DNA from: Leeuwenhoekiella polynyae
GTDB lineage: Bacteria > Bacteroidota > Bacteroidia > Flavobacteriales > Flavobacteriaceae
Assembly (NCBI RefSeq): GCF_004104075.1
Contig: NZ_QOVK01000012.1
Location: 1-64,000 of the forward strand
Direction of reading: 5' to 3'
Length of the DNA stretch: 64,000 nucleotides
Under the pieces are notes generated by a model that saw only the letters and a list, made by a program, of their open reading frames with translations, was not told the DNA's origin and ran no database searches. Positions 1 through 64,000 of this stretch are shown here, piece after piece (position 1 is the first letter of the stretch; every line of letters starts with the position of its first letter). Position numbers and translations under genes: made by a program.

Positions 1-2
1 TG

Positions 3-71
3 CCTGTAAGGAACTGGGGCATAATCCTAAATCAGTTCCTGACGATCTATGAAAAAAGGGTCAGACTTTAA
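3..71 (+). pseudogene. C-terminal end of an IS256/mutator-type transposase (cut by window edge)
   Basis: One reading frame is open from the window edge to a TAA at 69-71. It ends in NWGIILNQFLTIYEKRVRL. An 'NW...NQF.....R' ending is typical of DDE transposases of the IS256 (mutator) family, which catalyse cut-and-paste or copy-out transposition. Only 22 residues are visible, so it cannot be told whether the gene is intact upstream. A terminal-repeat-like sequence follows just downstream, which supports the call. The other two forward frames give shorter or less family-like ends. The family assignment is from memory of the motif. Confidence 0.6.
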
Positions 72-82
72 ACAAGTCAAAC

Positions 83-122
83 CCCTGTTATTTTTAACTT
101 ACACAGTTAATAGGATAGTGTC
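83..122 (+). mobile_element. Probable right terminal inverted repeat of an IS256-type element
   Basis: Read on the minus strand, the sequence starting at 122 begins GACACTATCC and continues with ...AACTGTGTAAGTTAAAA. IS256-family ends commonly start with G-A and contain a TGTGTAA core, and this lies about 12-50 bp after the transposase stop, where a right end is expected. The left end is outside the window, so neither the repeat pairing nor a target duplication could be checked. The element boundary at 122 is inferred. Confidence 0.5.
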
Positions 123-144
123 AAATTCTTTATCAATTGAACAT

Positions 145-173
145 AAAAAAGCGGCTCTTGAGCCGCTTTTTTT
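145..173. terminator. Bidirectional hairpin terminator
   Basis: GCGGCT (151-156) pairs with AGCCGC (161-166), flanked by six A on the left and seven T on the right. It can serve transcription leaving the insertion sequence and the minus-strand DUF721 gene that ends at 209. Confidence 0.8.
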
Positions 174-208
174 ATATCTATTATTTTTATTATTATTATC
201 CTATTTAG

Positions 209-505
209 CTATCTTAAAATCACTTTCTTAATGATTTCTCTACCTAATTCTTCGTTGAGATTACGTTGAATTTTTTCTTTGCCGTAACTTAATTCTTCAC
301 GTAAAACAGATGAGCTTAATTGAATGATCAAGCGATCACCATCTAACTTTATCTGAGTTGTATATTTTGCAATGGCAGGTCCCATCACATCACGCCAGGC
401 TTCGGCGACATCAACTTTATCTATTCCTTTTTGAAGTTTATTTTTTTCTACAAATGCGCCCAGTACATCTCGTATAGATTTAGGGTCTGCGTCTCGTCTA
501 GCCAT
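209..505 (-). CDS. DUF721 family protein (DciA-like)
   Basis: A 98-residue protein with the DUF721 pattern: an N-terminal helix region followed by 'AWRDVMGPAIAKYT', then a short strand-rich core (LIIQLSSSVLREELSYGKEKI). DUF721 includes DciA, a loader or partner of replicative helicase DnaB in many bacteria lacking DnaC. A replication role here is inferred from the family and from recF two genes upstream on the same strand. The length matches the short Bacteroidota members. A copy of the multi-hairpin repeat ends 16 nt before its ATG. The family is clear; the exact function is not proven by sequence. Confidence 0.85.
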   Translation of the reverse strand: MARRDADPKSIRDVLGAFVEKNKLQKGIDKVDVAEAWRDVMGPAIAKYTTQIKLDGDRLIIQLSSSVLREELSYGKEKIQRNLNEELGREIIKKVILR

Positions 506-520
506 TAATCTGTTATATTT

Positions 521-620
521 ATTGGCACCGCCAAAGGGTTTTATGCCCCCCAGGCTTGCCTCGAAATTGAAAATTTGTTTCTAACGAATGTCTCTTGGGC
601 TTTCCCTGAGGTAATTTACT
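521..620. repeat. Multi-hairpin dispersed repeat, copy 1
   Basis: It starts TTGGCACCGCCAAAGGG and contains AGGC-TT-GCCT (552-561), the shared block GAAAATTTGTTTCTAACGAA (569-588) and a degenerate GGGC-TTT-CCC arm, ending GAGGTAATTTAC. It matches copy 2 at 40769-40868 over its whole length in the same orientation. It sits between the DUF721 start and the upstream lipoprotein, and its right part overlaps the last codons of that lipoprotein. Confidence 0.8.
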
Positions 621-1021
621 TTTTCAAATTTAGCATAGGTATAGATCATACCCCGGTCATTTTTTACCTGTAATTGGTTGGCATCTGCTTTGAGAACAGT
701 TTCCGTCCAGTTATCAAATGGGGTGCTGTAATTTAAACGTAATGAGTCGTTTGTTATTCTTGCGATAACAGTTTCTTTTGTATCGCTGTTTACAAAAGTG
801 CCATCTATGCGCGGAAGCACTTTAGTTCTAAAACCTATAGTGTCTGTAAGCTCTATATAATCTACTCGCTCGTTAAATTTATAATCTCTGTCATTTCCAT
901 AAGGAGAGTCAACAGATTTTATTTCCCAATACCCATTAAGGTTTTTAAGCTGCTCTTCAGGATTGTTTTCAGCACAGCTCAAAAAAGCTACTGTTAAAAT
1001 GCTTACTAGTATTTTTTTCAA
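581..1021 (-). CDS. Small lipoprotein, lipocalin-like, unknown function
   Basis: A 146-residue protein with a lipoprotein signal peptide ([16 protein letters not shown], Cys16 as the lipidation site). The mature part has a '[12 protein letters not shown]' start and alternating strands that resemble the lipocalin-like proteins common in Flavobacteriaceae. That fold is a guess from the GYW motif. The start is a TTG that overlaps the recF stop by four bases (TTGA), so translation is probably coupled to recF. The final residues (about [11 protein letters not shown]) are encoded inside the dispersed repeat copy 1, so the C-terminus was probably changed by that element. A cell-envelope location is expected; no enzymatic residues were recognised. 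Confidence 0.75.
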
Positions 1022-2097
1022 AGTTTAAAGAGTTTATAAGTTTGATGTATCTCTTTTACGATTGCTTCCGTACGGTCTGCGTGGGTGTCACTTATAAATA
1101 ATTGCCCAAAACTCTCATCGTTTACCAGGTCGATTATTTGCATCACCCGACTTTCGTCTAACTTATCAAAAATATCATCCAATAACAAAATAGGCGTGGT
1201 GTTGCTTTGTATTTTTATAAAATCAAACTGTGCTAGTTTTAAAGCGATGAGATATGATTTTTGCTGACCCTGACTACCAAATTTTTTGATGGGGTGGGAC
1301 TCAATTTTAAAGCTTAAATCATCCCGATGTGTACCTACACTGGTGTATTGCAAAGCGCGATCTTTCTTTAGGTTTTCGGTGAAAAGATGGTCAAGAGGCG
1401 TATCATTCAGTTGACTTTTATATTTCAGTTTAACCTCTTCTTTATCACCACTTATTGCTGCATAACGTTTTTTAAAAATAGGAGTAAAGGCTTCAAGAAA
1501 ATCTTTGCGCTTAGTATGAATAATGGTTCCCAGAGCAGTCATTTGCTCATTGTAAATCGCTAAAGTTTCTGGGTTAAACGTGTGGTTTGCACTAAAATAT
1601 TTAAGTAGCGCATTGCGCTGAGAAAGTGTCTTGTTGTACTTGATCAGCGTGTCGAGATAGTTTTTATCACTTTGAGAAATTACACCATCCATAAACTTAC
1701 GACGCGTCTCGCTACCTTCGATAATTAGGTCGCGATCTGCCGGAGAAATGATGACAAGCGGCAAAAAACCTATATGATCAGAAAACCGTTCATAAACTTT
1801 ACCATTTCGCTTAATCACTTTCTTTTGACCTCGCTTTGCGCTAACAATAACTTTTTCTTCTCGCTCATTTTTCTCGTAAACTCCATCAATTACAAAAAAC
1901 TCTGCATCGTGATTGATGTTTTGTGTGGTTATGGGATTAAAATAGCTTTTACCGAAAGAAAGATGGTAAACCGCATCAAGTACATTTGTTTTTCCAACCC
2001 CGTTATTTCCTACAAAACAGTTAATTTTTGAATCGAGTGTAAAAGACGCAGTTTCAAAATTTTTATAGTTAATAAGCGAAAGAGCTTTGAGAATCAT
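1018..2097 (-). CDS. recF: DNA replication and repair protein RecF
   Basis: A 359-residue SMC-like ATPase, normal length for RecF. It shows the Walker A loop GNNGVGKTN near residue 30, an ABC-type signature region [18 protein letters not shown] near residue 280, and Walker [13 protein letters not shown] followed by the D-loop. RecF binds gapped DNA at single-strand/double-strand junctions and with RecO and RecR loads RecA. It is the first gene of a minus-strand group recF, lipoprotein, DUF721. The following gene starts inside its stop codon. The divergent neighbour is the TPR gene at 2250, so 2098-2249 must hold both promoters. Confidence 0.96.
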
Positions 2098-2221
2098 AAG
2101 GTAGTATGCAAGTTTAAAAATGCTAAATCCCTGTAAAATAAAGGGTTGAAATATAATTGGAGCGTATGCAAATTATTGAAAAATAACAAAACAATACGCT
2201 ATTAATATTGAATAAAAATTT

Positions 2222-2229
2222 TATTTTTG
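2222..2229 (+). promoter_or_regulatory. Bacteroidota -7 promoter element upstream of TPR-ribH
   Basis: TATTTTTG matches the TAnnTTTG element used by Bacteroidota primary sigma factor. It lies 20 bp before the ATG at 2250. No TTG was found at the ideal upstream spacing (one is 11 bp away), so the assignment rests on one box. Confidence 0.45.
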
Positions 2230-2249
2230 CGCCCAACAAAAGTTAAAGT

Positions 2250-3014
2250 ATGGCCACATATCAAAAAAGGGGTTATAAACCTAAGACTAAAGAAGAAGTA
2301 GAGGAGCAGGTGCACGAAGAAAGTGCAACGGCAGAAGTTTTTGATTCACTTGATGAAGGTGCAACCAGAACCGAAGCTTGGGTAGAAGAAAATCAAAAAC
2401 CTATCTTCATTGGTATTGCAGTAATTGTACTTGCAGTGTTGGGGTATCTGGCATTTGAAAAATTCATTCAAGAGCCTAAAGAACTTGAAGCATCTAATGA
2501 GATGTATCAGGCACAGAACTATTTTAACGAAGCTATAGAAGGTAGTGTTGAGAAAGATTCATTATTCAGCCTGGCTCTTAATGGAGGTGAAGGTAAATAT
2601 GGTTTTCTTGATATTATAGATAACTATGGAAGCACAAAAGCCGGAAATCTTGCACATTATTATGCAGGTATGGCCTTTTTGAATACAAATAAATATCAGG
2701 AAGCTATAGATCAACTAGAAGATTTTAGTAGTGATGATATGATGCTTGCGCCTCTTGCTAAAGGAGCTATAGGTGACGCATTTATGCAGCTGGAGCAACC
2801 CGAAGATGCACTTTCTTATTATAAGGAAGCAGCAGAAATGCGTGCAAATGACTTTACAACACCACGCTTTTTAATGAAGGCTGCACAAACAGCAATAGCT
2901 CTTGGAGAAAATGATAAAGCTGCTTCTTTCTTAAATACTATTAAAGAAGATTATAGCGAGTCTGCAGAAGCAGCAAACGTACCTTTATATTTAGGTATGA
3001 CAGAAGCTGAATAA
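2250..3014 (+). CDS. TPR-containing single-span membrane protein (YfgM-like)
   Basis: 254 residues: a charged cytoplasmic N-terminus of about 50 residues, one membrane span (PIFIGIAVIVLAVLGYLAF, about 51-69), then a TPR-type helical region with repeated A..Y.E.A patterns (YQEAIDQLEDF, EDALSYYKEAAEM). The layout matches the YfgM/Tol-Pal-TPR type ancillary proteins that act near the Sec translocon; that role is inferred. It lies 12 bp upstream of ribH and both are probably transcribed together from a promoter close to 2222. The name 'tetratricopeptide repeat protein' is safe; the partner is unknown. Confidence 0.85.
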   Translation: MATYQKRGYKPKTKEEVEEQVHEESATAEVFDSLDEGATRTEAWVEENQKPIFIGIAVIVLAVLGYLAFEKFIQEPKELEASNEMYQAQNYFNEAIEGSVEKDSLFSLALNGGEGKYGFLDIIDNYGSTKAGNLAHYYAGMAFLNTNKYQEAIDQLEDFSSDDMMLAPLAKGAIGDAFMQLEQPEDALSYYKEAAEMRANDFTTPRFLMKAAQTAIALGENDKAASFLNTIKEDYSESAEAANVPLYLGMTEAE

Positions 3015-3026
3015 AAAATATACATT

Positions 3027-3518
3027 ATGGCTACAACAGACTTGTCTGTTTACGATAAAGCAACAATCCCAAACGCGAAAGATTTTCGGTTTGGGATTGT
3101 TGTTTCTGAATGGAATCATGACATCACTGAAGGTCTTTTTCAAGGTGCTTTTGACACCTTTTTAGATTGCGGTGTACTTAAAGAAAACGTCGTAAGATGG
3201 AATGTTCCGGGAAGTTTTGAATTGATCTACGGTTGCAAAAAAATGCAGCAGAGTTATGATATGCTCGATGCAGTTATTGCTGTAGGAAGCGTTATTCAAG
3301 GGCAAACTAAGCATTTTGATTTTGTTTGTGACGGCGTAACGCAGGGGATAAAAGACTTGAATATCCAGAGCGATATTCCTGTTATTTTTTGTGTTCTTAC
3401 CGATAATACCCTGCAGCAAGCTATAGATCGTAGTGGCGGTCAGCACGGTAACAAAGGTGTAGAGGCTGCTGTTGCTGCAATTAAAATGGCACAATTACGT
3501 AAAGACGCAAAGTTTTAG
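3027..3518 (+). CDS. ribH: 6,7-dimethyl-8-ribityllumazine synthase
   Basis: 163 residues, typical length. It condenses 5-amino-6-ribitylaminouracil with 3,4-dihydroxy-2-butanone 4-phosphate in the penultimate step of riboflavin synthesis, usually in an icosahedral or pentameric shell. Visible family motifs are VPGSFEL, GSVIQGQTKHFDFV with the catalytic His, and the C-terminal GGQHGNKGVEAA phosphate-site region. It follows the TPR gene by 12 bp. No other rib genes and no FMN riboswitch were seen around it, so its expression probably follows the TPR gene. Confidence 0.97.
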   Translation: MATTDLSVYDKATIPNAKDFRFGIVVSEWNHDITEGLFQGAFDTFLDCGVLKENVVRWNVPGSFELIYGCKKMQQSYDMLDAVIAVGSVIQGQTKHFDFVCDGVTQGIKDLNIQSDIPVIFCVLTDNTLQQAIDRSGGQHGNKGVEAAVAAIKMAQLRKDAKF

Positions 3519-3620
3519 CTAATAAACCTCCTGAAAATTATATTGCAATTGTTTGTGTAACTTTAGCTTAAAGCAATCCTTTAAAAGTTGGAATGCTTTT
3601 TGAATATCAAAGTTTGAAGC

Positions 3621-3654
3621 TTTGCATAGCTTTCTACCAATTATTGTAACTTTG
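3621..3654 (+). promoter_or_regulatory. Bacteroidota-type promoter for the small membrane protein
   Basis: TTTG at 3621-3624 and TAACTTTG at 3647-3654 are separated by 22 bp and match the TTTG / TAnnTTTG pair. The ATG at 3668 follows 13 bp later. Confidence 0.55.
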
Positions 3655-3667
3655 AATTTTAGGAATT

Positions 3668-3949
3668 ATGGGAATTTTAAAAACACGCAAGAATAAAAAA
3701 TACAGCTACAGTCCTCGTTATTATGAGGGAGAAGGTAGTCCTTACAAGTTAGAATCTAAATTTGATAAGTACCGCAAAGCTACGCTTGAGTCAAAAGGTT
3801 TAAAATCTAAGTTCAATACTGCAATAGACGATTTTAAATACAATCCTGATCAACGTGCAAACCGCATTACCTTGTATATAGTTCTTGTACTCGTTTTTCT
3901 ATTTTTAGTTGTTATCGATTTTGATTTGAGTATTTTTTTCGGGCAATAA
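3668..3949 (+). CDS. Small single-span membrane protein, flavobacterial, unknown function
   Basis: 93 residues. The N-terminal two thirds is basic and tyrosine-rich (KNKKYSYSPRYYEGEGSPY), followed by one C-terminal membrane span (ITLYIVLVLVFLFLVVIDF). Homologues in Flavobacteriaceae sit between ribH and mutL and are often labelled 'riboflavin synthase subunit beta' by transfer from the neighbour. Nothing in the sequence supports that enzyme label. It has its own promoter-like boxes. The gene is credible because of the clear start, the A-rich leader and conserved position; the function is unknown. Confidence 0.75.
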   Translation: MGILKTRKNKKYSYSPRYYEGEGSPYKLESKFDKYRKATLESKGLKSKFNTAIDDFKYNPDQRANRITLYIVLVLVFLFLVVIDFDLSIFFGQ

Positions 3950-4038
3950 CTAATTATAATTCTCAAGCTCAATTTATAATTAAACGATACCCGCAATACC
4001 TGTTATAGGTATCTTCAGGGCTTAAGTAAACACACTTC

Positions 4039-5925
4039 ATGTCTGATATCATTAAGCTTTTACCCGATCATGTAGCAAACCAGATAGCTGCCGGGGAGGT
4101 GGTACAGCGACCAGCTTCTGTGGTAAAAGAGTTATTAGAGAATTCTATAGATGCCGGGGCATCGCAGATTAAATTGCTTGTTAAAGACGCCGGGCGTACG
4201 TTAGTACAGGTTATAGATGATGGTAAAGGGATGAGTACTACAGATGCGCGTCTGAGTTTTGAACGTCATGCCACTTCAAAAATCAGTTCTGCAGATGATC
4301 TTTTTGCATTAAATACGAAAGGTTTTAGAGGAGAAGCTTTGGCATCAATAGCTGCAGTTGCTCACGTAGAACTTAAAACTAAAACTGAAGGTGAAGAGGT
4401 AGGAACTCAAATAGAAATAGAAGGTAGTGTGATCAAATCTCAGGAGGTTTGCGCGACACTTCAAGGTACTTCGATAGCTGTCAAAAATTTATTTTTCAAT
4501 ATTCCTGCAAGGCGGAATTTCCTCAAATCAGACTCTGTAGAATTACGTCATATAATTGACGAGTTTCAACGTGTAGCCCTGGCTCACGATTCTATCGCAT
4601 TTATGTTGTATCACAACGACAGCGAGTTATTCAATCTGCCCATAGCAAATAAGCGTCAGCGCATTGTAGGAGTCTTTGGGCCAAAAACCAATGAGAAATT
4701 GGTGCCGGTTACCGAAGAAACAGAAATTGTAGATATAGATGGATTTATTGTAAAGCCTGAATTTTCAAAAAAGACTAAAGGGGAACAGTTTTTCTTCGTT
4801 AATGATCGCTTTATTAAGCATCCCTATTTGAATCATTCGGTGAGCGCTGCTTTTGAAGGTTTGTTACCAGATCGTGCCAGAGCGAGTTATTTCATTTATT
4901 TAAAAGTTGATCCCAAATCAATTGATATCAATATTCACCCTACTAAAACAGAGGTTAAATTTGAGGATGAGCATGCGATCTATACACTTTTACGCGCTGC
5001 AGTAAAACACAGTTTAGGGCAGTTTAATATCGCTCCGGTGCTTGATTTTAACCGGGAATCTAATATGGATACTCCATATTCCTATAAAAATAAAGAAGCG
5101 CAAGTTCCCAAAGTAGAGGTTGATCGCAACTTTAACCCATTTGAGCAAGAGCAGAAGGTAAAGACCAGCAGTTATAGCGGAACTCCTCATTATGAGAAGA
5201 AAAGTGCAGCTGGATGGGAAAATCTCTATGACGGACTTGATAAAAGAAACAGCTCTAATTCTTTCAGTCATGTACAAATAGAAAATGAACCGGAAACAGA
5301 GTCCCTTTTTGTAGAACACGAGAGCAAAGGATTTAAAGATTTAAAAGAAACAGATAGCGATTCAGCAAATACCTATCAGCTACATAATAAATATATTGTG
5401 AGTGCTATAAAGAGTGGTATGATGCTAATAGATCAACAGCGAGCGCATCAACGCGTCTTATATGAAGAATTCCTTAGGAATATTACTGTGAAAGAATCTG
5501 TAAGTCAGCAATTGCTTTTTCCCTTACGACTAGATTATTCTCCCACAGAACTAGCGATATTTAAAGATTTAAAAGAGTCTTTAGAAAATACCGGTTTTGC
5601 ACTCAATATGCCTGAAGATGGAGTTCTTGAAGTTTCAGGAATACCAGCAAGTATTCAGGAGAGCGAGGTTTCAATAGTTTTAGAACAGTTGTTGAGCGAT
5701 GTAGAACAAGAAGTACCTGATACTGGCTTTAGTCAGACTGATGTTTTAGCAAAGAGTATGGCAAAAAGTATGGCTGTAAAAACAGGAGAGAAGTTAGATG
5801 AATTGTCCAGAGAGCATTTGGTCAACAAATTATTTGCCTGTACAGAACCTACGATGTCTCCATTTCTTAAAAAAACGTTTATTACGCTTACTGTAGACGA
5901 GCTGGATCGTAAATTTAACGCATAA
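4039..5925 (+). CDS. mutL: DNA mismatch repair protein MutL
   Basis: 628 residues. The N-terminal GHKL ATPase is complete: AAGEVVQRPASVVKELLENS, DAGA, DDGKGM, RHATSKI, KGFRGEALASI. A variable linker covers about residues 345-440. MutL links MutS mismatch recognition to strand incision. In the C-terminal domain, the place of the endonuclease motif DQHAxxExxxxE reads DQQRAHQRVLYEE, so His and the first Glu are replaced. The second metal-site region reads ACTEPTMSPF rather than a CPHGRP-like motif. The endonuclease centre may therefore be altered or inactive. It is followed 39 bp later by the rhomboid pair. Confidence 0.96.
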   Translation: MSDIIKLLPDHVANQIAAGEVVQRPASVVKELLENSIDAGASQIKLLVKDAGRTLVQVIDDGKGMSTTDARLSFERHATSKISSADDLFALNTKGFRGEALASIAAVAHVELKTKTEGEEVGTQIEIEGSVIKSQEVCATLQGTSIAVKNLFFNIPARRNFLKSDSVELRHIIDEFQRVALAHDSIAFMLYHNDSELFNLPIANKRQRIVGVFGPKTNEKLVPVTEETEIVDIDGFIVKPEFSKKTKGEQFFFVNDRFIKHPYLNHSVSAAFEGLLPDRARASYFIYLKVDPKSIDINIHPTKTEVKFEDEHAIYTLLRAAVKHSLGQFNIAPVLDFNRESNMDTPYSYKNKEAQVPKVEVDRNFNPFEQEQKVKTSSYSGTPHYEKKSAAGWENLYDGLDKRNSSNSFSHVQIENEPETESLFVEHESKGFKDLKETDSDSANTYQLHNKYIVSAIKSGMMLIDQQRAHQRVLYEEFLRNITVKESVSQQLLFPLRLDYSPTELAIFKDLKESLENTGFALNMPEDGVLEVSGIPASIQESEVSIVLEQLLSDVEQEVPDTGFSQTDVLAKSMAKSMAVKTGEKLDELSREHLVNKLFACTEPTMSPFLKKTFITLTVDELDRKFNA

Positions 5926-5967
5926 TTAAAAACGCCTTAGCGCGTTTAAACATTTCAAACCAGATTG

Positions 5968-6735
5968 ATGGGTAGAATAACCGAAACTGTAAAAGTACTT
6001 TTAATCGTTAACGTGATCTTCTATTTAGGATCACAGTTTTTATTACCTAACGCAGTTCAACTCTTTGGACTGTGGTTTCCTGAGAATCCTAATTTTCACT
6101 TCTGGCAGCCTTTTACGCATATGTTTATGCATGATCAGAGCAGTATTTTTCATATTCTTTTTAATATGTATGCGTTGTGGGCTTTTGGTGGTCCTGTAGA
6201 GCAAATGCTGGGTCGTAATAAATTTATTTTCTTTTATTTTTCTGCAGGTTTAGGTGCCGCGTTAATACATACTCTGGTTGGATATTACCATTATCAAGCT
6301 GGTTACGACGTTTTAATAAACGCGGGTTTGACTCCAGGAGAGATATCTGATACTCTGAACAAAGCATTTACAAGCATTCAACAATCAGGTCAATATTCGT
6401 ATCCTAATGTAGGTGATCCTGATAAAGTGCGAGGTATGATAGAAGCATTTTCTACGTCGGCAGTAGGAGCTTCAGGAGCTATATATGGCGTTTTAGTGGC
6501 TTTTGGGATGCTATTTCCTAATGCAGAATTGATGCTTATATTTTTACCGGTCCCGGTCAAGGCTAAATTTTTTATACCCGGTTTAATTCTTTTAGATTTG
6601 TTTTCTGGTGTTACCGGTTTTTCAATCTTTGGAGGAAACATTGCAAACTTTGCTCATATAGGAGGTGCTCTATTCGGATTTATAATGATGTGGTATTGGA
6701 AAAAGAATAGTTTTAATGATAAACGCTGGTATTAA
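5968..6735 (+). CDS. Rhomboid family intramembrane serine protease 1
   Basis: 255 residues with about six membrane spans. The catalytic pair is visible: Ser in GASGAIYG (about residue 169) and His in NFAHIGGALFGF (about 230). The oxyanion-side motif HILFNMYALWAFG in the second span is also present. An extra-membrane insert of about 50 residues (about 110-160) precedes the catalytic serine span, longer than in GlpG. The start was moved to ATG 5968, because a TTG at 5965 only adds one Met. It stands three bases before a second rhomboid gene, so both form an operon. Substrates are unknown. Confidence 0.92.
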   Translation: MGRITETVKVLLIVNVIFYLGSQFLLPNAVQLFGLWFPENPNFHFWQPFTHMFMHDQSSIFHILFNMYALWAFGGPVEQMLGRNKFIFFYFSAGLGAALIHTLVGYYHYQAGYDVLINAGLTPGEISDTLNKAFTSIQQSGQYSYPNVGDPDKVRGMIEAFSTSAVGASGAIYGVLVAFGMLFPNAELMLIFLPVPVKAKFFIPGLILLDLFSGVTGFSIFGGNIANFAHIGGALFGFIMMWYWKKNSFNDKRWY

Positions 6736-6738
6736 AAT

Positions 6739-7623
6739 ATGGCAAGTCCCAGTCTAAGTTACCAATTTAAAACAGCAAATATTGTTGTAAAACTTATCGT
6801 GATCAATGTGTTGATCTGGATAGGTTTTGCGCTTTTAGAATGGGTGCTCAATTCGGGTGCAGTTATTACTCAATGGTTCAGTCTGCCTACAGATTTGAGT
6901 AGATTAATAATACAACCTTGGTCTTTGATAACCTATGCATTTTTGCATGGTGGTTTCTGGCATATTTTCTGGAATATGCTCATTTTATATTGGTTTGGTC
7001 AGATAGTTTTAAACCTTTTTACTGAAAAACGCTTTTTAACCATTTACCTTCTCGGAGCCTTAGCCGGCGGAATTTTATTTGTTACTGCTTATAATTTGTT
7101 TCCGGTTTTGATTACTTCGAGCGCTTATCTGGTAGGAGCAAGTGCTGCGGTAAGAGCGATAATGATCTTTATAGCTACATATACGCCTAATACTGAAGTG
7201 CGCATTATCTTCTTTAATGTCAAACTTTGGCAGATAGGTGTGTTTGTTGTGCTTACCGATTTGATTCAGATTCCAACCTCTAGTAATGCAGGTGGATTGC
7301 TTGCACATGTAGGCGGTGCAATCTTTGGGTATGTTTATGCGCAACAACTGGGTAAAGGAAATGATATAGGTGCTTGGTGGGAGCGATTTATGGATGCTGT
7401 TACAAGCTATTTTAAACCAACACCCAAATCAGAGAAGAAGGTAAAAATGAAAACTGTATATAAGAATAGATCTACAGCGACCAAGCGCGCAACTTCTGGT
7501 ATGTCTAAAAGTGAAAAGCAAGTACGTGTAGATACCATTTTAGATAAGATAAGCAAAAGTGGTTACGACAGTCTTTCTAAAGAAGACAAAGATTTTCTCT
7601 TTAAAGCCGGAAAAGACACTTAA
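6739..7623 (+). CDS. Rhomboid family intramembrane serine protease 2
   Basis: 294 residues, about six spans then a basic soluble tail from about residue 215 to the end. Catalytic Ser135 lies in GASAAVRA (the family norm is GxSG; here the last Gly is Ala) and His190 in LLAHVGGAIFGY. The span 2 motif HIFWNMLILYWFG is present. The tail (rich in Lys and Ser, ending DKISKSGYDSLSKEDKDFLF) resembles C-terminal tails of Bacteroidota rhomboids. Its stop overlaps the next start (TAATG). It probably cleaves membrane proteins; targets cannot be read from sequence. Confidence 0.9.
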   Translation: MASPSLSYQFKTANIVVKLIVINVLIWIGFALLEWVLNSGAVITQWFSLPTDLSRLIIQPWSLITYAFLHGGFWHIFWNMLILYWFGQIVLNLFTEKRFLTIYLLGALAGGILFVTAYNLFPVLITSSAYLVGASAAVRAIMIFIATYTPNTEVRIIFFNVKLWQIGVFVVLTDLIQIPTSSNAGGLLAHVGGAIFGYVYAQQLGKGNDIGAWWERFMDAVTSYFKPTPKSEKKVKMKTVYKNRSTATKRATSGMSKSEKQVRVDTILDKISKSGYDSLSKEDKDFLFKAGKDT

Positions 7624-8648
7624 TGAAGAAGCTAAGTCTGTGGAATAAACTAGTCTTTTTGCTCAATAGCTTATTTGCTATCTTACTACTTGTAAGCTAT
7701 ATATTGCCTTATTTTCCGCCTAAGATTTTTCCTCCATTATCAGTTTTAACTTTGGTTATTCCCGTGTTGATTGCTGCAAATATTTTATTTGTAATATATT
7801 GGCTATTGCTTTTTAAAAAGCAACTCATACTTTCAACATTAGTATTGATTATTTGGTTTTTTCAGGGAAGCACCTTGTATAAAATAAGCTCAGGAAAAGA
7901 GTCTAATCAAATTATAAAGACTGAAAACCAACTCAGAATCTTCAGTTATAATGCACACGTTTTTAGAAGTGAAAACTTTTCTTCTGAAGAAATAAAAACT
8001 GGTATCGCAGAGCTTATTGAAGAGGCAAACCCTGATGTCATTTGTTTTCAGGAATTTTCTAAACGTGGCGCACCAAAATTAGATTACCCGTATTCTTATT
8101 TTGGCGAAAAAGAGGGGAAGCACGTTAACTTACAAGCTATTTATTCAAAATATAAAATTGTCAAAACTGGTTCGCTCGAATTTGAAAGTACTTTTAATAA
8201 TGCACTATTTGCTGATATTGTAAAAGATAAAGACACCTTACGGATTTATAATATGCATATGCAGTCTCTGGCGCTTACTCCTGAGCTAGGAGCTCTTGAA
8301 AAAGAAAATACGAAGTCATTGATAGGAAGGTTGGGAAGATCCTTTAAAAAGCAACAAGAACAAACCAATTTATTTTTGACTCACGAGAAGAATTGCAGGT
8401 ATAAGAAAATTGTTGCCGGTGATTTTAATAATACGGTGTTCTCTTACACCTATCATAAGATTCGCGGGGATAAAAAAGATGCATTTGTGGAGCAGGGTAG
8501 TGGTTTTGGTCGCACATTCATATTTGATATAATTCCGTTGCGAATAGATTTTATCTTACCAGATCCTCAAATTGAAGTTTCAGCATTTAAAACCTTTGAT
8601 GTTGAATATTCAGATCATTTTCCTATTGAGGCAGTACTGAATCTATAA
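7623..8648 (+). CDS. Endonuclease/exonuclease/phosphatase family protein, membrane anchored
   Basis: 341 residues. Three hydrophobic spans occupy about residues 8-85, followed by an EEP (DNase I-like) domain: FSYNAHVF, the metal-binding Glu in VICFQEFS, IYNMHMQS, VAGDFNN and the final SDHFPIEA motif. These residues define the Mg-dependent phosphodiesterase/phosphatase fold. The substrate could be nucleic acid, phospholipid or inositol-type phosphate; the membrane anchor suggests action on the outer side of the inner membrane. It is translationally coupled to the rhomboid before it (TAATG) and overlaps the convergent WbqC gene by six bases. Confidence 0.87.
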   Translation: MKKLSLWNKLVFLLNSLFAILLLVSYILPYFPPKIFPPLSVLTLVIPVLIAANILFVIYWLLLFKKQLILSTLVLIIWFFQGSTLYKISSGKESNQIIKTENQLRIFSYNAHVFRSENFSSEEIKTGIAELIEEANPDVICFQEFSKRGAPKLDYPYSYFGEKEGKHVNLQAIYSKYKIVKTGSLEFESTFNNALFADIVKDKDTLRIYNMHMQSLALTPELGALEKENTKSLIGRLGRSFKKQQEQTNLFLTHEKNCRYKKIVAGDFNNTVFSYTYHKIRGDKKDAFVEQGSGFGRTFIFDIIPLRIDFILPDPQIEVSAFKTFDVEYSDHFPIEAVLNL

Positions 8649-9266
8649 TTTTAAATCTAAATTCTTCAAGTAGGTGATTGCTTCAGGCCCCAGATTAAAG
8701 ATGAGATCTAAAACGGTCAGATACGGAATAAAACCATTTGCCTCTTCAAAAACCTGTCTGTAGGCAGGGATTTCTAATTTATCTTTTCGTTTTGCGTTTG
8801 CTAAAAATCTTAGATCAGTCTTGTCAGAATATTCTTTTATGTAATCCTGAGTAATTGTAAAATCTATGTCTATGCCGAGCATTTCTAAAATGCAGGCAAT
8901 ACTTGCTCGGTTAAACTCTAATAGTGAATTATATTCTTTGTGAAATAGGGGATACAAATCATCTTCATAGAACTCAAAAAAAGGAGAGGTTCTATATGCT
9001 ATCACAATAGAACGCCAATGTTGCCGTTGCCATAAGAAATTATTCTCCATTAAAGCTTCTGCAGTTTTCTTATGACCTTCTGTTTTTGTGTGTTTTATAG
9101 GGATATTGAGAAGCAACTTACCGTTTGCTGTGGCTATATACATTCGGTTTCTATAGCTCTGTTTTTGATAATTATCACAGACTTCCAGAGTAACATTATC
9201 TGCCTGAATAATGGATGCTGTGGTAATAATATCAGGAAAGTATGTTGGGTTTGTGATAATATTCAT
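8643..9266 (-). CDS. WbqC-like family protein
   Basis: 207 residues with the WbqC pattern: an N-terminal PTYFPDI..., QKQSYRNRMYIATANGKLLLNIPI, WRSIVIAYRTSPFFEFYED, and a FEEANGFIPYLTVLDLIFNLGP ending. Homologues occur in O-antigen clusters and also alone in Flavobacteriaceae, where the role is not established. It converges on the EEP gene and overlaps it by six bases. No glycan genes are adjacent, so a polysaccharide role is not supported by the neighbourhood here. Confidence 0.87.
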   Translation of the reverse strand: MNIITNPTYFPDIITTASIIQADNVTLEVCDNYQKQSYRNRMYIATANGKLLLNIPIKHTKTEGHKKTAEALMENNFLWQRQHWRSIVIAYRTSPFFEFYEDDLYPLFHKEYNSLLEFNRASIACILEMLGIDIDFTITQDYIKEYSDKTDLRFLANAKRKDKLEIPAYRQVFEEANGFIPYLTVLDLIFNLGPEAITYLKNLDLKL

Positions 9267-9285
9267 TTAGAGCTTTTTGAGAGCG

Positions 9286-9293
9286 CAAATATA
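9286..9293 (-). promoter_or_regulatory. -7 promoter element for WbqC-like gene
   Basis: Minus-strand TATATTTG fits TAnnTTTG and lies 20 bp before the start codon. A TTG (minus strand 9311-9309) stands 15 bp further up, slightly closer than usual. Confidence 0.5.
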
Positions 9294-9445
9294 AACGATT
9301 TCTAAAGTCAAGAAAAAAGAAGAAAAATCATTTTTAAAATGTAGTATATATACTACAAATTTTAATGAAATTTATTTAACACTAATGATTAGTTGTTTTA
9401 ATATCATATAGTTGATTGCTTTGATTTAATGTTTTTGGATAAAAT

Positions 9446-9476
9446 AGTTTTTTATCGATAAAAAAACTATTTTTGA
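9446..9476 (+). promoter_or_regulatory. Palindrome overlapping the kinase promoter region
   Basis: AGTTTTTTATC and GATAAAAAAACT form a near-perfect palindrome centred at about 9457 with one unpaired A. It abuts a TATTTTTG box (9469-9476), 21 bp before the TTG start of the histidine kinase. It may be an operator or a bent AT palindrome. Confidence 0.4.
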
Positions 9477-9497
9477 CCTGTTTTAAACCCCAACTCA

Positions 9498-11744
9498 TTG
9501 AAACGTAAGTCCATTACAATTTTAATTGCTCTATTCTCGCTATGTTGTTCTTATACTGCTAGTGGAGCCATTGATTCTATGGATGTATTAAGTTATCAGA
9601 AACCAGATCTTCAAAAGCAAGTAGATAGCATTTTAAAGATTACAGATAGCAAAGAATATGATCTCGCTATAGAAATGGCTTCTTCACTTATAAATGAAGC
9701 TGAGAAAAGAAATGAGAACGGTTTTCTTTTTCATGGCTATAATTTGTTAAGTATTACTTACGATCAACTACAGGACTCTGTACCTGCCTTTGACTACGCT
9801 AAAAAAGCGCTGCACTTCGCAAAGCTTTCTAAGAATGATACTTTAATTGCCTGGGGCTACAATAATTTAGCTGCCAGTCTATCAGAATATCCAGAAACGC
9901 GAGATCAGGCATTAACTTATTATAAAGAATCTCTACAAATTCAACGTCGTCTCAATGATGGAGAATTTTTAGATGCAGCTTTAAATATTGCTGAGTTATA
10001 TAGAGATGAGAAGAATTTCACAATGATGTATCCTTATCTAAGGGAAGCTCAAAAAAGCTATGATGAGGATTGTTTTTATTATGATGATCCTCTGGTTTAT
10101 TTAAATATTCTTTGGGGTGATTACTATAAAGGGCTTGATTTCCCAGATAGAGCTTTAGTATATTATAGTAAAGCTTATGATTTGACTGAAGAAAAGAAGA
10201 TGGACTATCTGGCGCTTGATTTCTATAGTGGGTTTGCAGATTTTCTTACTAAATATGGTAAACCTAAACAAGCTCTAAAGGTTTACAAACGCTATATTTT
10301 TTATTTTAAAAATAAAGAACAGGTTAAAAATCAGGAAACTTTTCAATTAGCTCAGGCTCATATGGAAGCTGAAGAGTTGAGAAGAGCTCGCAATGATGCT
10401 GAATTAAAACAACAAATTTTAGATCAGGATTTACAGCGTAAAAAGACACAGTCTGTTCTTTTAGGATCTATTATAGGTCTCATGGTTTTGTTTCTGGCTT
10501 ATTTATTCTACAGTGAGCGCTTAAGGTTAGGTCTTATTAAGAACCTTAAACTCAACAACAGACATTTAAAAAAGGCAAAAGACCGGGCAGAGAAGAGCGA
10601 GCGTTCTAAAACTAAATTCTTCTCTACATTGAGTCATGAGATGCGTACACCACTTTATGGAGTTACGGGTATCATTTCAATACTAGAAAAAAAAGATGCT
10701 TTTGCAGAATATAAAGATGAGATAGGTTCATTAAAATTTAGTGCAGACCACTTACTTGATATAATTAATGACTTACTGGATATTTCTAAGCTAGAGGATG
10801 ATAATTTTGAGCTAATCAAGAAACCTTTTAATGTAAAATTATTGGTTGAAGAGCTTGTAAGCAGTTTTCAACAGAATAGCTTAAAAAATTCAAATTGCAA
10901 GATCATCTGTGATGTAGATTCTTCGGTGCCTAATTATGTTGTAGGAGACTCTAGAAGAATTTCTCAGATTTTACTTAATATTTTGGGCAATGCTGTAAAG
11001 TTTACTCCAAAAGGAACCATTGCTATTCGTCTTCGTAGCAAAATTTTGAGTAGCGGTAAGTATAAGATTCAGTTTGAAATTGAAGATAACGGTATAGGTA
11101 TTCCTAAGGAAAAGCATGAATCTATATTTGATGAATTCAGTCAGTTAGATGATCTTCAGTCAGACAACAAAGGAACCGGTTTAGGGCTTCCTATAGTGCG
11201 TAAATTATTGAATAAAATGGGCTCAGATATTGAGCTTAAAAGTGAGCCGGGGCAGGGAAGCATCTTCACATTTACTATAGAATTTGCTGAAGCTACACTG
11301 CTGCAAGTAATAGGTAAACGAGAGGCTAAAAAATCGGAAGGGGATTCAGAACTTACCAATCTTAAAGATCTGCGTATCTTAATTGTAGATGATAATAAGA
11401 TCAACAGACTGGTTACCAGGCGTGTTCTCGAAAATCAGAATGCCATCATATTTGAAGCTCAAAATGGCGAAGAAGCTTTAGAGCGCACACGTAAACATCA
11501 TTATGATATGATAATGATGGATATAAATATGCCGGGTATGAATGGTTATGAGACCACAAAAGCCATACGTGTATTTGATAAATCAACGCCTATTATAGCC
11601 TTAACTGCTGCAGAAGCATCCTATGTAAAACAAAAGGTTAAAGAGAGTGGTATGAACGATGTCATAACCAAACCCTATAACCTTAAAAAATTCTCAGATG
11701 TTATTGCCAAAGAGATTAAAGGGCGAAATCAAATTACGGGTTGA
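9498..11744 (+). CDS. Hybrid sensor histidine kinase with TPR sensor and receiver domain
   Basis: 748 residues. Order: signal peptide (1-23), periplasmic TPR-like helical sensor (about 40-300), membrane span (about 319-338), HisKA with phospho-acceptor His380 in STLSHEMRTP, HATPase with NILGNAVKF, DNGIGIP and GTGLGLPIV, then a receiver (about 625-745) with DD near 640, Asp675 in MMDINMPG and Lys in VITKPYN. It autophosphorylates and passes phosphate to its own receiver; no HPt or DNA-binding partner is adjacent, so the output is unknown. The start is TTG, giving a good signal peptide. Its 3' end overlaps the convergent exbD-like gene by 11 bases. Confidence 0.93.
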   Translation: MKRKSITILIALFSLCCSYTASGAIDSMDVLSYQKPDLQKQVDSILKITDSKEYDLAIEMASSLINEAEKRNENGFLFHGYNLLSITYDQLQDSVPAFDYAKKALHFAKLSKNDTLIAWGYNNLAASLSEYPETRDQALTYYKESLQIQRRLNDGEFLDAALNIAELYRDEKNFTMMYPYLREAQKSYDEDCFYYDDPLVYLNILWGDYYKGLDFPDRALVYYSKAYDLTEEKKMDYLALDFYSGFADFLTKYGKPKQALKVYKRYIFYFKNKEQVKNQETFQLAQAHMEAEELRRARNDAELKQQILDQDLQRKKTQSVLLGSIIGLMVLFLAYLFYSERLRLGLIKNLKLNNRHLKKAKDRAEKSERSKTKFFSTLSHEMRTPLYGVTGIISILEKKDAFAEYKDEIGSLKFSADHLLDIINDLLDISKLEDDNFELIKKPFNVKLLVEELVSSFQQNSLKNSNCKIICDVDSSVPNYVVGDSRRISQILLNILGNAVKFTPKGTIAIRLRSKILSSGKYKIQFEIEDNGIGIPKEKHESIFDEFSQLDDLQSDNKGTGLGLPIVRKLLNKMGSDIELKSEPGQGSIFTFTIEFAEATLLQVIGKREAKKSEGDSELTNLKDLRILIVDDNKINRLVTRRVLENQNAIIFEAQNGEEALERTRKHHYDMIMMDINMPGMNGYETTKAIRVFDKSTPIIALTAAEASYVKQKVKESGMNDVITKPYNLKKFSDVIAKEIKGRNQITG

Positions 11745-12264
11745 TTGTTGCCGCCATTGTTGATTCTGCTAATTGCAATGGGTATTTTTTGAGAATGTGC
11801 TTTGTCTCTACTACCGAAAGTTGTGTATAGTTCTTTTTAAATTCTTTCTGACTGTAGTTTTCTCTCATACTCTTATAAGCAGCTTTAACCTCATCTAGCA
11901 CCGGAATATAATCTGTATAGTCTAAGCTTCTAGAAACATCTAAGTTCACAAAAGCTTTCTCGGGAGAAGCGGGCATTACTTCTGAGTTGTTTGCATTCTC
12001 AACAAAGTCAATCAATTCTTGTTTAAGTTCTGAGAGTTGCATTTCATGATTTTGAATCAAATAATCACCTTCACCATTTACCGAAATCTGAAAAATATTA
12101 CGTTCTGCAATTTTAGATGAGCAATCGTCCTGTTCGCAAGGTTTGGGCAAATTTTGATCAAGACCTTTGTCAGTCTCAATAGTTGTGGTAGTTAAAAAGA
12201 AAATCAACATCAAAAAGGCAATGTCTGCCATAGATCCTGCATTTACACTTGTAGAAGTTTTCAT
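11734..12264 (-). CDS. ExbD/TolR-family biopolymer transport protein, orphan
   Basis: 176 residues. A single span near the N-terminus (GSMADIAFLMLIFFLTTTTI) carries the conserved proton-path Asp; the rest is a periplasmic domain. ExbD with ExbB energises TonB at the inner membrane. The sequence before the span (NAGSMADIAF) is the Bacteroidota form. No exbB or tonB lies beside it, so it either works with a complex encoded elsewhere or has a different partner. Its 3' end overlaps the histidine kinase gene. Confidence 0.85.
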   Translation of the reverse strand: MKTSTSVNAGSMADIAFLMLIFFLTTTTIETDKGLDQNLPKPCEQDDCSSKIAERNIFQISVNGEGDYLIQNHEMQLSELKQELIDFVENANNSEVMPASPEKAFVNLDVSRSLDYTDYIPVLDEVKAAYKSMRENYSQKEFKKNYTQLSVVETKHILKKYPLQLAESTMAATINP

Positions 12265-12374
12265 AATGATACATTTTTATGTTAATAATTAAAAAAGTAT
12301 CAACTAGCGTGCCTAAGTTTCAATCGCTTACAAATTTAGTATGCCTGTATCACCAAATACATTCTAATTTTTTT

Positions 12375-13652
12375 TTATTTTTCAATTTGCTTTTGAATTT
12401 TTTCGATAGCTTGTTGAATAGACTTTTCAGGTTCTATGACATTGTAGGTTCCCCAAAAATCAGGATCGGCAAAACCTGAAGCTTCATCAGCCAGAATTGT
12501 ACCCGGTTTAAATTTTGTTCGATTAGAAACAGATTCTGCATCTATCTGCTGATTCCAATCGGTTATGAGCATTTCGCTTGTTATTCGATATTTGTTATTG
12601 AACAACTTGCGCTTCCAGTTAACAACAAATTCCAGATTTACATTGCTATAGCCGTAATACCATTTACCGTCTGTGTTTCGGTAATCAACGCGATAACTTA
12701 TTTCAGTAGGATAAACCTTGACACGATTGGGTTTTTTCTTAACAAATAAAGCAGAAGCCAACTTTCTATTTTCAACATTAAGATTATAAATAGCATTAGT
12801 CAAAGCATAGGTTTTAGATTCGATATAAACTTTACCGTAGTACAAAGGATCTAAAACGGTTTTCTTCTGTTTGAAGTTTACTACGTAGATCATTTTACCG
12901 TCATTCATAAGTGACTCTCCAAATTCGAACTCGTAATTATTCAACGATTCTAAAGTCATAAAATATTCAGGATATTTTACAAGATCTGCATATAATGCAT
13001 TTAGAGGACCTCCCTGTAATTTGATAGCTACAGTGTCAAGTCTATTATAATTAGTGCTTTTACGGGCTTTATAAATAGCCACAAGATCATTGCCTGGACT
13101 GGTATATGCTTGTTTTTTTATAGCTACAACAGCTTCAGCGAGAGACGCACTTCTATTACGCTTATTTATAGCTTCTCTGTAAAAAGCGGTCATATAGGTT
13201 TGCTCTTCGAGATAATTATCTTTTCGGTTGGCAAAAACTTTAGCCATCAGGCTCTTTGCATCCTTTGGCCGGGTAATGTTGATCTCATCAAGCTCTAATG
13301 CCTGTGGCTCTAGTTCAATAGTGTTTTTAACTTTTGTGAAATCTGCGAGTATGATGAGTAGCTTTTTATAACCGGGATACGTGACTGAAACTTTAGCATT
13401 AGGCATCGGTTTCTCTATTTTAAGAGAAAAATCACCTTCTGAGTTGGTTACTGTAGCGATGTTAGTACCTGCAATTTCCAGATTTACAAACGGTAGCGGC
13501 TCTCCGTTATTTAGATCAACAACACTTCCCTTATATTCGATCAATTGATCGGTTTCTTGTGCAAAACCGTTATAAAGTATTCCTACAAAAATCAATATAA
13601 ATTTAAAAAGAGCAGGAAAACCAGTTCGTATTGAGGAATTGTAACTTTTCAT
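12375..13652 (-). CDS. Secreted protein with CarboxypepD_reg-like domain
   Basis: 425 residues. A signal peptide ends near AQETD (about residue 31), followed by a CarboxypepD_reg-like beta-sandwich (about 38-115: YKGSVVDLNNGEPLPFVNLEI, TNSEGDFSLKI, VSVTYPGYKK). The remaining 300 residues form a strand-rich domain seen in Bacteroidota envelope proteins with this N-terminal module. There is no TonB plug or barrel, so it is not a receptor. It is in the same orientation as the exbD-like gene, 110 bp upstream of it, but co-transcription is uncertain. The function is unknown. Confidence 0.8.
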   Translation of the reverse strand: MKSYNSSIRTGFPALFKFILIFVGILYNGFAQETDQLIEYKGSVVDLNNGEPLPFVNLEIAGTNIATVTNSEGDFSLKIEKPMPNAKVSVTYPGYKKLLIILADFTKVKNTIELEPQALELDEINITRPKDAKSLMAKVFANRKDNYLEEQTYMTAFYREAINKRNRSASLAEAVVAIKKQAYTSPGNDLVAIYKARKSTNYNRLDTVAIKLQGGPLNALYADLVKYPEYFMTLESLNNYEFEFGESLMNDGKMIYVVNFKQKKTVLDPLYYGKVYIESKTYALTNAIYNLNVENRKLASALFVKKKPNRVKVYPTEISYRVDYRNTDGKWYYGYSNVNLEFVVNWKRKLFNNKYRITSEMLITDWNQQIDAESVSNRTKFKPGTILADEASGFADPDFWGTYNVIEPEKSIQQAIEKIQKQIEK

Positions 13653-13730
13653 AAGCTTATATTGAGTTTTTTATTTTGAATTTACGATTTTTTAAGAAAA
13701 TTATAAAGTATAATTTTTAGCTAAAAACTA

Positions 13731-13747
13731 TTGGCACGATTTCTGTT
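13731..13747 (+). promoter_or_regulatory. Candidate sigma-54 (-24/-12) promoter
   Basis: TTGGCACGATTTCTGTT has a perfect -24 half (YTGGCACG) and a -12 half that keeps T-G at the right spacing but lacks the C of the GC pair (CTGTT for TTGCW). It is 78 bp upstream of the TTG start at 13825, a suitable leader length. No enhancer-binding protein gene is adjacent. Confidence 0.45.
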
Positions 13748-13824
13748 TCACTATTAAAAATTAAATTTGTTGGCATTGCAACATATTGTAGCAATACACG
13801 TAATTATTGTTAGAAAGATAACAT

Positions 13825-14559
13825 TTGAAAAGTTTACTGAAATATAATTCTGATTTTAACAAACACGGCAAGACGTTTGTTCTTGTGTGTGCGTTTATAT
13901 TGATGAGTTTCGCTATGCAAGCGCAGATTGATAATTCATCGGGTTCATTTAAAATTCCGGCTGTAGAAGATTCTACGGGAACTCCTACACCTGTTCCTGC
14001 TGACCTTCCTAAAAATCAACCGGATATTCCTGCATCAAAAGGCGGACTTACTTTAGATTCAGATGGTAAACTGGTAGAGCGACCTACATTAAAAGCGCCC
14101 GAGTCCACTAACTTTTATATGCTGAAATTAGAAGACTTTGCTGATGCCGGTCAACGTTATACAGATATTATGAACGAACGCGAAGCAAATCGTACGAGCG
14201 ACCGTTCTGACAAACCAGCACACCAATCTGATCAGGATTTAGGAACCTTTCACAGTGGAGCCCAACAGGTAAAAATAATGTGTAGAGACTATCAGTTTGT
14301 TGATGGAGATCGTGTTGCTGTTTTGGTCAATGACGAAATCGTAGTTCCTAGTATTTGGCTAACTGACTCTTGGTCAAGTTTTTATCTTCCGCTGAAACCT
14401 GGCTTTAATAGAATCTCATTTAAAGCTTTAAATCAAGGGTCTTCAGGTCCTAATACTGCGGCGTTTATAATTTATGACGATGCAGGAAATGTAATAAGCT
14501 CTAATGAATGGAATTTACTAACAGGAGTAAAAGCAAACTTGATGATTGTGAAAGAATAA
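13825..14559 (+). CDS. Exported protein of unknown function
   Basis: 244 residues. A long N-region precedes a signal-peptide core (FVLVCAFILMSFAMQAQ, cleavage near residue 35). A proline-rich low-complexity part follows (about 45-95), then a C-terminal domain (about 140-244) that looks all-beta: GAQQVKIMCRDYQFVDGDRV, FYLPLKPGFNRISF. No catalytic motif or known family was recognised. The start is TTG; no ATG gives a signal peptide. A sigma-54-like promoter precedes it and a strong terminator follows, so it is a single-gene unit. It converges on the small hydrophilic protein gene. Confidence 0.75.
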   Translation: MKSLLKYNSDFNKHGKTFVLVCAFILMSFAMQAQIDNSSGSFKIPAVEDSTGTPTPVPADLPKNQPDIPASKGGLTLDSDGKLVERPTLKAPESTNFYMLKLEDFADAGQRYTDIMNEREANRTSDRSDKPAHQSDQDLGTFHSGAQQVKIMCRDYQFVDGDRVAVLVNDEIVVPSIWLTDSWSSFYLPLKPGFNRISFKALNQGSSGPNTAAFIIYDDAGNVISSNEWNLLTGVKANLMIVKE

Positions 14560-14572
14560 CTAGGATTATATA

Positions 14573-14611
14573 AAAAAAGCAAGAGCCGCATTTTGCGGCT
14601 CTTGCTTTTTT
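14573..14611. terminator. Bidirectional hairpin terminator
   Basis: AGCAAGAGCCGCA pairs with TGCGGCTCTTGCT across a short TTT loop, with runs of A before and T after. It separates convergent genes ending at 14559 and 14634. Confidence 0.9.
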
Positions 14612-14633
14612 TATATGGTTGATTGTTGTAAAA

Positions 14634-14900
14634 TTATAATTCTCCTTTTTGTTCTTCGAGATTGTTTTTTCTAGAGCCTCCCTGGCTATATAGTTTGTTT
14701 TCTTCGTCTTTGATATCAGTAGTATTTTCACCTGTTGGGATGTCTAAATCTTTACCAGTAAAGTCTACATCTTTTACACGATCACGCAACTGCTCGTCAA
14801 CCCCGCCATCTTTATGTATATTTTTTTGTTTTAAAACGTCTAAATCTTCTTTAGTTAGCTCAGAATTATAATCCGCTTTTGTTTTCTCTTTAGTACTCAT
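14634..14900 (-). CDS. Small hydrophilic, probably disordered protein
   Basis: 88 residues, almost all charged or polar, with no hydrophobic core: KTKADYNSELTKEDLDVLKQ, then NIHKDGGVDEQLRDRV and a final GGSRKNN. It has the composition of hydrophilin or stress-type small proteins, but no family was recognised. The start is an ATG with an A/T-rich leader, and a terminator sits just beyond the stop, which supports a real gene. Cytosolic location is expected. The role in stress is only a suggestion from composition. Confidence 0.65.
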   Translation of the reverse strand: MSTKEKTKADYNSELTKEDLDVLKQKNIHKDGGVDEQLRDRVKDVDFTGKDLDIPTGENTTDIKDEENKLYSQGGSRKNNLEEQKGEL

Positions 14901-15076
14901 AATTTTTTCTTTTTAGTAAGCTAGTGTTTTGCCATCGTTTTCTGTGTGTTTTTAACTGCATTTATAGAAAACTATAACAAGGTTTTAATATGCTACCTTG
15001 CATAGAGCGCTAGTATTAATAGTAATTTAGCATTTTCAAAGTTGTTGTAAATAATGGCTTTGTTAGTACAGTACCT

Positions 15077-18000
15077 ATGAGTGAAAAAAGCAAACGCATT
15101 TTTTTTAAAATCCTGAGAATTCTTGGTAAGACACTTGCGGTTATTCTTATTCTACTTTTACTTCTGGTGCTTTTTATTCGTAGTCCTTGGGGACAAGGCA
15201 TTATTGTAGATAAAGCAATCAATTATATTACAAACAAGACCAATACAGAAGTTCAAATTGAAAAGCTTTTTGTCACTTTTGATGGGAATATTTCTTTAGA
15301 TGGACTTTACCTAGAGGATACAAAAGGAGACACGCTGGTCTACAGTAAACATCTTGAAGCAGAAATACCATTATGGTCAATCATCAATGGTGGAGCAATA
15401 GGTGTAGATGATGTGACCTGGGAAGGTCTTAAAGCAAATGTTATTAGAAAAGATTCTGTTGCAGGATTTAATTATCAGTTTTTAATAGATGCTTTTGCAA
15501 CTACTGATACAACAACGACAAATCAAGTAGCCGCTGATACAACAGCGTTTCAACTCAATTTAGGTGATTTTACCTTAAAAGATTTCGATCTTAATTATTT
15601 TGATGACGTAGGGGGTATTCAAGCTCGTTTGAATCTCAAAGAACTGGAACTCAATATGCGTAAGACAGATCTTGAGAATATGAGTTTTGAAGTAGGTGAT
15701 GTTTATCTTAGTGATACTAAAGTAGTTTATAAGCAAACAAAGCCCTTGCCAGTTTCTGAGGATTCTTCTGAAGTTCCTATGCCGAAGTTCAGCGTGCAGA
15801 ATTTAAGGATCAATCAGGTTACTGTAGATTATACTTCAGTACCAGATGGTATTGCTGCGGTAGCGGAATTAGGTGATTTTGAGACTGATATTCCACAAAT
15901 TGATCTACAAACTAGTAATGTTGAAATAGGGGATGTACTGCTCAATAATTCAGTTGTTCAGGTAGCGATGAAAACTGTTGAAAAACCTGTAGCTGATAAA
16001 ACAAAAGCAGCAACAGCACCAACTTCAGTTTGGCCGGAGTTTACCATAAGGGTTGACCGTATAAATCTCTCCGACAATATCATAAATTGTACACTAGACG
16101 GTGCACAAGTCACTCATGGTATTTTTAATGCGAATGCCATTGCAATAACCGATTTAAATCTGGATATCGAAAATATTCAGTTGAAGAACAAAACATTTAA
16201 TGCTGATTTTAATTCAGCTGGTTTTACTGAAGCTTCAGGTTTAAATTTGAAGGAGTTAGCATTTAATTTAAATGCTACAGATCACAATCTTGATTTCAGT
16301 AATTTATCGCTTGCACTCAATCAAAATATACTTCAAGGAAATGTAAAGCTCACCTATAAAGCTTTAGACGGATTAATTGAAAACCCCGGTTCAGCTCAAC
16401 TTAATTTACAAATACCAAAAGTTGTAGCAGATCTGAATACCGTTTTCAGGTTTCAGCCAGACTTGAGAAGTAATGAATATATGGCAACGTTGAGTAAGCG
16501 TTTGTTAACCGGTAGCCTGAGTATGACCGGGAGTCTTGATGCTTTAGATATAAAACCTACTCGTTTTAACTGGGGAAATCAGACCAATTTAAGTCTTCAG
16601 GGATCTATCTACAATGCCACAGATCCTGATCAATTGGCCTTTAATATTCCAGTTTATAAAATTAATAGTACAAAATCTGATCTAAACCGATTTTTAAATG
16701 AGCAAGAGTTAGGTGTTCAATTGCCTAAAAAAGTTCAGCTTGCTGGTTCTTTAAAAGGAAATATGACTAAGGTCATTACCAAAAGTAAATTAAGCACCAC
16801 AGAAGGGGCAGTACGTTTAAACGGTACTGCTGGTTTTGGCGACGCTATAAATTTTGAAGGAGATGTTGTTGCTACACAAATTCAGTTGGGGAATTTGATA
16901 CAAAATGAGATGTTGGGCGTTTTAGATATGAAACTTACCGCAACAGGCTCTGGTAGTACGCTAAATGATCTGGATGCAACTTTAAAAGCAACAGTTGATA
17001 GTTTGGGCTTTAATGATTATACATTTAAAGACCTCAACCTTAACGGAACATTTAAAAATGGAGAAGGTAATCTAGCTTCAACTTATAAAGACGAGAATCT
17101 GAATATGAAGTTAGATGCGTCAGTAAGTTTAGATTCTATAGCATCTACCGCCACCGTTGATTTAGACTTTATTGGTGCAGATTTACAAGCTTTAGGTTTA
17201 ACAGGACAAAATATTAAAACAGCTTTTACACTTAAGGGCTATTTTAAAGGAGTTCCTGAAGATTATGAGATCAAGTCTGAGATTAATAGGGGAGTGGCCG
17301 TTTATGACAATAAAGCTTATCAATTGGGTGATCTAGATATCGCCGCTTTTGTAAAACCTGATACAACATCTTTAGATATTAGTAATCGAATTCTAAGTTT
17401 AGACTTAGAGTCTAATGCTAGTCCGAAACAATTCTTAACCGCTGTTCAGAATCACTTTAAACGGTATTTAGACAAGAACCCCACAATGGATACTATTGCA
17501 GATCCTGTATTGATGAAAATACGGGGTTCTGTACATCAGGCACCTATCTTAGGCGAAGTTTTTATACCTAATCTTAGAGAGCTAGATACCGTTGATATAG
17601 CAGTCGATTTTGATGAATATAAACGTACACTTACCGCAGATATTGAATTACCATATATTAATTATAATGGTTACACGATAGATAGTCTGGCTATTAAAAT
17701 ACGCTCTGATAAAGAGAATATGGATTTTGGTTTAGGGCTGAAAGAACTCATCGCCGGTCCTGTAGATATGCAAAATACGCGCCTGGGCGGAAGGGTCACA
17801 AACAGTATGATGTATTTAGATTTCTTGTCTATGCATGATGGAGAAAAACTGATGCATGTGTTATCTAAAATAATGCTTGAGGAAGACAATATTAAGATAA
17901 GTATTGATCCTGAAGATTTTATTCTGAATACAAAAAAATGGGATATAAATCCTAATAATAGCATTACTCTAACAGAGTCTAATACCATTTTTGAAGATTT

Positions 18001-20065
18001 TATAATGTCTTACAAAGATCAGCAGATTGAAGCGGGTAATGATCTTCCAGGTATTTCAAAAGAACATTTGGGTGTAAGCTTTACCAACTTTAAACTAGCA
18101 AATATTATGTCAATGCTTAATCCTGAAGAGTCTCTTGCAAGTGGTAAACTCAGCGGGCAGTTTGCGGTTGAGGACCCTTACACAAGCCCGGGGATGGTTT
18201 TAGATCTTAAAATTGTTGATTTTGAAGTAGTTGAAAGTAATATGGGTGTGCTTACTGCTACCGGAAATTCTATTGGGAATAATGGATATGATTTTGATCT
18301 AAAAATAAAAGAAGGTGTCGCAGATATGGAGCTTACCGGTAATTATACTGCAAAAGAAACCGCAGCCTCTATAGATATGAATCTAGACCTTAATCGTTTT
18401 GACGTTAAAGCTTTAGAAAACTTTTCGATGGGAGAACTTTCTGAAGCTTCAGGAACTATAAGTGGTAAAATGTCACTAAGCGGAACCACTTTAGAGCCTA
18501 AATATGATGGCGATTTTAAATTTAACGATGCCCAATTTAAAATCACAAAGCTGAATGTTCCCTTTTTATTAGCCAACGAAGAAATTCGGTTAGATAACGA
18601 ATCCGTTAATTTTAATAACTTTAAAATACAGGATGCCAGCTCAAACTCCATTATCGTAAATGGGGAAGTAGGTACCGAAAGTTTTGTGAACCCAACTTTC
18701 GATCTTACGATCAAAGCTCAAAACTTTAAAGCCCTCAACTCAACGAAAGATGATTTTGATTTGGTTTACGGCACAGTGGTTTTTGACGCAGATACAAAAA
18801 TTACCGGAGATTTAAATCTTCCGAAAGTAGAATTAGATTTAACGGTGAATTCTGAGACAGATGTTACTTATGTACTTCCACCTTCTGAGGTACAGATCGA
18901 ATCAAAAGATGGAGTCGTGATTTTTGTAAATAAAGAAACTCCTGATGCGATTTTGACTAACGGAGAAGAGGAGTCTTACACCGTTTCTGGTTTTGCAATT
19001 GATGCAACTTTTAAAATAGCAAAAGGAGCCAAATTCAATTTGGTTATAGATGAGCAAACAGGAGATAATTTTCAGGTGAGTGGTACGGGTGATTTTGAAT
19101 TTGATATGTACCCTAACGGACGGATGACATTGAGCGGTCGTTATGATGTTATAGATGGTCATTATGAGATGAACCTGTACAATCTGGTAAACCGAAGGTT
19201 TGAGCTCGCACCAGATAGTCGCATTACCTGGTCTGGAGACCCGTTTGATGCTGATCTGGATATCAAAGCTTACTATAGTGTTGAGACTTCAGCGAGTGGC
19301 TTGATGGCTTCACAAACTAGTGGGGCAGACATTAGCACGCAAATGCAATACCGTCAACAGGTGCCTTTTCAGGTTTATATTAACATTAATGGTGAATTGA
19401 TGAAACCGGTGATCAACTTTAGTCTTGATATTCCTGAGGCGAGTAGGGGGGCTGTAGGTGGCCAGGTTTACAGTCGTGTTCAGCAGTTGAATCAGCAGGA
19501 GAATGAACTCAACAAACAAGTTTTTTCATTATTAGTTCTTAACCGCTTTTTCCCGAGTTCTTCAAGCGATGGTAGTGGTGGCGGAACAGCTAGCATAGCT
19601 CGTGATAACCTCAATGATGCGATTTCAGATCAGTTAAATGTATTTTCAGATAAATTATTAGGGAATACTGGTTTTGACCTCAATTTTGGTCTGGACAGTT
19701 ATACAGATTACCAAGGTAGTGCACCTCAAGACCGTACGACACTTGATATTGCAGCTCAAAAAAGTTTGTTTGATGATCGTGTTGTAGTGAGTGTGGGTAG
19801 CGCAGTAGACCTTCAGGGCAGTGGTAATTCTGAGAACGGAACCGCACCTGTTGTAGGAAATGTGAGTATAGAGTATTTACTAACCGAAGATGGTAGGTAT
19901 CGCTTACGCGGATATAGACGAAGTCAGTTTGAGAATATTATTGATGGTCAGATAATCGTAAACGGAATTTCATTATTGTTTACACGGGAGTTTAACAAGT
20001 TTACAGAATTATGGCAATCCATGTTTCCTGCAAAAAACGAAGAGGAAGATGAAACGAATGAATAA
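15077..20065 (+). CDS. tamB: Translocation and assembly module protein TamB
   Basis: 1662 residues. An N-terminal anchor (LAVILILLLLLVLFIRSPWG, about 16-35) is followed by a very long repeated beta-strand region of AsmA/TamB type and a C-terminal TamB (DUF490) domain (about 1250-1640) with DADLDIKAYYSVE and LLTEDGRYRLRGYRR near the end. TamB forms a hydrophobic-groove bridge between inner and outer membrane that carries phospholipids and helps barrel proteins. The length is within the range for Bacteroidota members. Its 3' end overlaps the next gene (Omp85 lipoprotein) by 17 bases, so the two act as a pair. Confidence 0.95.
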   Translation: MSEKSKRIFFKILRILGKTLAVILILLLLLVLFIRSPWGQGIIVDKAINYITNKTNTEVQIEKLFVTFDGNISLDGLYLEDTKGDTLVYSKHLEAEIPLWSIINGGAIGVDDVTWEGLKANVIRKDSVAGFNYQFLIDAFATTDTTTTNQVAADTTAFQLNLGDFTLKDFDLNYFDDVGGIQARLNLKELELNMRKTDLENMSFEVGDVYLSDTKVVYKQTKPLPVSEDSSEVPMPKFSVQNLRINQVTVDYTSVPDGIAAVAELGDFETDIPQIDLQTSNVEIGDVLLNNSVVQVAMKTVEKPVADKTKAATAPTSVWPEFTIRVDRINLSDNIINCTLDGAQVTHGIFNANAIAITDLNLDIENIQLKNKTFNADFNSAGFTEASGLNLKELAFNLNATDHNLDFSNLSLALNQNILQGNVKLTYKALDGLIENPGSAQLNLQIPKVVADLNTVFRFQPDLRSNEYMATLSKRLLTGSLSMTGSLDALDIKPTRFNWGNQTNLSLQGSIYNATDPDQLAFNIPVYKINSTKSDLNRFLNEQELGVQLPKKVQLAGSLKGNMTKVITKSKLSTTEGAVRLNGTAGFGDAINFEGDVVATQIQLGNLIQNEMLGVLDMKLTATGSGSTLNDLDATLKATVDSLGFNDYTFKDLNLNGTFKNGEGNLASTYKDENLNMKLDASVSLDSIASTATVDLDFIGADLQALGLTGQNIKTAFTLKGYFKGVPEDYEIKSEINRGVAVYDNKAYQLGDLDIAAFVKPDTTSLDISNRILSLDLESNASPKQFLTAVQNHFKRYLDKNPTMDTIADPVLMKIRGSVHQAPILGEVFIPNLRELDTVDIAVDFDEYKRTLTADIELPYINYNGYTIDSLAIKIRSDKENMDFGLGLKELIAGPVDMQNTRLGGRVTNSMMYLDFLSMHDGEKLMHVLSKIMLEEDNIKISIDPEDFILNTKKWDINPNNSITLTESNTIFEDFIMSYKDQQIEAGNDLPGISKEHLGVSFTNFKLANIMSMLNPEESLASGKLSGQFAVEDPYTSPGMVLDLKIVDFEVVESNMGVLTATGNSIGNNGYDFDLKIKEGVADMELTGNYTAKETAASIDMNLDLNRFDVKALENFSMGELSEASGTISGKMSLSGTTLEPKYDGDFKFNDAQFKITKLNVPFLLANEEIRLDNESVNFNNFKIQDASSNSIIVNGEVGTESFVNPTFDLTIKAQNFKALNSTKDDFDLVYGTVVFDADTKITGDLNLPKVELDLTVNSETDVTYVLPPSEVQIESKDGVVIFVNKETPDAILTNGEEESYTVSGFAIDATFKIAKGAKFNLVIDEQTGDNFQVSGTGDFEFDMYPNGRMTLSGRYDVIDGHYEMNLYNLVNRRFELAPDSRITWSGDPFDADLDIKAYYSVETSASGLMASQTSGADISTQMQYRQQVPFQVYININGELMKPVINFSLDIPEASRGAVGGQVYSRVQQLNQQENELNKQVFSLLVLNRFFPSSSSDGSGGGTASIARDNLNDAISDQLNVFSDKLLGNTGFDLNFGLDSYTDYQGSAPQDRTTLDIAAQKSLFDDRVVVSVGSAVDLQGSGNSENGTAPVVGNVSIEYLLTEDGRYRLRGYRRSQFENIIDGQIIVNGISLLFTREFNKFTELWQSMFPAKNEEEDETNE

Positions 20066-22352
20066 TACAAAAATATTTTTTTCGATAAGTACGGCTCAAA
20101 TTGTTCTTGCACTTCTAACTGTGCTGTTTCTTTACAGCTGTTCGGTAGAGCGTTTTATACCTGATGATGAATTTTTATATACTAAAGAAACAGTTATACT
20201 CACACCAGATTCTGTAGTTAATGATCTTGATGATATAGAGCTAGACTTAAAAGCTGCATTGCGGCCAGAGCCGGTGAGTTCGGTTTTAGGAGGATATCCC
20301 GGTTTGTATTTTCATTATAAAGCTAATAGAGAAAAACCCGGCTTTATAAACAAATTTTTCAATAAAAAAATGGGTAAAGAACCTGTTTATGCGTCAGATA
20401 TTCAGACGTATGAGATGGAGCAAATTCTGTTGAATCGTTTAGAAAATAAAGGTTTTTTTTACAGCGTTGCAAATTCTGAGATCGTAAGAGACACGACTAA
20501 TAAAGAGGCTGAAGCGATTTATCGTTTACGCTTATCAAAACCCTATCGTCTTAAAACTTTTCAGTTAGATACAGATACTTTACCAGTTTATAGTAAAATT
20601 CAGAACTCTTTATCAGAAACTTTAATAAAACCTGATATGCGTTTCAGTTTGAATGCGATGAAAGCAGAGCGCGAACGTATTGATGCTTATTTAAAAGGTG
20701 AAGGATATTACAATTTTAACTCTGGTTTTTTGATTTTTGAAACCGATACCAATCAGTATAAAAACAAGAAATTCGATCTCTATTTACGATTAAAAAAAGA
20801 TGTACCGCAGAAATCTATTGTACCTTATAAAATAGCGAAGGTGAATATTTTTCCTAATAATCGGGTAGATGCAGACAGTACTCAATTAGATACCACACGC
20901 TTTGCAAAAAAAGATTTTATTCAAGATGAAGTGTATTTTAAACCAAAACGTTTAGACCCATTTGTTTTAATTGAAGAAGGTGATCTGTACAGTCCGGCAA
21001 CTTCAAAAGCAACAGGGAGGCGTCTGGGATCTATAGGAGCATACAAGTTTGTAAATATTAGGTATGACGAGTTAGAAAATAAAGATGAAGATAGTCTGGG
21101 GCAGCTAGCAGCAAATATTTACTTATCGCCATTAAATAAGCGAGCAGTACGTGCAGAGGTTAAGGCGGTAACTAAATCTAACGGATTCTCCGGTCCGGGA
21201 CTGGGTCTTACGTTTATCAATAGAAACTTGTTTAAAGGAGGAGAAACTCTCAATATCTCTTTAGACGGAGCGTATGAGATACAAGTAGGAGGATCAGGAA
21301 ACAATCAGGGTTCTTCAAGCATTCAGTTGGGTGTGAGTAGTTCGCTTATTTTTCCAAGAATGCTCTTTCCTATTGAGATCTCTAAGAATTATTTTAAATA
21401 TGATATTCCCAAGACCAAAATGGAGTTGGGCGTCTCGTATTTAAATAGAACCCAATATTTTACACTAGGTTCTGTAGAAGCTAAATTTGGTTATGTGTGG
21501 CAAGCTAATAAGTATGTGACGCACGAGATCAATCCGGTCTCTATAAATTATGTTTCACTGGCTAATACGACTGATGCTTTTGACGACATTCTTGAGGCAA
21601 ATCCCTTTTTACAAACCAGTTTTGATCAGCAGTTTATATCGGGTTTGACCTATTCTTTTATTTATAATGGAATGGTTGATACGGGTAAAAAGCACCAGAT
21701 TTATTTTAATGGAAACTTTGAGACTGCAGGAAACAGCTTGAGTCTAATTGCAGGCGGAGATAAGCCTCAAACTATCTTTGGGTTAGAGTATGCTCAGTTT
21801 GCGCGTATTGATGGAGACATACGCTACCATTTTAATTTCGCAGAAAAACAAACCATTGCAGCCCGTCTTTTTGCAGGTGTGGGAATCCCTTATGGAAACT
21901 CAGATGTTGTACCGTATACCAAACAGTATTTTGCTGGTGGCCCGTATAGTGTAAGGGCTTTTAGAACCCGTTCTCTTGGTCCGGGGACCTATCAGCCAGA
22001 TGATAGTGAGACTTACAGTTATTATGATCAGACCGGGAACTTGCGTTTAGAAGCTAATCTGGAATACCGTTTTCCGTTGATTAGCTTGCTTCAGGGAGCA
22101 TTTTTTGTAGATGCCGGTAATGTATGGAATACCACAGATAATGAAGCTTTAGAAGGCGATACATTTGGTAGTGATTTTATCAACCAGTTGGGAATAGGTG
22201 GTGGTTTTGGGATGCGTGTAGATATTCAGAGTTTTGTGATTCGTTTAGATCTTGCAGCACCATTTCACGATCCTAGTTTAGCCGAAGGCCAGCGCTGGTC
22301 TTGGGATTTTGAGAACCCCATTCTCAACTTCGCAATCGGTTACCCATTTTAA
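20049..22352 (+). CDS. tamL: Omp85-family outer membrane lipoprotein TamL
   Basis: 767 residues. The N-terminus is a lipoprotein signal with Cys31 (LFLYSC), then POTRA-like repeats (about 35-400) and a C-terminal 16-strand Omp85 barrel with the lid-loop motif GGPYSVRAFRTRSLGPG (the VRGF-type signature, here VRAF) and a terminal aromatic residue (AIGYPF). A lipid-anchored TamA-like protein is the Bacteroidota variant known as TamL. It overlaps tamB by 17 bases. Two ATGs are close (20049, 20058); the first gives the longer signal. Likely role: outer membrane half of the tamB-tamL machine. Confidence 0.92.
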   Translation: MKRMNNTKIFFSISTAQIVLALLTVLFLYSCSVERFIPDDEFLYTKETVILTPDSVVNDLDDIELDLKAALRPEPVSSVLGGYPGLYFHYKANREKPGFINKFFNKKMGKEPVYASDIQTYEMEQILLNRLENKGFFYSVANSEIVRDTTNKEAEAIYRLRLSKPYRLKTFQLDTDTLPVYSKIQNSLSETLIKPDMRFSLNAMKAERERIDAYLKGEGYYNFNSGFLIFETDTNQYKNKKFDLYLRLKKDVPQKSIVPYKIAKVNIFPNNRVDADSTQLDTTRFAKKDFIQDEVYFKPKRLDPFVLIEEGDLYSPATSKATGRRLGSIGAYKFVNIRYDELENKDEDSLGQLAANIYLSPLNKRAVRAEVKAVTKSNGFSGPGLGLTFINRNLFKGGETLNISLDGAYEIQVGGSGNNQGSSSIQLGVSSSLIFPRMLFPIEISKNYFKYDIPKTKMELGVSYLNRTQYFTLGSVEAKFGYVWQANKYVTHEINPVSINYVSLANTTDAFDDILEANPFLQTSFDQQFISGLTYSFIYNGMVDTGKKHQIYFNGNFETAGNSLSLIAGGDKPQTIFGLEYAQFARIDGDIRYHFNFAEKQTIAARLFAGVGIPYGNSDVVPYTKQYFAGGPYSVRAFRTRSLGPGTYQPDDSETYSYYDQTGNLRLEANLEYRFPLISLLQGAFFVDAGNVWNTTDNEALEGDTFGSDFINQLGIGGGFGMRVDIQSFVIRLDLAAPFHDPSLAEGQRWSWDFENPILNFAIGYPF

Positions 22353-22358
22353 AAAGCT

Positions 22359-23093
22359 TTAAGCTTTTGTTTGAGGATCTTTTTTAAAAAGTTCGATGAT
22401 ATTAAATAAAAGAATACAAAAGATTACCCAGATAAATCCTGCTATAAATCCGCCTGCGATATCAGAAGGAAAGTGAACACCTAAGTAAATTCGGCTGATT
22501 CCAATACTTAATAGCAGTATAGTTAATATGGTGATAGAAGCTATTTTTAAAAACCTATTCATTTTAAATTGAGTAAACAGGTATATTAGAAACCCATAAA
22601 AAGCCATCGCACTCATAGCGTGACCACTAGGATAACTCAATGTTTCTACAGAAACTAAATGTTCTATACTAGGGCGAGCACGATCTATAAAACGCTTTAA
22701 AATAACATTAGAAACCGATGCTAATGCTAGGACAAGTGTTGTTTGTAAAACATACTTCCACTTTTTGAACACAAAGAACGAAACTCCAAAAAAGATTCCT
22801 AAAACAATCAGGTAGCCGTATAAATCGCCTACATCTGTCACAAACATAAAATATTTAGTAAGTACAGGATTTCTGTACGATAGCACATAATCTGTAATTG
22901 CAGTATCCCAGGAAGAAAGTGTCTCTGACTCTAATGTATCTGTTAACTCTATAAAAAGATTGGTGCCTACAATAACAATTATTAAGGCAATAATAACCGT
23001 TAAAATATAGGGTAGATTTGTATTGTATTGCTTGAATTTTTGAGCAAGAATATTCCGTAGTTTATAAATAAATTCAAAAAGGGATCTTCTCAT
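22359..23093 (-). CDS. PAP2 family phosphatase, integral membrane
   Basis: 244 residues with about six spans. The three phosphatase motifs are all present: KRFIDRARPS, SYPSGHAM and SRIYLGVHFPSD. These define type 2 phosphatidic acid phosphatases and undecaprenyl-pyrophosphate or lipid-A phosphatases; the exact lipid is not determined. It converges on tamL with only six bases between stops, and no hairpin fits in the gap. Confidence 0.92.
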   Translation of the reverse strand: MRRSLFEFIYKLRNILAQKFKQYNTNLPYILTVIIALIIVIVGTNLFIELTDTLESETLSSWDTAITDYVLSYRNPVLTKYFMFVTDVGDLYGYLIVLGIFFGVSFFVFKKWKYVLQTTLVLALASVSNVILKRFIDRARPSIEHLVSVETLSYPSGHAMSAMAFYGFLIYLFTQFKMNRFLKIASITILTILLLSIGISRIYLGVHFPSDIAGGFIAGFIWVIFCILLFNIIELFKKDPQTKA

Positions 23094-23214
23094 AAATTCA
23101 GAATGGGTTTTGTTTTAGTTGAATTGCGTATCTAGGTAATTCTTACAAACATATTAATCTACAGCCTTTAAGGCGGGCTATTTAATGAAACTTTAAAAGT
23201 ATTCTTAGTCAGTA

Positions 23215-24174
23215 TTAATTGAGGCTGGCTTTTTCGGTTTTACTGATTCCGCTCACATCTACTGAAGATTTTCCATTTTTATGGGATATTAGATAGGTAA
23301 ACTTTGCACCCCATTCTATTTCAGAAAATTTATAGGAAGATCTAGAATAAACCGATTGAGAGAACGTTTCATCAAAGGCTTTAATAACAACTATGATTTC
23401 AGCATCCTTTCGGAATAAATCTGCTTGTGAAATCCCATAAAACGGACTGTCATCTGTTATAGGATGAACGATTGTCCAGGCTGCTGGTAACAGCACCACA
23501 TTAGAGCGTTCTAGCTCTAAAGTAAAGAAATCGCGTAATGGAGAATTATCTCGAAGCATAGACAAAGACACGCTGGCTTCAACTTCAAGCAATTGATTTC
23601 CGTGAGGATTAACTACTCTAAACATGAATCCATTAATATCACGATAAGGAGCAATTACTGCAGTCTGACTATACTTTAATTTTGCAGCCGGTTTAGAAAA
23701 TCGCCCGTAAACCATCCCGGTTGCCAGTGCAAAACCCAGAAGTCCCATCATAGATTCGGTAGCAGCAACGATATTGGCTAAAATTCCAGTAGGAGCAACC
23801 TGACCATAACCCAAAGTTGTGATGGTTTGCGCGCTAAAAAAGAAGGCTTCTACAAATTGTTCTACAGGAGTTGTACCATATATACCAGTGAGATGTTCAA
23901 TACCTATCAGCATATAAACTGAAGCAAAAATGAGATTGACACAGAAATAGGTTGCAAGAACAATTGCAAAAAACTTGATCCACTTCATAGAGACCAAAGC
24001 ATGAAAGAAATTTATTTTCTCCCAAAATGCCACGTTTTCCTTTTTGATATTGAATGAACCGTCTTTGTTTAAAACCCTGTAGTGCCCAGCAGTCGCTTTT
24101 TCTCCCAGCCCAAAGTCGTTAAATTCTTTTTGTTTAGAAGTTCTCGGTGTTGTTCTCATAATTTTCCGGCTCAT
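23215..24174 (-). CDS. Inward-rectifier-type potassium channel (KirBac family)
   Basis: 319 residues. Order: cytoplasmic N-terminus with a slide-helix region (WEKINFFHALVSMKWIKFF), first span, pore helix and selectivity filter (TITTLGYGQVAPTG), second span with a glycine-rich hinge, and a C-terminal immunoglobulin-like cytoplasmic domain (about 165-310) typical of Kir channels. It should conduct potassium down its gradient. An internal ATG at 24159 is an alternative start. It has no obvious operon partner; the gene on its 5' side is divergent. Confidence 0.92.
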   Translation of the reverse strand: MSRKIMRTTPRTSKQKEFNDFGLGEKATAGHYRVLNKDGSFNIKKENVAFWEKINFFHALVSMKWIKFFAIVLATYFCVNLIFASVYMLIGIEHLTGIYGTTPVEQFVEAFFFSAQTITTLGYGQVAPTGILANIVAATESMMGLLGFALATGMVYGRFSKPAAKLKYSQTAVIAPYRDINGFMFRVVNPHGNQLLEVEASVSLSMLRDNSPLRDFFTLELERSNVVLLPAAWTIVHPITDDSPFYGISQADLFRKDAEIIVVIKAFDETFSQSVYSRSSYKFSEIEWGAKFTYLISHKNGKSSVDVSGISKTEKASLN

Positions 24175-24390
24175 GCTAAACGAGCAAGTTAAAAACTATT
24201 TATGCGAAAATCGAGATTTAATTAATTGAGCCTTATCGCTTAAGTTAAATTAACGCAAAGACGTTAAACTGTATTAATTTAAATAATTAAAGCTTATGTC
24301 TCTTGTAATTTTATATGTGAAATTTAATAGGATTCATTATTATTAAAAATAAATAGTCTTATTAAAAATGTTTAACTAACAATATATATT

Positions 24391-24864
24391 ATGCAAACTA
24401 CAATTGAAAAAGCAAGAGAAAAGTCTCACGAAGAAACTGTAACCAATCTTCAGCATTTACTAGAGAAAAACTATGATGCGGAAAAAGGTTATAAAGAAGC
24501 TATGGTAAAAGCCAAAGATGTAAATCTGAAGGAATATTTAAAAAATAAATCTGCCTTACGCAATCGCTTTGCAACAGAGATTAGTGATGTTTTAGTAAAC
24601 CTCAATGAAAAGCCTAATGAATCAGGAAGCGCTGCAGGATCTTTACACAGAACTTGGATGAATGTAAAAGAATCACTGAGTTCAGATAAAGATGAAGCAA
24701 TTTTAGAAGAATGCATTCGTGGTGAGAAAGCGAGTGTTGAGGAATATCAAGAAGTTTTAGACAGTAAAAACTTTACTCCAGAAATTACTTCTATGATCGC
24801 TAATCAAAAATTAGAGGTAGAAAAATCTCTAAATACGATTGAAAGACTTGAAGATCTTGCATAA
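24391..24864 (+). CDS. PA2169/DUF2383 family four-helix-bundle protein
   Basis: 157 residues, ferritin-like four-helix layout: ETVTNLQHLLEKNYDAEKGY, YLKNKSALRNRFATEI, GSAAGSLHRTWMNVKESL, ILEECIRGEKASVEEYQEVL. This matches DUF2383 (PA2169 family), small stress-linked proteins of unknown activity. The Glu/His set is too sparse to assign a metal site with confidence. A strong terminator follows, so it is a single-gene unit with its own promoter in 24175-24390; no clear TAnnTTTG box was found there, which leaves room for an alternative sigma factor. Confidence 0.85.
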   Translation: MQTTIEKAREKSHEETVTNLQHLLEKNYDAEKGYKEAMVKAKDVNLKEYLKNKSALRNRFATEISDVLVNLNEKPNESGSAAGSLHRTWMNVKESLSSDKDEAILEECIRGEKASVEEYQEVLDSKNFTPEITSMIANQKLEVEKSLNTIERLEDLA

Positions 24865-24883
24865 GACCTTAAATATATAGAAT

Positions 24884-24915
24884 GAAAAACCCACCTGATC
24901 TGGTGGGTTTTTTTG
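24884..24915. terminator. Bidirectional hairpin terminator
   Basis: AAAACCCACC and GGTGGGTTTT pair around a TGATCT loop, followed by T residues. It lies between genes ending at 24864 (+) and 24930 (-). Confidence 0.88.
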
Positions 24916-24929
24916 TGGGCATGATTAAT

Positions 24930-25634
24930 CTAAAAACATTGCTCTTCAATCCATATATATTTATCTACCACCTTAAAACCTATAACCGTTTCTTTGTAAT
25001 CAATGTATCCATAAAAGTCTCTGAAATAAGTTTCTTTCAGAAGCCCATTAGGTAGTGAACTAGTCTCGGTTTTCCATTCTTCGTATGCAGTAACGTTTTT
25101 TAAAACAGGTAAATTATCAGCTAGTTTTGCCGTATCAATAAGATAATATAGCTCTCCTATTTTTTTTCTTTTAATTGTTTTCTCTTTAACCGACTTAAGG
25201 ACAAGTTGATGAAGTTGTGTTGAACCAATCACCGTGTCATGGAGTTTCTGAAATGCATAATTTTTCACTTGATATTGAAAGTGATTTTTGTTAGAAAGAA
25301 CATATTTACAAGGTATATTGATACGTTCAGCGATATCAAATTCATTTTTTAATAAAATTATATTAGCCTTAATTTTATCCTGTTTCTTAAATTGTAGGTT
25401 ATAATACAAACTATCTTTTTCAGTAAGAATTGCCAGATACGAATTGTCTTTAGAATTAGTAAGCAGATATCTTTTTTGAGATCTAGTTTCAGTTCTAAAA
25501 GGGCGATGCTTAATCTTAACAGAATCCTTATACAAGATATAGTTAGTCTCTAGCATATAATCAAAGTGATATGTTTTTTGAGAAAACGACCGAGAACCCA
25601 ATAAGATAAAAAGCAGTAGTAATGTGATTCGCAT
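24930..25634 (-). CDS. Exported protein of unknown function
   Basis: 234 residues with a short signal peptide (MRITLLLLFILLGSRSFSQ). The mature part is strand-rich with repeated K-T/Y patterns (KTYHFDYMLETNYILYKD, FRTETRSQKRYLLTN) and ends in Cys-Phe. No known domain was recognised. The start lies two bases after the stop of the DUF255 gene, so the two are an operon and may act together in the periplasm. Confidence 0.72.
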   Translation of the reverse strand: MRITLLLLFILLGSRSFSQKTYHFDYMLETNYILYKDSVKIKHRPFRTETRSQKRYLLTNSKDNSYLAILTEKDSLYYNLQFKKQDKIKANIILLKNEFDIAERINIPCKYVLSNKNHFQYQVKNYAFQKLHDTVIGSTQLHQLVLKSVKEKTIKRKKIGELYYLIDTAKLADNLPVLKNVTAYEEWKTETSSLPNGLLKETYFRDFYGYIDYKETVIGFKVVDKYIWIEEQCF

Positions 25635-25636
25635 AA

Positions 25637-27751
25637 TTAATAATTTTCGGTTTCCATCTGGTTTATAGCCTCATTAATGGTTTTTACGGGCAATTTACAA
25701 GCCCTTTCTTCACAAACATAGATATAGGTTTCTCCGGCTACAAAACGACTTTCAAAAAGTTCTTGATTTTGAGTTTTACTGCTTCCTACAAGAATTGTAT
25801 TAGGTAAATGCATTGTATTGAATTCTGAAAGTAGAGTAGGCGTATCTTTGCCGACAACAGCTATCTCATAATACGGATAGGTCATATTGAGTTGAAGCGT
25901 AAACCATTGGGAATAATTTCCGGGAAAAGATGTGACCTTTTCGTGAATCGCCGTCAGCATTTTTTTAGATTCATTTAAATAACCCTCATTATAATAAAAG
26001 TGACCAAGCTTGAGAAGGTTTTGTGCCATTATCGAGTTTGCCGAAGGTTGAACCCCATCATTCGTGGTAATGATCTTAGATATCAATTTTTCACCAGAAT
26101 TGAACTTATAAAACACAGATTTATTATCAGAAAATTTTTCTTTGGTCTGATTAAGAAATTTAGTGGCTTGATCCAGATATTTCAATTCAGTTGTTGCAGA
26201 ATATAAATCAAAAGATGCTTTAGTCATAAAAACATAGTCATCTAAAAAGCCATCAACGGGCTTGCTGTTTTTTTTATAGGAATGCATCAGATTTTGAGAG
26301 ATATAAGCATTCTTTAAAAGTGTGGTGTAAATTTTCTGAGCTTCGTTGAGGTATTTAGCATCACCCAGCGCTTCGTATGCATCTACCAGCCCGGAAATCA
26401 ATAATGCATTCCAGGATATAATGATCTTATCGTCTTTACGTGGCAGTTGTCTTTGATGACGCCGCTGCTGCAAGTTGGTCTTCCATTCTATTTTAAGATT
26501 GATCAATTCAGCTTCAGAGATATTTTGATTCGCACAGAATTTTGAATTCGTTTCGGTTGCAAACAAATGATAGCTTTCAGATTCTACCGCATTTGATTCA
26601 AAAATGTTATAATAAGCTTTAAATAGCTCAAATCGATCTGTTATTATAGCTTCTAATTCTTCAAGCTTCCATAAATAATAAGTACCTTCTTCACCATTTA
26701 CATCCGCATCTAATGCAGCTATATAAGCGCCGCTTTTTGATTTAAAAACGCTATTTAAAAATTGATAGGTCTCTTCAATACGCTCTTTATAAAGCGGCTT
26801 TTTGAATACCTTATAGGCATTAGCATACACACTTAAAAGTTGCGCATTATCATAAAGCATTTTCTCAAAATGCGGCAGTTGCCATTTTTCATCTACACTA
26901 TATCTAAAAAAACCACCATCTACGTGATCGTAAACTCCTCTTAAAGCAATATTATCTAGCGAAAGGTTTGTATATTCTTTTGCTTGCGCATCGTTACTTA
27001 ATGTTACATAGTCTAACAAAAAGTTGAGATTAGCCGGAAGCATAAATTTTTGCTGTCCTTTTAAACCACCATACTTCAAGTCCCAATTTTCTTTTAAAGT
27101 ATTAATAGTTTCATTCAGTAATTTTTTTGAAAAAAAAACAGTTTCCTTTTTGATACCAAAATCATTTTTTTCCTGGATACCAGCAGCCAGCCGACTTGCA
27201 AATTCAGTAGCTTTTTCTGGTTGTTCTTTATAGGTTTTAGAAAGAGCGTTCAAGAGTTTAATCCAGTCTGCTTTTGTGTGGTAAGTACCGCCATAAAGAG
27301 GCTTTCCGTCAGGTAAAACGATTATATTAAGGGGCCAGCCTCCACTACCTTGTATAAGTTGCACTGCCGTCATATAAACCTGATCTACATCAGGGCGCTC
27401 TTCACGATCAACTTTAATGTTTATAAAATTTTTATTCATTACCTGAGCAACATCTTCCTGCGAAAAAGTTTCTTCCTCCATAACATGACACCAGTGACAT
27501 GAAGAATAACCAATACTCACAATGACCAGTTTGTTTTTAGATTTAGCTTGCTCAAATGCGGCTTCACTCCATGGTTGCCAGTTTACGGGATTGTGCGCAT
27601 GCTGAAGCAAATAAGGACTAGTTTCATTTATAAGCACATTAGTATGCTCAAAATCAGAAGTTAGTTCTTGACTAAAAGAATCTACAGAAACTAACAAGAT
27701 GTAAACCCAAATTAACTGGGTAACAAAATATAAAGCTGATTGCTTATACAT
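25637..27751 (-). CDS. DUF255 thioredoxin-like protein (YyaL/SSP411 family), exported
   Basis: 704 residues. A signal peptide (1-28) is followed by the DUF255 thioredoxin-fold part (about 38-190): [24 protein letters not shown] at 85-88, [21 protein letters not shown] six-hairpin (alpha/alpha)6 barrel domain follows (about 200-610). Mammalian SPATA20 and bacterial YyaL belong here; the activity is not established. Most homologues are cytosolic, so the signal peptide suggests a periplasmic variant. The exported unknown begins two bases downstream. Confidence 0.9.
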
Positions 27752-28036
27752 AAGTATTTAGAATATTTTCAAAATTTCAATATTAAATCTCAATCTACAA
27801 ACAAAATGTTTTCTTTTAATTCTGAAATACAACACATACATTCAAAACTACCGATTTATTCAAATATTTATGAATTCATATTAATTTCCTTAAGAGACAT
27901 TTAGTACTGTTTTCAACCGAAACATTTGTTTAAGTAATAACTTGTAATTGATAGTTTTTTCTTCTGAAATGCGATGTATTGCATATCTATTTTGAAGCAG
28001 TTCAATTAACTATCTTAAAACTACAATCTATTGCTT

Positions 28037-28837
28037 ATGGAAAAGCTCAACAAAAACGCATCTCACGAAAATGAAAAATTAACAGAAGATGAAGAACAGA
28101 TTTTAAATCAGCTAGGACTTTTTGGGGATTCAAGAAGACGATTTCTAGGTAAAGTTTCTGCTGCAGGAGTCAGCGTTATGGCTTCATCTTATTTTACTTC
28201 AGAATTATTCGGAAACACTACAAATGCAGATTTGCCTAAAGCATTAAATGCTTTTTTAAACGAAGTCGAAGTAAATCTTCACGTTAATAACAAAGTAGAA
28301 CCCCTTACTCTAGATTCCAGAACATCATTACTAGATGCACTACGCGAACACTTAAATTTAACAGGAACAAAAAAGGGATGTGACCACGGTCAATGTGGAG
28401 CTTGTACTGTGATGATAGACGGTAAGCGTAAGCTTTCTTGCTTAACTCTCGCAGCTACTTGTAAAGACAAAGAGATCACTACTGTTGAAGGTCTTACAGA
28501 TAATACTGAGTTGCACCCTATGCAACAAGCCTTCTTAAAACATGATGGTTTTCAATGTGGTTATTGTACGCCGGGACAGCTTTGTTCTTCTTTAGCTTTA
28601 TTAGAAGAAGCTAAGAATGGAGAGGCTAGTTATGTAACTAAAGATTTTACCAATGTCAAAAGCGATCTAGAACTTTCTGAGGAAGAAATCAGAGAGCGTA
28701 TATCTGGTAATATTTGCCGTTGTGGAGCTTATAATAATATCGTGCAGGCTATAAAAGAAGTACAATCTGGTGTTGAAGAAAAACCAAAATGGAAGTTTGC
28801 TACTACAGAGCAAATGAATGAGGCGAGCAATTCTTAA
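28037..28837 (+). CDS. paoA: Aldehyde oxidoreductase 2Fe-2S subunit, Tat exported
   Basis: 266 residues from ATG 28037 (a TTG at 28031 adds two residues). A soluble N-terminal region of about 31 residues precedes a Tat motif SRRRFLG (32-38) and hydrophobic stretch. Then comes the plant-type 2Fe-2S cluster (KKGCDHGQCGACTV...LSC) and the second cluster domain (CGYCTPGQ ... CRCGAYNN). This matches the small subunit of periplasmic xanthine-oxidase-family aldehyde oxidoreductases such as PaoABC, which oxidise aldehydes to acids. Genes paoB and paoC follow directly. Confidence 0.93.
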   Translation: MEKLNKNASHENEKLTEDEEQILNQLGLFGDSRRRFLGKVSAAGVSVMASSYFTSELFGNTTNADLPKALNAFLNEVEVNLHVNNKVEPLTLDSRTSLLDALREHLNLTGTKKGCDHGQCGACTVMIDGKRKLSCLTLAATCKDKEITTVEGLTDNTELHPMQQAFLKHDGFQCGYCTPGQLCSSLALLEEAKNGEASYVTKDFTNVKSDLELSEEEIRERISGNICRCGAYNNIVQAIKEVQSGVEEKPKWKFATTEQMNEASNS

Positions 28838-28903
28838 ATCTATTTTTCTTCATCCTGATTAATGTCTCTTGAGTTTTCAAAAGACAGATCAAAAAAACAA
28901 ATT

Positions 28904-29896
28904 ATGAGACCATTTACATATACTCAACCGGAAACAATAGAAGAGGCTTTGACTGCTTCTGTAACTAATACTGATTCAAAATATCTGGGAGGCGGAACTA
29001 ACCTTGTTGATTTGATGAAAGAAGATGTTGAAAGACCTTCACAAATCATTGAAGTGGCAGATCTGGATTTTAATACAATAACATCTAACGAGACTGGTGG
29101 TATTACACTAGGCGCGATGCTTAGTAATTCAGAAACCGCAAATCATCCTGATATTAGAAAAAACTATCCGCTGCTGTCTATGGCCATGTTATCTGCTGCT
29201 ACGGCGCAGATTCGTAATATGGCAACAAACGGCGGTAATTTATTACAACGCACGCGTTGCCCTTACTTTTTTGAAGTATCAATGCCGTGTAACAAGCGAG
29301 AGCCGGGCAGTGGTTGTGGTGCATTAGAAGGGGCTAATTCAAAACATGCCATTTTTGGATGGAGCGAAAGCTGTGTAGCGACTCACCCTTCAGATATGTG
29401 TGTGGCCCTGGCAGCATTAGAAGCTACAGTAACCCTCCAAAAACCAGGAGGAACCTCCCGAACTATTGAGTTTACAGATTTCCATAGATTACCGGGAGAT
29501 CAGCCTGAAAAAGATAATACGATACTTCCGGGCGAAATTATCACTGCAATAGATTTACCAAACCCCAAATTTCAAACCAACTACCATTATCTTAAGATAA
29601 GAGAACGCAGCAGTTATGCTTTTGCTTTGATCTCTGTTGCAGCCGGACTTCAAATTTCCGGAGGAAAAATCACAAATATTGGTCTTGCTATGGGTGGGGT
29701 TGCTCACAAACCTTGGAAACTTATTAAAGCTGAAGCGTTCTTAACCGGAAAAATGCCAACAAAGGCCAATTTTGAACAGGCGGCTGAACTCGCTCTAAAG
29801 GGTGCAAAAACCCTTTCAGAGAATGAGTATAAGGTTATAATGGGTATAAAAGCGATTGTGAGGGCATTGGAGCAAGCACTTGCAAAAACGGCTTAG
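28904..29896 (+). CDS. paoB: Aldehyde oxidoreductase FAD-binding subunit with extra Fe-S site
   Basis: 330 residues from ATG 28904, chosen because MRPFTYTQP is the usual family start and an A-rich leader precedes it; an in-frame ATG at 28862 would add 14 residues. It has the FAD-binding pattern YLGGGTNLVDLMKEDVE and the ATNGGNLLQRTRCPYF segment. Cys residues in RCPYF, MPCNKREPGSGC and SESC form the extra 4Fe-4S-type site known in E. coli PaoB. It moves electrons from the molybdenum subunit via FAD. The C-terminus has the CO dehydrogenase flavoprotein fold. Confidence 0.92.
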   Translation: MRPFTYTQPETIEEALTASVTNTDSKYLGGGTNLVDLMKEDVERPSQIIEVADLDFNTITSNETGGITLGAMLSNSETANHPDIRKNYPLLSMAMLSAATAQIRNMATNGGNLLQRTRCPYFFEVSMPCNKREPGSGCGALEGANSKHAIFGWSESCVATHPSDMCVALAALEATVTLQKPGGTSRTIEFTDFHRLPGDQPEKDNTILPGEIITAIDLPNPKFQTNYHYLKIRERSSYAFALISVAAGLQISGGKITNIGLAMGGVAHKPWKLIKAEAFLTGKMPTKANFEQAAELALKGAKTLSENEYKVIMGIKAIVRALEQALAKTA

Positions 29897-29923
29897 TTGT
29901 AAATCACCACAAAATTTAAATAA

Positions 29924-32092
29924 ATGAATACAGATATATCAATAGGAACCGGAAACCCAATAGACCGTGTAGAAGGTCGGCTTAAGGTGATGGGCCTAGC
30001 CAAATACGCTTCAGAGTTTAATGTGAAGAATTTGGCTTATGCACAAGGAATCAACAGTACAATAGCTAAAGGAACAATCACAGCAATAGATACCAGCGAA
30101 GCCGAAAAACAAAAAGGAGTTATTAAAGTACTTACTTATAAGAATGCAGATAAACTGAAGCAATATGATGAAGAATTACCTGCCATTTCAACCTCAAGCA
30201 TTCAGCCGGTATTGCAAAGCGCTGATGTGTATTATTACGGAGAATATGTAGGTCTCGTTATTGCAGAAACTTTTGAGCAGGCTCAATATGCCGCAAGTTT
30301 AGTAAAATATACATACAGCGAAGAGAAGCCCGATATAGATTTTGACAGTTCTCGAGCTAAAGCTTACAGACCCACAGAAAAATCCGACTATTCCAGAGGT
30401 GATGTATCGCAGGGATTGGCAGAAGCAGATGTCACACTAGAACAGATATATAATACTCCGATTGAGCATCATCATCCGATGGAGCTTCACGCGATTATTG
30501 CTTCGTGGAATAATGGAAATGTAGAGGCTTATGCAAGTCAGCAAATAATTGACGATGCAACCCTAACTATCGCAGATACTTTTCAGATCGAAAAGAAAAA
30601 TGTACGTGTAATAGCACCTTTTGTAGGTGGGGGTTTTGGGTCAAAACTTCACGCAAAACAACATGTTATTTTGGGAGTCATGGCCTCTAAGCAAATAGGC
30701 AGACCGGTACAAATGACCGTTACACGAAATCAAATGTTTACCAATACCAACCTGAGACAGCGTAACGAACAAAAAATGCAAGTGGGAGCTAAGTCAGACG
30801 GGAGCTTAACGGCTTTATCACACGATACTTTATCACATACTTCAACATATGAGGAGTTTCAAGAATCTTGTGGTACGGTTACAAAGATGTTATATAAAAC
30901 ACCAAATAATAAAGTAACACACCGTTTGATGCCTATGAATTTACAAACTCCGTTTGCTATGCGCGCGCCAGGAGAAGCAACCGGGAGTTTTGCATTAGAA
31001 TCTGCTATGGATGAAATGGCATGGAAACTAAAAATGGATCCTGTAGATTTTAGGGTTAAAAACGATACACAAGTTGACCCCAGCAGTGATAAACCTTTTT
31101 CTTCAAGATTGCTCAATGAATGTCTTAAGATAGGAGCTAAAGAATTTGGGTGGGAAGAAAGACCACAAAAACCAGGAACTAAAGAAGAAGGAAACTGGCT
31201 TGTGGGTTATGGTGTAAGTGGAGCTTCAAGGCGTGCTCCTTATCAGAAGACTTCGGCTAAAATTATTTTAGAACTTAAGGATAGTGAGGTGTTTGCAACC
31301 ATTCAAATGGATGCAACTGATATAGGTACAGGAAGTTATACCATTATCGCACAGACTGCTTCAGAGTATTTAAATATTCCTGTAGCGCAGGTTGATGTAG
31401 AACTAGGCGATTCAGATTTTCCTAAAACTCCGGGTTCCGGCGGTTCTTGGGGTGCTGCTTCTTTTTCAAACGGAGCACGGGCAGCTTGTGAAAATGCTAT
31501 TGCTTCTTTAGAAGAAAAATCCGGGTTAAAACTTGCTGATGCCGGTCTCGCTAAACTGATGCGATCCGGAAACCTCAATTCTTTTGAGGCTGAAGGAACG
31601 GCAGAACCTGATGAAGAGTTTAAGAAGCATTCAGTATTTTCTTTTGGAGCCAATTTTACCGAAGTTTGGGTGGATAAAGACACCGGAGTATTTAGAATTA
31701 AAAGAATGCTCAATGTAGCTTCCTGCGGAAAAATTCTAAATCCTAAGACGGCTTTCGGTCAGATAATTGGTGGTTGTGTGATGGGGGCCGGTATGGTAAT
31801 AGCAGAACAAACAAAAGTTGAACCTAATTACGGTAACTTCATCACCCGTTCTTTTGCAGATTATCATGTACCGGTAAATCTGGATATGGCAAATATTGAT
31901 GTGATCTTTTTACCGGAAGAAGATAAGATCGCAAATAAAATGGGAATTAAAGGTGTTGGTGAACTCGGTATTACCAGTGTAGCAGCTTCTATTGCCAATG
32001 CGATATTCAACGCCACCGGTAAGCGCATGCGTGATTTACCAATCACTCCAGAAAAATTAATACTAGCAGAAAAAGAACCCGGAGTTGCTTAA
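29924..32092 (+). CDS. paoC: Aldehyde oxidoreductase molybdenum-binding subunit
   Basis: 722 residues, typical for the family. Motifs: N-terminal GTGNPIDRVEGRLKVMGLAKYA, the molybdopterin-dinucleotide segment FVGGGFGSKLHAKQ, MRAPGEATGSFALESAMDE, PGSGGSWGAASFSNGA, and the catalytic Glu in KGVGELGITSVAAS near the C-terminus. It carries the Mo cofactor that hydroxylates the aldehyde. It has no signal peptide of its own and would be carried out by the Tat signal of the 2Fe-2S subunit. A hairpin after the stop is shared with the convergent xdhC-type gene. Confidence 0.95.
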   Translation: MNTDISIGTGNPIDRVEGRLKVMGLAKYASEFNVKNLAYAQGINSTIAKGTITAIDTSEAEKQKGVIKVLTYKNADKLKQYDEELPAISTSSIQPVLQSADVYYYGEYVGLVIAETFEQAQYAASLVKYTYSEEKPDIDFDSSRAKAYRPTEKSDYSRGDVSQGLAEADVTLEQIYNTPIEHHHPMELHAIIASWNNGNVEAYASQQIIDDATLTIADTFQIEKKNVRVIAPFVGGGFGSKLHAKQHVILGVMASKQIGRPVQMTVTRNQMFTNTNLRQRNEQKMQVGAKSDGSLTALSHDTLSHTSTYEEFQESCGTVTKMLYKTPNNKVTHRLMPMNLQTPFAMRAPGEATGSFALESAMDEMAWKLKMDPVDFRVKNDTQVDPSSDKPFSSRLLNECLKIGAKEFGWEERPQKPGTKEEGNWLVGYGVSGASRRAPYQKTSAKIILELKDSEVFATIQMDATDIGTGSYTIIAQTASEYLNIPVAQVDVELGDSDFPKTPGSGGSWGAASFSNGARAACENAIASLEEKSGLKLADAGLAKLMRSGNLNSFEAEGTAEPDEEFKKHSVFSFGANFTEVWVDKDTGVFRIKRMLNVASCGKILNPKTAFGQIIGGCVMGAGMVIAEQTKVEPNYGNFITRSFADYHVPVNLDMANIDVIFLPEEDKIANKMGIKGVGELGITSVAASIANAIFNATGKRMRDLPITPEKLILAEKEPGVA

Positions 32093-32110
32093 ACCGTCAC
32101 TTCTGATATT

Positions 32111-32149
32111 AAAAAAGGCTTTAACTAATTTAGTTAAAGCCTTCTATTT
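32111..32149. terminator. Bidirectional terminator overlapping a stop codon
   Basis: GGCTTTAACTAA pairs with TTAGTTAAAGCC, preceded by six A. The right arm contains the stop codon of the minus-strand XdhC-type gene (32134-32136), so the hairpin is part coding, part terminator for both converging units. Confidence 0.8.
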
Positions 32150-33174
32150 TGAGAAGTAGCTTGTTTACTTTTATCCCGTAGCGATTGTACTTCGCGTTTT
32201 CTTTTGAGGGCTAAAATTTCAGCAGTAACAGACAAAGCGATCTCTTGTGGAGTAATTGCTCCAATATCAATCCCTGCCGGTCCGTAAATAGTATCTAAGT
32301 TTTCTTCAAATAGTTCGGGTTTATAGTCAATAAGTTCGTTGAATAATTTTTCACGCCTTTTTGAACTTCCTAAAACACCGACATAATTAGGTTTTTTATT
32401 AATTATATTTACTAAAAAGTTGAGGTCTGTCGCATAGTTATGGTTCATAAGTACCACGGCAGATTCTTCATCAATGGTAAGCGCAGCGGCTTCCTGAGGC
32501 GTTAAATGTAGCACTTGATAAACTCCCGGAAAGTTAGCTTCGGTTTTAGGATCTTTTGGAGACGCAATTACCGTGACTTGCCAGCCCAATTGTGATGCGG
32601 TAATCCCTAACTGAACCGCATCATGTTCAGATCCAAACAAAAACAGCTGAAACAAAGGAGGCAACTTTTGTTTATAAACCAGACTACTTTCTGTATGGAA
32701 TAGCTCAGCAGAAATAGAAGATAAATTGAGTTTCTCGGCATTACTTAAAATAACCTGAGTTCCCAAAGTGTAGGAGACATCATCTAGTGATCTTTTGTAA
32801 AACGATTCTAGTTTGAAGTAAGTTCGGTTTTTAAATTCTTTATTTATTTCTTCAAAAAGCGTTTCAGTAATAACTACAGGTTCAATTAAAATATAAATCA
32901 CACCTTCGCAGCCCAAACGATATCTACCATCATAGGTCATCATTTTGGCTTTTCCGGTTTCAAAAACTTCTTCAGCCTGAAACAATACTTCTTTTTCAAC
33001 ACAGCCACCACTAACAGCACCAGTTATGACACCACTTTCAGAAATAAGCATACGCACACCTGGTTTTCGGTATGAAGAGCCATCTAAATCAACCACGCTT
33101 GCCATCACGCATTTTTGATGGTCTTTATGGTAAGTGAAAGCTGTATTGATGAGTTCTTTAAATTCGTGTGTCAT
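32134..33174 (-). CDS. XdhC/CoxI family Mo-cofactor maturation protein
   Basis: 346 residues. The N-terminal XdhC_CoxI domain shows VVDLDGSSYRKPGVRMLI and VSGGCVEKEVL. The C-terminal Rossmann-like XdhC_C domain (about 180-310) has LFLFGSEHDAVQLG, NHNYATDLNFL and GVLGSSKRREKLF, ending IDIGAITPQEIALSVTAEI. This family (XdhC, PaoD) binds and sulfurates the Mo cofactor for insertion into the partner enzyme. Its location facing paoABC points to that enzyme as client. It is on the opposite strand and so separately regulated. Confidence 0.9.
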   Translation of the reverse strand: MTHEFKELINTAFTYHKDHQKCVMASVVDLDGSSYRKPGVRMLISESGVITGAVSGGCVEKEVLFQAEEVFETGKAKMMTYDGRYRLGCEGVIYILIEPVVITETLFEEINKEFKNRTYFKLESFYKRSLDDVSYTLGTQVILSNAEKLNLSSISAELFHTESSLVYKQKLPPLFQLFLFGSEHDAVQLGITASQLGWQVTVIASPKDPKTEANFPGVYQVLHLTPQEAAALTIDEESAVVLMNHNYATDLNFLVNIINKKPNYVGVLGSSKRREKLFNELIDYKPELFEENLDTIYGPAGIDIGAITPQEIALSVTAEILALKRKREVQSLRDKSKQATSQNRRL

Positions 33175-33183
33175 TTGTAGTAT

Positions 33184-33203
33184 TTACTCGATAATCGAGA
33201 TTT
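33184..33203. repeat. Direct repeat, left unit
   Basis: TACTCGATAATCGAGATTTA recurs with one change at 33280-33299. The unit contains the palindrome TCGATAATCGA. The pair brackets the diverged multi-hairpin repeat. Confidence 0.75.
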
Positions 33204-33283
33204 AAATGCTCCGAGATTTGTCTCGTTCTAAAATGTATTGTTATGTTTAGTGCTTCGCGGGCTTACTCCCGAAATAGGTTACT
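33201..33283. repeat. Multi-hairpin dispersed repeat, diverged copy
   Basis: The order of blocks agrees with copy 2 (40769-40868): TTTAAATGCTCCGAG, a stem, TTCTAAAATGTATTG, then TGCTTCGCGGGCTTACTCCCGA and AGGTTACTC. The first stem is CGAGA (33212-33216) with TCTCG (33221-33225), where other copies have GAGGC/GCCTC; the second is CGGG/CCCG (33258-33271). The left TTGGCA arm is missing. Confidence 0.6.
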
Positions 33284-33299
33284 CAATAATCGAGATTTA
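33280..33299. repeat. Direct repeat, right unit
   Basis: TACTCAATAATCGAGATTTA matches 33184-33203 at 19 of 20 positions. Confidence 0.75.
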
Positions 33300-33544
33300 T
33301 ACACTTTTAGGTTTTCCTCTAATTTAAAACCTATTTCCTTTATAGCTTAAAACTTAAAGTAATTTAAATCTATTTTTTGCTTTCGCATGAGGTGTGTAGG
33401 GGTTTTTACAAGATTTTATGATTTTGAGAATTTTTAAAGTCCGTTCTAAATCAATAGAATTTACCTTTATTTTAATAGAATTGGCCGCGTTTATCAGTAA
33501 TTTTTCAGTTTAACGATATGAATACAAAATAAGCAAACTTATAA

Positions 33545-35383
33545 ATGATTGATTTTTCTGAGTACCCAGCAATTGAATCGTATGGATTGATAGGAAATTG
33601 TAGAACCTGTGCACTAATTCAAAAAGAAGGAGCGATTGAGTTTATGAGCTTTCCGGAGTTTGATTCACATTCCGTTTTTGGATCTATTTTAGATCGAAAT
33701 AAAGGAGGGTATTTTGTTACAAGACCTAAGGGGGATTTTACAAAATGTTTTCAGGAATATGTATTAGATACCAGTGTGTTGACTACGCGTTTTTTATCAG
33801 AAAATTATACTGTTGAGTTCACAGATTTTATGCCTATCGGAATTGGGAAAGAAGTTCCCAATCAACTGATAAGAAAGATTGAAGTTATCCGCGGAAGCGT
33901 AAATTTTGATCTCAATATCAGGGTGCAACTCAACTATGGTAAAATTTCAACCGAAACTCAACTATTAGATAAACATACCCTAAGTTTTACAAATAAAAAT
34001 TTTGACAAAGGACTCAAAGTTTCGGCCTCTGTGCCTTTAGAAAAGGGAGGAAGTACAAGAAACGAGTTTCAGTTAAATGAAGGGGAAGAGGCGTATTTTA
34101 TCATTGAAAGCGATGCTGAAGAAGAAAACTATACGTATGATAGTCAATTCAGACAAACTATAGCAAATAAGCTTGATGAAACGCTGCAATTCTGGCAAAA
34201 CTGGATTAAAACCTGTACTTATAAAGGAGATTTTGCGCAGCATATGAAGCGTTCAGCAATCACCTTAAAACTGTTCACAAGTTTTAAATATGGTGCAACT
34301 ATTGCTGCACCCACATATTCTTTACCTGAAACTCTAGGTGGCGATAAGAATTGGGATTATCGTTATGTATGGATTAGAGATGCTGCATTTACCATGTATG
34401 CTTTTATGAGATTAGGATTTATAAATGAGGCGTCAGATTTTATGAAGTGGGTTTATGAGCGTATAGATGCAGATATAAATGGTGATGTAGAATTACAGAT
34501 TATGTACCGCATAGATGGTGGGCGCGACTTGGATGAAGAAGAATTAGATCTTGATGGTTATAAAGGCTCAAAACCTGTACGTATCGGAAATGCGGCAACT
34601 GGCCAGCTGCAGTTAGATGTTTTTGGTGAATTAATGGATACGATTTATTTGTTTGACAAATACGGTCAGCAGGTGATGTATTCATTCTGGAAAAACGTTG
34701 AAAAACTTATTGATTTTGTTTGTGAAAACTGGGAGTCGCCAGATCATGGTATTTGGGAAGTACGAGAAGTAAAAAGGCATTACTTATATTCAAGATTGAT
34801 GTGCTGGGTTGCTCTTGACCGCGCTATTCGATTGGTTAGAAAGCGTTCATTACCCACAGACGTTACCAAATGGATAGAAAACCGAAATCTTATTTTTAAG
34901 GATATTTATGATAATTTTTGGGATGAAAAACTACAAAGTTATGTTCATTTTAAAGGTGCTAAAACCGTAGATTCTTCATTGCTGATGATGCCGTTAATGA
35001 AGTTTATAAGCCCGTATGACGAGCGCTGGTTAAAGACCCGCAAGGTAATTGAAGATCAGCTCATCATTGATGAGGTTTTGGTGTACCGAAACCTTCACGA
35101 TAGCATCCCAATAAAAAGTGAAGATCGTGAAGGCGCTTTCACCATTGGTTCTTTCTGGTATCTCGAGTGCTTATCGCGTGGTGGAGAAGTAGAGAAAGCT
35201 TCCAGATACTTTCAGAAATTAATGAGTTATGGTAATCACTTGGACCTATTTTCAGAAGAATTAAGTCCATCAGGAGCCCAGTTGGGTAATTTTCCACAGG
35301 GATTTTCTCACCTGGGATTGATTAGTACGTTGTTTTCTATAGATCGTCAAAAAGGCTCCAATACCTTTGTATTGAAAGACTGA
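33545..35383 (+). CDS. Glycoside hydrolase family 15 protein (glucoamylase/trehalase type)
   Basis: 612 residues, no signal peptide, so cytosolic. An N-terminal beta domain (about 1-210: IESYGLIGNCRTCALI, FPEFDSHSVFGSILD) is followed by an (alpha/alpha)6 barrel. GH15 landmarks are PETLGGDKNWDYRYVWIRDA, the general acid Glu405 in GIWEVREVKRHYLYS, and the second Glu pair 571-572 in FSEELSPSG with GNFPQGFSHLGL. It acts on alpha-glucans, or possibly trehalose as in several bacterial members of this architecture. No otsA/otsB or glycogen gene is nearby to decide between them. Confidence 0.9.
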   Translation: MIDFSEYPAIESYGLIGNCRTCALIQKEGAIEFMSFPEFDSHSVFGSILDRNKGGYFVTRPKGDFTKCFQEYVLDTSVLTTRFLSENYTVEFTDFMPIGIGKEVPNQLIRKIEVIRGSVNFDLNIRVQLNYGKISTETQLLDKHTLSFTNKNFDKGLKVSASVPLEKGGSTRNEFQLNEGEEAYFIIESDAEEENYTYDSQFRQTIANKLDETLQFWQNWIKTCTYKGDFAQHMKRSAITLKLFTSFKYGATIAAPTYSLPETLGGDKNWDYRYVWIRDAAFTMYAFMRLGFINEASDFMKWVYERIDADINGDVELQIMYRIDGGRDLDEEELDLDGYKGSKPVRIGNAATGQLQLDVFGELMDTIYLFDKYGQQVMYSFWKNVEKLIDFVCENWESPDHGIWEVREVKRHYLYSRLMCWVALDRAIRLVRKRSLPTDVTKWIENRNLIFKDIYDNFWDEKLQSYVHFKGAKTVDSSLLMMPLMKFISPYDERWLKTRKVIEDQLIIDEVLVYRNLHDSIPIKSEDREGAFTIGSFWYLECLSRGGEVEKASRYFQKLMSYGNHLDLFSEELSPSGAQLGNFPQGFSHLGLISTLFSIDRQKGSNTFVLKD

Positions 35384-35385
35384 CC

Positions 35386-35718
35386 TTATAATAACCGACT
35401 CTTAACAGATTGACCCAATTGATATGCGTTCATTTCCGGAGTAAATTCTTCAGTAGTAGAAGGAAGCAACACCAACATTTTTGTAGAATTTTTCTGTGGA
35501 TCTTTATAATAAATTCTCAGTTTATAATTCACAGGATGATCTTCATCGTGATAGTCTCCAGTTTTCAGGTCAAAACCACCATCATTAGTATAAGCTAAAC
35601 TAATAATTTCGGTCTTTTTTACTTTTTGAAGGCTTTCAAGTTCTTGATTACTAAATTTATAACGTTTGAGTAATGTGTTTAAAGTCTTTAAAAAATGATT
35701 GTCTCCGCTGAATAACAT
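35386..35718 (-). CDS. Small protein of unknown function
   Basis: 110 residues, soluble and strand-rich, no signal peptide: LKRYKFSNQELESLQKVKK, then a beta hairpin region (SLAYTNDGGFDLKTG, YKLRIYYKDPQ) and a helical end. No family was recognised. Its stop lies three bases from the stop of the GH15 gene, with no room for a terminator between. The coding appearance is reasonable but evidence is limited to composition and the ATG start. Confidence 0.6.
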   Translation of the reverse strand: MLFSGDNHFLKTLNTLLKRYKFSNQELESLQKVKKTEIISLAYTNDGGFDLKTGDYHDEDHPVNYKLRIYYKDPQKNSTKMLVLLPSTTEEFTPEMNAYQLGQSVKSRLL

Positions 35719-35878
35719 AGTTTTATTTTTTAGAATAATATAAAATTATCTTTAACTACATTAATGACCAATTTTAGAATAGGAATTGGCTTAAGTTTAA
35801 TAAGTAGCTTTAAAATTTAGTTAATGATGAATTATAAAAACTGATCTATTTATTTTGATAATATTAAATTTGAGCTTT

Positions 35879-36994
35879 ATGATAATAAATAGATCCATCC
35901 ACTTTTTAGTCTTGAGTTCAGTAATGCTTTTGCTTGTTGGCTGCAACAATGAAAGTGAAAAAAATAGGGAGGCAAATTCTGTTGGAGAAAAAGAACCTGT
36001 TATAGCATTAATCGTCAAACAACCCGATAGTATTGAAACTCCAAAAGATATGGTTTGGGTTTCCGGTATCCATTTTACACAAGGTGCTCAGGCCGGAGAT
36101 CAACTCGCATTACCTCGGGAGAAACCAGCTCACCCGGTTGCCGTAGATGGTTTTTTTATAGATAAAACCGAAGTTACAAACGGTCAGTTTAGAAAATTTG
36201 TAAAAGCTACAGGCTATGTCACTACTGCAGAGCAACCTGTTGATTGGGAAGAAATGAAAAAAACCTTACCTGCCGGAACTCCAAAACCTGCAGATAGTAT
36301 ATTCAAACCCGGTTCTTTAATTTTCAATAGAAATGTAGCTAGCGTAACAGATCTGAACAATTATACGCAGTGGTGGGAATGGAAAATTGGAGCTAACTGG
36401 AAGCATCCGCAAGGCCCGGAAAGTAACATAGAAGGAAAAGATAATTACCCGGTAGTTCACATAACTTATGAAGATGCTTTAGCTTATTGTAAATGGGCAA
36501 ATCGTCGATTACCTACAGAGGCAGAATGGGAAGCTGCCGCTCATGGTAAAATGTCCGGAGGAATCTATACCTGGGGTAATGATGATTCGGATTTAAGTAC
36601 CAAAGCAAATACGTGGCAAGGTACTTTTCCAACTAAAAATTCTGCTGAAGACGGGTATTCCTATGTAGCACCTGTTGCCACTTACGATCCCAATTCATTA
36701 GGTATTTTTGACATGTCTGGTAATGTTTGGGAAATTACTCAAGATTGGTTCTCTGTTCGCTATTATAAGGATATTTTAGGTAATGAAGTCATAAATCCTC
36801 AAGGACCTTTAGAATCTTACAACCCTGAAAACCCGTATCAGCCAGAAAAAGTAATCAAAGGAGGCTCATTTCTTTGCGCTGCCAGTTACTGTGCAAGTTA
36901 TCGTATTTCGGCTCGTACGCCGCAGGCGTTAGACTCTTCTACAGATCACAGTGGGTTTAGAACCGTGGCCGATATAGCGATGCTTAAACCTTAA
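35879..36994 (+). CDS. Formylglycine-generating-enzyme-like (SUMF1) lipoprotein
   Basis: 371 residues from ATG 35879; an upstream TTG (35855) would spoil the signal. A lipoprotein signal ends at LLLVGC. The FGE-sulfatase fold shows MVWVSGIHFTQG, VDGFFIDKTEVTNGQF, WANRRLPTEAEWEAAAHG, GIFDMSGNVWEITQDW and KGGSFLCAASYCASYRISAR. Both copper-binding cysteines of true FGEs are present (Cys333, Cys338, five apart), so it may convert a sulfatase Cys to formylglycine. It would act in the periplasm or on the surface. The next gene (GH43) is 97 bp downstream on the same strand. Confidence 0.9.
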   Translation: MIINRSIHFLVLSSVMLLLVGCNNESEKNREANSVGEKEPVIALIVKQPDSIETPKDMVWVSGIHFTQGAQAGDQLALPREKPAHPVAVDGFFIDKTEVTNGQFRKFVKATGYVTTAEQPVDWEEMKKTLPAGTPKPADSIFKPGSLIFNRNVASVTDLNNYTQWWEWKIGANWKHPQGPESNIEGKDNYPVVHITYEDALAYCKWANRRLPTEAEWEAAAHGKMSGGIYTWGNDDSDLSTKANTWQGTFPTKNSAEDGYSYVAPVATYDPNSLGIFDMSGNVWEITQDWFSVRYYKDILGNEVINPQGPLESYNPENPYQPEKVIKGGSFLCAASYCASYRISARTPQALDSSTDHSGFRTVADIAMLKP

Positions 36995-37091
36995 TTCGTT
37001 TTAATTTTTAAATTAATTCAAAGGATTTCGTATTATTGTTTTATAAATGTAAATCAGACACTTTTTAAAACAGCCATAAACTCCACAAAAT

Positions 37092-38156
37092 ATGATATCT
37101 AAAATTTTCAGTTTTCACAAGTATTCACTTTTAGGTCTTTTTACAGTTTTAATGATTTTCAATTCCTGTAAAAAAGAAACAGATAAAGAAGTTATTATTG
37201 AAGAAGAGCTTGCCCAAAACAAGGTAGAAGAAATGCCGTACAACAATCCTATAGTTGGGCAACGAGCAGACCCATGGGTTTATAAAGATACTGATGGCAC
37301 CTACTATTTTATTGCTACAGCTCCTGAATATGATCGTATTGAAATTAGAAAGGCAAATACCATTAATGGATTAGGAACAGCAGAACCTCACGTTATCTGG
37401 ACCAAACATGAAACTGGAAATATGGGGCATCATATTTGGGCTCCCGAGTTGCATAAAATAGATGGTAAATGGTATGTGTATTTTGCTGCCGGCGAAGTTG
37501 AAGATGTTTGGAAAATACGCATGTTTGCACTTTCTACAGATGCTCAGGATCCTACAGAAGGTGATTGGGTAGAAGAAGGTCAAATTGCTACAGAACATGA
37601 TTCTTTCTCACTTGATGCGACATCTTTTGAACATAATGGAAAGCGTTATTTAATATGGGCACAAAATATAACCGAAGGAACATCACTGGTAATGTCTGAG
37701 ATGGAAACACCTACAAAACTCAAGGGGCCAGAAATCATCATTACCAATCCAGAATTTGATTGGGAGCGTATAGGATATATAGTAAATGAAGGTCCGGCAG
37801 TTCTTAAGCGTAATGGTAAAATATTTGTTACGTATTCTGCAAGTGCAACAGATTCTAACTATGCAGTAGGCTTATTGTGGGCTGATGAAGATGCAGATTT
37901 GATGAATGAAGAATCTTGGAACAAGTCTAAAGAACCGGTCTTTTATACTAATGCTGAAGTGAGACGTTTTGGGCCCGGACACAATTCCTTCACAAAATCT
38001 GAGGATGATCAAAAAGATGTTATGATATACCACGCCCGTGTTTACGAGCAAATACGAGGCAATTCGTTATATGATTTCAACAGACATACCCGTGCACGTG
38101 TTATAGGCTGGGACGAAAACGGTTTTCCTGATTTTAGACAGGATGCTCGTGACTAA
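37092..38156 (+). CDS. Glycoside hydrolase family 43-like lipoprotein
   Basis: 354 residues with a lipoprotein signal (MIFNSC, Cys26), then a five-bladed beta-propeller. GH43 landmarks are NPIVGQRADPWV (Asp60 as base candidate), GHHIWAPELHKIDGKWYVYF, SLDATSFEHNGKRYLIW (second Asp) and VNEGPAVLKRNGKIFVTYS (acid Glu). Members cut arabinose- or xylose-containing glycans; subfamily and substrate cannot be read here. The lipid anchor suggests a surface or periplasmic enzyme, and the FGE-like lipoprotein upstream may be part of the same polysaccharide function. No SusC/SusD pair is in the window. Confidence 0.9.
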   Translation: MISKIFSFHKYSLLGLFTVLMIFNSCKKETDKEVIIEEELAQNKVEEMPYNNPIVGQRADPWVYKDTDGTYYFIATAPEYDRIEIRKANTINGLGTAEPHVIWTKHETGNMGHHIWAPELHKIDGKWYVYFAAGEVEDVWKIRMFALSTDAQDPTEGDWVEEGQIATEHDSFSLDATSFEHNGKRYLIWAQNITEGTSLVMSEMETPTKLKGPEIIITNPEFDWERIGYIVNEGPAVLKRNGKIFVTYSASATDSNYAVGLLWADEDADLMNEESWNKSKEPVFYTNAEVRRFGPGHNSFTKSEDDQKDVMIYHARVYEQIRGNSLYDFNRHTRARVIGWDENGFPDFRQDARD

Positions 38157-38169
38157 TAATGTACTTAAA

Positions 38170-38211
38170 ATAAAAAAAGCTCGTGTAATTATCTACACGA
38201 GCTTTTTTATT
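38170..38211. terminator. Bidirectional hairpin terminator
   Basis: AAAAAAAGCTCGTGTA and TACACGAGCTTTTTT pair around ATTATC. It lies between convergent GH43 and M14 genes. Confidence 0.92.
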
Positions 38212-38226
38212 TTAAGTATATGCTGT

Positions 38227-40749
38227 TTACATAGCTTTATTAAAGAAAATAGCATTCATAAACAGTTTTGTAGTACCATACCAGAATGCTCTAAAATTGG
38301 TATTATCTGTAAATAGGATGACATTACCACTACCGTTAGACTGCTGCACAAATGGTCTGGTCCCTTTAATAGCTTCATAATTTATATCGCTTATATAACC
38401 ACTTACTAAAGGTTCATCAGTATATGTTATAGGATTTTTATAGCTGGTATCATCAGTCTCTATAAAGAGTGTTGTATCTCTAAAAAGATTAATTTCTGAA
38501 GAGTCATATCCAAAAGCAATAGGGTGGGAGCGATCTATTTTTGCTTTGAAAATAGCACCACCTATAACCTGAGCTCCATTGAAGTCTCTACGTTGCTCAA
38601 AAGTTACATCAGTCGCAGGATTTTCGGTTTCTACAGTTGTGAAGTCAATTAATCCCTGACGTTTCATCCAGCGAGCAGCATTTTTAAAACCAATGAAGTT
38701 TCCGCCACTGCGAACCCATTCACTAATTTTATCAGCGCTAGACTCGTCTATACCGCCACCCCAGCCACTTGTAGGCATTATGAGTGTTGTGTATTTAGAT
38801 AGATCAGTCCTACTTAAACTTCTAGTGTCTAGTTTTGTGATGCTGATGTGGAAACGGGTGTCTAAAAGATGCCAGATTTCTCCGGCGTCCGTTGCGTTAA
38901 TTCCATCGCCAACTAAAAGTGCTATTTTTTGAGGCTCTAATGCGATAAATTTTCGGCTTCCTAGATCAATTCCTTCCGTTAGGCCGGTTTTTACAGGATT
39001 TATGGTAAGATGTGCATCTTTAGCTACTTTATCTAAAAATTGATTTAATTCTTCGGCATTCATTTTTTGATTCTGTACAGGAATCATCACCGTCCCATAA
39101 TCATAAATAACTCCTCCTGAAGTAAAAGGTTGTATCCCAACTTTAGCACGTAAACCTGCATTTAAAATAGCGTTTAATGCCTGTGGAGCGTAATAATCTC
39201 CCCACGGAAGTAAATAAGCATAATCACTTTTGGATAGCGTTAAAGGTGTTGGGAGCGACACGCTATCTATTTTAGTACTAGCCAAGCTTGCTGGCGCATT
39301 CTCACTAAAATCAAGATTGAATGCCAGCGGAAAACTCCAGGCAGAAATGTCATAGAAAAGACTATCTTCAAAAGTGGTACGCTTTTCAAACATGCCTTTA
39401 AGAAGTCTGCTGTGTTTTTGATTTTTAGGCACCACATAGCTACTATTCTTGTCAAATTTTAAATCTTTTGATTCATAATCTTTATCAGCTTCATAAACTG
39501 AAATTTGATGACGCTGTAGTAACTGTGCTAAGTGAGCTGCACGAGCAGGATCATTTTGACTACCAAAAATATAGGCATCACCACCTGCTTCTGATCTCGA
39601 GTTAGCATAGAAATCGCGTTGATAATTAAGAAGTTTAGTACGCATGGCTTGTGCTGCTTCAATAGTTGAAAGAAAAGCAGTAAGTTGATTTCTTATGGTA
39701 AAAGGAAATGTAAGCAATCCGTTGTCTGTTTCTTGTATGTGCCCGCGTGAACTGGCTTGTTCAAAAAGAATACCTATACTACCGTTAATATCAGGGAAAG
39801 TTGAACCTTTTCCGTAGTAAAAATCATCGTAATCTTCTTCGGTATAATAAAACGAACCAATTTTATCGAATGCTGCAGCGTGGTACTTACCAATCTCTGC
39901 GGTTAATTCTTGATTGAGTTTAGGAGTCAAAGGATGCGTACGACTCTGAATTCCCGGTTGAAAGAAAAACGAAGAGTTGCTACCCATCTCGTGATGATCT
40001 GTTAAGATGTTAGGATGCCACGCGTGATAGGTTTTAATACGTGCCTGAGATTCTGGTAATTCTGCCGGAAGCCAATCGCGGTTAAGGTCAAACCAATAGT
40101 GATTATAACGCCCGCCAGGCCACACTTCACGGTATTCTCTATCCTGAGGATCTGAAGTAAGGCTTTGATTTTTATTGGTATTTGCCCAATACGAGAAGCG
40201 TTGTAACCCATCAGGATTAAAAGAAGGATCAAATAAAATCACCACATTTTCTAACATCGAATCAATGGCGGGCCCTTCTGCAGCAGCTAAATAATAGATA
40301 GCTAATAATCCTGCGTTAGAGCCGCTGGCTTCATTACCGTGAATACTCATCCCTTGATAGGTGACAATAGGCATTGAATCTGTGTCTAAGCTTTCTGAGC
40401 CGCTATATGTAAGTGCTGCATGTTGATTTTTAATTTCAGCAATATTCTTATGGTTTTCGGGTGATGTAACTGTTAATAGCAATATAGGCCTGCCTTCAAA
40501 TGTTCTTCCGCGGTTTTCAATAGCAATGCGAGGAGAGGCTGCAGCCATTTTTTCCATATAACTCACCAGCAAATCATGGCTTACGTGCCACTCACCGGGA
40601 ACATAGCCCAAAAGCTCTTTTGGAGTGGGAATCTCGGGATTGTAACTTACATTATCTGGTAAATAATAATCTAGTGTAGGATGCGATACTTGCGCATAGG
40701 TAAAAGGAATAAACAGGAGTAGAAAAACTCTAAGTAGCATTTGCTTCAT
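38227..40749 (-). CDS. M14 family zinc carboxypeptidase with C-terminal GATase-like domain, exported
   Basis: 840 residues from ATG 40749, which gives a clean signal peptide (MKQMLLRVFLLLFIPFTYAQ); an in-frame ATG at 40782 lies inside a dispersed repeat. The M14 domain (about 50-370) has the zinc motif MSIHGNEASG (His137, Glu140), FNPDGLQRFSYW, LNRDWLP, TDHHEMGSNSSFFF and the catalytic Glu in GILFEQASSRGH. The C-terminal half (about 600-720) has TLIMPTSGWGGG, like the class I amidotransferase-type domain found in this subfamily. It probably trims peptides outside the inner membrane. No sorting tail was recognised. Confidence 0.9.
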   Translation of the reverse strand: MKQMLLRVFLLLFIPFTYAQVSHPTLDYYLPDNVSYNPEIPTPKELLGYVPGEWHVSHDLLVSYMEKMAAASPRIAIENRGRTFEGRPILLLTVTSPENHKNIAEIKNQHAALTYSGSESLDTDSMPIVTYQGMSIHGNEASGSNAGLLAIYYLAAAEGPAIDSMLENVVILFDPSFNPDGLQRFSYWANTNKNQSLTSDPQDREYREVWPGGRYNHYWFDLNRDWLPAELPESQARIKTYHAWHPNILTDHHEMGSNSSFFFQPGIQSRTHPLTPKLNQELTAEIGKYHAAAFDKIGSFYYTEEDYDDFYYGKGSTFPDINGSIGILFEQASSRGHIQETDNGLLTFPFTIRNQLTAFLSTIEAAQAMRTKLLNYQRDFYANSRSEAGGDAYIFGSQNDPARAAHLAQLLQRHQISVYEADKDYESKDLKFDKNSSYVVPKNQKHSRLLKGMFEKRTTFEDSLFYDISAWSFPLAFNLDFSENAPASLASTKIDSVSLPTPLTLSKSDYAYLLPWGDYYAPQALNAILNAGLRAKVGIQPFTSGGVIYDYGTVMIPVQNQKMNAEELNQFLDKVAKDAHLTINPVKTGLTEGIDLGSRKFIALEPQKIALLVGDGINATDAGEIWHLLDTRFHISITKLDTRSLSRTDLSKYTTLIMPTSGWGGGIDESSADKISEWVRSGGNFIGFKNAARWMKRQGLIDFTTVETENPATDVTFEQRRDFNGAQVIGGAIFKAKIDRSHPIAFGYDSSEINLFRDTTLFIETDDTSYKNPITYTDEPLVSGYISDINYEAIKGTRPFVQQSNGSGNVILFTDNTNFRAFWYGTTKLFMNAIFFNKAM

Positions 40750-40768
40750 ATTCTTTATGAAATGATTT

Positions 40769-40868
40769 ATTGGCACTGCCAATGGGTTTAATACTCCGAG
40801 GCTTGCCGCGAGATTGAAAATTTGTTTCTAACGAAACTGCCTCGCGGGCTTGCCCCGAGGTAGTTTAC
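40769..40868. repeat. Multi-hairpin dispersed repeat, copy 2 (best preserved)
   Basis: Four stems follow one another: ATTGGCA-C-TGCCAAT (40769-40783), GAGGC-TT-GCC (40798-40807), GTTTC-TAAC-GAAAC (40824-40837) and CCTCGCGGGC-TT-GCCCCGAGG (40840-40860), then TAGTTTAC. It matches copy 1 at 521-620. It lies between the DUF3276 stop and the M14 start; the first stem is 20 bp before that start codon. Confidence 0.85.
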
Positions 40869-40992
40869 GAACGATTTTAAAGATATCAATTTTAAATCTA
40901 AACCGTTTTTCCATTTATACTAAATGCTTAAAAAGAGTAACTAGTATAGCGTAATTTATTATTCAAAATTCTGAATCCTTTAAATTGAGGTA

Positions 40993-41022
40993 TAAAAAAA
41001 GCCGCAAATAATGCGGCTTTAA
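40993..41022 (-). terminator. Terminator of the DUF3276 gene
   Basis: On the minus strand AAAGCCGCAT pairs with TGCGGCTTT and is followed by seven T. The opposite orientation has only a short T run, so it acts mainly on the minus strand. Confidence 0.8.
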
Positions 41023-41041
41023 AATCTAAGTTGTCAATTTT

Positions 41042-41416
41042 TTAAATATCGTCAAAACTTACATCAGTAAATGCTTTTGCAGATTTTGTTTCAAAAACCG
41101 GCTCTTTGTCCTCTTCTTTAACATAATCGCTCTGGTGACGTTCGCTAATTACTTCTTCTCCTTTTTCATTAAGGATGTAGCTGGTCATTTCATTTAAAAT
41201 TTCAGAGAAACCATCAAAATCTTCTTTATAAAGATAAATTTTGTGTTTCTTGTAGTGAAAGGAACCATCGTCATTTGTGAATTTTTTACTCTCGGTAATG
41301 GTTAGGTAATAATCTCCTGCACGTGTAGAACGTACATCAAAAAAATAGGTGCGACGCCCTGCTCTTAACACTTTCGAGAATATCTCATCATTCCCCTTCA
41401 TTTCATTATTGCTCAT
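41042..41416 (-). CDS. DUF3276 (PUR-alpha-like) family protein
   Basis: 124 residues: EIFSKVLRAGRRTYFFDVRSTRAGDYYLTITESKKF, HKIYLYKEDFDGFSEILNEM, followed by an acidic tail. This is the PUR repeat fold, a single-stranded nucleic-acid-binding module; the Bacteroidota and spirochaete members bind nucleic acid in vitro. Here it is a single-gene unit with its own terminator. Its role in the cell is unknown. Confidence 0.92.
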   Translation of the reverse strand: MSNNEMKGNDEIFSKVLRAGRRTYFFDVRSTRAGDYYLTITESKKFTNDDGSFHYKKHKIYLYKEDFDGFSEILNEMTSYILNEKGEEVISERHQSDYVKEEDKEPVFETKSAKAFTDVSFDDI

Positions 41417-41483
41417 AATCTTGGTTTAATTAATACGCTTTATTCTGTCAAAAATGGAAAAAAATTAGTTGGCGTACAAAATT

Positions 41484-43241
41484 TTATTCCATTTCTTTTT
41501 CATCAAGTTGTTTGCGGTAAAGTTCTTGATAATAACCCGGTTGTTTTACCAGATCTTCATGCTTACCTTGTTGTATGATCTCTCCTTCTTCAAGAATGAT
41601 AATTTTATCGGCATTTTTAGCCGAAGAAATACGATGACTAACAAGAATTGTAGTCTTATCAGCAGCGATTTTTTTTAGATTTGATAGAATTTCTTCTTCG
41701 GTTTCTGTATCTACTGCAGAAAGACTGTCATCAAATAAAAGAACCTGTGGGTCTTTAATAATGGCACGAGCGATAGAAACACGCTGTTTCTGCCCACCGC
41801 TTAAGGTAATACCCCGTTCTCCCAGAATTGTATCATAGCCTTTAGAAAAATCAACTATATTTTTATGTACAACAGCATTTTTAGCTGCTTGTATAACTTC
41901 TTCATCAGAAGCATCTTTTTTACCAAATTTGATATTCTCTTTAATACTATCGCTAAACAAAAAAGCTTCTTGTGGAACATAACCTATAGCGGTTCTCAAG
42001 TCTTTTAGATTGAGTTTTTCAATAGGAGTTTTGTCTATGCTTATCGTTCCATTTGTAGTGTCGTATAGGCGACCTATCAACTCTAAGATAGTAGATTTAC
42101 CAGAACCGGTTTTACCGATAATGGCTAAAGTTTCTCCTTTATTTACTTCAAAAGAAATGTCTTTTAAGGCTGTAATATTAGTGTCTTCGTACGTAAATGT
42201 AACCTTGTCAAAACGAATACTTCCGTCGATAGGTGTGTGTTCATTTGTATAGTTTACGATATCTGGCTTCTCCTTGAGAAACTCATTAATACGCTTTTGT
42301 GAAGCTTCGGCTTGTTGTACTAATGAAGTGATCCATCCTACAGAAGCCACAGGCCAGGTTAACATATTTACATAAATAAGAAACTCTACAATGACGCCTA
42401 GATCAGGGATGCTTCCGTCTATGTATTTTTTTCCACCTATATAGATAACCAATAAGTTACTTACGCCAATTAAAGCAATCATTAAAGGGAAGAAGAAGGC
42501 CTGAACTTTTACTAAATCTAGATTTTTATCTTTATTAGTTTCACTTAGCTCTTCAAAATTCTTATACGTTTGCGGCTCTATTCCATAGGCTTTAATCACC
42601 CCGATACCACTAAAGGATTCTTGAGTAAATGTGCTTAAATGCGATAAATATTGTTGAACAACTGTACTGCGTTTGTGAATGAGTCTGCTTAATTGATAGA
42701 TGGCAACAGATAAAATAGGTAACGGGATTAGTACATACAATGTGAGTTCTGGCGCGCTGTAATACATATAGGGTATCACTGTTGCAAAAAGTATCACAGT
42801 CGTAACACCATACATAATAGCGGGGCCTAAATACATACGTACTTTACTTACATCTTCACTAATACGATTCATTAAGTCACCAGTACGGTTTTTCTTGTAG
42901 AAATTGAGCGAAAGATTCTGGTATTGCTCATAAACCTCGTTTTTAAGATCTGCTTCCATATAACGAGAAACAACAATAAACATTTGACGCATGAGAAACG
43001 TAAAAAATGCTGAAAGTAGGGCAGCTCCCAAAAGCATCAAAAGCGTAACAAGTAGTTGGTGTTTCAAGGCACTCAATTCACCACCGTTATTCAAATAATC
43101 TTCTACATACTTAATCATATCGCCAGAAAATTTAGGCGTAAGTATGGCAAATATGCGGGCTATCAAAACAATAAAAAAGCCCAAAATGAGCTTCCATTTG
43201 TATTTTTTAAAATACTTATTGAGATGTTGAAGTTCTTTCAT
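41484..43241 (-). CDS. ABC exporter, fused membrane and ATPase domains
   Basis: 585 residues, a half-transporter. Six spans occupy about 15-310, then the ATPase (about 335-575): Walker A GKTGSGKST, Q-loop GYVPQEAFLF, signature LSGGQKQRVSIARA, Walker B VLLFDDSLSAVD and the H-loop VSHRIS. It resembles the MsbA/MdlB/LmrA class of lipid and drug exporters. It works as a dimer; with no second half-transporter adjacent, a homodimer is likely. A TATCTTTG box lies upstream (minus strand 43319-43312). Confidence 0.95.
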   Translation of the reverse strand: MKELQHLNKYFKKYKWKLILGFFIVLIARIFAILTPKFSGDMIKYVEDYLNNGGELSALKHQLLVTLLMLLGAALLSAFFTFLMRQMFIVVSRYMEADLKNEVYEQYQNLSLNFYKKNRTGDLMNRISEDVSKVRMYLGPAIMYGVTTVILFATVIPYMYYSAPELTLYVLIPLPILSVAIYQLSRLIHKRSTVVQQYLSHLSTFTQESFSGIGVIKAYGIEPQTYKNFEELSETNKDKNLDLVKVQAFFFPLMIALIGVSNLLVIYIGGKKYIDGSIPDLGVIVEFLIYVNMLTWPVASVGWITSLVQQAEASQKRINEFLKEKPDIVNYTNEHTPIDGSIRFDKVTFTYEDTNITALKDISFEVNKGETLAIIGKTGSGKSTILELIGRLYDTTNGTISIDKTPIEKLNLKDLRTAIGYVPQEAFLFSDSIKENIKFGKKDASDEEVIQAAKNAVVHKNIVDFSKGYDTILGERGITLSGGQKQRVSIARAIIKDPQVLLFDDSLSAVDTETEEEILSNLKKIAADKTTILVSHRISSAKNADKIIILEEGEIIQQGKHEDLVKQPGYYQELYRKQLDEKEME

Positions 43242-43311
43242 AAATCGTAGTTCTTCGGGCAGGCTCGTAATCTAAGGTTTTGACCATAAGTCTTTTTTAT
43301 ATAGAGCCGGG

Positions 43312-43319
43312 CAAAGATA
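43312..43319 (-). promoter_or_regulatory. -7 promoter element for the ABC exporter
   Basis: Minus-strand TATCTTTG matches TAnnTTTG; it lies 70 bp before the start codon. No TTG at a standard upstream spacing was found. Confidence 0.35.
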
Positions 43320-43369
43320 CGTGTTTAGACTGTAAAACGCGTACAGAGTTTTTTGAGATAAAAAAGTAA

Positions 43370-43405
43370 TTAGGGTGGTTAGAACCCTAATAAAATGTAT
43401 TTTTG
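43370..43405 (+). promoter_or_regulatory. Inverted repeat and -7 box upstream of nusB
   Basis: TTAGGGT (43370-43376) and ACCCTAA (43384-43390) form a perfect 7-bp inverted repeat with a 7-base spacer. A TATTTTTG box follows at 43398-43405. It lies 80 bp upstream of the ATG used for nusB. The inverted repeat could be an operator. Confidence 0.45.
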
Positions 43406-43485
43406 CAACGTTTTTGAACTTTTCGGTATACTACCGTTCAGCTTTAAGTTATTATAATCTCAAACAACCTAAGTTCTTTAAAATT

Positions 43486-44433
43486 ATGCTTAACAGAAGG
43501 CACATTCGCATCAAAGTAATGCAAGCACTTTACGCCTTAAGTCAGTCAGAACAACCTGATTTACTTAAAGAAGAGAAATTCTTGAACGCGAGTACCGCTC
43601 AGATGTACGATCTCTATCTGGTATTGATAGATCTGGTTGTTGAAATTCACGCGCATGCAAAGGACATGATGGAGCGTTCTCAGCTTAAAATGCTGGCTAC
43701 AGAATCTGAAAAAAATCCCAATCTTAAATTTATTAACAATGAAGTTTTAGTTAAACTTTCTGAGAACGAATTGCTTCAGAAAGAACTAAAGAAAGCAAAG
43801 CTTAATAATTGGAGGCTTGATAATGAGTACGTTGTTTTAATTTATAACGAACTTATGAAAAGCGACTTTTATGAGGCTTATATGTCTGATACTGAATCAG
43901 ATTTTAAAAAAGACCGCGATTTTGTTATCGATTTTTTCAGCGAATACGTAGCTCCTAATAACAAACTTTACGATTATTTAGAGGATTATCGCATTACTTG
44001 GGTAGATGACCTGCCTGTTGTAAATACAACAATTGTTAAGCGACTCGGGAAGATTAAGCCTAATTCTCCAGAAAGTACAATCATTCCTAAATTATATAAA
44101 GACGAAGAAGATCGTCAATATGCTAAAGACCTTCTGTTGCGTACCGCTCGCAACAATGGAGAATACGAAGCAGAGATTTTAGGAAATACACCCAACTGGG
44201 ATCAAGACCGTATAGCTGCTTTAGACAAGATACTGATTAAGATGGCACTTTGCGAATTCTTAAGATTTCCATCAATTCCTATTAAAGTGACTATTAATGA
44301 ATATTTAGAATTATCTAAAGAATATTCAACACCTAAGAGTAGCATTTTTGTGAATGGTGTCTTAGATCGTTTGGTTAAAAAGTATAAGAAGGAAAGCAGG
44401 CTAAACAAAGCAGGTAGGGGCTTGATTGAGTAA
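43486..44433 (+). CDS. nusB: Transcription antitermination factor NusB, long Bacteroidota form
   Basis: 315 residues from ATG 43486. This start (MLNRRHIRIKVMQALYAL) is chosen because an earlier TTG-type extension to 43375 would run through the promoter box and has no protein-like composition. The C-terminal half carries the NusB helical fold (AALDKILIKMALCEFLRFP, VTINEYLELSKEYSTPKSS, FVNGVLDRL). The N-terminal about 170 residues are an extension absent from E. coli NusB (139 aa) and normal for Bacteroidota. It binds boxA RNA with NusE during rRNA antitermination. DUF1573 and yajC follow on the same strand. Confidence 0.93.
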   Translation: MLNRRHIRIKVMQALYALSQSEQPDLLKEEKFLNASTAQMYDLYLVLIDLVVEIHAHAKDMMERSQLKMLATESEKNPNLKFINNEVLVKLSENELLQKELKKAKLNNWRLDNEYVVLIYNELMKSDFYEAYMSDTESDFKKDRDFVIDFFSEYVAPNNKLYDYLEDYRITWVDDLPVVNTTIVKRLGKIKPNSPESTIIPKLYKDEEDRQYAKDLLLRTARNNGEYEAEILGNTPNWDQDRIAALDKILIKMALCEFLRFPSIPIKVTINEYLELSKEYSTPKSSIFVNGVLDRLVKKYKKESRLNKAGRGLIE

Positions 44434-44453
44434 TAAATAAAATTGTATTTTTG
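44422..44453 (+). promoter_or_regulatory. Bacteroidota-type promoter inside the nusB end
   Basis: TTG at 44422-44424 or 44426-44428 with TATTTTTG at 44446-44453 gives a spacing of 21 or 17 bp. It overlaps the end of nusB and would drive DUF1573-yajC independently. Confidence 0.5.
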
Positions 44454-44476
44454 AATTCCTAAAAAATAAAACTATT

Positions 44477-44944
44477 ATGAAAAAAGCATTTCTTGCAGTT
44501 GGTCTAGTGGCTGCATTAGCGTTTACAAGTTGTAAAGACAACGCATCAGACAAAGTAAAAGGAGAAAATGTAGAAATGGCAGCAACTCGTGATGCAGATG
44601 CTACTGTTTTTCCTTCGATGGAATTTGAAGAAAGTGCATATGACTTTGGAAATATCGCACGTGGTACAGCTGTAGAGCATGTATTTAAATTTAAAAATAC
44701 AGGCAAGGCACCTTTAGTTATTGTTGATGCAACAAGTACTTGTGGATGTACCGTACCAAGTTATCCTAAAGAGCCTATTCAACCAGGTGAGACAGGAGAA
44801 CTTTTGGTAAAATATAACGGTAGTGGTTTAAATTCGGTAACTAAAGTTGTTACTGTAAAATCTAATACTGAAAAAGGATCTGAAACTGTAAAAATCACCG
44901 CTTTTGTACAACCTACTGAAGGTCCTGCAGCAACAAACGGCTAA
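44477..44944 (+). CDS. DUF1573 domain lipoprotein
   Basis: 155 residues. A lipoprotein signal (LAALAFTSC, Cys19) precedes a DUF1573 domain: EFEESAYDFGNIARGTAVEHVFKF, VIVDATSTCGCTVPSYPKEPI, GELLVKYNG. This Ig-like (ASH-type) module is widespread in Bacteroidota; its binding partner is unknown. It stands between nusB and yajC, an arrangement conserved in the group, and has its own promoter-like sequence. Confidence 0.9.
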   Translation: MKKAFLAVGLVAALAFTSCKDNASDKVKGENVEMAATRDADATVFPSMEFEESAYDFGNIARGTAVEHVFKFKNTGKAPLVIVDATSTCGCTVPSYPKEPIQPGETGELLVKYNGSGLNSVTKVVTVKSNTEKGSETVKITAFVQPTEGPAATNG

Positions 44945-44954
44945 GCAACTATAA

Positions 44955-45248
44955 ATGGAACAATTAACAAGCTTTTTACCCATTCTTTTAATGATCGCGG
45001 TTGTGTATCTTTTTATGATACGCCCACAAATGAAACGTCAAAAGGATGAAAAGAAATTTGCTGAAGAATTAAAAAGAGGAGATCGTGTAATTACGAAAAG
45101 CGGGCTTCACGGAAAAATTTTAGACTTGAATGACACTACTGTAATCCTAGAATCAGGTGCCGGTAAATTAAAATTTGAGCGTTCTGCATTGTCTTTAGAA
45201 CTAACAAAAAAATTAAATGAGCCTGCAAAGGTAGAGAAGAAGAAATAA
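44955..45248 (+). CDS. yajC: Preprotein translocase subunit YajC
   Basis: 97 residues: one N-terminal span (LPILLMIAVVYLFMIRPQMK) with the RPQxKRQK motif, then a small cytosolic beta domain (GDRVITKSGLHGKILDLNDTTVILE). YajC associates with SecDF-SecYEG at the inner membrane. It begins 10 bp after the DUF1573 stop, so the two are co-transcribed. The usual flavobacterial follower coaE is not present. Confidence 0.95.
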   Translation: MEQLTSFLPILLMIAVVYLFMIRPQMKRQKDEKKFAEELKRGDRVITKSGLHGKILDLNDTTVILESGAGKLKFERSALSLELTKKLNEPAKVEKKK

Positions 45249-45267
45249 GCTTCTTTTCTAGCTCAAA

Positions 45268-45306
45268 TAAAAAACTCCCGAAGTGTAATACTTCGGGAGT
45301 TTTTTA
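45268..45306. terminator. Bidirectional hairpin terminator after yajC
   Basis: AACTCCCGAAGT pairs with ACTTCGGGAGTT around GTAAT, with A and T runs. It serves the yajC unit. Confidence 0.92.
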
Positions 45307-45330
45307 TTTATAACACATAGTTTAAAATAT

Positions 45331-45366
45331 AAAAACCCTGCCTTTATAATAAAAGCAGGGTTTTTG
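45331..45366. terminator. Terminator of the ferritin-like pair
   Basis: AAAAACCCTGC and GCAGGGTTTTT form a hairpin around a CTTTATAATAAAA loop that can pair further. It faces the minus-strand genes; a second hairpin for yajC stands just to the left, so the convergent region carries two terminators. Confidence 0.88.
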
Positions 45367-45389
45367 CATTCACAAAAGAAACTTAATTG

Positions 45390-46229
45390 TTATGATACTA
45401 TAAATAGACTTGCTATTGCAACAGCCTCATCACCAGTTAAAATCTCATCATATGCTTGAGTAGAAGCGTCAACAGTAAATGGAGATCCAGAACCAAGACT
45501 TGTAACATCTAAACCACCTTGCATAATATTCGCTTCGGTAGTTGCCCCGTCATATACAGCTTGTGTAGCTTCTGGCATACCAGCTCCTCTTTGGTTTCCT
45601 GTAATCCATCCCTCAAGACCACGAAGTCTTCTTACTTCTGATGCATGTCTTGCCTCAACTGAATGTATTTGTAAAGCAGCAGTTAGAACACCCGGATTTC
45701 CCATTAGGTTTCCTGCCTGACCTTTATATGCACGTACTCCAGTATCTTCAAATGCTTGAGCTAGCGCTAATAATTGTGCATAAGCTGTTGCTTGCCCAGC
45801 GCCATTATCATTAAATGGATCAAAAGCACCACCAACTGTAAAATCAAAAGTAGGTTTTGCCACGGGTGTAGCACCTGAACCTTCTATAGCAGCAGTTAAG
45901 AAATCAACGTGCTGTGATTCGTGCTTTGAGATTTGCATATATATAGCTTCTGCTTTAGCATTTCCTGAAAGTACACCAGAATCTAGAGCCATAGCATAAA
46001 ATTCATCTTCAAGATATTCTAATGTAAGAGCTAGATTTAAAACATCAACAACACTAGAGCTGGATTGAGCCATAGCTTTGTTAGACATTGTAGCCAATCC
46101 AAATGGTACGGCAGCGATTGCAGCTTTTTTTGTCAAGCTTCCTAATTGACCAAACATTGCACGTCTGGATGTGTTAGGCTCTTGTAATTTATCAGTAGTA
46201 AATTCGTCTAAAAATTTTATTAAATTCAT
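45390..46229 (-). CDS. Exported ferritin-like protein (Ferritin_2 type)
   Basis: 279 residues. A Tat-like motif SRRAMFGQLGS precedes a hydrophobic stretch ending AMAQSS. The four-helix core carries LEYLEDEFYAMAL, ISKHESQHVDFL, AQAFEDTGVRAYKG and IHSVEARHASEVRRL, i.e. the E / ExxH / E / ExxH spacing of a di-iron ferritin-like centre. This Ferritin_2 family includes desiccation-related proteins; the activity is unknown. It is preceded 26 bp upstream by a paralogue, and a terminator follows, so the two form a unit. Confidence 0.87.
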   Translation of the reverse strand: MNLIKFLDEFTTDKLQEPNTSRRAMFGQLGSLTKKAAIAAVPFGLATMSNKAMAQSSSSVVDVLNLALTLEYLEDEFYAMALDSGVLSGNAKAEAIYMQISKHESQHVDFLTAAIEGSGATPVAKPTFDFTVGGAFDPFNDNGAGQATAYAQLLALAQAFEDTGVRAYKGQAGNLMGNPGVLTAALQIHSVEARHASEVRRLRGLEGWITGNQRGAGMPEATQAVYDGATTEANIMQGGLDVTSLGSGSPFTVDASTQAYDEILTGDEAVAIASLFIVS

Positions 46230-46255
46230 TTCGGTATTTTTTTAATGGTTAGTAA

Positions 46256-46981
46256 TTACGCTTGTGGTTTTTTGTATGTAAATGGAGTTACAAAGAACCC
46301 TCCTGCTGCAGAAATAACATCTGCAGGTGATGCAGCCAAGTCAAGACCGTTATCATCTATGATATCGTCTCCGGCAAATGCAGTGTAATCTGCACTACCA
46401 TTAATTATTGTTCTTATAGCTGCGGCGTGACGGGCTTCTACAGATACAATTTTACCAGCTAAAGTAAGATAAGCAGCAGTCTGAATATATTGACCTGCGC
46501 CGTTGTATGCACTAACTCCTGTATCTTCTAATATCCTAGCAGTAGTTAATACTGAATCTCTGTCGCCAAAATCTACAGAGCTAAAATCGAATTCTAGATC
46601 AGCAGTAAGTTGTTGCTCCATAGGAACATTTGCGCCAATAGCGGCTTTAAAGAATTCACGGTGATTCACCTCGTGATTGTATAAATCTAATAAGATTGCT
46701 TTTTCATCAGCAGAGGCACTGGCATAAAAAGAACCGTTCACTACATTAGTATAAAAAGCGGCCTCTAATTGTTCTAGAGCATAAGCATAATTTAAAACAC
46801 CTACGTCACCAGTACCTAAATCAAAAGTACCACCTAGCATATTTCCGTTATCATCGTCATCACTACATGATGCTAACAATAAACCTGAACCTGCTATAGC
46901 AAGACCACTTACTTTTAAAAAGTTTCTGCGGTTTCTACCTACAGTTTGAGTTGTTACCTCAATTGATTTTTTCTTTTTCAT
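46256..46981 (-). CDS. Ferritin-like lipoprotein, Tat-type signal
   Basis: 241 residues. The signal has NRRNFLKVSG (Tat-like) with a lipobox LLLASC near residue 39, followed by an acidic SDDDDNGN linker. The core helices are YALEQLEAAFYTNVV, LYNHEVNHREFFKAAIG, ARILEDTGVSAYNGAG and VSVEARHAAAIRTI, with the same E / ExxH pattern as the downstream paralogue. It may bind a di-metal centre on the periplasmic side. As first gene of the pair, its promoter lies in 46982-47290. Confidence 0.87.
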   Translation of the reverse strand: MKKKKSIEVTTQTVGRNRRNFLKVSGLAIAGSGLLLASCSDDDDNGNMLGGTFDLGTGDVGVLNYAYALEQLEAAFYTNVVNGSFYASASADEKAILLDLYNHEVNHREFFKAAIGANVPMEQQLTADLEFDFSSVDFGDRDSVLTTARILEDTGVSAYNGAGQYIQTAAYLTLAGKIVSVEARHAAAIRTIINGSADYTAFAGDDIIDDNGLDLAASPADVISAAGGFFVTPFTYKKPQA

Positions 46982-47290
46982 AATTTGAGTTTCTTTGGTT
47001 ATTAATACTTATTGAAACTTACGTGGAAAAAGAGTGGTCGGTTTTTGAGCTACTGTCTTTTAACAAGGATTTGGGAAAATCCGGGTCAAAACCGAGTGAT
47101 TTTAAGAATTATTATCAAAAAGAATTACCTCACTATAAAGATAATTTTGTGTAATAAGACAAAAACTGAAGCTTTAAACTTGATTTTTTCGCAGTATATA
47201 ACAGGTGAAAACGCGAATTGTTTAAAATTCACCTAAAAAAAATGAATTAATAGTAATTTGAAGCTGGTTCTAAAATTTTATTGAAGCGTG
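46982..47290. other. Intergenic region upstream of the ferritin-like pair
   Basis: This 309-bp gap holds the ferritin promoter region and the untranslated 3' end of the VanX-like gene. A small hairpin GGATTT-GGGA-AAATCC lies at about 47080-47095. A TAATTTTG box on the plus strand leads to no gene. A 74-codon plus-strand reading frame here has no protein-like composition and is not annotated. Confidence 0.6.
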
Positions 47291-47902
47291 TTAATTACAT
47301 TCAAAATCGAAGTCGATGATTTTGTAAGAGTAATTTTTTTTGTAGTTAAAATGCCACCATTCTGTACGAATAGTCTCAAAGCCACAGCGTATCATCCCCT
47401 CTTGAAGTAATTTTCTATTTGCCAAAACATCTTTTGGGAGCGTCCTATTATCTATATGTGCTTCTCTGCCAAAAAAGTCGTGATCAGTACCCATATCAAC
47501 CGGAGTACCATCTAATTTCTCGAGACTTATATCTACAGCTGCACCACGATTGTGAACAGAGCCCGTAGTATACGGATTTGCTACATATTGTGCATTTGGG
47601 TAAACAGCCCACATTTTTTTCTGGGCACTCACCGGTCTGTAGCAGTCAAAAAGAACGATACGATACCCTTTTTCACAGAAGTAATGATTGGCTTCTTTTA
47701 GAGCTTCAGCAACTTCTGGTCGTAAATAACAAGCGGCACAATCGTAGAAAGCTTCTTTTAAAAAGTTATTATCGCTAGCATATCTAATATCATAGGTAAA
47801 GCCATCTTTTAGAGTATCTAATTTAACTAAAGGTTTTTCGGTTTGTTGAGCTGAAACAAAGCCAGAAACTAAAATTAAAATCAAAACTAGAAATGCTTTC
47901 AT
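47291..47902 (-). CDS. D-alanyl-D-alanine dipeptidase, VanX/DdpX type (M15D)
   Basis: 203 residues with a Sec signal peptide (MKAFLVLILILVSGFVSAQ). Zinc and catalytic motifs: SVHNRGAAVDISL (His117, Asp124) and EWWHF (Glu181, His184), the M15D SxHxxGxAxD / ExWH pattern. It cleaves D-Ala-D-Ala dipeptides in the periplasm and probably recycles or modifies peptidoglycan precursors. No VanH or ligase gene is nearby, so vancomycin resistance is not implied. It is the last gene of the VTT-DUF3817-vanX-like unit, 12 bp after DUF3817. Confidence 0.93.
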   Translation of the reverse strand: MKAFLVLILILVSGFVSAQQTEKPLVKLDTLKDGFTYDIRYASDNNFLKEAFYDCAACYLRPEVAEALKEANHYFCEKGYRIVLFDCYRPVSAQKKMWAVYPNAQYVANPYTTGSVHNRGAAVDISLEKLDGTPVDMGTDHDFFGREAHIDNRTLPKDVLANRKLLQEGMIRCGFETIRTEWWHFNYKKNYSYKIIDFDFECN

Positions 47903-47914
47903 AATTATGTTGCT

Positions 47915-48196
47915 TTACGCTTTTCCTTTTAAATATTGCTTATCCATCCAGAATGTTCCAAAAGGGATTATAGAACAAAGTAAAACAATAAGTAGTGTCT
48001 TAAAATTCCAGTTCAATTCATATTTGACTAAAATGGCCAGTACTACATAGGTCAAAAATAAAAGGCCGTGAGCCATACCGATTACTTGGTTGGGGCCATG
48101 GTTGTCAAAACCATATTTTAAGGGCATAGTAACAAACAATATCAGAAGTAACGAGATTCCTTCTAAAATACTGATGATCTGGAAAGCTTTAATCAT
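47915..48196 (-). CDS. DUF3817 small membrane protein
   Basis: 93 residues with about three spans: FQIISILEGISLLLILFVTMPLKY, QVIGMAHGLLFLTYVVLA, LLIVLLCSIIPFGTFWMDK. This is the YdzA/DUF3817 pattern seen in many bacteria as a small membrane protein of unknown role. Its ATG follows immediately on the stop of the VTT gene (no gap), so it is in the same operon. Confidence 0.87.
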   Translation of the reverse strand: MIKAFQIISILEGISLLLILFVTMPLKYGFDNHGPNQVIGMAHGLLFLTYVVLAILVKYELNWNFKTLLIVLLCSIIPFGTFWMDKQYLKGKA

Positions 48197-48814
48197 TTAG
48201 ACTAAATTGAATATTGCGGCTCCATAAATTGCAAAGCGCACAAAACGTAACAGGCCGAAAAGTAAATAATTAATAAATGGATATTTAATCATCCCTGCAG
48301 CCATACTGCTAACTGCAAAAGGTACTGGTAAAATAGCTCCTACAACGATCAAAAAACCGCCCCATTTTCGGGCATTTTTAAGATGCTTTGCCATCTTAAC
48401 TTCAAGGTATTCGTGTACAGCATTAATTCTAGTTGATGCTCTACCCATAAAATAACTTATAATACCACCAGTATAGGATAATACAGCAATTAAAGAAAGG
48501 TACAATATAGGGTCTGGCATCTTATCACTCCACGCAATAAAGATTTCTGGTGGAATAAGCCCGAGAATACTTTCAGAAATAAAAAAGACAGTAAGAACCC
48601 AAAAAGGAGGGAATGTATCTGTCATTTTAACCAACAGATCGTTAATGTCAATAACAAAATAATGAACACAAAGAAGTGCTATTATAAATAACACAATAGG
48701 AGTAAGTGCTTTCTTGAGACTTCCGCCTAAAAAAGAATAAAATCCTGTGAATTTATAATATTGATGTAAAAGTCTGATTCTAGACTTTTTCTTGGTTTTG
48801 GTGTTCTGACTCAT
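48197..48814 (-). CDS. VTT-domain (YqaA/DedA-like) membrane protein
   Basis: 205 residues from ATG 48814, with about five spans. The VTT landmarks are SESILGLIPPEIFIAWSD, LSYTGGIISYFMGRAS, and RKWGGFLIVVGAILPVPFAVSSMAAGM. An in-frame start at 48889 is rejected because a clear promoter (TATATTTG) lies between the two starts. VTT proteins act in lipid scrambling or membrane homeostasis in other organisms; the substrate here is unknown. DUF3817 follows directly. Confidence 0.88.
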   Translation of the reverse strand: MSQNTKTKKKSRIRLLHQYYKFTGFYSFLGGSLKKALTPIVLFIIALLCVHYFVIDINDLLVKMTDTFPPFWVLTVFFISESILGLIPPEIFIAWSDKMPDPILYLSLIAVLSYTGGIISYFMGRASTRINAVHEYLEVKMAKHLKNARKWGGFLIVVGAILPVPFAVSSMAAGMIKYPFINYLLFGLLRFVRFAIYGAAIFNLV

Positions 48815-48825
48815 TAATTTTTTTG

Positions 48826-48857
48826 CAAATATAACGTATGGTTTATGCGCTAACAAA
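48826..48857 (-). promoter_or_regulatory. Bacteroidota-type promoter for VTT-DUF3817-vanX-like operon
   Basis: On the minus strand TTTG (48857-48854), a 20-bp spacer and TATATTTG (48833-48826) fit the consensus well. It lies 11 bp before the ATG at 48814, giving a very short leader, and decides the start choice. Confidence 0.7.
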
Positions 48858-48951
48858 ATAGCGGTGCTAATATTGTTATAAAACTTCATATTTATGAAAA
48901 CTTTAATTTAGCCAATCGTGCTAAAACTGCAATTAGCCTTATTTTTAAAAT

Positions 48952-49671
48952 ATGGAGAAATTTAAAAATAAAGTCGCCTTAATAACAGGCGGAACAAAAG
49001 GAATAGGTAGGGGAGTTGCAGAAGCTCTTCTAGAATTAGGAATGAATGTAGCCATAACCAGCCGAACCATTTCAGCTGCAGAAAAAGCTGCTAAGGAATT
49101 GAATAATAACGGTAAAGGAAAGGCCCTAGGTGTGAAAGCAGATGTGCGTTCTATGGAAAGTCAAATCCAGGCGGTAGATACTGTTATTGCAGAGTTTGGT
49201 CAAATTGATGTTTTAGTAGCAAATGCCGGTTTAGGACATTTTGCAAGTATTGAAGATATGACAGTTGATCAGTGGCAAGAAACTATAGATACCAATTTAA
49301 CAGGTGTTTTTTATAGTGTAAAAGCTTCTTTAAATGCTTTGAAACAATCTAAAGGATACATTTTTACTATATCAAGTCTTGCAGGAACTAATTTCTTTGC
49401 AAATGGATCTGCTTATAATGCGAGTAAGTTTGGTTTAACCGGTTTTTCTCAGGCAATTATGTTAGACTTAAGGCAGGATGATATTAAAGTTTCTACTATA
49501 ATGCCGGGTTCTGTAGCTACGCAGTTTAATGGTAATGAACCTACTAATAAGGACAATTGGAAAATTCAAAGTGAAGATATAGGCGAATTAGTGGTAGATT
49601 TATTAAAAATGAATCCACGTACCCTACCAAGTAAAATAGAGGTGAGACCTTCTAAACCACCAAAGAACTAA
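48952..49671 (+). CDS. Short-chain dehydrogenase/reductase
   Basis: 239 residues, classical SDR: the NAD(P) motif TGGTKGIG (12-19), NAGLGHF, the catalytic triad Ser142 in ISSLAG and Tyr155/Lys159 in AYNASKFG, and IMPGSVAT. It is a cytosolic oxidoreductase with unknown substrate, similar to 3-oxoacyl-ACP reductase-like SDRs. It is separated from the convergent gene by a terminator and divergent from the VTT operon. Confidence 0.92.
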   Translation: MEKFKNKVALITGGTKGIGRGVAEALLELGMNVAITSRTISAAEKAAKELNNNGKGKALGVKADVRSMESQIQAVDTVIAEFGQIDVLVANAGLGHFASIEDMTVDQWQETIDTNLTGVFYSVKASLNALKQSKGYIFTISSLAGTNFFANGSAYNASKFGLTGFSQAIMLDLRQDDIKVSTIMPGSVATQFNGNEPTNKDNWKIQSEDIGELVVDLLKMNPRTLPSKIEVRPSKPPKN

Positions 49672-49690
49672 GTTTATCAATTTGATCAAA

Positions 49691-49730
49691 ACAAAAAACA
49701 CCTGCTTGTAGCAAGTGGTTTTTGTTTTTT
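49691..49730. terminator. Bidirectional hairpin terminator
   Basis: CACCTGCT pairs with AGCAAGTG (one mismatch) around TGT, flanked by A and T runs. It lies between the SDR and the acidic protein gene. Confidence 0.75.
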
Positions 49731-49753
49731 AAATTTTTTAAAGCTATAACTGA

Positions 49754-50137
49754 TTAGTGCTCTTCAGCATATTCTTGTAGCGATTCAACATAAGCTCTTA
49801 AATCAAGACGGTTAGTCTTGTTTTCAGGCTCTGCAACTAGGTTAAGCAAGTAAAGTAAGCTTTCTGCAGGAACAAAAGTGGTTTCTTCTTCCTCTTCAAG
49901 TAAATCTTCATATCCTTCAATAGGCTCTTCCTCAGGAATTGGAATATCAAAAGTTTGGTACGCTTCTATATGTTCAAATACCAACCTGATGGTTTTTGCT
50001 AATAAAGGACGCTTTTCTTCAACCGCAAACGGTCTTAGGTTTTGCAAATCTTCTACAACAGTATTTGTAATGATACCGTTTTGCTCAACTTCATCAATGA
50101 GCTTATTTATAAGTTTTATCGCTTTTGGATTCTTCAA
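49754..50137 (-). CDS. Acidic conserved protein of unknown function
   Basis: 127 residues, helical and very acidic around residues 65-90 (EEEPIEGYEDLLEEEEE), without signal peptide. Such proteins are conserved in Flavobacteriaceae, but no domain function was recognised. The start is a TTG with a TACCTTTG box on the minus strand (50167-50160). A nucleic-acid- or protein-mimic role is only possible, not shown. Confidence 0.75.
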   Translation of the reverse strand: MKNPKAIKLINKLIDEVEQNGIITNTVVEDLQNLRPFAVEEKRPLLAKTIRLVFEHIEAYQTFDIPIPEEEPIEGYEDLLEEEEETTFVPAESLLYLLNLVAEPENKTNRLDLRAYVESLQEYAEEH

Positions 50138-50353
50138 AATGGTCTGTTTTATTTTGACACAAAGGTAACAGATTAGGTATTTTCTAATGTTGTGCTTTGC
50201 TTATTTTTTTCAATTTTATATAGGGGTAACTAAAGTTTTTATCACCCTTTTAAAATTTTGGCTATCTCTGACTATTATTTTGGGAAACAATTAGTCAAAA
50301 TTATTAATTCTACAATTCCTATTGCAATTTTTCGAGAAGCCCTTTAAATGCCT

Positions 50354-50361
50354 TATTTTTG
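50354..50361 (+). promoter_or_regulatory. -7 promoter element for the helicase gene
   Basis: TATTTTTG matches TAnnTTTG and lies 30 bp before the TTG start. No good upstream TTG was found. Confidence 0.4.
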
Positions 50362-50391
50362 CAAAATTCACCATTTAAATATACCTAACTT

Positions 50392-51921
50392 TTGAGTAAA
50401 AAGGCACTAGAGCAAGACACGAGTAACGGCAAAGAATTATACAGCTATCAACTGAATGATCTTGATAGAATTTTTAACTGTATAGAAGAGGAGTCTGATG
50501 ACTTTAACCTTCTTTATCAGCTTCCTACAGGTGGTGGTAAGACAGTTATATTTTCCGAAATTGTACGCAGATACATTGCAGAAAAGAAGAAAAAAGTTGT
50601 TATTCTCACACACCGTATCGAGCTTTCTTCACAAACTTCAAAAATGCTGAAAGGCTTTGATGTGCCTAATATGGTCATCAACAGCAAAGTTAAAACTCTT
50701 GAGGGAAATGAAGATTACATGTGTTATGTAGCGATGGTTGAAACTCTTAATAATCGCCTTCAGGATGAGCAAATAGATATAAAAGATATCGGCCTGGTTA
50801 TTATTGATGAGGCGCATTACAATTCATTTAGAAAGTTATTCAGCTATTTTAAAGATGCTTTTATATTAGGAGTAACGGCAACACCATTGAGTTCTAACGT
50901 GAAGTTGCCTATGAAAGACAACTACCGTAAACTTATAATAGGTGAGAGTATAGGTTCTCTAATAGAGAAAGGCTTTTTAGCGAAAGCCAATATGCATACG
51001 TATGATGTAGGCTTGAAAACCCTTCAGGTTGGTATAAATGGGGATTACACCGTAAAATCATCTGAAATCTTGTATACCAATCACAGTATGCAAGAAAAAT
51101 TACTCGCTGCTTATGAAGAGCAAGCTAAAGGCACTAAAACTTTAATCTTCAATAACGGGATCAATACTTCCCGTTATGTATATGAAACCTTTAAAGAAGC
51201 CGGTTATGATGTACGACACCTAGACAACACACATACCAATAAAGAGCGGAAAGAAATTTTGAAATGGTTTAAGAATACTCCAGATGCTATTTTAACATCG
51301 GTGAGTATTTTGACCACTGGTTTTGATGAACCTTCGGTGGAAACTATTATTTTGAACCGTGCAACGCGATCGTTAACCTTGTATTTTCAGATGATAGGTA
51401 GGGGATCTCGTGTGTTACCAAACAAGAAAAAATTTGAAGTTATAGATTTAGGTAATAATATGGCGCGTTTCGGTCTGTGGGACGCACCTATGGATTGGAA
51501 TGATATTTTCTTATATCCTGATTTCTACCTTGAAAATCTAGTGAGTGACGAAGAAATTGAGCGCAATTTTGAATATGTGATGCCTCCTGAATTACGAGCA
51601 CAATTTAGTAATAGTGAGCGTATAGATTTTGATATTAAAAAAGAGTACGAAGATGTTTTTGCGAAAGGCTTAAAGTCTAAAGAAGCGCTTGAGCGATCTA
51701 TAAATCAGCACGCAAAAATTGTTTTTGAAAATACAGAAGATGTTTTTGATGCACGTATTCTAGCTCGGGAACTCAAAGAAGAGATACAATATCGCATACG
51801 TCTGTATTCGTATTGTATTATGAAAAATACAAAGAATTATAAAGACTGGTTAGAAGAAGATTATATGCGTAAATTAAGGCTTAAACTTAGCCAGATGTAT
51901 GCCAATGTACCGGCTCAATAG
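50392..51921 (+). CDS. DEAD/DEAH-box helicase, superfamily 2
   Basis: 509 residues. Motif I QLPTGGGKTVIF (44-55), motif II VIIDEAH, motif III GVTATP, and in the second RecA-like domain TSVSILTTGFDEP and motif VI QMIGRGSRVLP. It is an ATP-driven DNA or RNA translocase of the SSL2/type III-like class. The C-terminal about 100 residues are helical with no recognised module. The start is a TTG with a close A-rich leader. DUF2490 follows nine bases later. A DNA-repair role is possible but not shown. Confidence 0.9.
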   Translation: MSKKALEQDTSNGKELYSYQLNDLDRIFNCIEEESDDFNLLYQLPTGGGKTVIFSEIVRRYIAEKKKKVVILTHRIELSSQTSKMLKGFDVPNMVINSKVKTLEGNEDYMCYVAMVETLNNRLQDEQIDIKDIGLVIIDEAHYNSFRKLFSYFKDAFILGVTATPLSSNVKLPMKDNYRKLIIGESIGSLIEKGFLAKANMHTYDVGLKTLQVGINGDYTVKSSEILYTNHSMQEKLLAAYEEQAKGTKTLIFNNGINTSRYVYETFKEAGYDVRHLDNTHTNKERKEILKWFKNTPDAILTSVSILTTGFDEPSVETIILNRATRSLTLYFQMIGRGSRVLPNKKKFEVIDLGNNMARFGLWDAPMDWNDIFLYPDFYLENLVSDEEIERNFEYVMPPELRAQFSNSERIDFDIKKEYEDVFAKGLKSKEALERSINQHAKIVFENTEDVFDARILARELKEEIQYRIRLYSYCIMKNTKNYKDWLEEDYMRKLRLKLSQMYANVPAQ

Positions 51922-51930
51922 TCTTTATTT

Positions 51931-52647
51931 ATGCATAATTCTTTTAAGAAATCAAAAATATTATTTCTGCCTTTTGCTTTTATAATACTTTCAATTGGAG
52001 GTGTACAAGCGCAAAAGGGTAACCACGAATTGGGTGCCTGGTACGGATATTTTTTTGACACAGATTTTGGCGAAAGTAATTTTGGCATTATGGCTGATAT
52101 ACAACAGCGTAGTTTTAATGTTACTAATGATTTTCAGCAATTGATTTTAAGAGCAGGATTATCCTATAAGATTCCGGGATCTTCTCTAAGAGCAGTTGCC
52201 GGTTACTCCTATTTTAATAGTGGGACGTTTGGCCCTAGTAATGAGCAAAGCTTTGAGAACAGACTGTATCAAGATCTCATCTGGAATAATCAATTTTTTG
52301 AAGGTCGTATTGCAATATTACACCGCATCCGTTTAGAAGAACGCTTTGTGGAAAATCAAGATTTTAGAACGCGATACCGATATTTTTTAAATGCGAAACT
52401 TCCATTGAATAAAAAAACGATGGGCCCTAAAACATTTTTTCTTTGGGTCGCAGGAGAACTCTTTGTTAACGGTCAGCAGCAAATAGGTAAGGGTCAGACT
52501 GTAAGCCTTTACGACCGCACTTGGTTATTTGGTGGAGTGGGATATCAAATAAGATCTGGTCTTAGAGCTGAACTTTCGTATATGCGCGAAGTAACTAATA
52601 CACAAACAAAAGGGCAGCTCATCGTAAGTTTGTTTCATACATTCTAA
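51931..52647 (+). CDS. DUF2490 outer membrane beta-barrel-type protein
   Basis: 238 residues. A signal peptide ends near VQAQKG, followed by amphipathic strands of a barrel (ELGAWYGYFFDTDFGES, FQQLILRAGLSYKI, RAVAGYSYFNSG, HRIRLEERFVE) and a terminal aromatic residue in LIVSLFHTF. This matches DUF2490. The role of this family is unknown. It is close to the helicase gene (nine bases) and the HCELC small protein gene (23 bases). Confidence 0.87.
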   Translation: MHNSFKKSKILFLPFAFIILSIGGVQAQKGNHELGAWYGYFFDTDFGESNFGIMADIQQRSFNVTNDFQQLILRAGLSYKIPGSSLRAVAGYSYFNSGTFGPSNEQSFENRLYQDLIWNNQFFEGRIAILHRIRLEERFVENQDFRTRYRYFLNAKLPLNKKTMGPKTFFLWVAGELFVNGQQQIGKGQTVSLYDRTWLFGGVGYQIRSGLRAELSYMREVTNTQTKGQLIVSLFHTF

Positions 52648-52670
52648 TAACTTTGTCTTAATTTCGCACT

Positions 52671-52985
52671 ATGATTTCAAAAAGTAAAAATATTAAAGCC
52701 GCCCTCAGCATTTTGCTGGTACTGGCTATTTTTGCTTTTAAAGTTGTAGATATTCACAAATACGTTCACGACAACGATTCTGTAAAAGGATCGCATTGTG
52801 AGTTGTGTTTGCTTACTCATAAACAGAAACAAAATTTAGATTTTGATTTACCTCCTGTTTATGATTTTCAGTTGCAATCGCCAGTTGCATCTTATAATAC
52901 TCCGGTTTTTTATACTGACTTTATTAAAATAAACCGGTTTCCTTTTGGCATCTCGCTTAATAAAGCACCGCCCGTATCAGTTTAA
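52671..52985 (+). CDS. Small anchored protein with His/Cys cluster (HCELC)
   Basis: 104 residues. A signal anchor (AALSILLVLAIFAFKVV, about 10-26) is followed by a dense cluster of possible metal ligands: His29, His33, His42, Cys43, Cys46 and His50 in IHKYVHDNDSVKGSHCELCL. No known domain was recognised. It precedes a ZnuD-like receptor and probably sits on the periplasmic side of the inner membrane, or is secreted. The link to metal handling is inferred from the ligands and neighbour only. Confidence 0.75.
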   Translation: MISKSKNIKAALSILLVLAIFAFKVVDIHKYVHDNDSVKGSHCELCLLTHKQKQNLDFDLPPVYDFQLQSPVASYNTPVFYTDFIKINRFPFGISLNKAPPVSV

Positions 52986-53021
52986 GCCCATATTCCTTTG
53001 GGTTATTTATAGATAATGAGA

Positions 53022-53045
53022 GCAGTCTTATTATCAGGTTTGTGT
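53022..53045 (+). promoter_or_regulatory. Hairpin upstream of the receptor gene
   Basis: GATAATGAGA, loop GCAG, TCTTATTATC form a 10-bp stem with one G-T pair, 80 bp before the receptor ATG and 36 bp after the stop of the HCELC gene. It has no T run, so it may be an operator or RNA element. A second short hairpin ATCCT-GTAAA-AGGAT lies nearer the receptor start. Confidence 0.45.
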
Positions 53046-53125
53046 TGTAAACATTTTTGATTTGCACCAAAACTTTTTTTAAATAAACTGATAATCATCC
53101 TGTAAAAGGATACAATTTTTCAAAT

Positions 53126-55534
53126 ATGAAATTTTTCAGTTTGATGCTTATGCTGTTTCTGGGGATTCAGCTTCAGGCTCAACAATGTAATTATAGCATT
53201 AGCGGTGTCGTGCGTGATTTTCACGATGGGGATGCATTAGTAAATTCTACCCTTAGTGTAAATGGCTATGAGATTTATGCGTTATCTGATTTTGATGGAA
53301 ATTATAAATTAGAAGGTTTATGTGTGGGGACCTACACGATTACAATTACTCATCCCGAGTGTGAAGTAGCAGAATTTACGGTAGAAGTTACTAAGAATGT
53401 CACACGCGATTTTAAATTAGAGCATCATACCGAAGAACTGAATGCTGTTACTGTTCAGGGGGAAAATGCCAATAAGGGTTCGGTGTCTAGTGTTTCAACT
53501 ACTTTACATTCCGAAACTTTAGAGCAATACAGCAATGCCAGTTTAGGGGATGCGCTACGGGAAGTTCCCGGAGTTTCCTCGCTAAATACCGGAAGCACGG
53601 TTGTAAAACCTGTTATCAACGGTTTACACAGCAGTAGGGTCTTAATTATAAACAATGGTACAAGAATGGAAGATCAAGAATGGGGTGTTGAGCACGCTCC
53701 AAATCTTGATATTAATGCTGCAGGAAATGTTACAGTTGTAAAGGGCGCTAGCGCATTACGCTATGGCGGAGATGCCGTTGGTGGAGTAATTGTTACAAAC
53801 GCGCCGAAAGCTCCAATAAAAGATACATTATACGGTAAAACTATTTTAAGCGGTGCGAGCAACGGAAGAAGTATAGGACTAACCACCAGTCTACTGAAAG
53901 CTTATAAAAGCGGATTTTATGTTCAAGGTCAAGGTACTGCTAAATATGCGGGCGATTTACGTGCTCCTGATTATGTACTAACCAACACAGGCTTGAGAGA
54001 ACGCGACTTTTCAGTGGGATTCGGACTGAACAAATTCACTTACGGATTTGATGCTTACTATAGCTTCTACAATTCAGAAATTGGTATTTTAAGAGCCAGT
54101 CATATAGGTAATTTGAGCGATTTGATTCGTGCGATAAATAATGGAGAACCCAATTATGTGCGTGATTTCACCTATGATATCAACGCTCCTAAACAAGATG
54201 TTTCTCATCATTTAGCTAAACTCAGCTTTTACAAACGCTTTGAAAATGCCGGAAAGCTCAATCTGGATTACTCTTTTCAGCAAAATAACCGAAAGGAGTT
54301 TGATATTCGCCGAGGTGATGACAGGGATAAACCTTCATTAGACTTAAGATTAACGACTCATACTTTGGCATCTAACTTTCTTTATGATGCGGCAACAGAT
54401 TTTAAAGCCAACTTTGGTGCAGAAGTTTCCTATCAAGAAAATTTTCCAGATCCCAATACCGGAATTAGAAGACTGATTCCTGATTATGAGATGTACACTG
54501 CAGGCGTGTATGCTACCGCCGACGTGGATCTGTCGCCAGAATGGCGCTTAGATGGTGGAATTAGATATGATTTTATGCAGGTAGATGCACAAAAATATTA
54601 TTTAAACAGCAGCTGGGAAAGTCGGGGATATGAAGAGGAATATGGAGATCTGGTGGTTAGCCGATCAGATAGTCAGCTGCTCGTGAATCCTGTTTTTGAT
54701 TACCATAATTTTTCCGGGACTGTAGGCGCTCGATATCGAATAAAACCAAACTGGGATTTAAAATTGAACTTGAGCAGTGCCTCTAGAGCTCCTAATCCAG
54801 CGGAACTTTTTAGTGATGGTTTGCATCATTCTGCGGCGATTATTGAACTCGGTGACTTAAGACTAAATCAAGAACAATCTTACAAAGCCAGTGTTGAATT
54901 TACCGGTCAAATCGAAGGTTTAAGCTTTGGGATCAACCCATATTACAACCATATTAATGATTTTATCATTATGGAACCAAGTGGATTGCAGTATACGAAT
55001 AGAGGAGCTTTTCCTGTATATCAATACGGTCAAGTTGATGCGCGATTGTTTGGGGTTGACTTGCGAGCCGCTTATATTTTTAATGAAAATTTTGACCTAC
55101 AAACGGTATTCGCTTACGTAAATGGAGAAGACCTAGATCGTAATCGCCCATTAATTGATATGCCGGCACCTAACGTAAATACCAAGTTTGGATTTCAAAA
55201 ACCTGAGTGGAATAATCTCAAATTAGGCTTACGCAATCAGAGTGTTTTAATGCAAACTCGTTTTCCAGATAATGACTTTAAGGTTACTTATATCAACGAT
55301 GCCGGCGAGCAAACTACTGAAAGGGTAGAAGTAAGCCGAACACCAGAAGCATACAGCTTATTTCATTTAACATCATCCGTTGATTTTGATGTATTTAAAC
55401 AATCTACATTAACCGTAGGCTTTTATGTAGATAATATATTAAACACCGCCTATCGTGATTACCTAAATCGCCAGCGCTATTTTGCTGATGATCTAGGACG
55501 AAACTTTAGAATTCAATTAAAATTTAATTATTAA
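53126..55534 (+). CDS. TonB-dependent receptor, ZnuD-like
   Basis: 802 residues. Signal peptide, then a CarboxypepD_reg-like domain (about 22-100) with Cys21, Cys66 and Cys79 and several His (HHTEEL at 100-105), a plug domain with SLGDALREVPGVSSL, VINGLHSSRVLIINNG, EDQEWGVEHAPNLDINAA and VKGASALRYGGDAVGGVI, and a 22-strand barrel ending in an aromatic residue. The 'NGxRxEDQxWGxEHAP' segment is typical of the ZnuD-like zinc/heme receptor group. It should import a metal or small chelate at the outer membrane with TonB energy. No tonB or exbB gene is close; the orphan ExbD is 40 kb away. Confidence 0.87.
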   Translation: MKFFSLMLMLFLGIQLQAQQCNYSISGVVRDFHDGDALVNSTLSVNGYEIYALSDFDGNYKLEGLCVGTYTITITHPECEVAEFTVEVTKNVTRDFKLEHHTEELNAVTVQGENANKGSVSSVSTTLHSETLEQYSNASLGDALREVPGVSSLNTGSTVVKPVINGLHSSRVLIINNGTRMEDQEWGVEHAPNLDINAAGNVTVVKGASALRYGGDAVGGVIVTNAPKAPIKDTLYGKTILSGASNGRSIGLTTSLLKAYKSGFYVQGQGTAKYAGDLRAPDYVLTNTGLRERDFSVGFGLNKFTYGFDAYYSFYNSEIGILRASHIGNLSDLIRAINNGEPNYVRDFTYDINAPKQDVSHHLAKLSFYKRFENAGKLNLDYSFQQNNRKEFDIRRGDDRDKPSLDLRLTTHTLASNFLYDAATDFKANFGAEVSYQENFPDPNTGIRRLIPDYEMYTAGVYATADVDLSPEWRLDGGIRYDFMQVDAQKYYLNSSWESRGYEEEYGDLVVSRSDSQLLVNPVFDYHNFSGTVGARYRIKPNWDLKLNLSSASRAPNPAELFSDGLHHSAAIIELGDLRLNQEQSYKASVEFTGQIEGLSFGINPYYNHINDFIIMEPSGLQYTNRGAFPVYQYGQVDARLFGVDLRAAYIFNENFDLQTVFAYVNGEDLDRNRPLIDMPAPNVNTKFGFQKPEWNNLKLGLRNQSVLMQTRFPDNDFKVTYINDAGEQTTERVEVSRTPEAYSLFHLTSSVDFDVFKQSTLTVGFYVDNILNTAYRDYLNRQRYFADDLGRNFRIQLKFNY

Positions 55535-55551
55535 CCCCTAATTTTTTATTT

Positions 55552-56139
55552 ATGAAAGCAACTAAATTATTTGCAATGGCTCTTGTAGCCGTAATTGGTC
55601 TTAACTCGTGTTCTTCTGACGATGATAACACGCCTGAAGAAATCAATGAAGAGGAAGTGATCACCACGATCACCGTAACCCTTGTACCACAAACCGGAGA
55701 AACTGTTACCTTAGAATCAAGAGATCTTGATGGAGATGGTCCTGATGAACCCGTGATCACTGTTTCTGGATCTTTACAAGCCGGAATGCTTTACAATGGA
55801 AGCGTATTATTAGAAAATGAAACTGAAACTCCAGCCGAAGTAATCAATGAAGAAATTCAAGAAGAAGCAGATGAGCATCAGTTTTTCTACCAAGCTTCTT
55901 CTGGCTTAAATGCTGATTTTGCTTACACCGATTCAGAAAACACGTATCTCAATAACGACGTTTCTAATCCTGTTGGTTTAACCTTTAACTTACAAGCAGG
56001 TACTGCTTCATCTGGGATATTCACCATTACTTTAAGACACCAGCCTTCAAAAGATGCAGAAGGTGTTAGTGAAGGTGATATAACTAATGCAGCCGGGGAA
56101 ACAGATGTTCAGGAAAGCTTTGATATCGTGATTGAATAG
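55552..56139 (+). CDS. Acidic lipoprotein paired with the ZnuD-like receptor
   Basis: 195 residues. Lipoprotein signal (AVIGLNSC, Cys20), then a highly acidic part (SDDDDNTPEEINEEEV) and a beta-rich domain with SRDLDGDGPDEPVITVSG, EIQEEADEHQFFYQAS and a C-terminal GDITNAAGETDVQESF. Similar proteins in Flavobacteriaceae are often labelled 'type 1 periplasmic binding fold superfamily'. The label is by homology and I cannot verify it here. Position 17 bp after the receptor and acidic/His content suggest a partner lipoprotein that binds or hands on the cargo. Confidence 0.82.
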   Translation: MKATKLFAMALVAVIGLNSCSSDDDNTPEEINEEEVITTITVTLVPQTGETVTLESRDLDGDGPDEPVITVSGSLQAGMLYNGSVLLENETETPAEVINEEIQEEADEHQFFYQASSGLNADFAYTDSENTYLNNDVSNPVGLTFNLQAGTASSGIFTITLRHQPSKDAEGVSEGDITNAAGETDVQESFDIVIE

Positions 56140-56191
56140 TTTAAGACCATTAAACAATAAACTACTTTATGGGTTTACCCTGTGGTGGTTT

Positions 56192-56231
56192 AAAAAAAAA
56201 AGCGCTGCAATTTAATTGCAGCGCTTTTTTT
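56192..56231. terminator. Bidirectional hairpin terminator
   Basis: AAAGCGCTGCAAT pairs with ATTGCAGCGCTTT around a TTA loop with flanking A and T runs; it separates the receptor-lipoprotein unit from the convergent sigma factor gene. Confidence 0.92.
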
Positions 56232-56256
56232 ATTTTCACTTTTAGGAGGTAAACTC

Positions 56257-57123
56257 TTATCCTAGATAAGTTTTAAGCACTTTACTTCTAGAAGTGTGAC
56301 GCAATCTTCTAATTCCCTTTTCACGTATCTGACGCACACGCTCACGGCTTAAATCAAACATTTCACCTATTTCCTGAAGGGTATGAGGTTGCTCACCACC
56401 TAAGCCATAGTTTAATTTGATTACATCAGACTCACGAGGAGACAATGTTTCTAAAGCACGCTCAATCTCAGTTCCTAAAGATTCCTGCATCAAATCTGCA
56501 TCAGGATTAGGAGACTCCCCAGATTTTAGAACATCATAAAGATTAGAATCGTTCTCACCTTCTTTAAAGGGTGCATCCATAGAAAGGTTACGACCAGAAT
56601 TCTTCATAGCTAACTTTACTTTAGCTACAGTCATATCCAGTTCTTTTGCAATCTCATCTGCAGACGGTGGACGTTCTAAACTTTGTTCCAAATAAGAAAA
56701 GGCTTTGTTGATCTTGCTTATTGTACCAATTTTATTTAGAGGTAAACGCACCGTTCTTGAATGCTCTGAAATAGCCTGAAGAATAGATTGACGAATCCAC
56801 CACACAGCATAAGAGATAAACTTAAAACCACGTGTTTCATCAAAACGCTTTGCCGCTTTAACAAGACCTACATTTCCTTCGTTGATCAAATCAGGTAATT
56901 TTAAACCCTGATTTTGATATTGTTTTGCAACAGATACCACAAAACGCAAATTAGCCTTCGTTAATCGTTCTAAAGCAATCTGATCGCCTTCACGAATACG
57001 TTGTGCCAACTCGACCTCCTCATCAGCGGTAATCATATCGAGTTTACTTACATCTTGTAAATAGGTGTTTAAAGATTTTGATTCCCGATTGGTTACCTGC
57101 TTGGTGATTTTGAGTTGTCTCAT
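56257..57123 (-). CDS. rpoD: Primary RNA polymerase sigma factor (RpoD/SigA type)
   Basis: 288 residues, short because region 1.1 and the non-conserved insertion of E. coli RpoD are missing, the normal Bacteroidota form. Region 1.2 ([16 protein letters not shown]), region 2 ([36 protein letters not shown]), region 3 and region 4 with a helix-turn-helix ([25 protein letters not shown]) are all present. It directs polymerase to the unusual TAnnTTTG promoters found throughout this window. It forms a single-gene unit with a terminator after it. Confidence 0.96.
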
Positions 57124-57255
57124 ATGAAATTTATTTTTTTTAAGTAAATAGGATGTATTATAACATGGATAAATGTAAAATCAAATTAAAATGCACTCTT
57201 TATGATAACTTTAGCATTTATCTATGTTTTTTTTAATTATATGACAAGAACCAAC

Positions 57256-59763
57256 CTAATTATCCTCATCGTTTTTCTTTTTCCTTTTTAAGAACGAAAA
57301 GAATCCTTTTCTAGTATCTTCTTCCTCGTCTTGATTAACCTCTTCGCTTGGTAATGGCTCTTCTTCTGTTTTTATGATAGAACCATTATTATCCAGATAA
57401 ACCTTTTTTCTGAATTTTTGCTCTTCTTTACTAAATATAGACTCAAAAAATTGACGCACTTGTGAAGTACTGTCTTTTACAATAGGAGGGCAGTTAAGTG
57501 CATCAGCAACTTCAGAAGAAGGCGCCTTAAACCGCTGTTTGGTTAAAGAAGCATAGGTCGTGTCATTATTAAGACGTTGCATAAACTTTGCATAAATTGG
57601 CAAAGCCGAATTTGCACCAGCACCTAAACCTGTACTACTAAAACCTATTCTATAATCGTCGTTTCCTACCCAGGTCACTGCTACCATATAAGGAGTAATC
57701 CCTACGAACCAACCATCTTTGTTATCCTGAGTGGTTCCGGTCTTTCCTGCAATATCGTTTTTAAGCTTATATGTATACCTTAGTCGGGTTGCGGTCCCTT
57801 CACTTACAGTCCCACGCATCATTTCTATCATTGCTTGCCTTGTAAAATTACGCATTACAGATTTTTCTGATGTCTCTGGCGTGAAATCTGCAATAGTTTT
57901 ACCTGTACGGTCCACAATCTTAGTGATATAGAAAGGCTTCATTGGTTTACCTCCATTTACAAATGAAGTATAAGCAGAAGCCAGATCGCGCATTTTTATT
58001 TGTGCTGTTCCTAAAGCAAGTGAAGGTACTTGAGGTAATTTTGAAGGAATCCCCATTTTATGAGCTTGATTGATAACTTTACCAATGCCTACATCTAGCA
58101 AAACTTTTACAGCAACGGTGTTAACCGAATTACTCAAAGCTCCTTTTAAAGAATATTGTAAATCTTCACCCTCACCACCTGAATTTGATGGTGACCATTC
58201 TTTATTGTTGAAATAGTAAAGTTCTTGTTCTCCACTGTAATAAGTACACGGATCAACTCCTTGTTCTAATGCAGTTGTGTAAACAAATGGTTTAAAAGTA
58301 GATCCTACCATACGCTCACTTTGACTCACATGATCGTATTTGAAATTTTCAAAATCAATACCTCCAATATAGGCTAATACGCCACCAGTCTCAGGATCAA
58401 GAGCTACAAAACCACAATTGAGTAATGATAGGTAGTGTGCTAAGCTATCTTTAACCGAAATTGATTGTATTGTTTCATCGCTATTCCAGTCAAATATTTT
58501 TCGATTTTTTTTAAAATTGAGAGAGTCTTCAAGTGCCTCACCAGAAATACTATCTTTTGTCAATTTTTGATAATAGGGTAGTTTCTCTAAGCTAGGTTCT
58601 AAAATTGATTTGCGTTTCCAAGGAGCATAATTTCCATATGCTTTTTCATATTGAGTTTGCAAAGCGGCCATATGCTCACGCATTCCGGCCTCTGCATATT
58701 CTTGCATTTGCTTATCTAACGTAGTATGTATAATCAACCCATCCTGATAGAGGTCATAAGCGCTTCCGTCTGCTTTAGAATAATTTTTAAGAAGTTTTTT
58801 AGCCTCTTTACGTATAAGTTCTCTAAAATAGGGCGCTATGCCTAAATCTGTTCTTTGCTGATAACTCAAAACGATCGTATCTCGCTCCATGCCAATAGTA
58901 TCCTGAGGTTTTAGATACTTATACCGAAGCATTTGGTTGATTACCACATCTCTTCGTTTTCTAGCACGGTCAGGATGTACACGCGGGTTATAGCTGTTAT
59001 TTGCTTTTAGAGAACCAACTAATATTGCCGCTTCGTTTAAGGTTAAAAGTTCTGTGTTTTTATTGAAAAATTTCTGACTAGCACTCTCTATTCCATACGT
59101 GTTATCAGGAAACGGAACAGTGTTGAGATAGAGATTTATTATTTCGTCTTTAGTGTAAACTTCTTCAATACGCTGTGCAACTATGAACTCTTTAAATTTT
59201 GAAACAATAAGATTGAAAGTTCCTCCGCCGGGTCTTCCGTAGATATTTTTAACTAACTGTTGCGTGAGCGTACTACCACCTCCTGAAGACTCATTTTGCA
59301 TAAGAAGTGTTTTGAAGAATACACGCATTAAACTTAGTTTGTCAACACCATCGTGTTTGTAAAAACGAGCATCTTCGGTAGCTATTAATGCATCTTTTAA
59401 ATGTGATGGAATTTCATCAAAACCTACTGGTCTACGATCAAAAATATAATATTTGCCTATGTTCTTTCCGTTGCGATCAACAAGCTGTGTAGCTAGCGAT
59501 TGCTCTAAATGTGTAAGTTCATACTTAGAAGGAAGATCTCCCCAAACTCCCATATAAATACTCAGAAAGAATATTGAAAATATAAAGAACAAAGACCCTA
59601 TAACGAGTAAAGGATAACGAACCCATTTTCTTTTTATAGCACTGTGAAATTTTAAAGCAGCAAATCTAAAACTGATTTCTAGATACTTTAAAACCTTTGT
59701 AAAAAGTGTAAAAGCTTTGTTTTTAAAAGAAGTGATATTCTTATTTTCTAAGGGGTTCTTCAT
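57256..59763 (-). CDS. mrcA: Penicillin-binding protein 1A, bifunctional
   Basis: 835 residues. An N-terminal span (about 54-74) precedes a GT51 transglycosylase domain with the catalytic Glu130 in ATEDARFYKHDGVD and GGSTLTQQLVKNIYG. The transpeptidase domain has Ser488-x-x-Lys in MVGSTFKPFVY, SNSVN, and KTGTTQDNKDGWFVG. It makes glycan strands and cross-links them in the periplasm. The C-terminus is a basic/acidic low-complexity tail (about 790-835) ending FLKRKKKNDEDN. A TACATTTG box lies upstream (minus strand 59778-59771). Confidence 0.96.
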   Translation of the reverse strand: MKNPLENKNITSFKNKAFTLFTKVLKYLEISFRFAALKFHSAIKRKWVRYPLLVIGSLFFIFSIFFLSIYMGVWGDLPSKYELTHLEQSLATQLVDRNGKNIGKYYIFDRRPVGFDEIPSHLKDALIATEDARFYKHDGVDKLSLMRVFFKTLLMQNESSGGGSTLTQQLVKNIYGRPGGGTFNLIVSKFKEFIVAQRIEEVYTKDEIINLYLNTVPFPDNTYGIESASQKFFNKNTELLTLNEAAILVGSLKANNSYNPRVHPDRARKRRDVVINQMLRYKYLKPQDTIGMERDTIVLSYQQRTDLGIAPYFRELIRKEAKKLLKNYSKADGSAYDLYQDGLIIHTTLDKQMQEYAEAGMREHMAALQTQYEKAYGNYAPWKRKSILEPSLEKLPYYQKLTKDSISGEALEDSLNFKKNRKIFDWNSDETIQSISVKDSLAHYLSLLNCGFVALDPETGGVLAYIGGIDFENFKYDHVSQSERMVGSTFKPFVYTTALEQGVDPCTYYSGEQELYYFNNKEWSPSNSGGEGEDLQYSLKGALSNSVNTVAVKVLLDVGIGKVINQAHKMGIPSKLPQVPSLALGTAQIKMRDLASAYTSFVNGGKPMKPFYITKIVDRTGKTIADFTPETSEKSVMRNFTRQAMIEMMRGTVSEGTATRLRYTYKLKNDIAGKTGTTQDNKDGWFVGITPYMVAVTWVGNDDYRIGFSSTGLGAGANSALPIYAKFMQRLNNDTTYASLTKQRFKAPSSEVADALNCPPIVKDSTSQVRQFFESIFSKEEQKFRKKVYLDNNGSIIKTEEEPLPSEEVNQDEEEDTRKGFFSFLKRKKKNDEDN

Positions 59764-60136
59764 AAAAGAACAAATGTAATGGTAATCTTTAAAGCTATCT
59801 ACAGTGGTTTACATTACTTTAACAACTATTTTTTGATTTTAGTGTAACAAAATTTGGACTGGTCCGTCTTCTTTATATAACATCAATCAAGAAGTTCTTT
59901 AAAATTCAGATTTTGTATAAAACTAATTGTCGGCTCTGTTGGCGAGATGTTTTAGAACGTGTTAGGCTTGCTTCTTTTTATTAAGGAAAAGAGCTCAATA
60001 ATAGGAAGCTGATTTTTCAAGATACAATCAAATCAATCACAAACGGGCAGTTATCTGATTCTTTTAGATAGCTGCTTTTTTAGTGGCATAACCAAAAGGG
60101 TTTAATATTCTGAGGTGTTCCCCAGGTTAGTTTACT
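59764..60136. other. Intergenic region between PBP1A and the SLC13 gene
   Basis: This 373-bp gap has no credible gene. It includes the promoter side of the PBP1A gene (TACATTTG near 59771-59778 on the minus strand), a partial hairpin at 60048-60078 (GCAGTTATCTGATTC and GATAGCTGC) and the short copy of the dispersed repeat (60081-60140). Confidence 0.7.
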
Positions 60137-60140
60137 TTAC
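60081..60140. repeat. Multi-hairpin dispersed repeat, shortened copy
   Basis: AGTGGCATAACCAAAAGGG and TTTAATATTCTGAGG match the left arm, then TGTTCCCCAGGTTAGTTTAC matches the right end of copy 2. The middle, including the GTTTCTAACGAA block, is absent, as expected from a deletion between the two arms. It lies at the 3' end of the SLC13 gene, whose stop codon is at 60137-60139. Confidence 0.6.
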
Positions 60141-61948
60141 AAAAGTGTGGCAAGTAGAAGCGTACCGGCAACACAAAGAATGATTGAGAGAATTCCACCT
60201 ATAATAAAAAAGTGTTTGAATTTGTAAATACCCAGACTGTAAATCAAGGTGTTAGTCTGATAACCTACCGGAGTAAAAAAACTAAAATTCGCTGCAAACA
60301 TAACTGCGAGTATAAAAGGTTTTGCAGAAAGATCTAAGCCACTAGCAACTGTAATAGCAATTGGGGTCATAATTACCGCTGTAGCATTATTTGAAATACT
60401 GCCACTTAAAACCATCGTTATTAAGAATAAAGCCCCCAATACAAATAAATTATCCTTCCCCTCAAAAAGCATAAGCAAATGCTCAGATAGCCAAATATCT
60501 GCTCCGCTGTTTGTCATTGCAACTCCTAATGGAATCATACCGGCCAATAAGAAAAAAATCTGCCAGTCAACTTTGTGATAAATTTTATTCATCTCCAAGC
60601 TATTAGTTACTAATAACAAAGCAATGCCGGTAAGCGAACTAGCCAAAATACTTAAAATACCTGACGCTGCCAGACCTATAACCGTCAATAAAATAGCAAG
60701 TGTTATATACTTTCTGGTCTTGTTTTTAGGTTCAAAGGGTTCATGTGTTCTAAGAATTACAATACCTTCTAAATTCTCTAAAGTATTGAGTTCTGCCTGA
60801 GTTATTTCTAATAGAATTCGATCCCCTGGTTTTATGCGAATCTGATCTAAATCTTTACGAATTAGGCGTTCTCGTGTGTTGCGAATATTTTTTCGTTTTT
60901 TAATCGCTACGGGCAGTGCTCCTTCAAGCTTAAAACGCTTTAAACTGTTAAGCGTATTTCCTATAAAAGTAGATCCCGGCAAAATTAAAACTTCCACTAA
61001 ATGGATTTCAGATTCTGGATTCTCTTCTCCATTCTCTTCCTCATTCTCTTTTGATTGTTCAGTATTTTTCTTTGAGAGTCCTTCTTCGGCAGAAATTTGT
61101 TCTACCGTTTCTAGATCTGCCATGACCACTAAGCGGTCCCCTTGAGCTAAGGTGATGTATTTTCCGGGAGCATTTGTAACGTCACTACCGCGAATGAGTT
61201 TCAACAGTGTTACATTAGGTGTATTTAAAAATGAAATATTTTTTATTGACTTACTTATTAGGGGAGAATCATCATTAATAGTTAAGGTAGTGATGAGTTC
61301 ATCAAGCTTATAATCTGACTCTAAACTTTCAGAAGCATTTTTAGCAGGTAAAAAGCGAGAAGCACTAGTTATTACTACAATACCTATAACAAGAAAAATA
61401 CATCCAAAAAAAGCAAATTCAAAAAAGCCAAGCTTTTCAACTCCGCGGTTTTGAGCTATAGAATTTACAATGAGGTTTGTAGAAGTACCCATTAGTGTGC
61501 AACTACCTCCTAAAATACCTGCGAATGAAACCGGCAACAACAATTTTCCGGCAGCAATCCCATAACGTTCTGCCAATTGAAAGATGATCTTTATAAAGAT
61601 AATTACAACTGCTGTTGTACTTATAAATGCTGAAATACCTGCAGTTATAAACATAAAAACAGGAATGAGCAGGAGTAGAGGGAGTATGCTTAAACGCTGT
61701 AATCCCTTAGCAAACCAAGCTATTACACCGTTATCTTCTAGCGCAACTGCTATAATCATTAAAGCTAAAACGGTTATTGTTGCCGAATTGGAAAAACCAC
61801 TTATACCTTCTTCTGGACTAACTAAACCTAATAGGATTAAAGAAACCACAATAAACATTGCAATCTTGTCAACCGGAAAGAGTTCGGTCACAAAAAAGAA
61901 AATTGTTAAACCGAGGATGATGAAAACTTCAATGATTGCAATATCCAT
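60137..61948 (-). CDS. SLC13-family anion transporter with two TrkA-C domains
   Basis: 603 residues. About 10 to 12 spans are split into two halves (about 1-200 and 405-603) by a cytosolic part with two RCK/TrkA-C domains (about 215-290 and 315-400). The membrane halves show SNSATITVLALMIIAVALED and GSISNNATAVIMTPIAI, the paired motifs of the DASS/ArsB-like SLC13 fold. A glutamate-rich linker (about 285-315) joins the two TrkA-C domains. It probably takes up sulfate, dicarboxylate or another anion; the substrate is not readable. Confidence 0.9.
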   Translation of the reverse strand: MDIAIIEVFIILGLTIFFFVTELFPVDKIAMFIVVSLILLGLVSPEEGISGFSNSATITVLALMIIAVALEDNGVIAWFAKGLQRLSILPLLLLIPVFMFITAGISAFISTTAVVIIFIKIIFQLAERYGIAAGKLLLPVSFAGILGGSCTLMGTSTNLIVNSIAQNRGVEKLGFFEFAFFGCIFLVIGIVVITSASRFLPAKNASESLESDYKLDELITTLTINDDSPLISKSIKNISFLNTPNVTLLKLIRGSDVTNAPGKYITLAQGDRLVVMADLETVEQISAEEGLSKKNTEQSKENEEENGEENPESEIHLVEVLILPGSTFIGNTLNSLKRFKLEGALPVAIKKRKNIRNTRERLIRKDLDQIRIKPGDRILLEITQAELNTLENLEGIVILRTHEPFEPKNKTRKYITLAILLTVIGLAASGILSILASSLTGIALLLVTNSLEMNKIYHKVDWQIFFLLAGMIPLGVAMTNSGADIWLSEHLLMLFEGKDNLFVLGALFLITMVLSGSISNNATAVIMTPIAITVASGLDLSAKPFILAVMFAANFSFFTPVGYQTNTLIYSLGIYKFKHFFIIGGILSIILCVAGTLLLATLL

Positions 61949-62056
61949 AAAATTAGGCTGATATTTTTTAAGCTAAATTTATAATGAAACTTAAAATCAT
62001 TTTGCCAAATATTACTTAAACAATACACAATCAAAATAGGTTATAAGTAGAATTGA

Positions 62057-62064
62057 TATTTTTG
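62057..62064 (+). promoter_or_regulatory. -7 promoter element for the Crp/Fnr gene
   Basis: TATTTTTG fits TAnnTTTG, 20 bp before the ATG at 62085. No TTG was seen at the ideal upstream spacing. Confidence 0.45.
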
Positions 62065-62084
62065 AATTTATCTAACTTTAGTTT

Positions 62085-62666
62085 ATGTATGAATCTATAC
62101 GGTCTCACGTAGAAGAAATTATTCAGATCTCTGATTTAGAATTTGAAGAGTTTAAGAGTATTCTAGCTCCGCAACGCTTGCGAAAAAAAGAGTTTCTCAT
62201 CCAGCCCGGTTCGTTTGTAGATACAGAATATTATGTTGTAAAAGGTTGTGTAGAAGCCTTTCATACTTCAGAAGCTGGAGAACAATCTGTGGTACAGTTT
62301 GCCATTGAAGATTGGTGGATAAGTGATTTTTCGGCTTTTTTTAATGAAACACCAGCACGATTGAGCGTTAGTTGTTTAGAAGATTCTTTGGTTTTAGGAT
62401 TGAAGAAAAATAATCTGGAAGAGCTGTATAAACGAATACCAAATTTTGAGCGATTTTTCAGGATCAAGACAACCAGAGCATTTATAAGTTTAACAGCTCG
62501 TGTACAAGCGGGATTAGAAAAAAACAGTAAACAACGGTATTTAGATTTTTGTAAAACTTATTCTAATATAGAAAAGCGGGTACCTAATTATAGAATCGCG
62601 AGTTATCTAGGTATCAAACCAGAATCGTTGAGTAGGATTAGAAAAGAGCTTTCAGTACTTGATTAA
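62085..62666 (+). CDS. Crp/Fnr-family transcriptional regulator
   Basis: 193 residues. A cyclic-nucleotide-binding-like beta-roll (about 25-115: FLIQPGSFVDTEYYVVKGCVEAF, EQSVVQFAIEDWWISD) is followed by a dimerisation helix and a short C-terminal helix-turn-helix (VPNYRIASYLGIKPESLSRIRKEL). The cAMP-contact Glu/Arg pattern of Crp is not evident, so the ligand is unknown. An SDR gene follows 99 bp downstream with three phased repeats between, so the regulator may control it. Confidence 0.9.
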   Translation: MYESIRSHVEEIIQISDLEFEEFKSILAPQRLRKKEFLIQPGSFVDTEYYVVKGCVEAFHTSEAGEQSVVQFAIEDWWISDFSAFFNETPARLSVSCLEDSLVLGLKKNNLEELYKRIPNFERFFRIKTTRAFISLTARVQAGLEKNSKQRYLDFCKTYSNIEKRVPNYRIASYLGIKPESLSRIRKELSVLD

Positions 62667-62698
62667 CACTGATTAACATCATTTGAGGCATATTAACA
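62661..62698 (+). repeat. Three ATTAACA iterons in 10-bp phase
   Basis: ATTAACA occurs at 62662-62668, 62672-62678 and 62692-62698, i.e. at steps of 10 and 20 bp (same DNA face). The first overlaps the end of the Crp/Fnr gene. The SDR start codon is 67 bp further. Confidence 0.55.
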
Positions 62699-62742
62699 GG
62701 TGCAACTAACATAGGTCAACTTCTGCTAGCTGTTGAGTTTTA

Positions 62743-62750
62743 TAGTTTTG
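62743..62750 (+). promoter_or_regulatory. -7 promoter element for the SDR gene
   Basis: TAGTTTTG fits TAnnTTTG and lies 15 bp before the ATG at 62766. There is no standard -33 box; activator sites (the ATTAACA iterons) lie upstream, as expected for a regulated promoter. Confidence 0.45.
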
Positions 62751-62765
62751 TAAAAAACAAAATTT

Positions 62766-63509
62766 ATGAAACTAAAAAATAAAACCATAATTGTTACAGG
62801 AGCTTCAAGCGGAATAGGAGAAGCTACCGCTAAAACTTTAGCTAAAGCCGGAGCAAATCTAGTAATCACTGCCAGAAGAACTGATCGATTAAATGAATTG
62901 AAAGCATCAATAGAAAAAGCCGGGGGTAGAGCTTTAGTAGTTACTGCAGACGTTACCAGTAAAAAAGATTGGAAAAAAGTAATTGACGAAACACACAAAA
63001 CTTTTGGTAAAGTTGACTCCCTTGTAAATAATGCGGGTCTAATGCCTCTTTCATTTGTTGAAAATTTGAAAACGGATGAGTGGGATAAAATGGTAGATGT
63101 TAATATTAAGGGTGTTCTTAATGGTGTCGCTAGTGTAATTCCAGATATGAAAGAAACAAAATCTGGTCACATTATTAACATATCATCTGTTGCTGGTAGA
63201 AAAATTATGCCAGCAGGAGCTGTTTATTGTGCCACAAAATATGCTGTTAGAGCATTAAGTGAAGGGATTCGTTTAGAAATGGGACCTAAGTATAATACTA
63301 AAGTTACTGCTATTGAGCCCGGATTTGTAGATACAGAATTGACTAATACGATCACAGATGAAGATGTACAAGAGATGATGTCTCAGTTTGAAGACCTTAC
63401 TCCATTACAGGCACAAGACATTGCAGACTCAATCTATTATGCTTTAACGCAACCTGAGCACAGCAGTGTAAATGAAATTTTAATACGTCCGACTAATCAG
63501 GATTTATAA
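62766..63509 (+). CDS. Short-chain dehydrogenase/reductase, YdfG-like
   Basis: 247 residues. It has the NADP-type motif TGASSGIG (11-18), NNAGLMP, the Ser141-Tyr154-Lys158 triad (ISSVAG, YCATKYA) and EPGFVDTEL. It resembles the serine/3-hydroxy-acid dehydrogenase YdfG group; the substrate is unknown. It is preceded by the Crp/Fnr gene and phased repeats and followed by a terminator, so it is a single-gene unit likely under that regulator. Confidence 0.92.
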   Translation: MKLKNKTIIVTGASSGIGEATAKTLAKAGANLVITARRTDRLNELKASIEKAGGRALVVTADVTSKKDWKKVIDETHKTFGKVDSLVNNAGLMPLSFVENLKTDEWDKMVDVNIKGVLNGVASVIPDMKETKSGHIINISSVAGRKIMPAGAVYCATKYAVRALSEGIRLEMGPKYNTKVTAIEPGFVDTELTNTITDEDVQEMMSQFEDLTPLQAQDIADSIYYALTQPEHSSVNEILIRPTNQDL

Positions 63510-63530
63510 TATTGAGACTAAATTTTATGC

Positions 63531-63564
63531 TAAAAAAAGCTTCCGGTTTCTGGAAGCTTTTTTA
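63531..63564. terminator. Bidirectional hairpin terminator
   Basis: AAAAAAAGCTTCC and GGAAGCTTTTTT pair around GGTTTCT. It separates the SDR from the convergent membrane protein gene. Confidence 0.9.
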
Positions 63565-63610
63565 GTATAGCTATAAGTGAGCAAATAGCAATCTATATAA
63601 TTTAATGCTT

Positions 63611-63985
63611 TTAGCAAATAAAAGCAATATTTAGAAGTCCCAAGATACCCAGAATTAAAGCGATGATTCCTATAATTACTTTATATGGATTCAGAAAAGC
63701 AGCCGACTTGTTAAAGAAGTCTTGAAGAGACTGGCTGTTTTCAAACGAACCACCTAGCAATGATAATCCTGCCAGAATACCTATTATATCTCTAAACGTA
63801 CAGAACGGTCTGAATAAAAACCAAATACCTATAAGTAAACATATTCCGCCTATAACGGCTGCAAAAGGTTTAAGCGTGTTTGCAGCTTTTGCAAAAATCT
63901 GAGTGCTGCCATCCCATTTATCTAGCGCAGTAATCCCTAGTAAAATACCTGCGCATATAAGTGCAAGTTCAAAGAGTATAACCAT
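63611..63985 (-). CDS. Small membrane protein with about four spans, unknown function
   Basis: 124 residues with spans at about 2-20, 38-58, 66-82 and 100-122 (FELALICAGILLGITAL, FAAVIGGICLLIGIWFLF, IIGILAGLSLLGGSF, VIIGIIALILGILGLLNIAF). It ends in Cys. Glycine-rich small-residue patterns in each span suggest tight packing. No family was recognised. The convergent terminator just beyond the stop supports a real gene. Confidence 0.72.
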   Translation of the reverse strand: MVILFELALICAGILLGITALDKWDGSTQIFAKAANTLKPFAAVIGGICLLIGIWFLFRPFCTFRDIIGILAGLSLLGGSFENSQSLQDFFNKSAAFLNPYKVIIGIIALILGILGLLNIAFIC

Positions 63986-64000
63986 ATTAGTTTTCTTTTA

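Follow-up and report, generated by a model that had tools for sequence, protein, structure and literature searches.

A predicted lipoprotein formylglycine-generating enzyme of Leeuwenhoekiella polynyae that appears to be anchored outside the cytoplasm

Textbook bacterial formylglycine-generating enzymes (FGEs) are cytosolic. In the window analysed here, a 64,000-nucleotide stretch of contig NZ_QOVK01000012.1 from L. polynyae, we find an FGE gene whose product, the activating enzyme of sulfatases, appears instead to be anchored outside the cytoplasm, a location comparable to that of the human enzyme in the endoplasmic reticulum (ER) lumen. We consider it probable that this protein is a true aerobic FGE acting outside the cytosol.

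Results

A full-length FGE with a predicted lipoprotein signal

Read from a TTG codon, the open reading frame of the FGE spans 35855–36994; the ATG at 35879 is the better start and gives a product of 371 residues (Table 1). Its N-terminus, MIINRSIHFLVLSSVMLLLVGC, has a hydrophobic core free of charges and, after it, an LVGC lipobox, and a short linker joins this predicted signal to a full-length FGE-sulfatase domain (PF03781, 241 bits, E 1.9e-71, profile positions 3–254 of 255). Export signals, here and below, were called by a hydrophobic-core and lipobox rule made for this analysis, not by SignalP. By this rule the initial annotation, which had the protein exported by way of a lipobox, is upheld as a prediction, with Cys22 closing a signal of residues 1–22, and the same arrangement of signal and lipobox occurs in the Flavobacteriaceae relatives L039–L045, L047 and L048. 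Bacteroidota lipoproteins are known to use an acidic surface-export signal; judged by its letters, the NNESEK that directly follows Cys22 does not look like one. The annotation had assigned the gene to 35879–38156, a span that stands for its FGE part but also takes in a separate GH43 lipoprotein gene.

Table 1. Coordinates of the FGE gene, its parts and the adjacent GH43 gene in the window
Feature	Coordinates	Strand	Basis
FGE gene, 371-residue lipoprotein with PF03781 catalytic domain	35879..36994	+	Pfam, PDB alignment, AlphaFold2 model
Predicted lipoprotein signal peptide, residues 1-22; lipobox LVGC, Cys22 the predicted lipidation site	35879..35944	+	Hydrophobic-core and lipobox rule
FGE catalytic domain, residues 56-363	36044..36967	+	Pfam
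Active-site segment C333-A-A-S-Y-C338, presumed copper-binding cysteine pair	36875..36892	+	Alignment to PDB 6s07
GH43 lipoprotein gene, judged to lie outside the FGE system	37092..38156	+	PF04616, 205.8 bits

Alternative start codons within the frame raise the question of whether the signal might go unused, through a downstream start or retention of the product, with maturation proceeding in the cytosol as in actinobacteria. The nearest downstream starts, however, lie inside the hydrophobic core, a lipobox or other export signal was called by the rule in 21 of 23 class-level homologues, and the protein sits in a clade of a tree that shows only two changes of state overall (see below); we regard an unused signal as very unlikely.

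Active-site cysteines and predicted fold match those of catalytic FGEs

Cys333 and Cys338 both lie within the segment KGGSFLCAASYC. Its alignment with KGGSFLCHESYC, from the FGE of PDB 6s07, is gap-free, as is that with the corresponding part of human FGE. The two cysteines match the pair, five residues apart, of the GGSxxCxxxxC segment, confirming that both active cysteines are present. The pair is invariant in 23 of 23 class-level homologues, which were not picked for having it; a wider alignment of 47 sequences was selected for the cysteine pattern, and invariance of the pair there was therefore not used as evidence.

Scored against solved proteins, the sequence gave 211.6 bits with the FGE of PDB 6s07, ∼206 bits with human FGE and ∼85 bits with the T9SS lipoprotein PorK. 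An AlphaFold2 model (mean pLDDT 91.7, built on 47 sequences) superposed on the FGEs of T. curvata, human and S. coelicolor with Z 38.8–39.6, the best FGE match having Z 39.6, at 1.8–2.0 Å over 273–276 residues; the corresponding values were Z 34.9 for human SUMF2 and Z 28.2 for PorK. The aerobic bacterial FGEs of T. curvata and S. coelicolor (PDB 5nxl, 6s07, 2q17 and 6muj) are thus alike in domain and fold (Z 38.8–39.6), with 44–46% identity over aligned residues and the cysteine pair in the same segment. The assignment of the cysteines to a copper site derives from the alignment to solved FGEs rather than from model coordinates, so the expectation that a model would place them there stands for the active-site positions by alignment and for the match of the model to FGE, the site placement itself being alignment-based.

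The family is often repurposed in Bacteroidota, where PorK-like proteins keep the fold but have no such cysteines, in the portion of the source available (PMC12421860), and the host genome has GldK- and GldJ-like genes of its own. The protein could accordingly be pictured as a catalytically silent lipoprotein whose role, as with GldK/PorK or SUMF2, lies in structure or folding, the sulfatases being matured by a cytosolic route outside the known ones. Against this, the active-site cysteines are retained in every one of the 23 class homologues, the nearest solved structures are active FGEs rather than PorK, and the NCBIfam GldK model falls far short of its cut-off; we judge a silent role very unlikely. 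Identity as GldK/PorK was rejected at 133.6 bits against a cut-off of 350 (TIGR03525), as GldJ at a score far below the NCBIfam cut-off, and as an EgtB/SenA sulfoxide synthase at 92.1 against 360 and 96.7 against 420 (NCBIfam). The T9SS lipoproteins GldK/PorK and GldJ share the FGE fold and lipoprotein export with the window protein but, as far as the excerpts available describe them, differ in having insertions, a structural role and no catalytic cysteines.

Sulfatases and maturases of the host genome

The source genome (4.79 Mb, 47 contigs, rated 100% complete) contains nine PF00884 matches. None is on the window's contig, in agreement with the original remark that no sulfatase lies nearby. 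Four of the nine are C-x-P-x-R sulfatases (CCPSR, CSPAR, CGPSR and CSPSR), their motif cysteines falling 64, 61, 69 and 57 residues after their own predicted lipidated cysteines. The occurrence of C-type sulfatases with Sec signals in the genome had been set beforehand as a test, and all four carry lipobox signals by the rule. The anSMEs carry the SPASM domain, PF13186; in a profile search of the whole genome PF13186 had no match, and the best TIGR03942 match was a MoaA-like gene at 20.8 bits (cut-off 349.45). By these profiles no anSME was found in the genome, a point put forward for checking at the outset, and we rejected such an enzyme as a backup maturase. Three further FGE-fold genes resemble GldK, GldJ and EgtB, and all are without the cysteine pair. 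With no anSME match and no cysteine pair in the other FGE-fold genes, the searches leave the lipoprotein FGE as the one known maturase detected here. Two COX1 genes are also present, which fits an aerobic life. That an exported FGE serves exported sulfatases is well supported as a prediction, because the four C-type sulfatases have predicted lipoboxes, the cysteines align, the model is FGE-like and no anSME was found.

Elsewhere in the host genome, on the contig of locus L014, an EgtB-like FGE-fold gene (976–2142) is directly followed by a methyltransferase-like gene (2152–3123); the two look like an ergothioneine pair, the first having been detected by PF03781 and both names being given by eye. 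The window itself also encodes, at 29924–32092, a molybdenum hydroxylase large subunit whose nearest NCBIfam model is PaoC (698 bits, below the cut-off of 1180).

The glycan context proposed at the outset fared less well. The GH43 gene next door had been tied to the FGE, and we rejected it as a functional partner: at E 1e-10 a homologue was found near the FGE gene in none of 20 relative loci, some of which are short at contig ends. Sulfated algal polysaccharides had been named as the target; two of the four sulfatases do have glycoside hydrolase genes around them (GH92 and GH2 for one, together with an MFS transporter, an esterase and a hybrid two-component regulator; GH3 and a Glycoamylase-domain gene for the other, together with an esterase-like gene), but none of these identifies the glycan or connects the FGE with such polysaccharides.

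FGE genes are concentrated in sulfatase-rich genomes of the class

We sampled 295 genomes of the class. With FGEs counted at E 1e-60 or better among the best six candidates per genome, at least 21 of them have an FGE, with at least 23 genes. By the rule, 18 of the 23 products are lipoproteins, three have another N-terminal signal or anchor and two have none; both unsignalled enzymes come from a single genome, G145, where they occur alongside a lipoprotein FGE. We called a genome sulfatase-rich if it had at least four PF00884 matches at 1e-40 among its best seven candidates. On a table tallied by eye, at least 15 of 25 sulfatase-rich genomes (14 of 24 once the source genome itself is left out) have an FGE against at least 6 of 270 others, for which Fisher's test gives p 2.4e-14 with the window's genome included and with related genomes that are not independent.

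The remaining sulfatase-rich genomes comprise two with a divergent lipoprotein bearing a cysteine pair, three with an anSME and five with neither. The two divergent lipoproteins, L139 in G242 (GGSFLCEPGWC) and L140 in G085 (GGSFLCDLNVC), were found by a looser search, have no other FGE candidate beside them in their genomes at E 1e-30 and are not among the 15. The five genomes with neither (G272, G031, G262, G270 and G276) gave no FGE at E 1e-30 and no anSME at E 1e-60; perhaps some of their PF00884 matches are something other than sulfatases, or perhaps they have a different maturase. An anSME above the cut-off occurs in 6 of the 295 genomes, none of them among the 21 with an FGE. Chance alone would give ∼0.4 shared genomes, so this zero overlap is uninformative and mutual exclusion of the two maturases was discarded.

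Predicted FGE location changes little on the tree of the enzyme

The class alignment was used to scan GTDB genomes and yielded a best 80 loci from many phyla, drawn by similarity to the Bacteroidia enzymes and so no census. We analysed the 65 with the cysteine pattern; in the 15 excluded loci the chosen reading frame was without it, 14 being distant (28–34% identity) and one, L099, having a short frame. Among these best loci, FGEs with a signal or anchor come from Bacteroidota, Planctomycetota, Verrucomicrobiota, Cyanobacteriota, Acidobacteriota, Myxococcota and Burkholderiales, and unsignalled FGEs from Actinomycetota, Bacillota, Chloroflexota, a Spirochaetaceae genome, the Verrucomicrobiota locus L089 and a mostly alphaproteobacterial group. 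L094 was reassigned by hand to the cytosolic set, the rule having fired on an inner hydrophobic stretch; L081_0 is exported by the rule with a doubtful upstream extension; four FGEs labelled 'tat' (L057, L058, L061 and L103) were counted as exported, although the RR may belong to an anchor; and L046 and L076, cut at contig ends, were labelled 'none' and have no counted sulfatase neighbours.

On an unrooted tree of 86 catalytic domains (L046, L076, L101 and L108 dropped), with location labels entered by hand for each locus, FGE location changes twice, and in 200 bootstrap trees the range is again 2 to 2; shuffled labels gave a mean of 23.1 changes, with 0 of 500 shuffles as low as 2. Unsignalled FGEs fall into two clades, one of the GGSHLCAPNYC type and one of the GGSYLCHxSYC type, and the window FGE falls within a clade of six Flavobacteriaceae-type lipoproteins (support 100/99). 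As far as sequence comparison goes, the predicted exported FGE is a variant of the known enzyme, common among the Bacteroidota FGEs found and not unique to this genome. The initial view that its layout differs from that of cytosolic FGE or anSME thus survives as regards the predicted export signal but not as a peculiarity of this organism.

Many FGEs have a short cysteine motif (for example CCTPAR, CCSASR or C-x(3-5)-P-S-R) after the start or signal and before the catalytic domain, resembling the sulfatase C-x-P-x-R; the window FGE is without it. It occurs in unsignalled enzymes (L082, L084, L085, L090, L094–L098 and L100) and in exported ones (L049, L050, L124, L128–L130 and L137 and, by eye, L131, L135 and L136). 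Matches to a pattern chosen post hoc, among relatives that are not independent, number 22 in the 86 N-termini, 14 of them in the 27 unsignalled and 8 in the 59 exported enzymes; shuffling would lead one to expect 4.8, and a few of the matches look fortuitous. The motif may mimic the substrate or act as a copper or redox relay.

Export signals are called in sulfatases near exported FGEs

FGEs that act at the site to which they are exported should have sulfatases that are exported as well. We counted C-type sulfatases in the flanks of FGE genes, 18 short class loci being swapped for wider ones and sulfatase frames being skipped if their N-terminus was not visible or they had no C-x-[PAS]-x-R motif. 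A countable sulfatase was present at 20 of 60 exported-FGE loci and 17 of 30 unsignalled-FGE loci. Export signals were called in 24 of 24 sulfatases flanking exported FGEs, against 3 of 21 flanking unsignalled FGEs (3 of 20 without L108, whose frame is odd and whose N-terminus is unreadable); per locus the counts were 20 of 20 against 3 of 17. The three signalled sulfatases near unsignalled FGEs comprise one of Tat type, one of Sec type and one with a doubtful start. A naive Fisher test of the neighbour counts gives 7.8e-10, which overstates the association because only two phylogenetically independent contrasts remain on the tree: random pairings gave on average 1.6 that agree, 0 that oppose and 0.4 with no difference (median sign test p 0.5, not significant).

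G145 offers what seems from its sequence to be the cleanest single case of compartment matching. Its three FGEs (L119, L121 and L122) are one lipoprotein and two unsignalled enzymes of the GGSHLCAPNYC type; ∼43 bases separate the lipoprotein gene from that of a sulfatase bearing a Sec-type signal, and an unsignalled FGE adjoins two unsignalled sulfatases. Eleven C-type sulfatases were read in this genome, six signalled and five not. L120, with two unsignalled sulfatases ∼12–16 kb from the G145 cytosolic FGE, was omitted from the neighbour count.

For five genomes the search found exported FGEs only, and in these signals were called in 24 of 25 C-type sulfatases, as read from 30 of 49 listed PF00884 matches and from further stretches: 4 of 4 in the window's genome, 7 of 7 in G040, 5 of 5 in G110, 4 of 4 in G278 and 4 of 5 in G166. 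The exception is an unsignalled sulfatase frame of G166 (G166:C24:55326-56588, L148) broken by a stop codon.

The separation of FGE and sulfatase genes in the host genome, together with L039–L043 and L047, which have no countable sulfatase within flanks of ∼5–6 kb, would also suit an FGE whose main substrate is a cysteine of some exported protein other than a sulfatase. Yet FGE genes go with sulfatase-rich genomes, a third of the exported-FGE loci above have sulfatases in their flanks, and the four C-type sulfatases of the host have no other known maturase found. A non-sulfatase substrate is accordingly unlikely in our view, and we retain the sulfatases as the probable targets.

Discussion

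Our reading of the exported FGE is as follows. The preprotein would be exported by Sec, lipidated at Cys22 and held in the cell envelope, where the lipid-anchored enzyme would fold beyond the inner membrane, probably facing the periplasm, and bind copper, with Cu(I) carried between Cys333 and Cys338. The sulfatases, themselves predicted Sec-exported lipoproteins, would cross the inner membrane unfolded, and the anchored FGE would act on the translocating chain, using O2 to oxidise the C-x-P-x-R cysteine to formylglycine before the sulfatase folds. The motif cysteine is only 57–69 residues from the predicted lipidated cysteine, which would place the tether near the modification site; because a lipoprotein sulfatase would be tethered so close, the anchored FGE could reach the C-x-P-x-R loop before its burial. 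Topology and chemistry would be those of SUMF1 in the ER lumen.

Some points count against this reading. The neighbour counts are clustered on the tree, where they amount to two independent contrasts only; G166 has its unsignalled, if interrupted, sulfatase frame; and five sulfatase-rich genomes yielded neither FGE nor anSME. In addition, exported sulfatases are not in themselves proof of exported maturation, since in Bacteroides a cytosolic anSME acts on Sec substrates. In other Bacteroidota, exported sulfatases are served by anSME, a radical SAM enzyme (TIGR03942) that is unrelated to FGE, cytosolic and oxygen-independent; in the host genome, by contrast, FGE is present and anSME was not found.

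Human SUMF1, whose site of action lies beyond a Sec-type membrane, has its fold and cysteine pair in common with the window FGE. The window FGE has no counterpart of the N-terminal cysteine pair of SUMF1, since no cysteine occurs between the lipobox and Cys204. In the parts of the sources available, SUMF1 is described as having its chemistry and topology in the ER lumen (PMC4505483), as a soluble ER protein retained by partner proteins (PMC7279497), in contrast to the predicted lipid anchor here, and as having an N-terminal extension with C50 and C52, required for sulfatase activation in cells, that is confined to higher eukaryotes (PMC7279497). Bacterial FGE is described as cytosolic, the available part of a 2015 FGE paper placing the prokaryotic enzyme in the cytosol (PMC4505483), whereas the window FGE has a predicted export signal with a lipobox. 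Within the open literature, and in the passages available from it, we found no description of an exported bacterial FGE. In such passages, papers on sulfatases of marine, soil and gut bacteria count FGE genes, list FGE among the proteins of a proteome, use the M. tuberculosis enzyme for co-expression or make no mention of FGE, and FGE location is not discussed there. In two studies of recombinant sulfatases, the excerpts have the enzymes made without signal peptides and co-produced with M. tuberculosis FGE; the second has them with and without FGE from a plasmid named for Rv0712, the M. tuberculosis gene.

We would put at about even the chances of a broader view, that in many diderms extracytosolic maturation is ordinary, FGE shares the compartment of its sulfatases and mixed genomes keep one FGE per compartment, the human ER system then being an old bacterial topology and not a eukaryotic departure. 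If the exported FGE acts as proposed, aerobic sulfatase activation in Bacteroidota would move outside the cytosol, with its limits set by copper, oxygen and periplasmic redox conditions rather than cytosolic ones. For recombinant use, an exported FGE would permit maturation of sulfatases in their native compartment, and for aerobic flavobacteria without anSME it would explain how exported carbohydrate sulfatases are matured.
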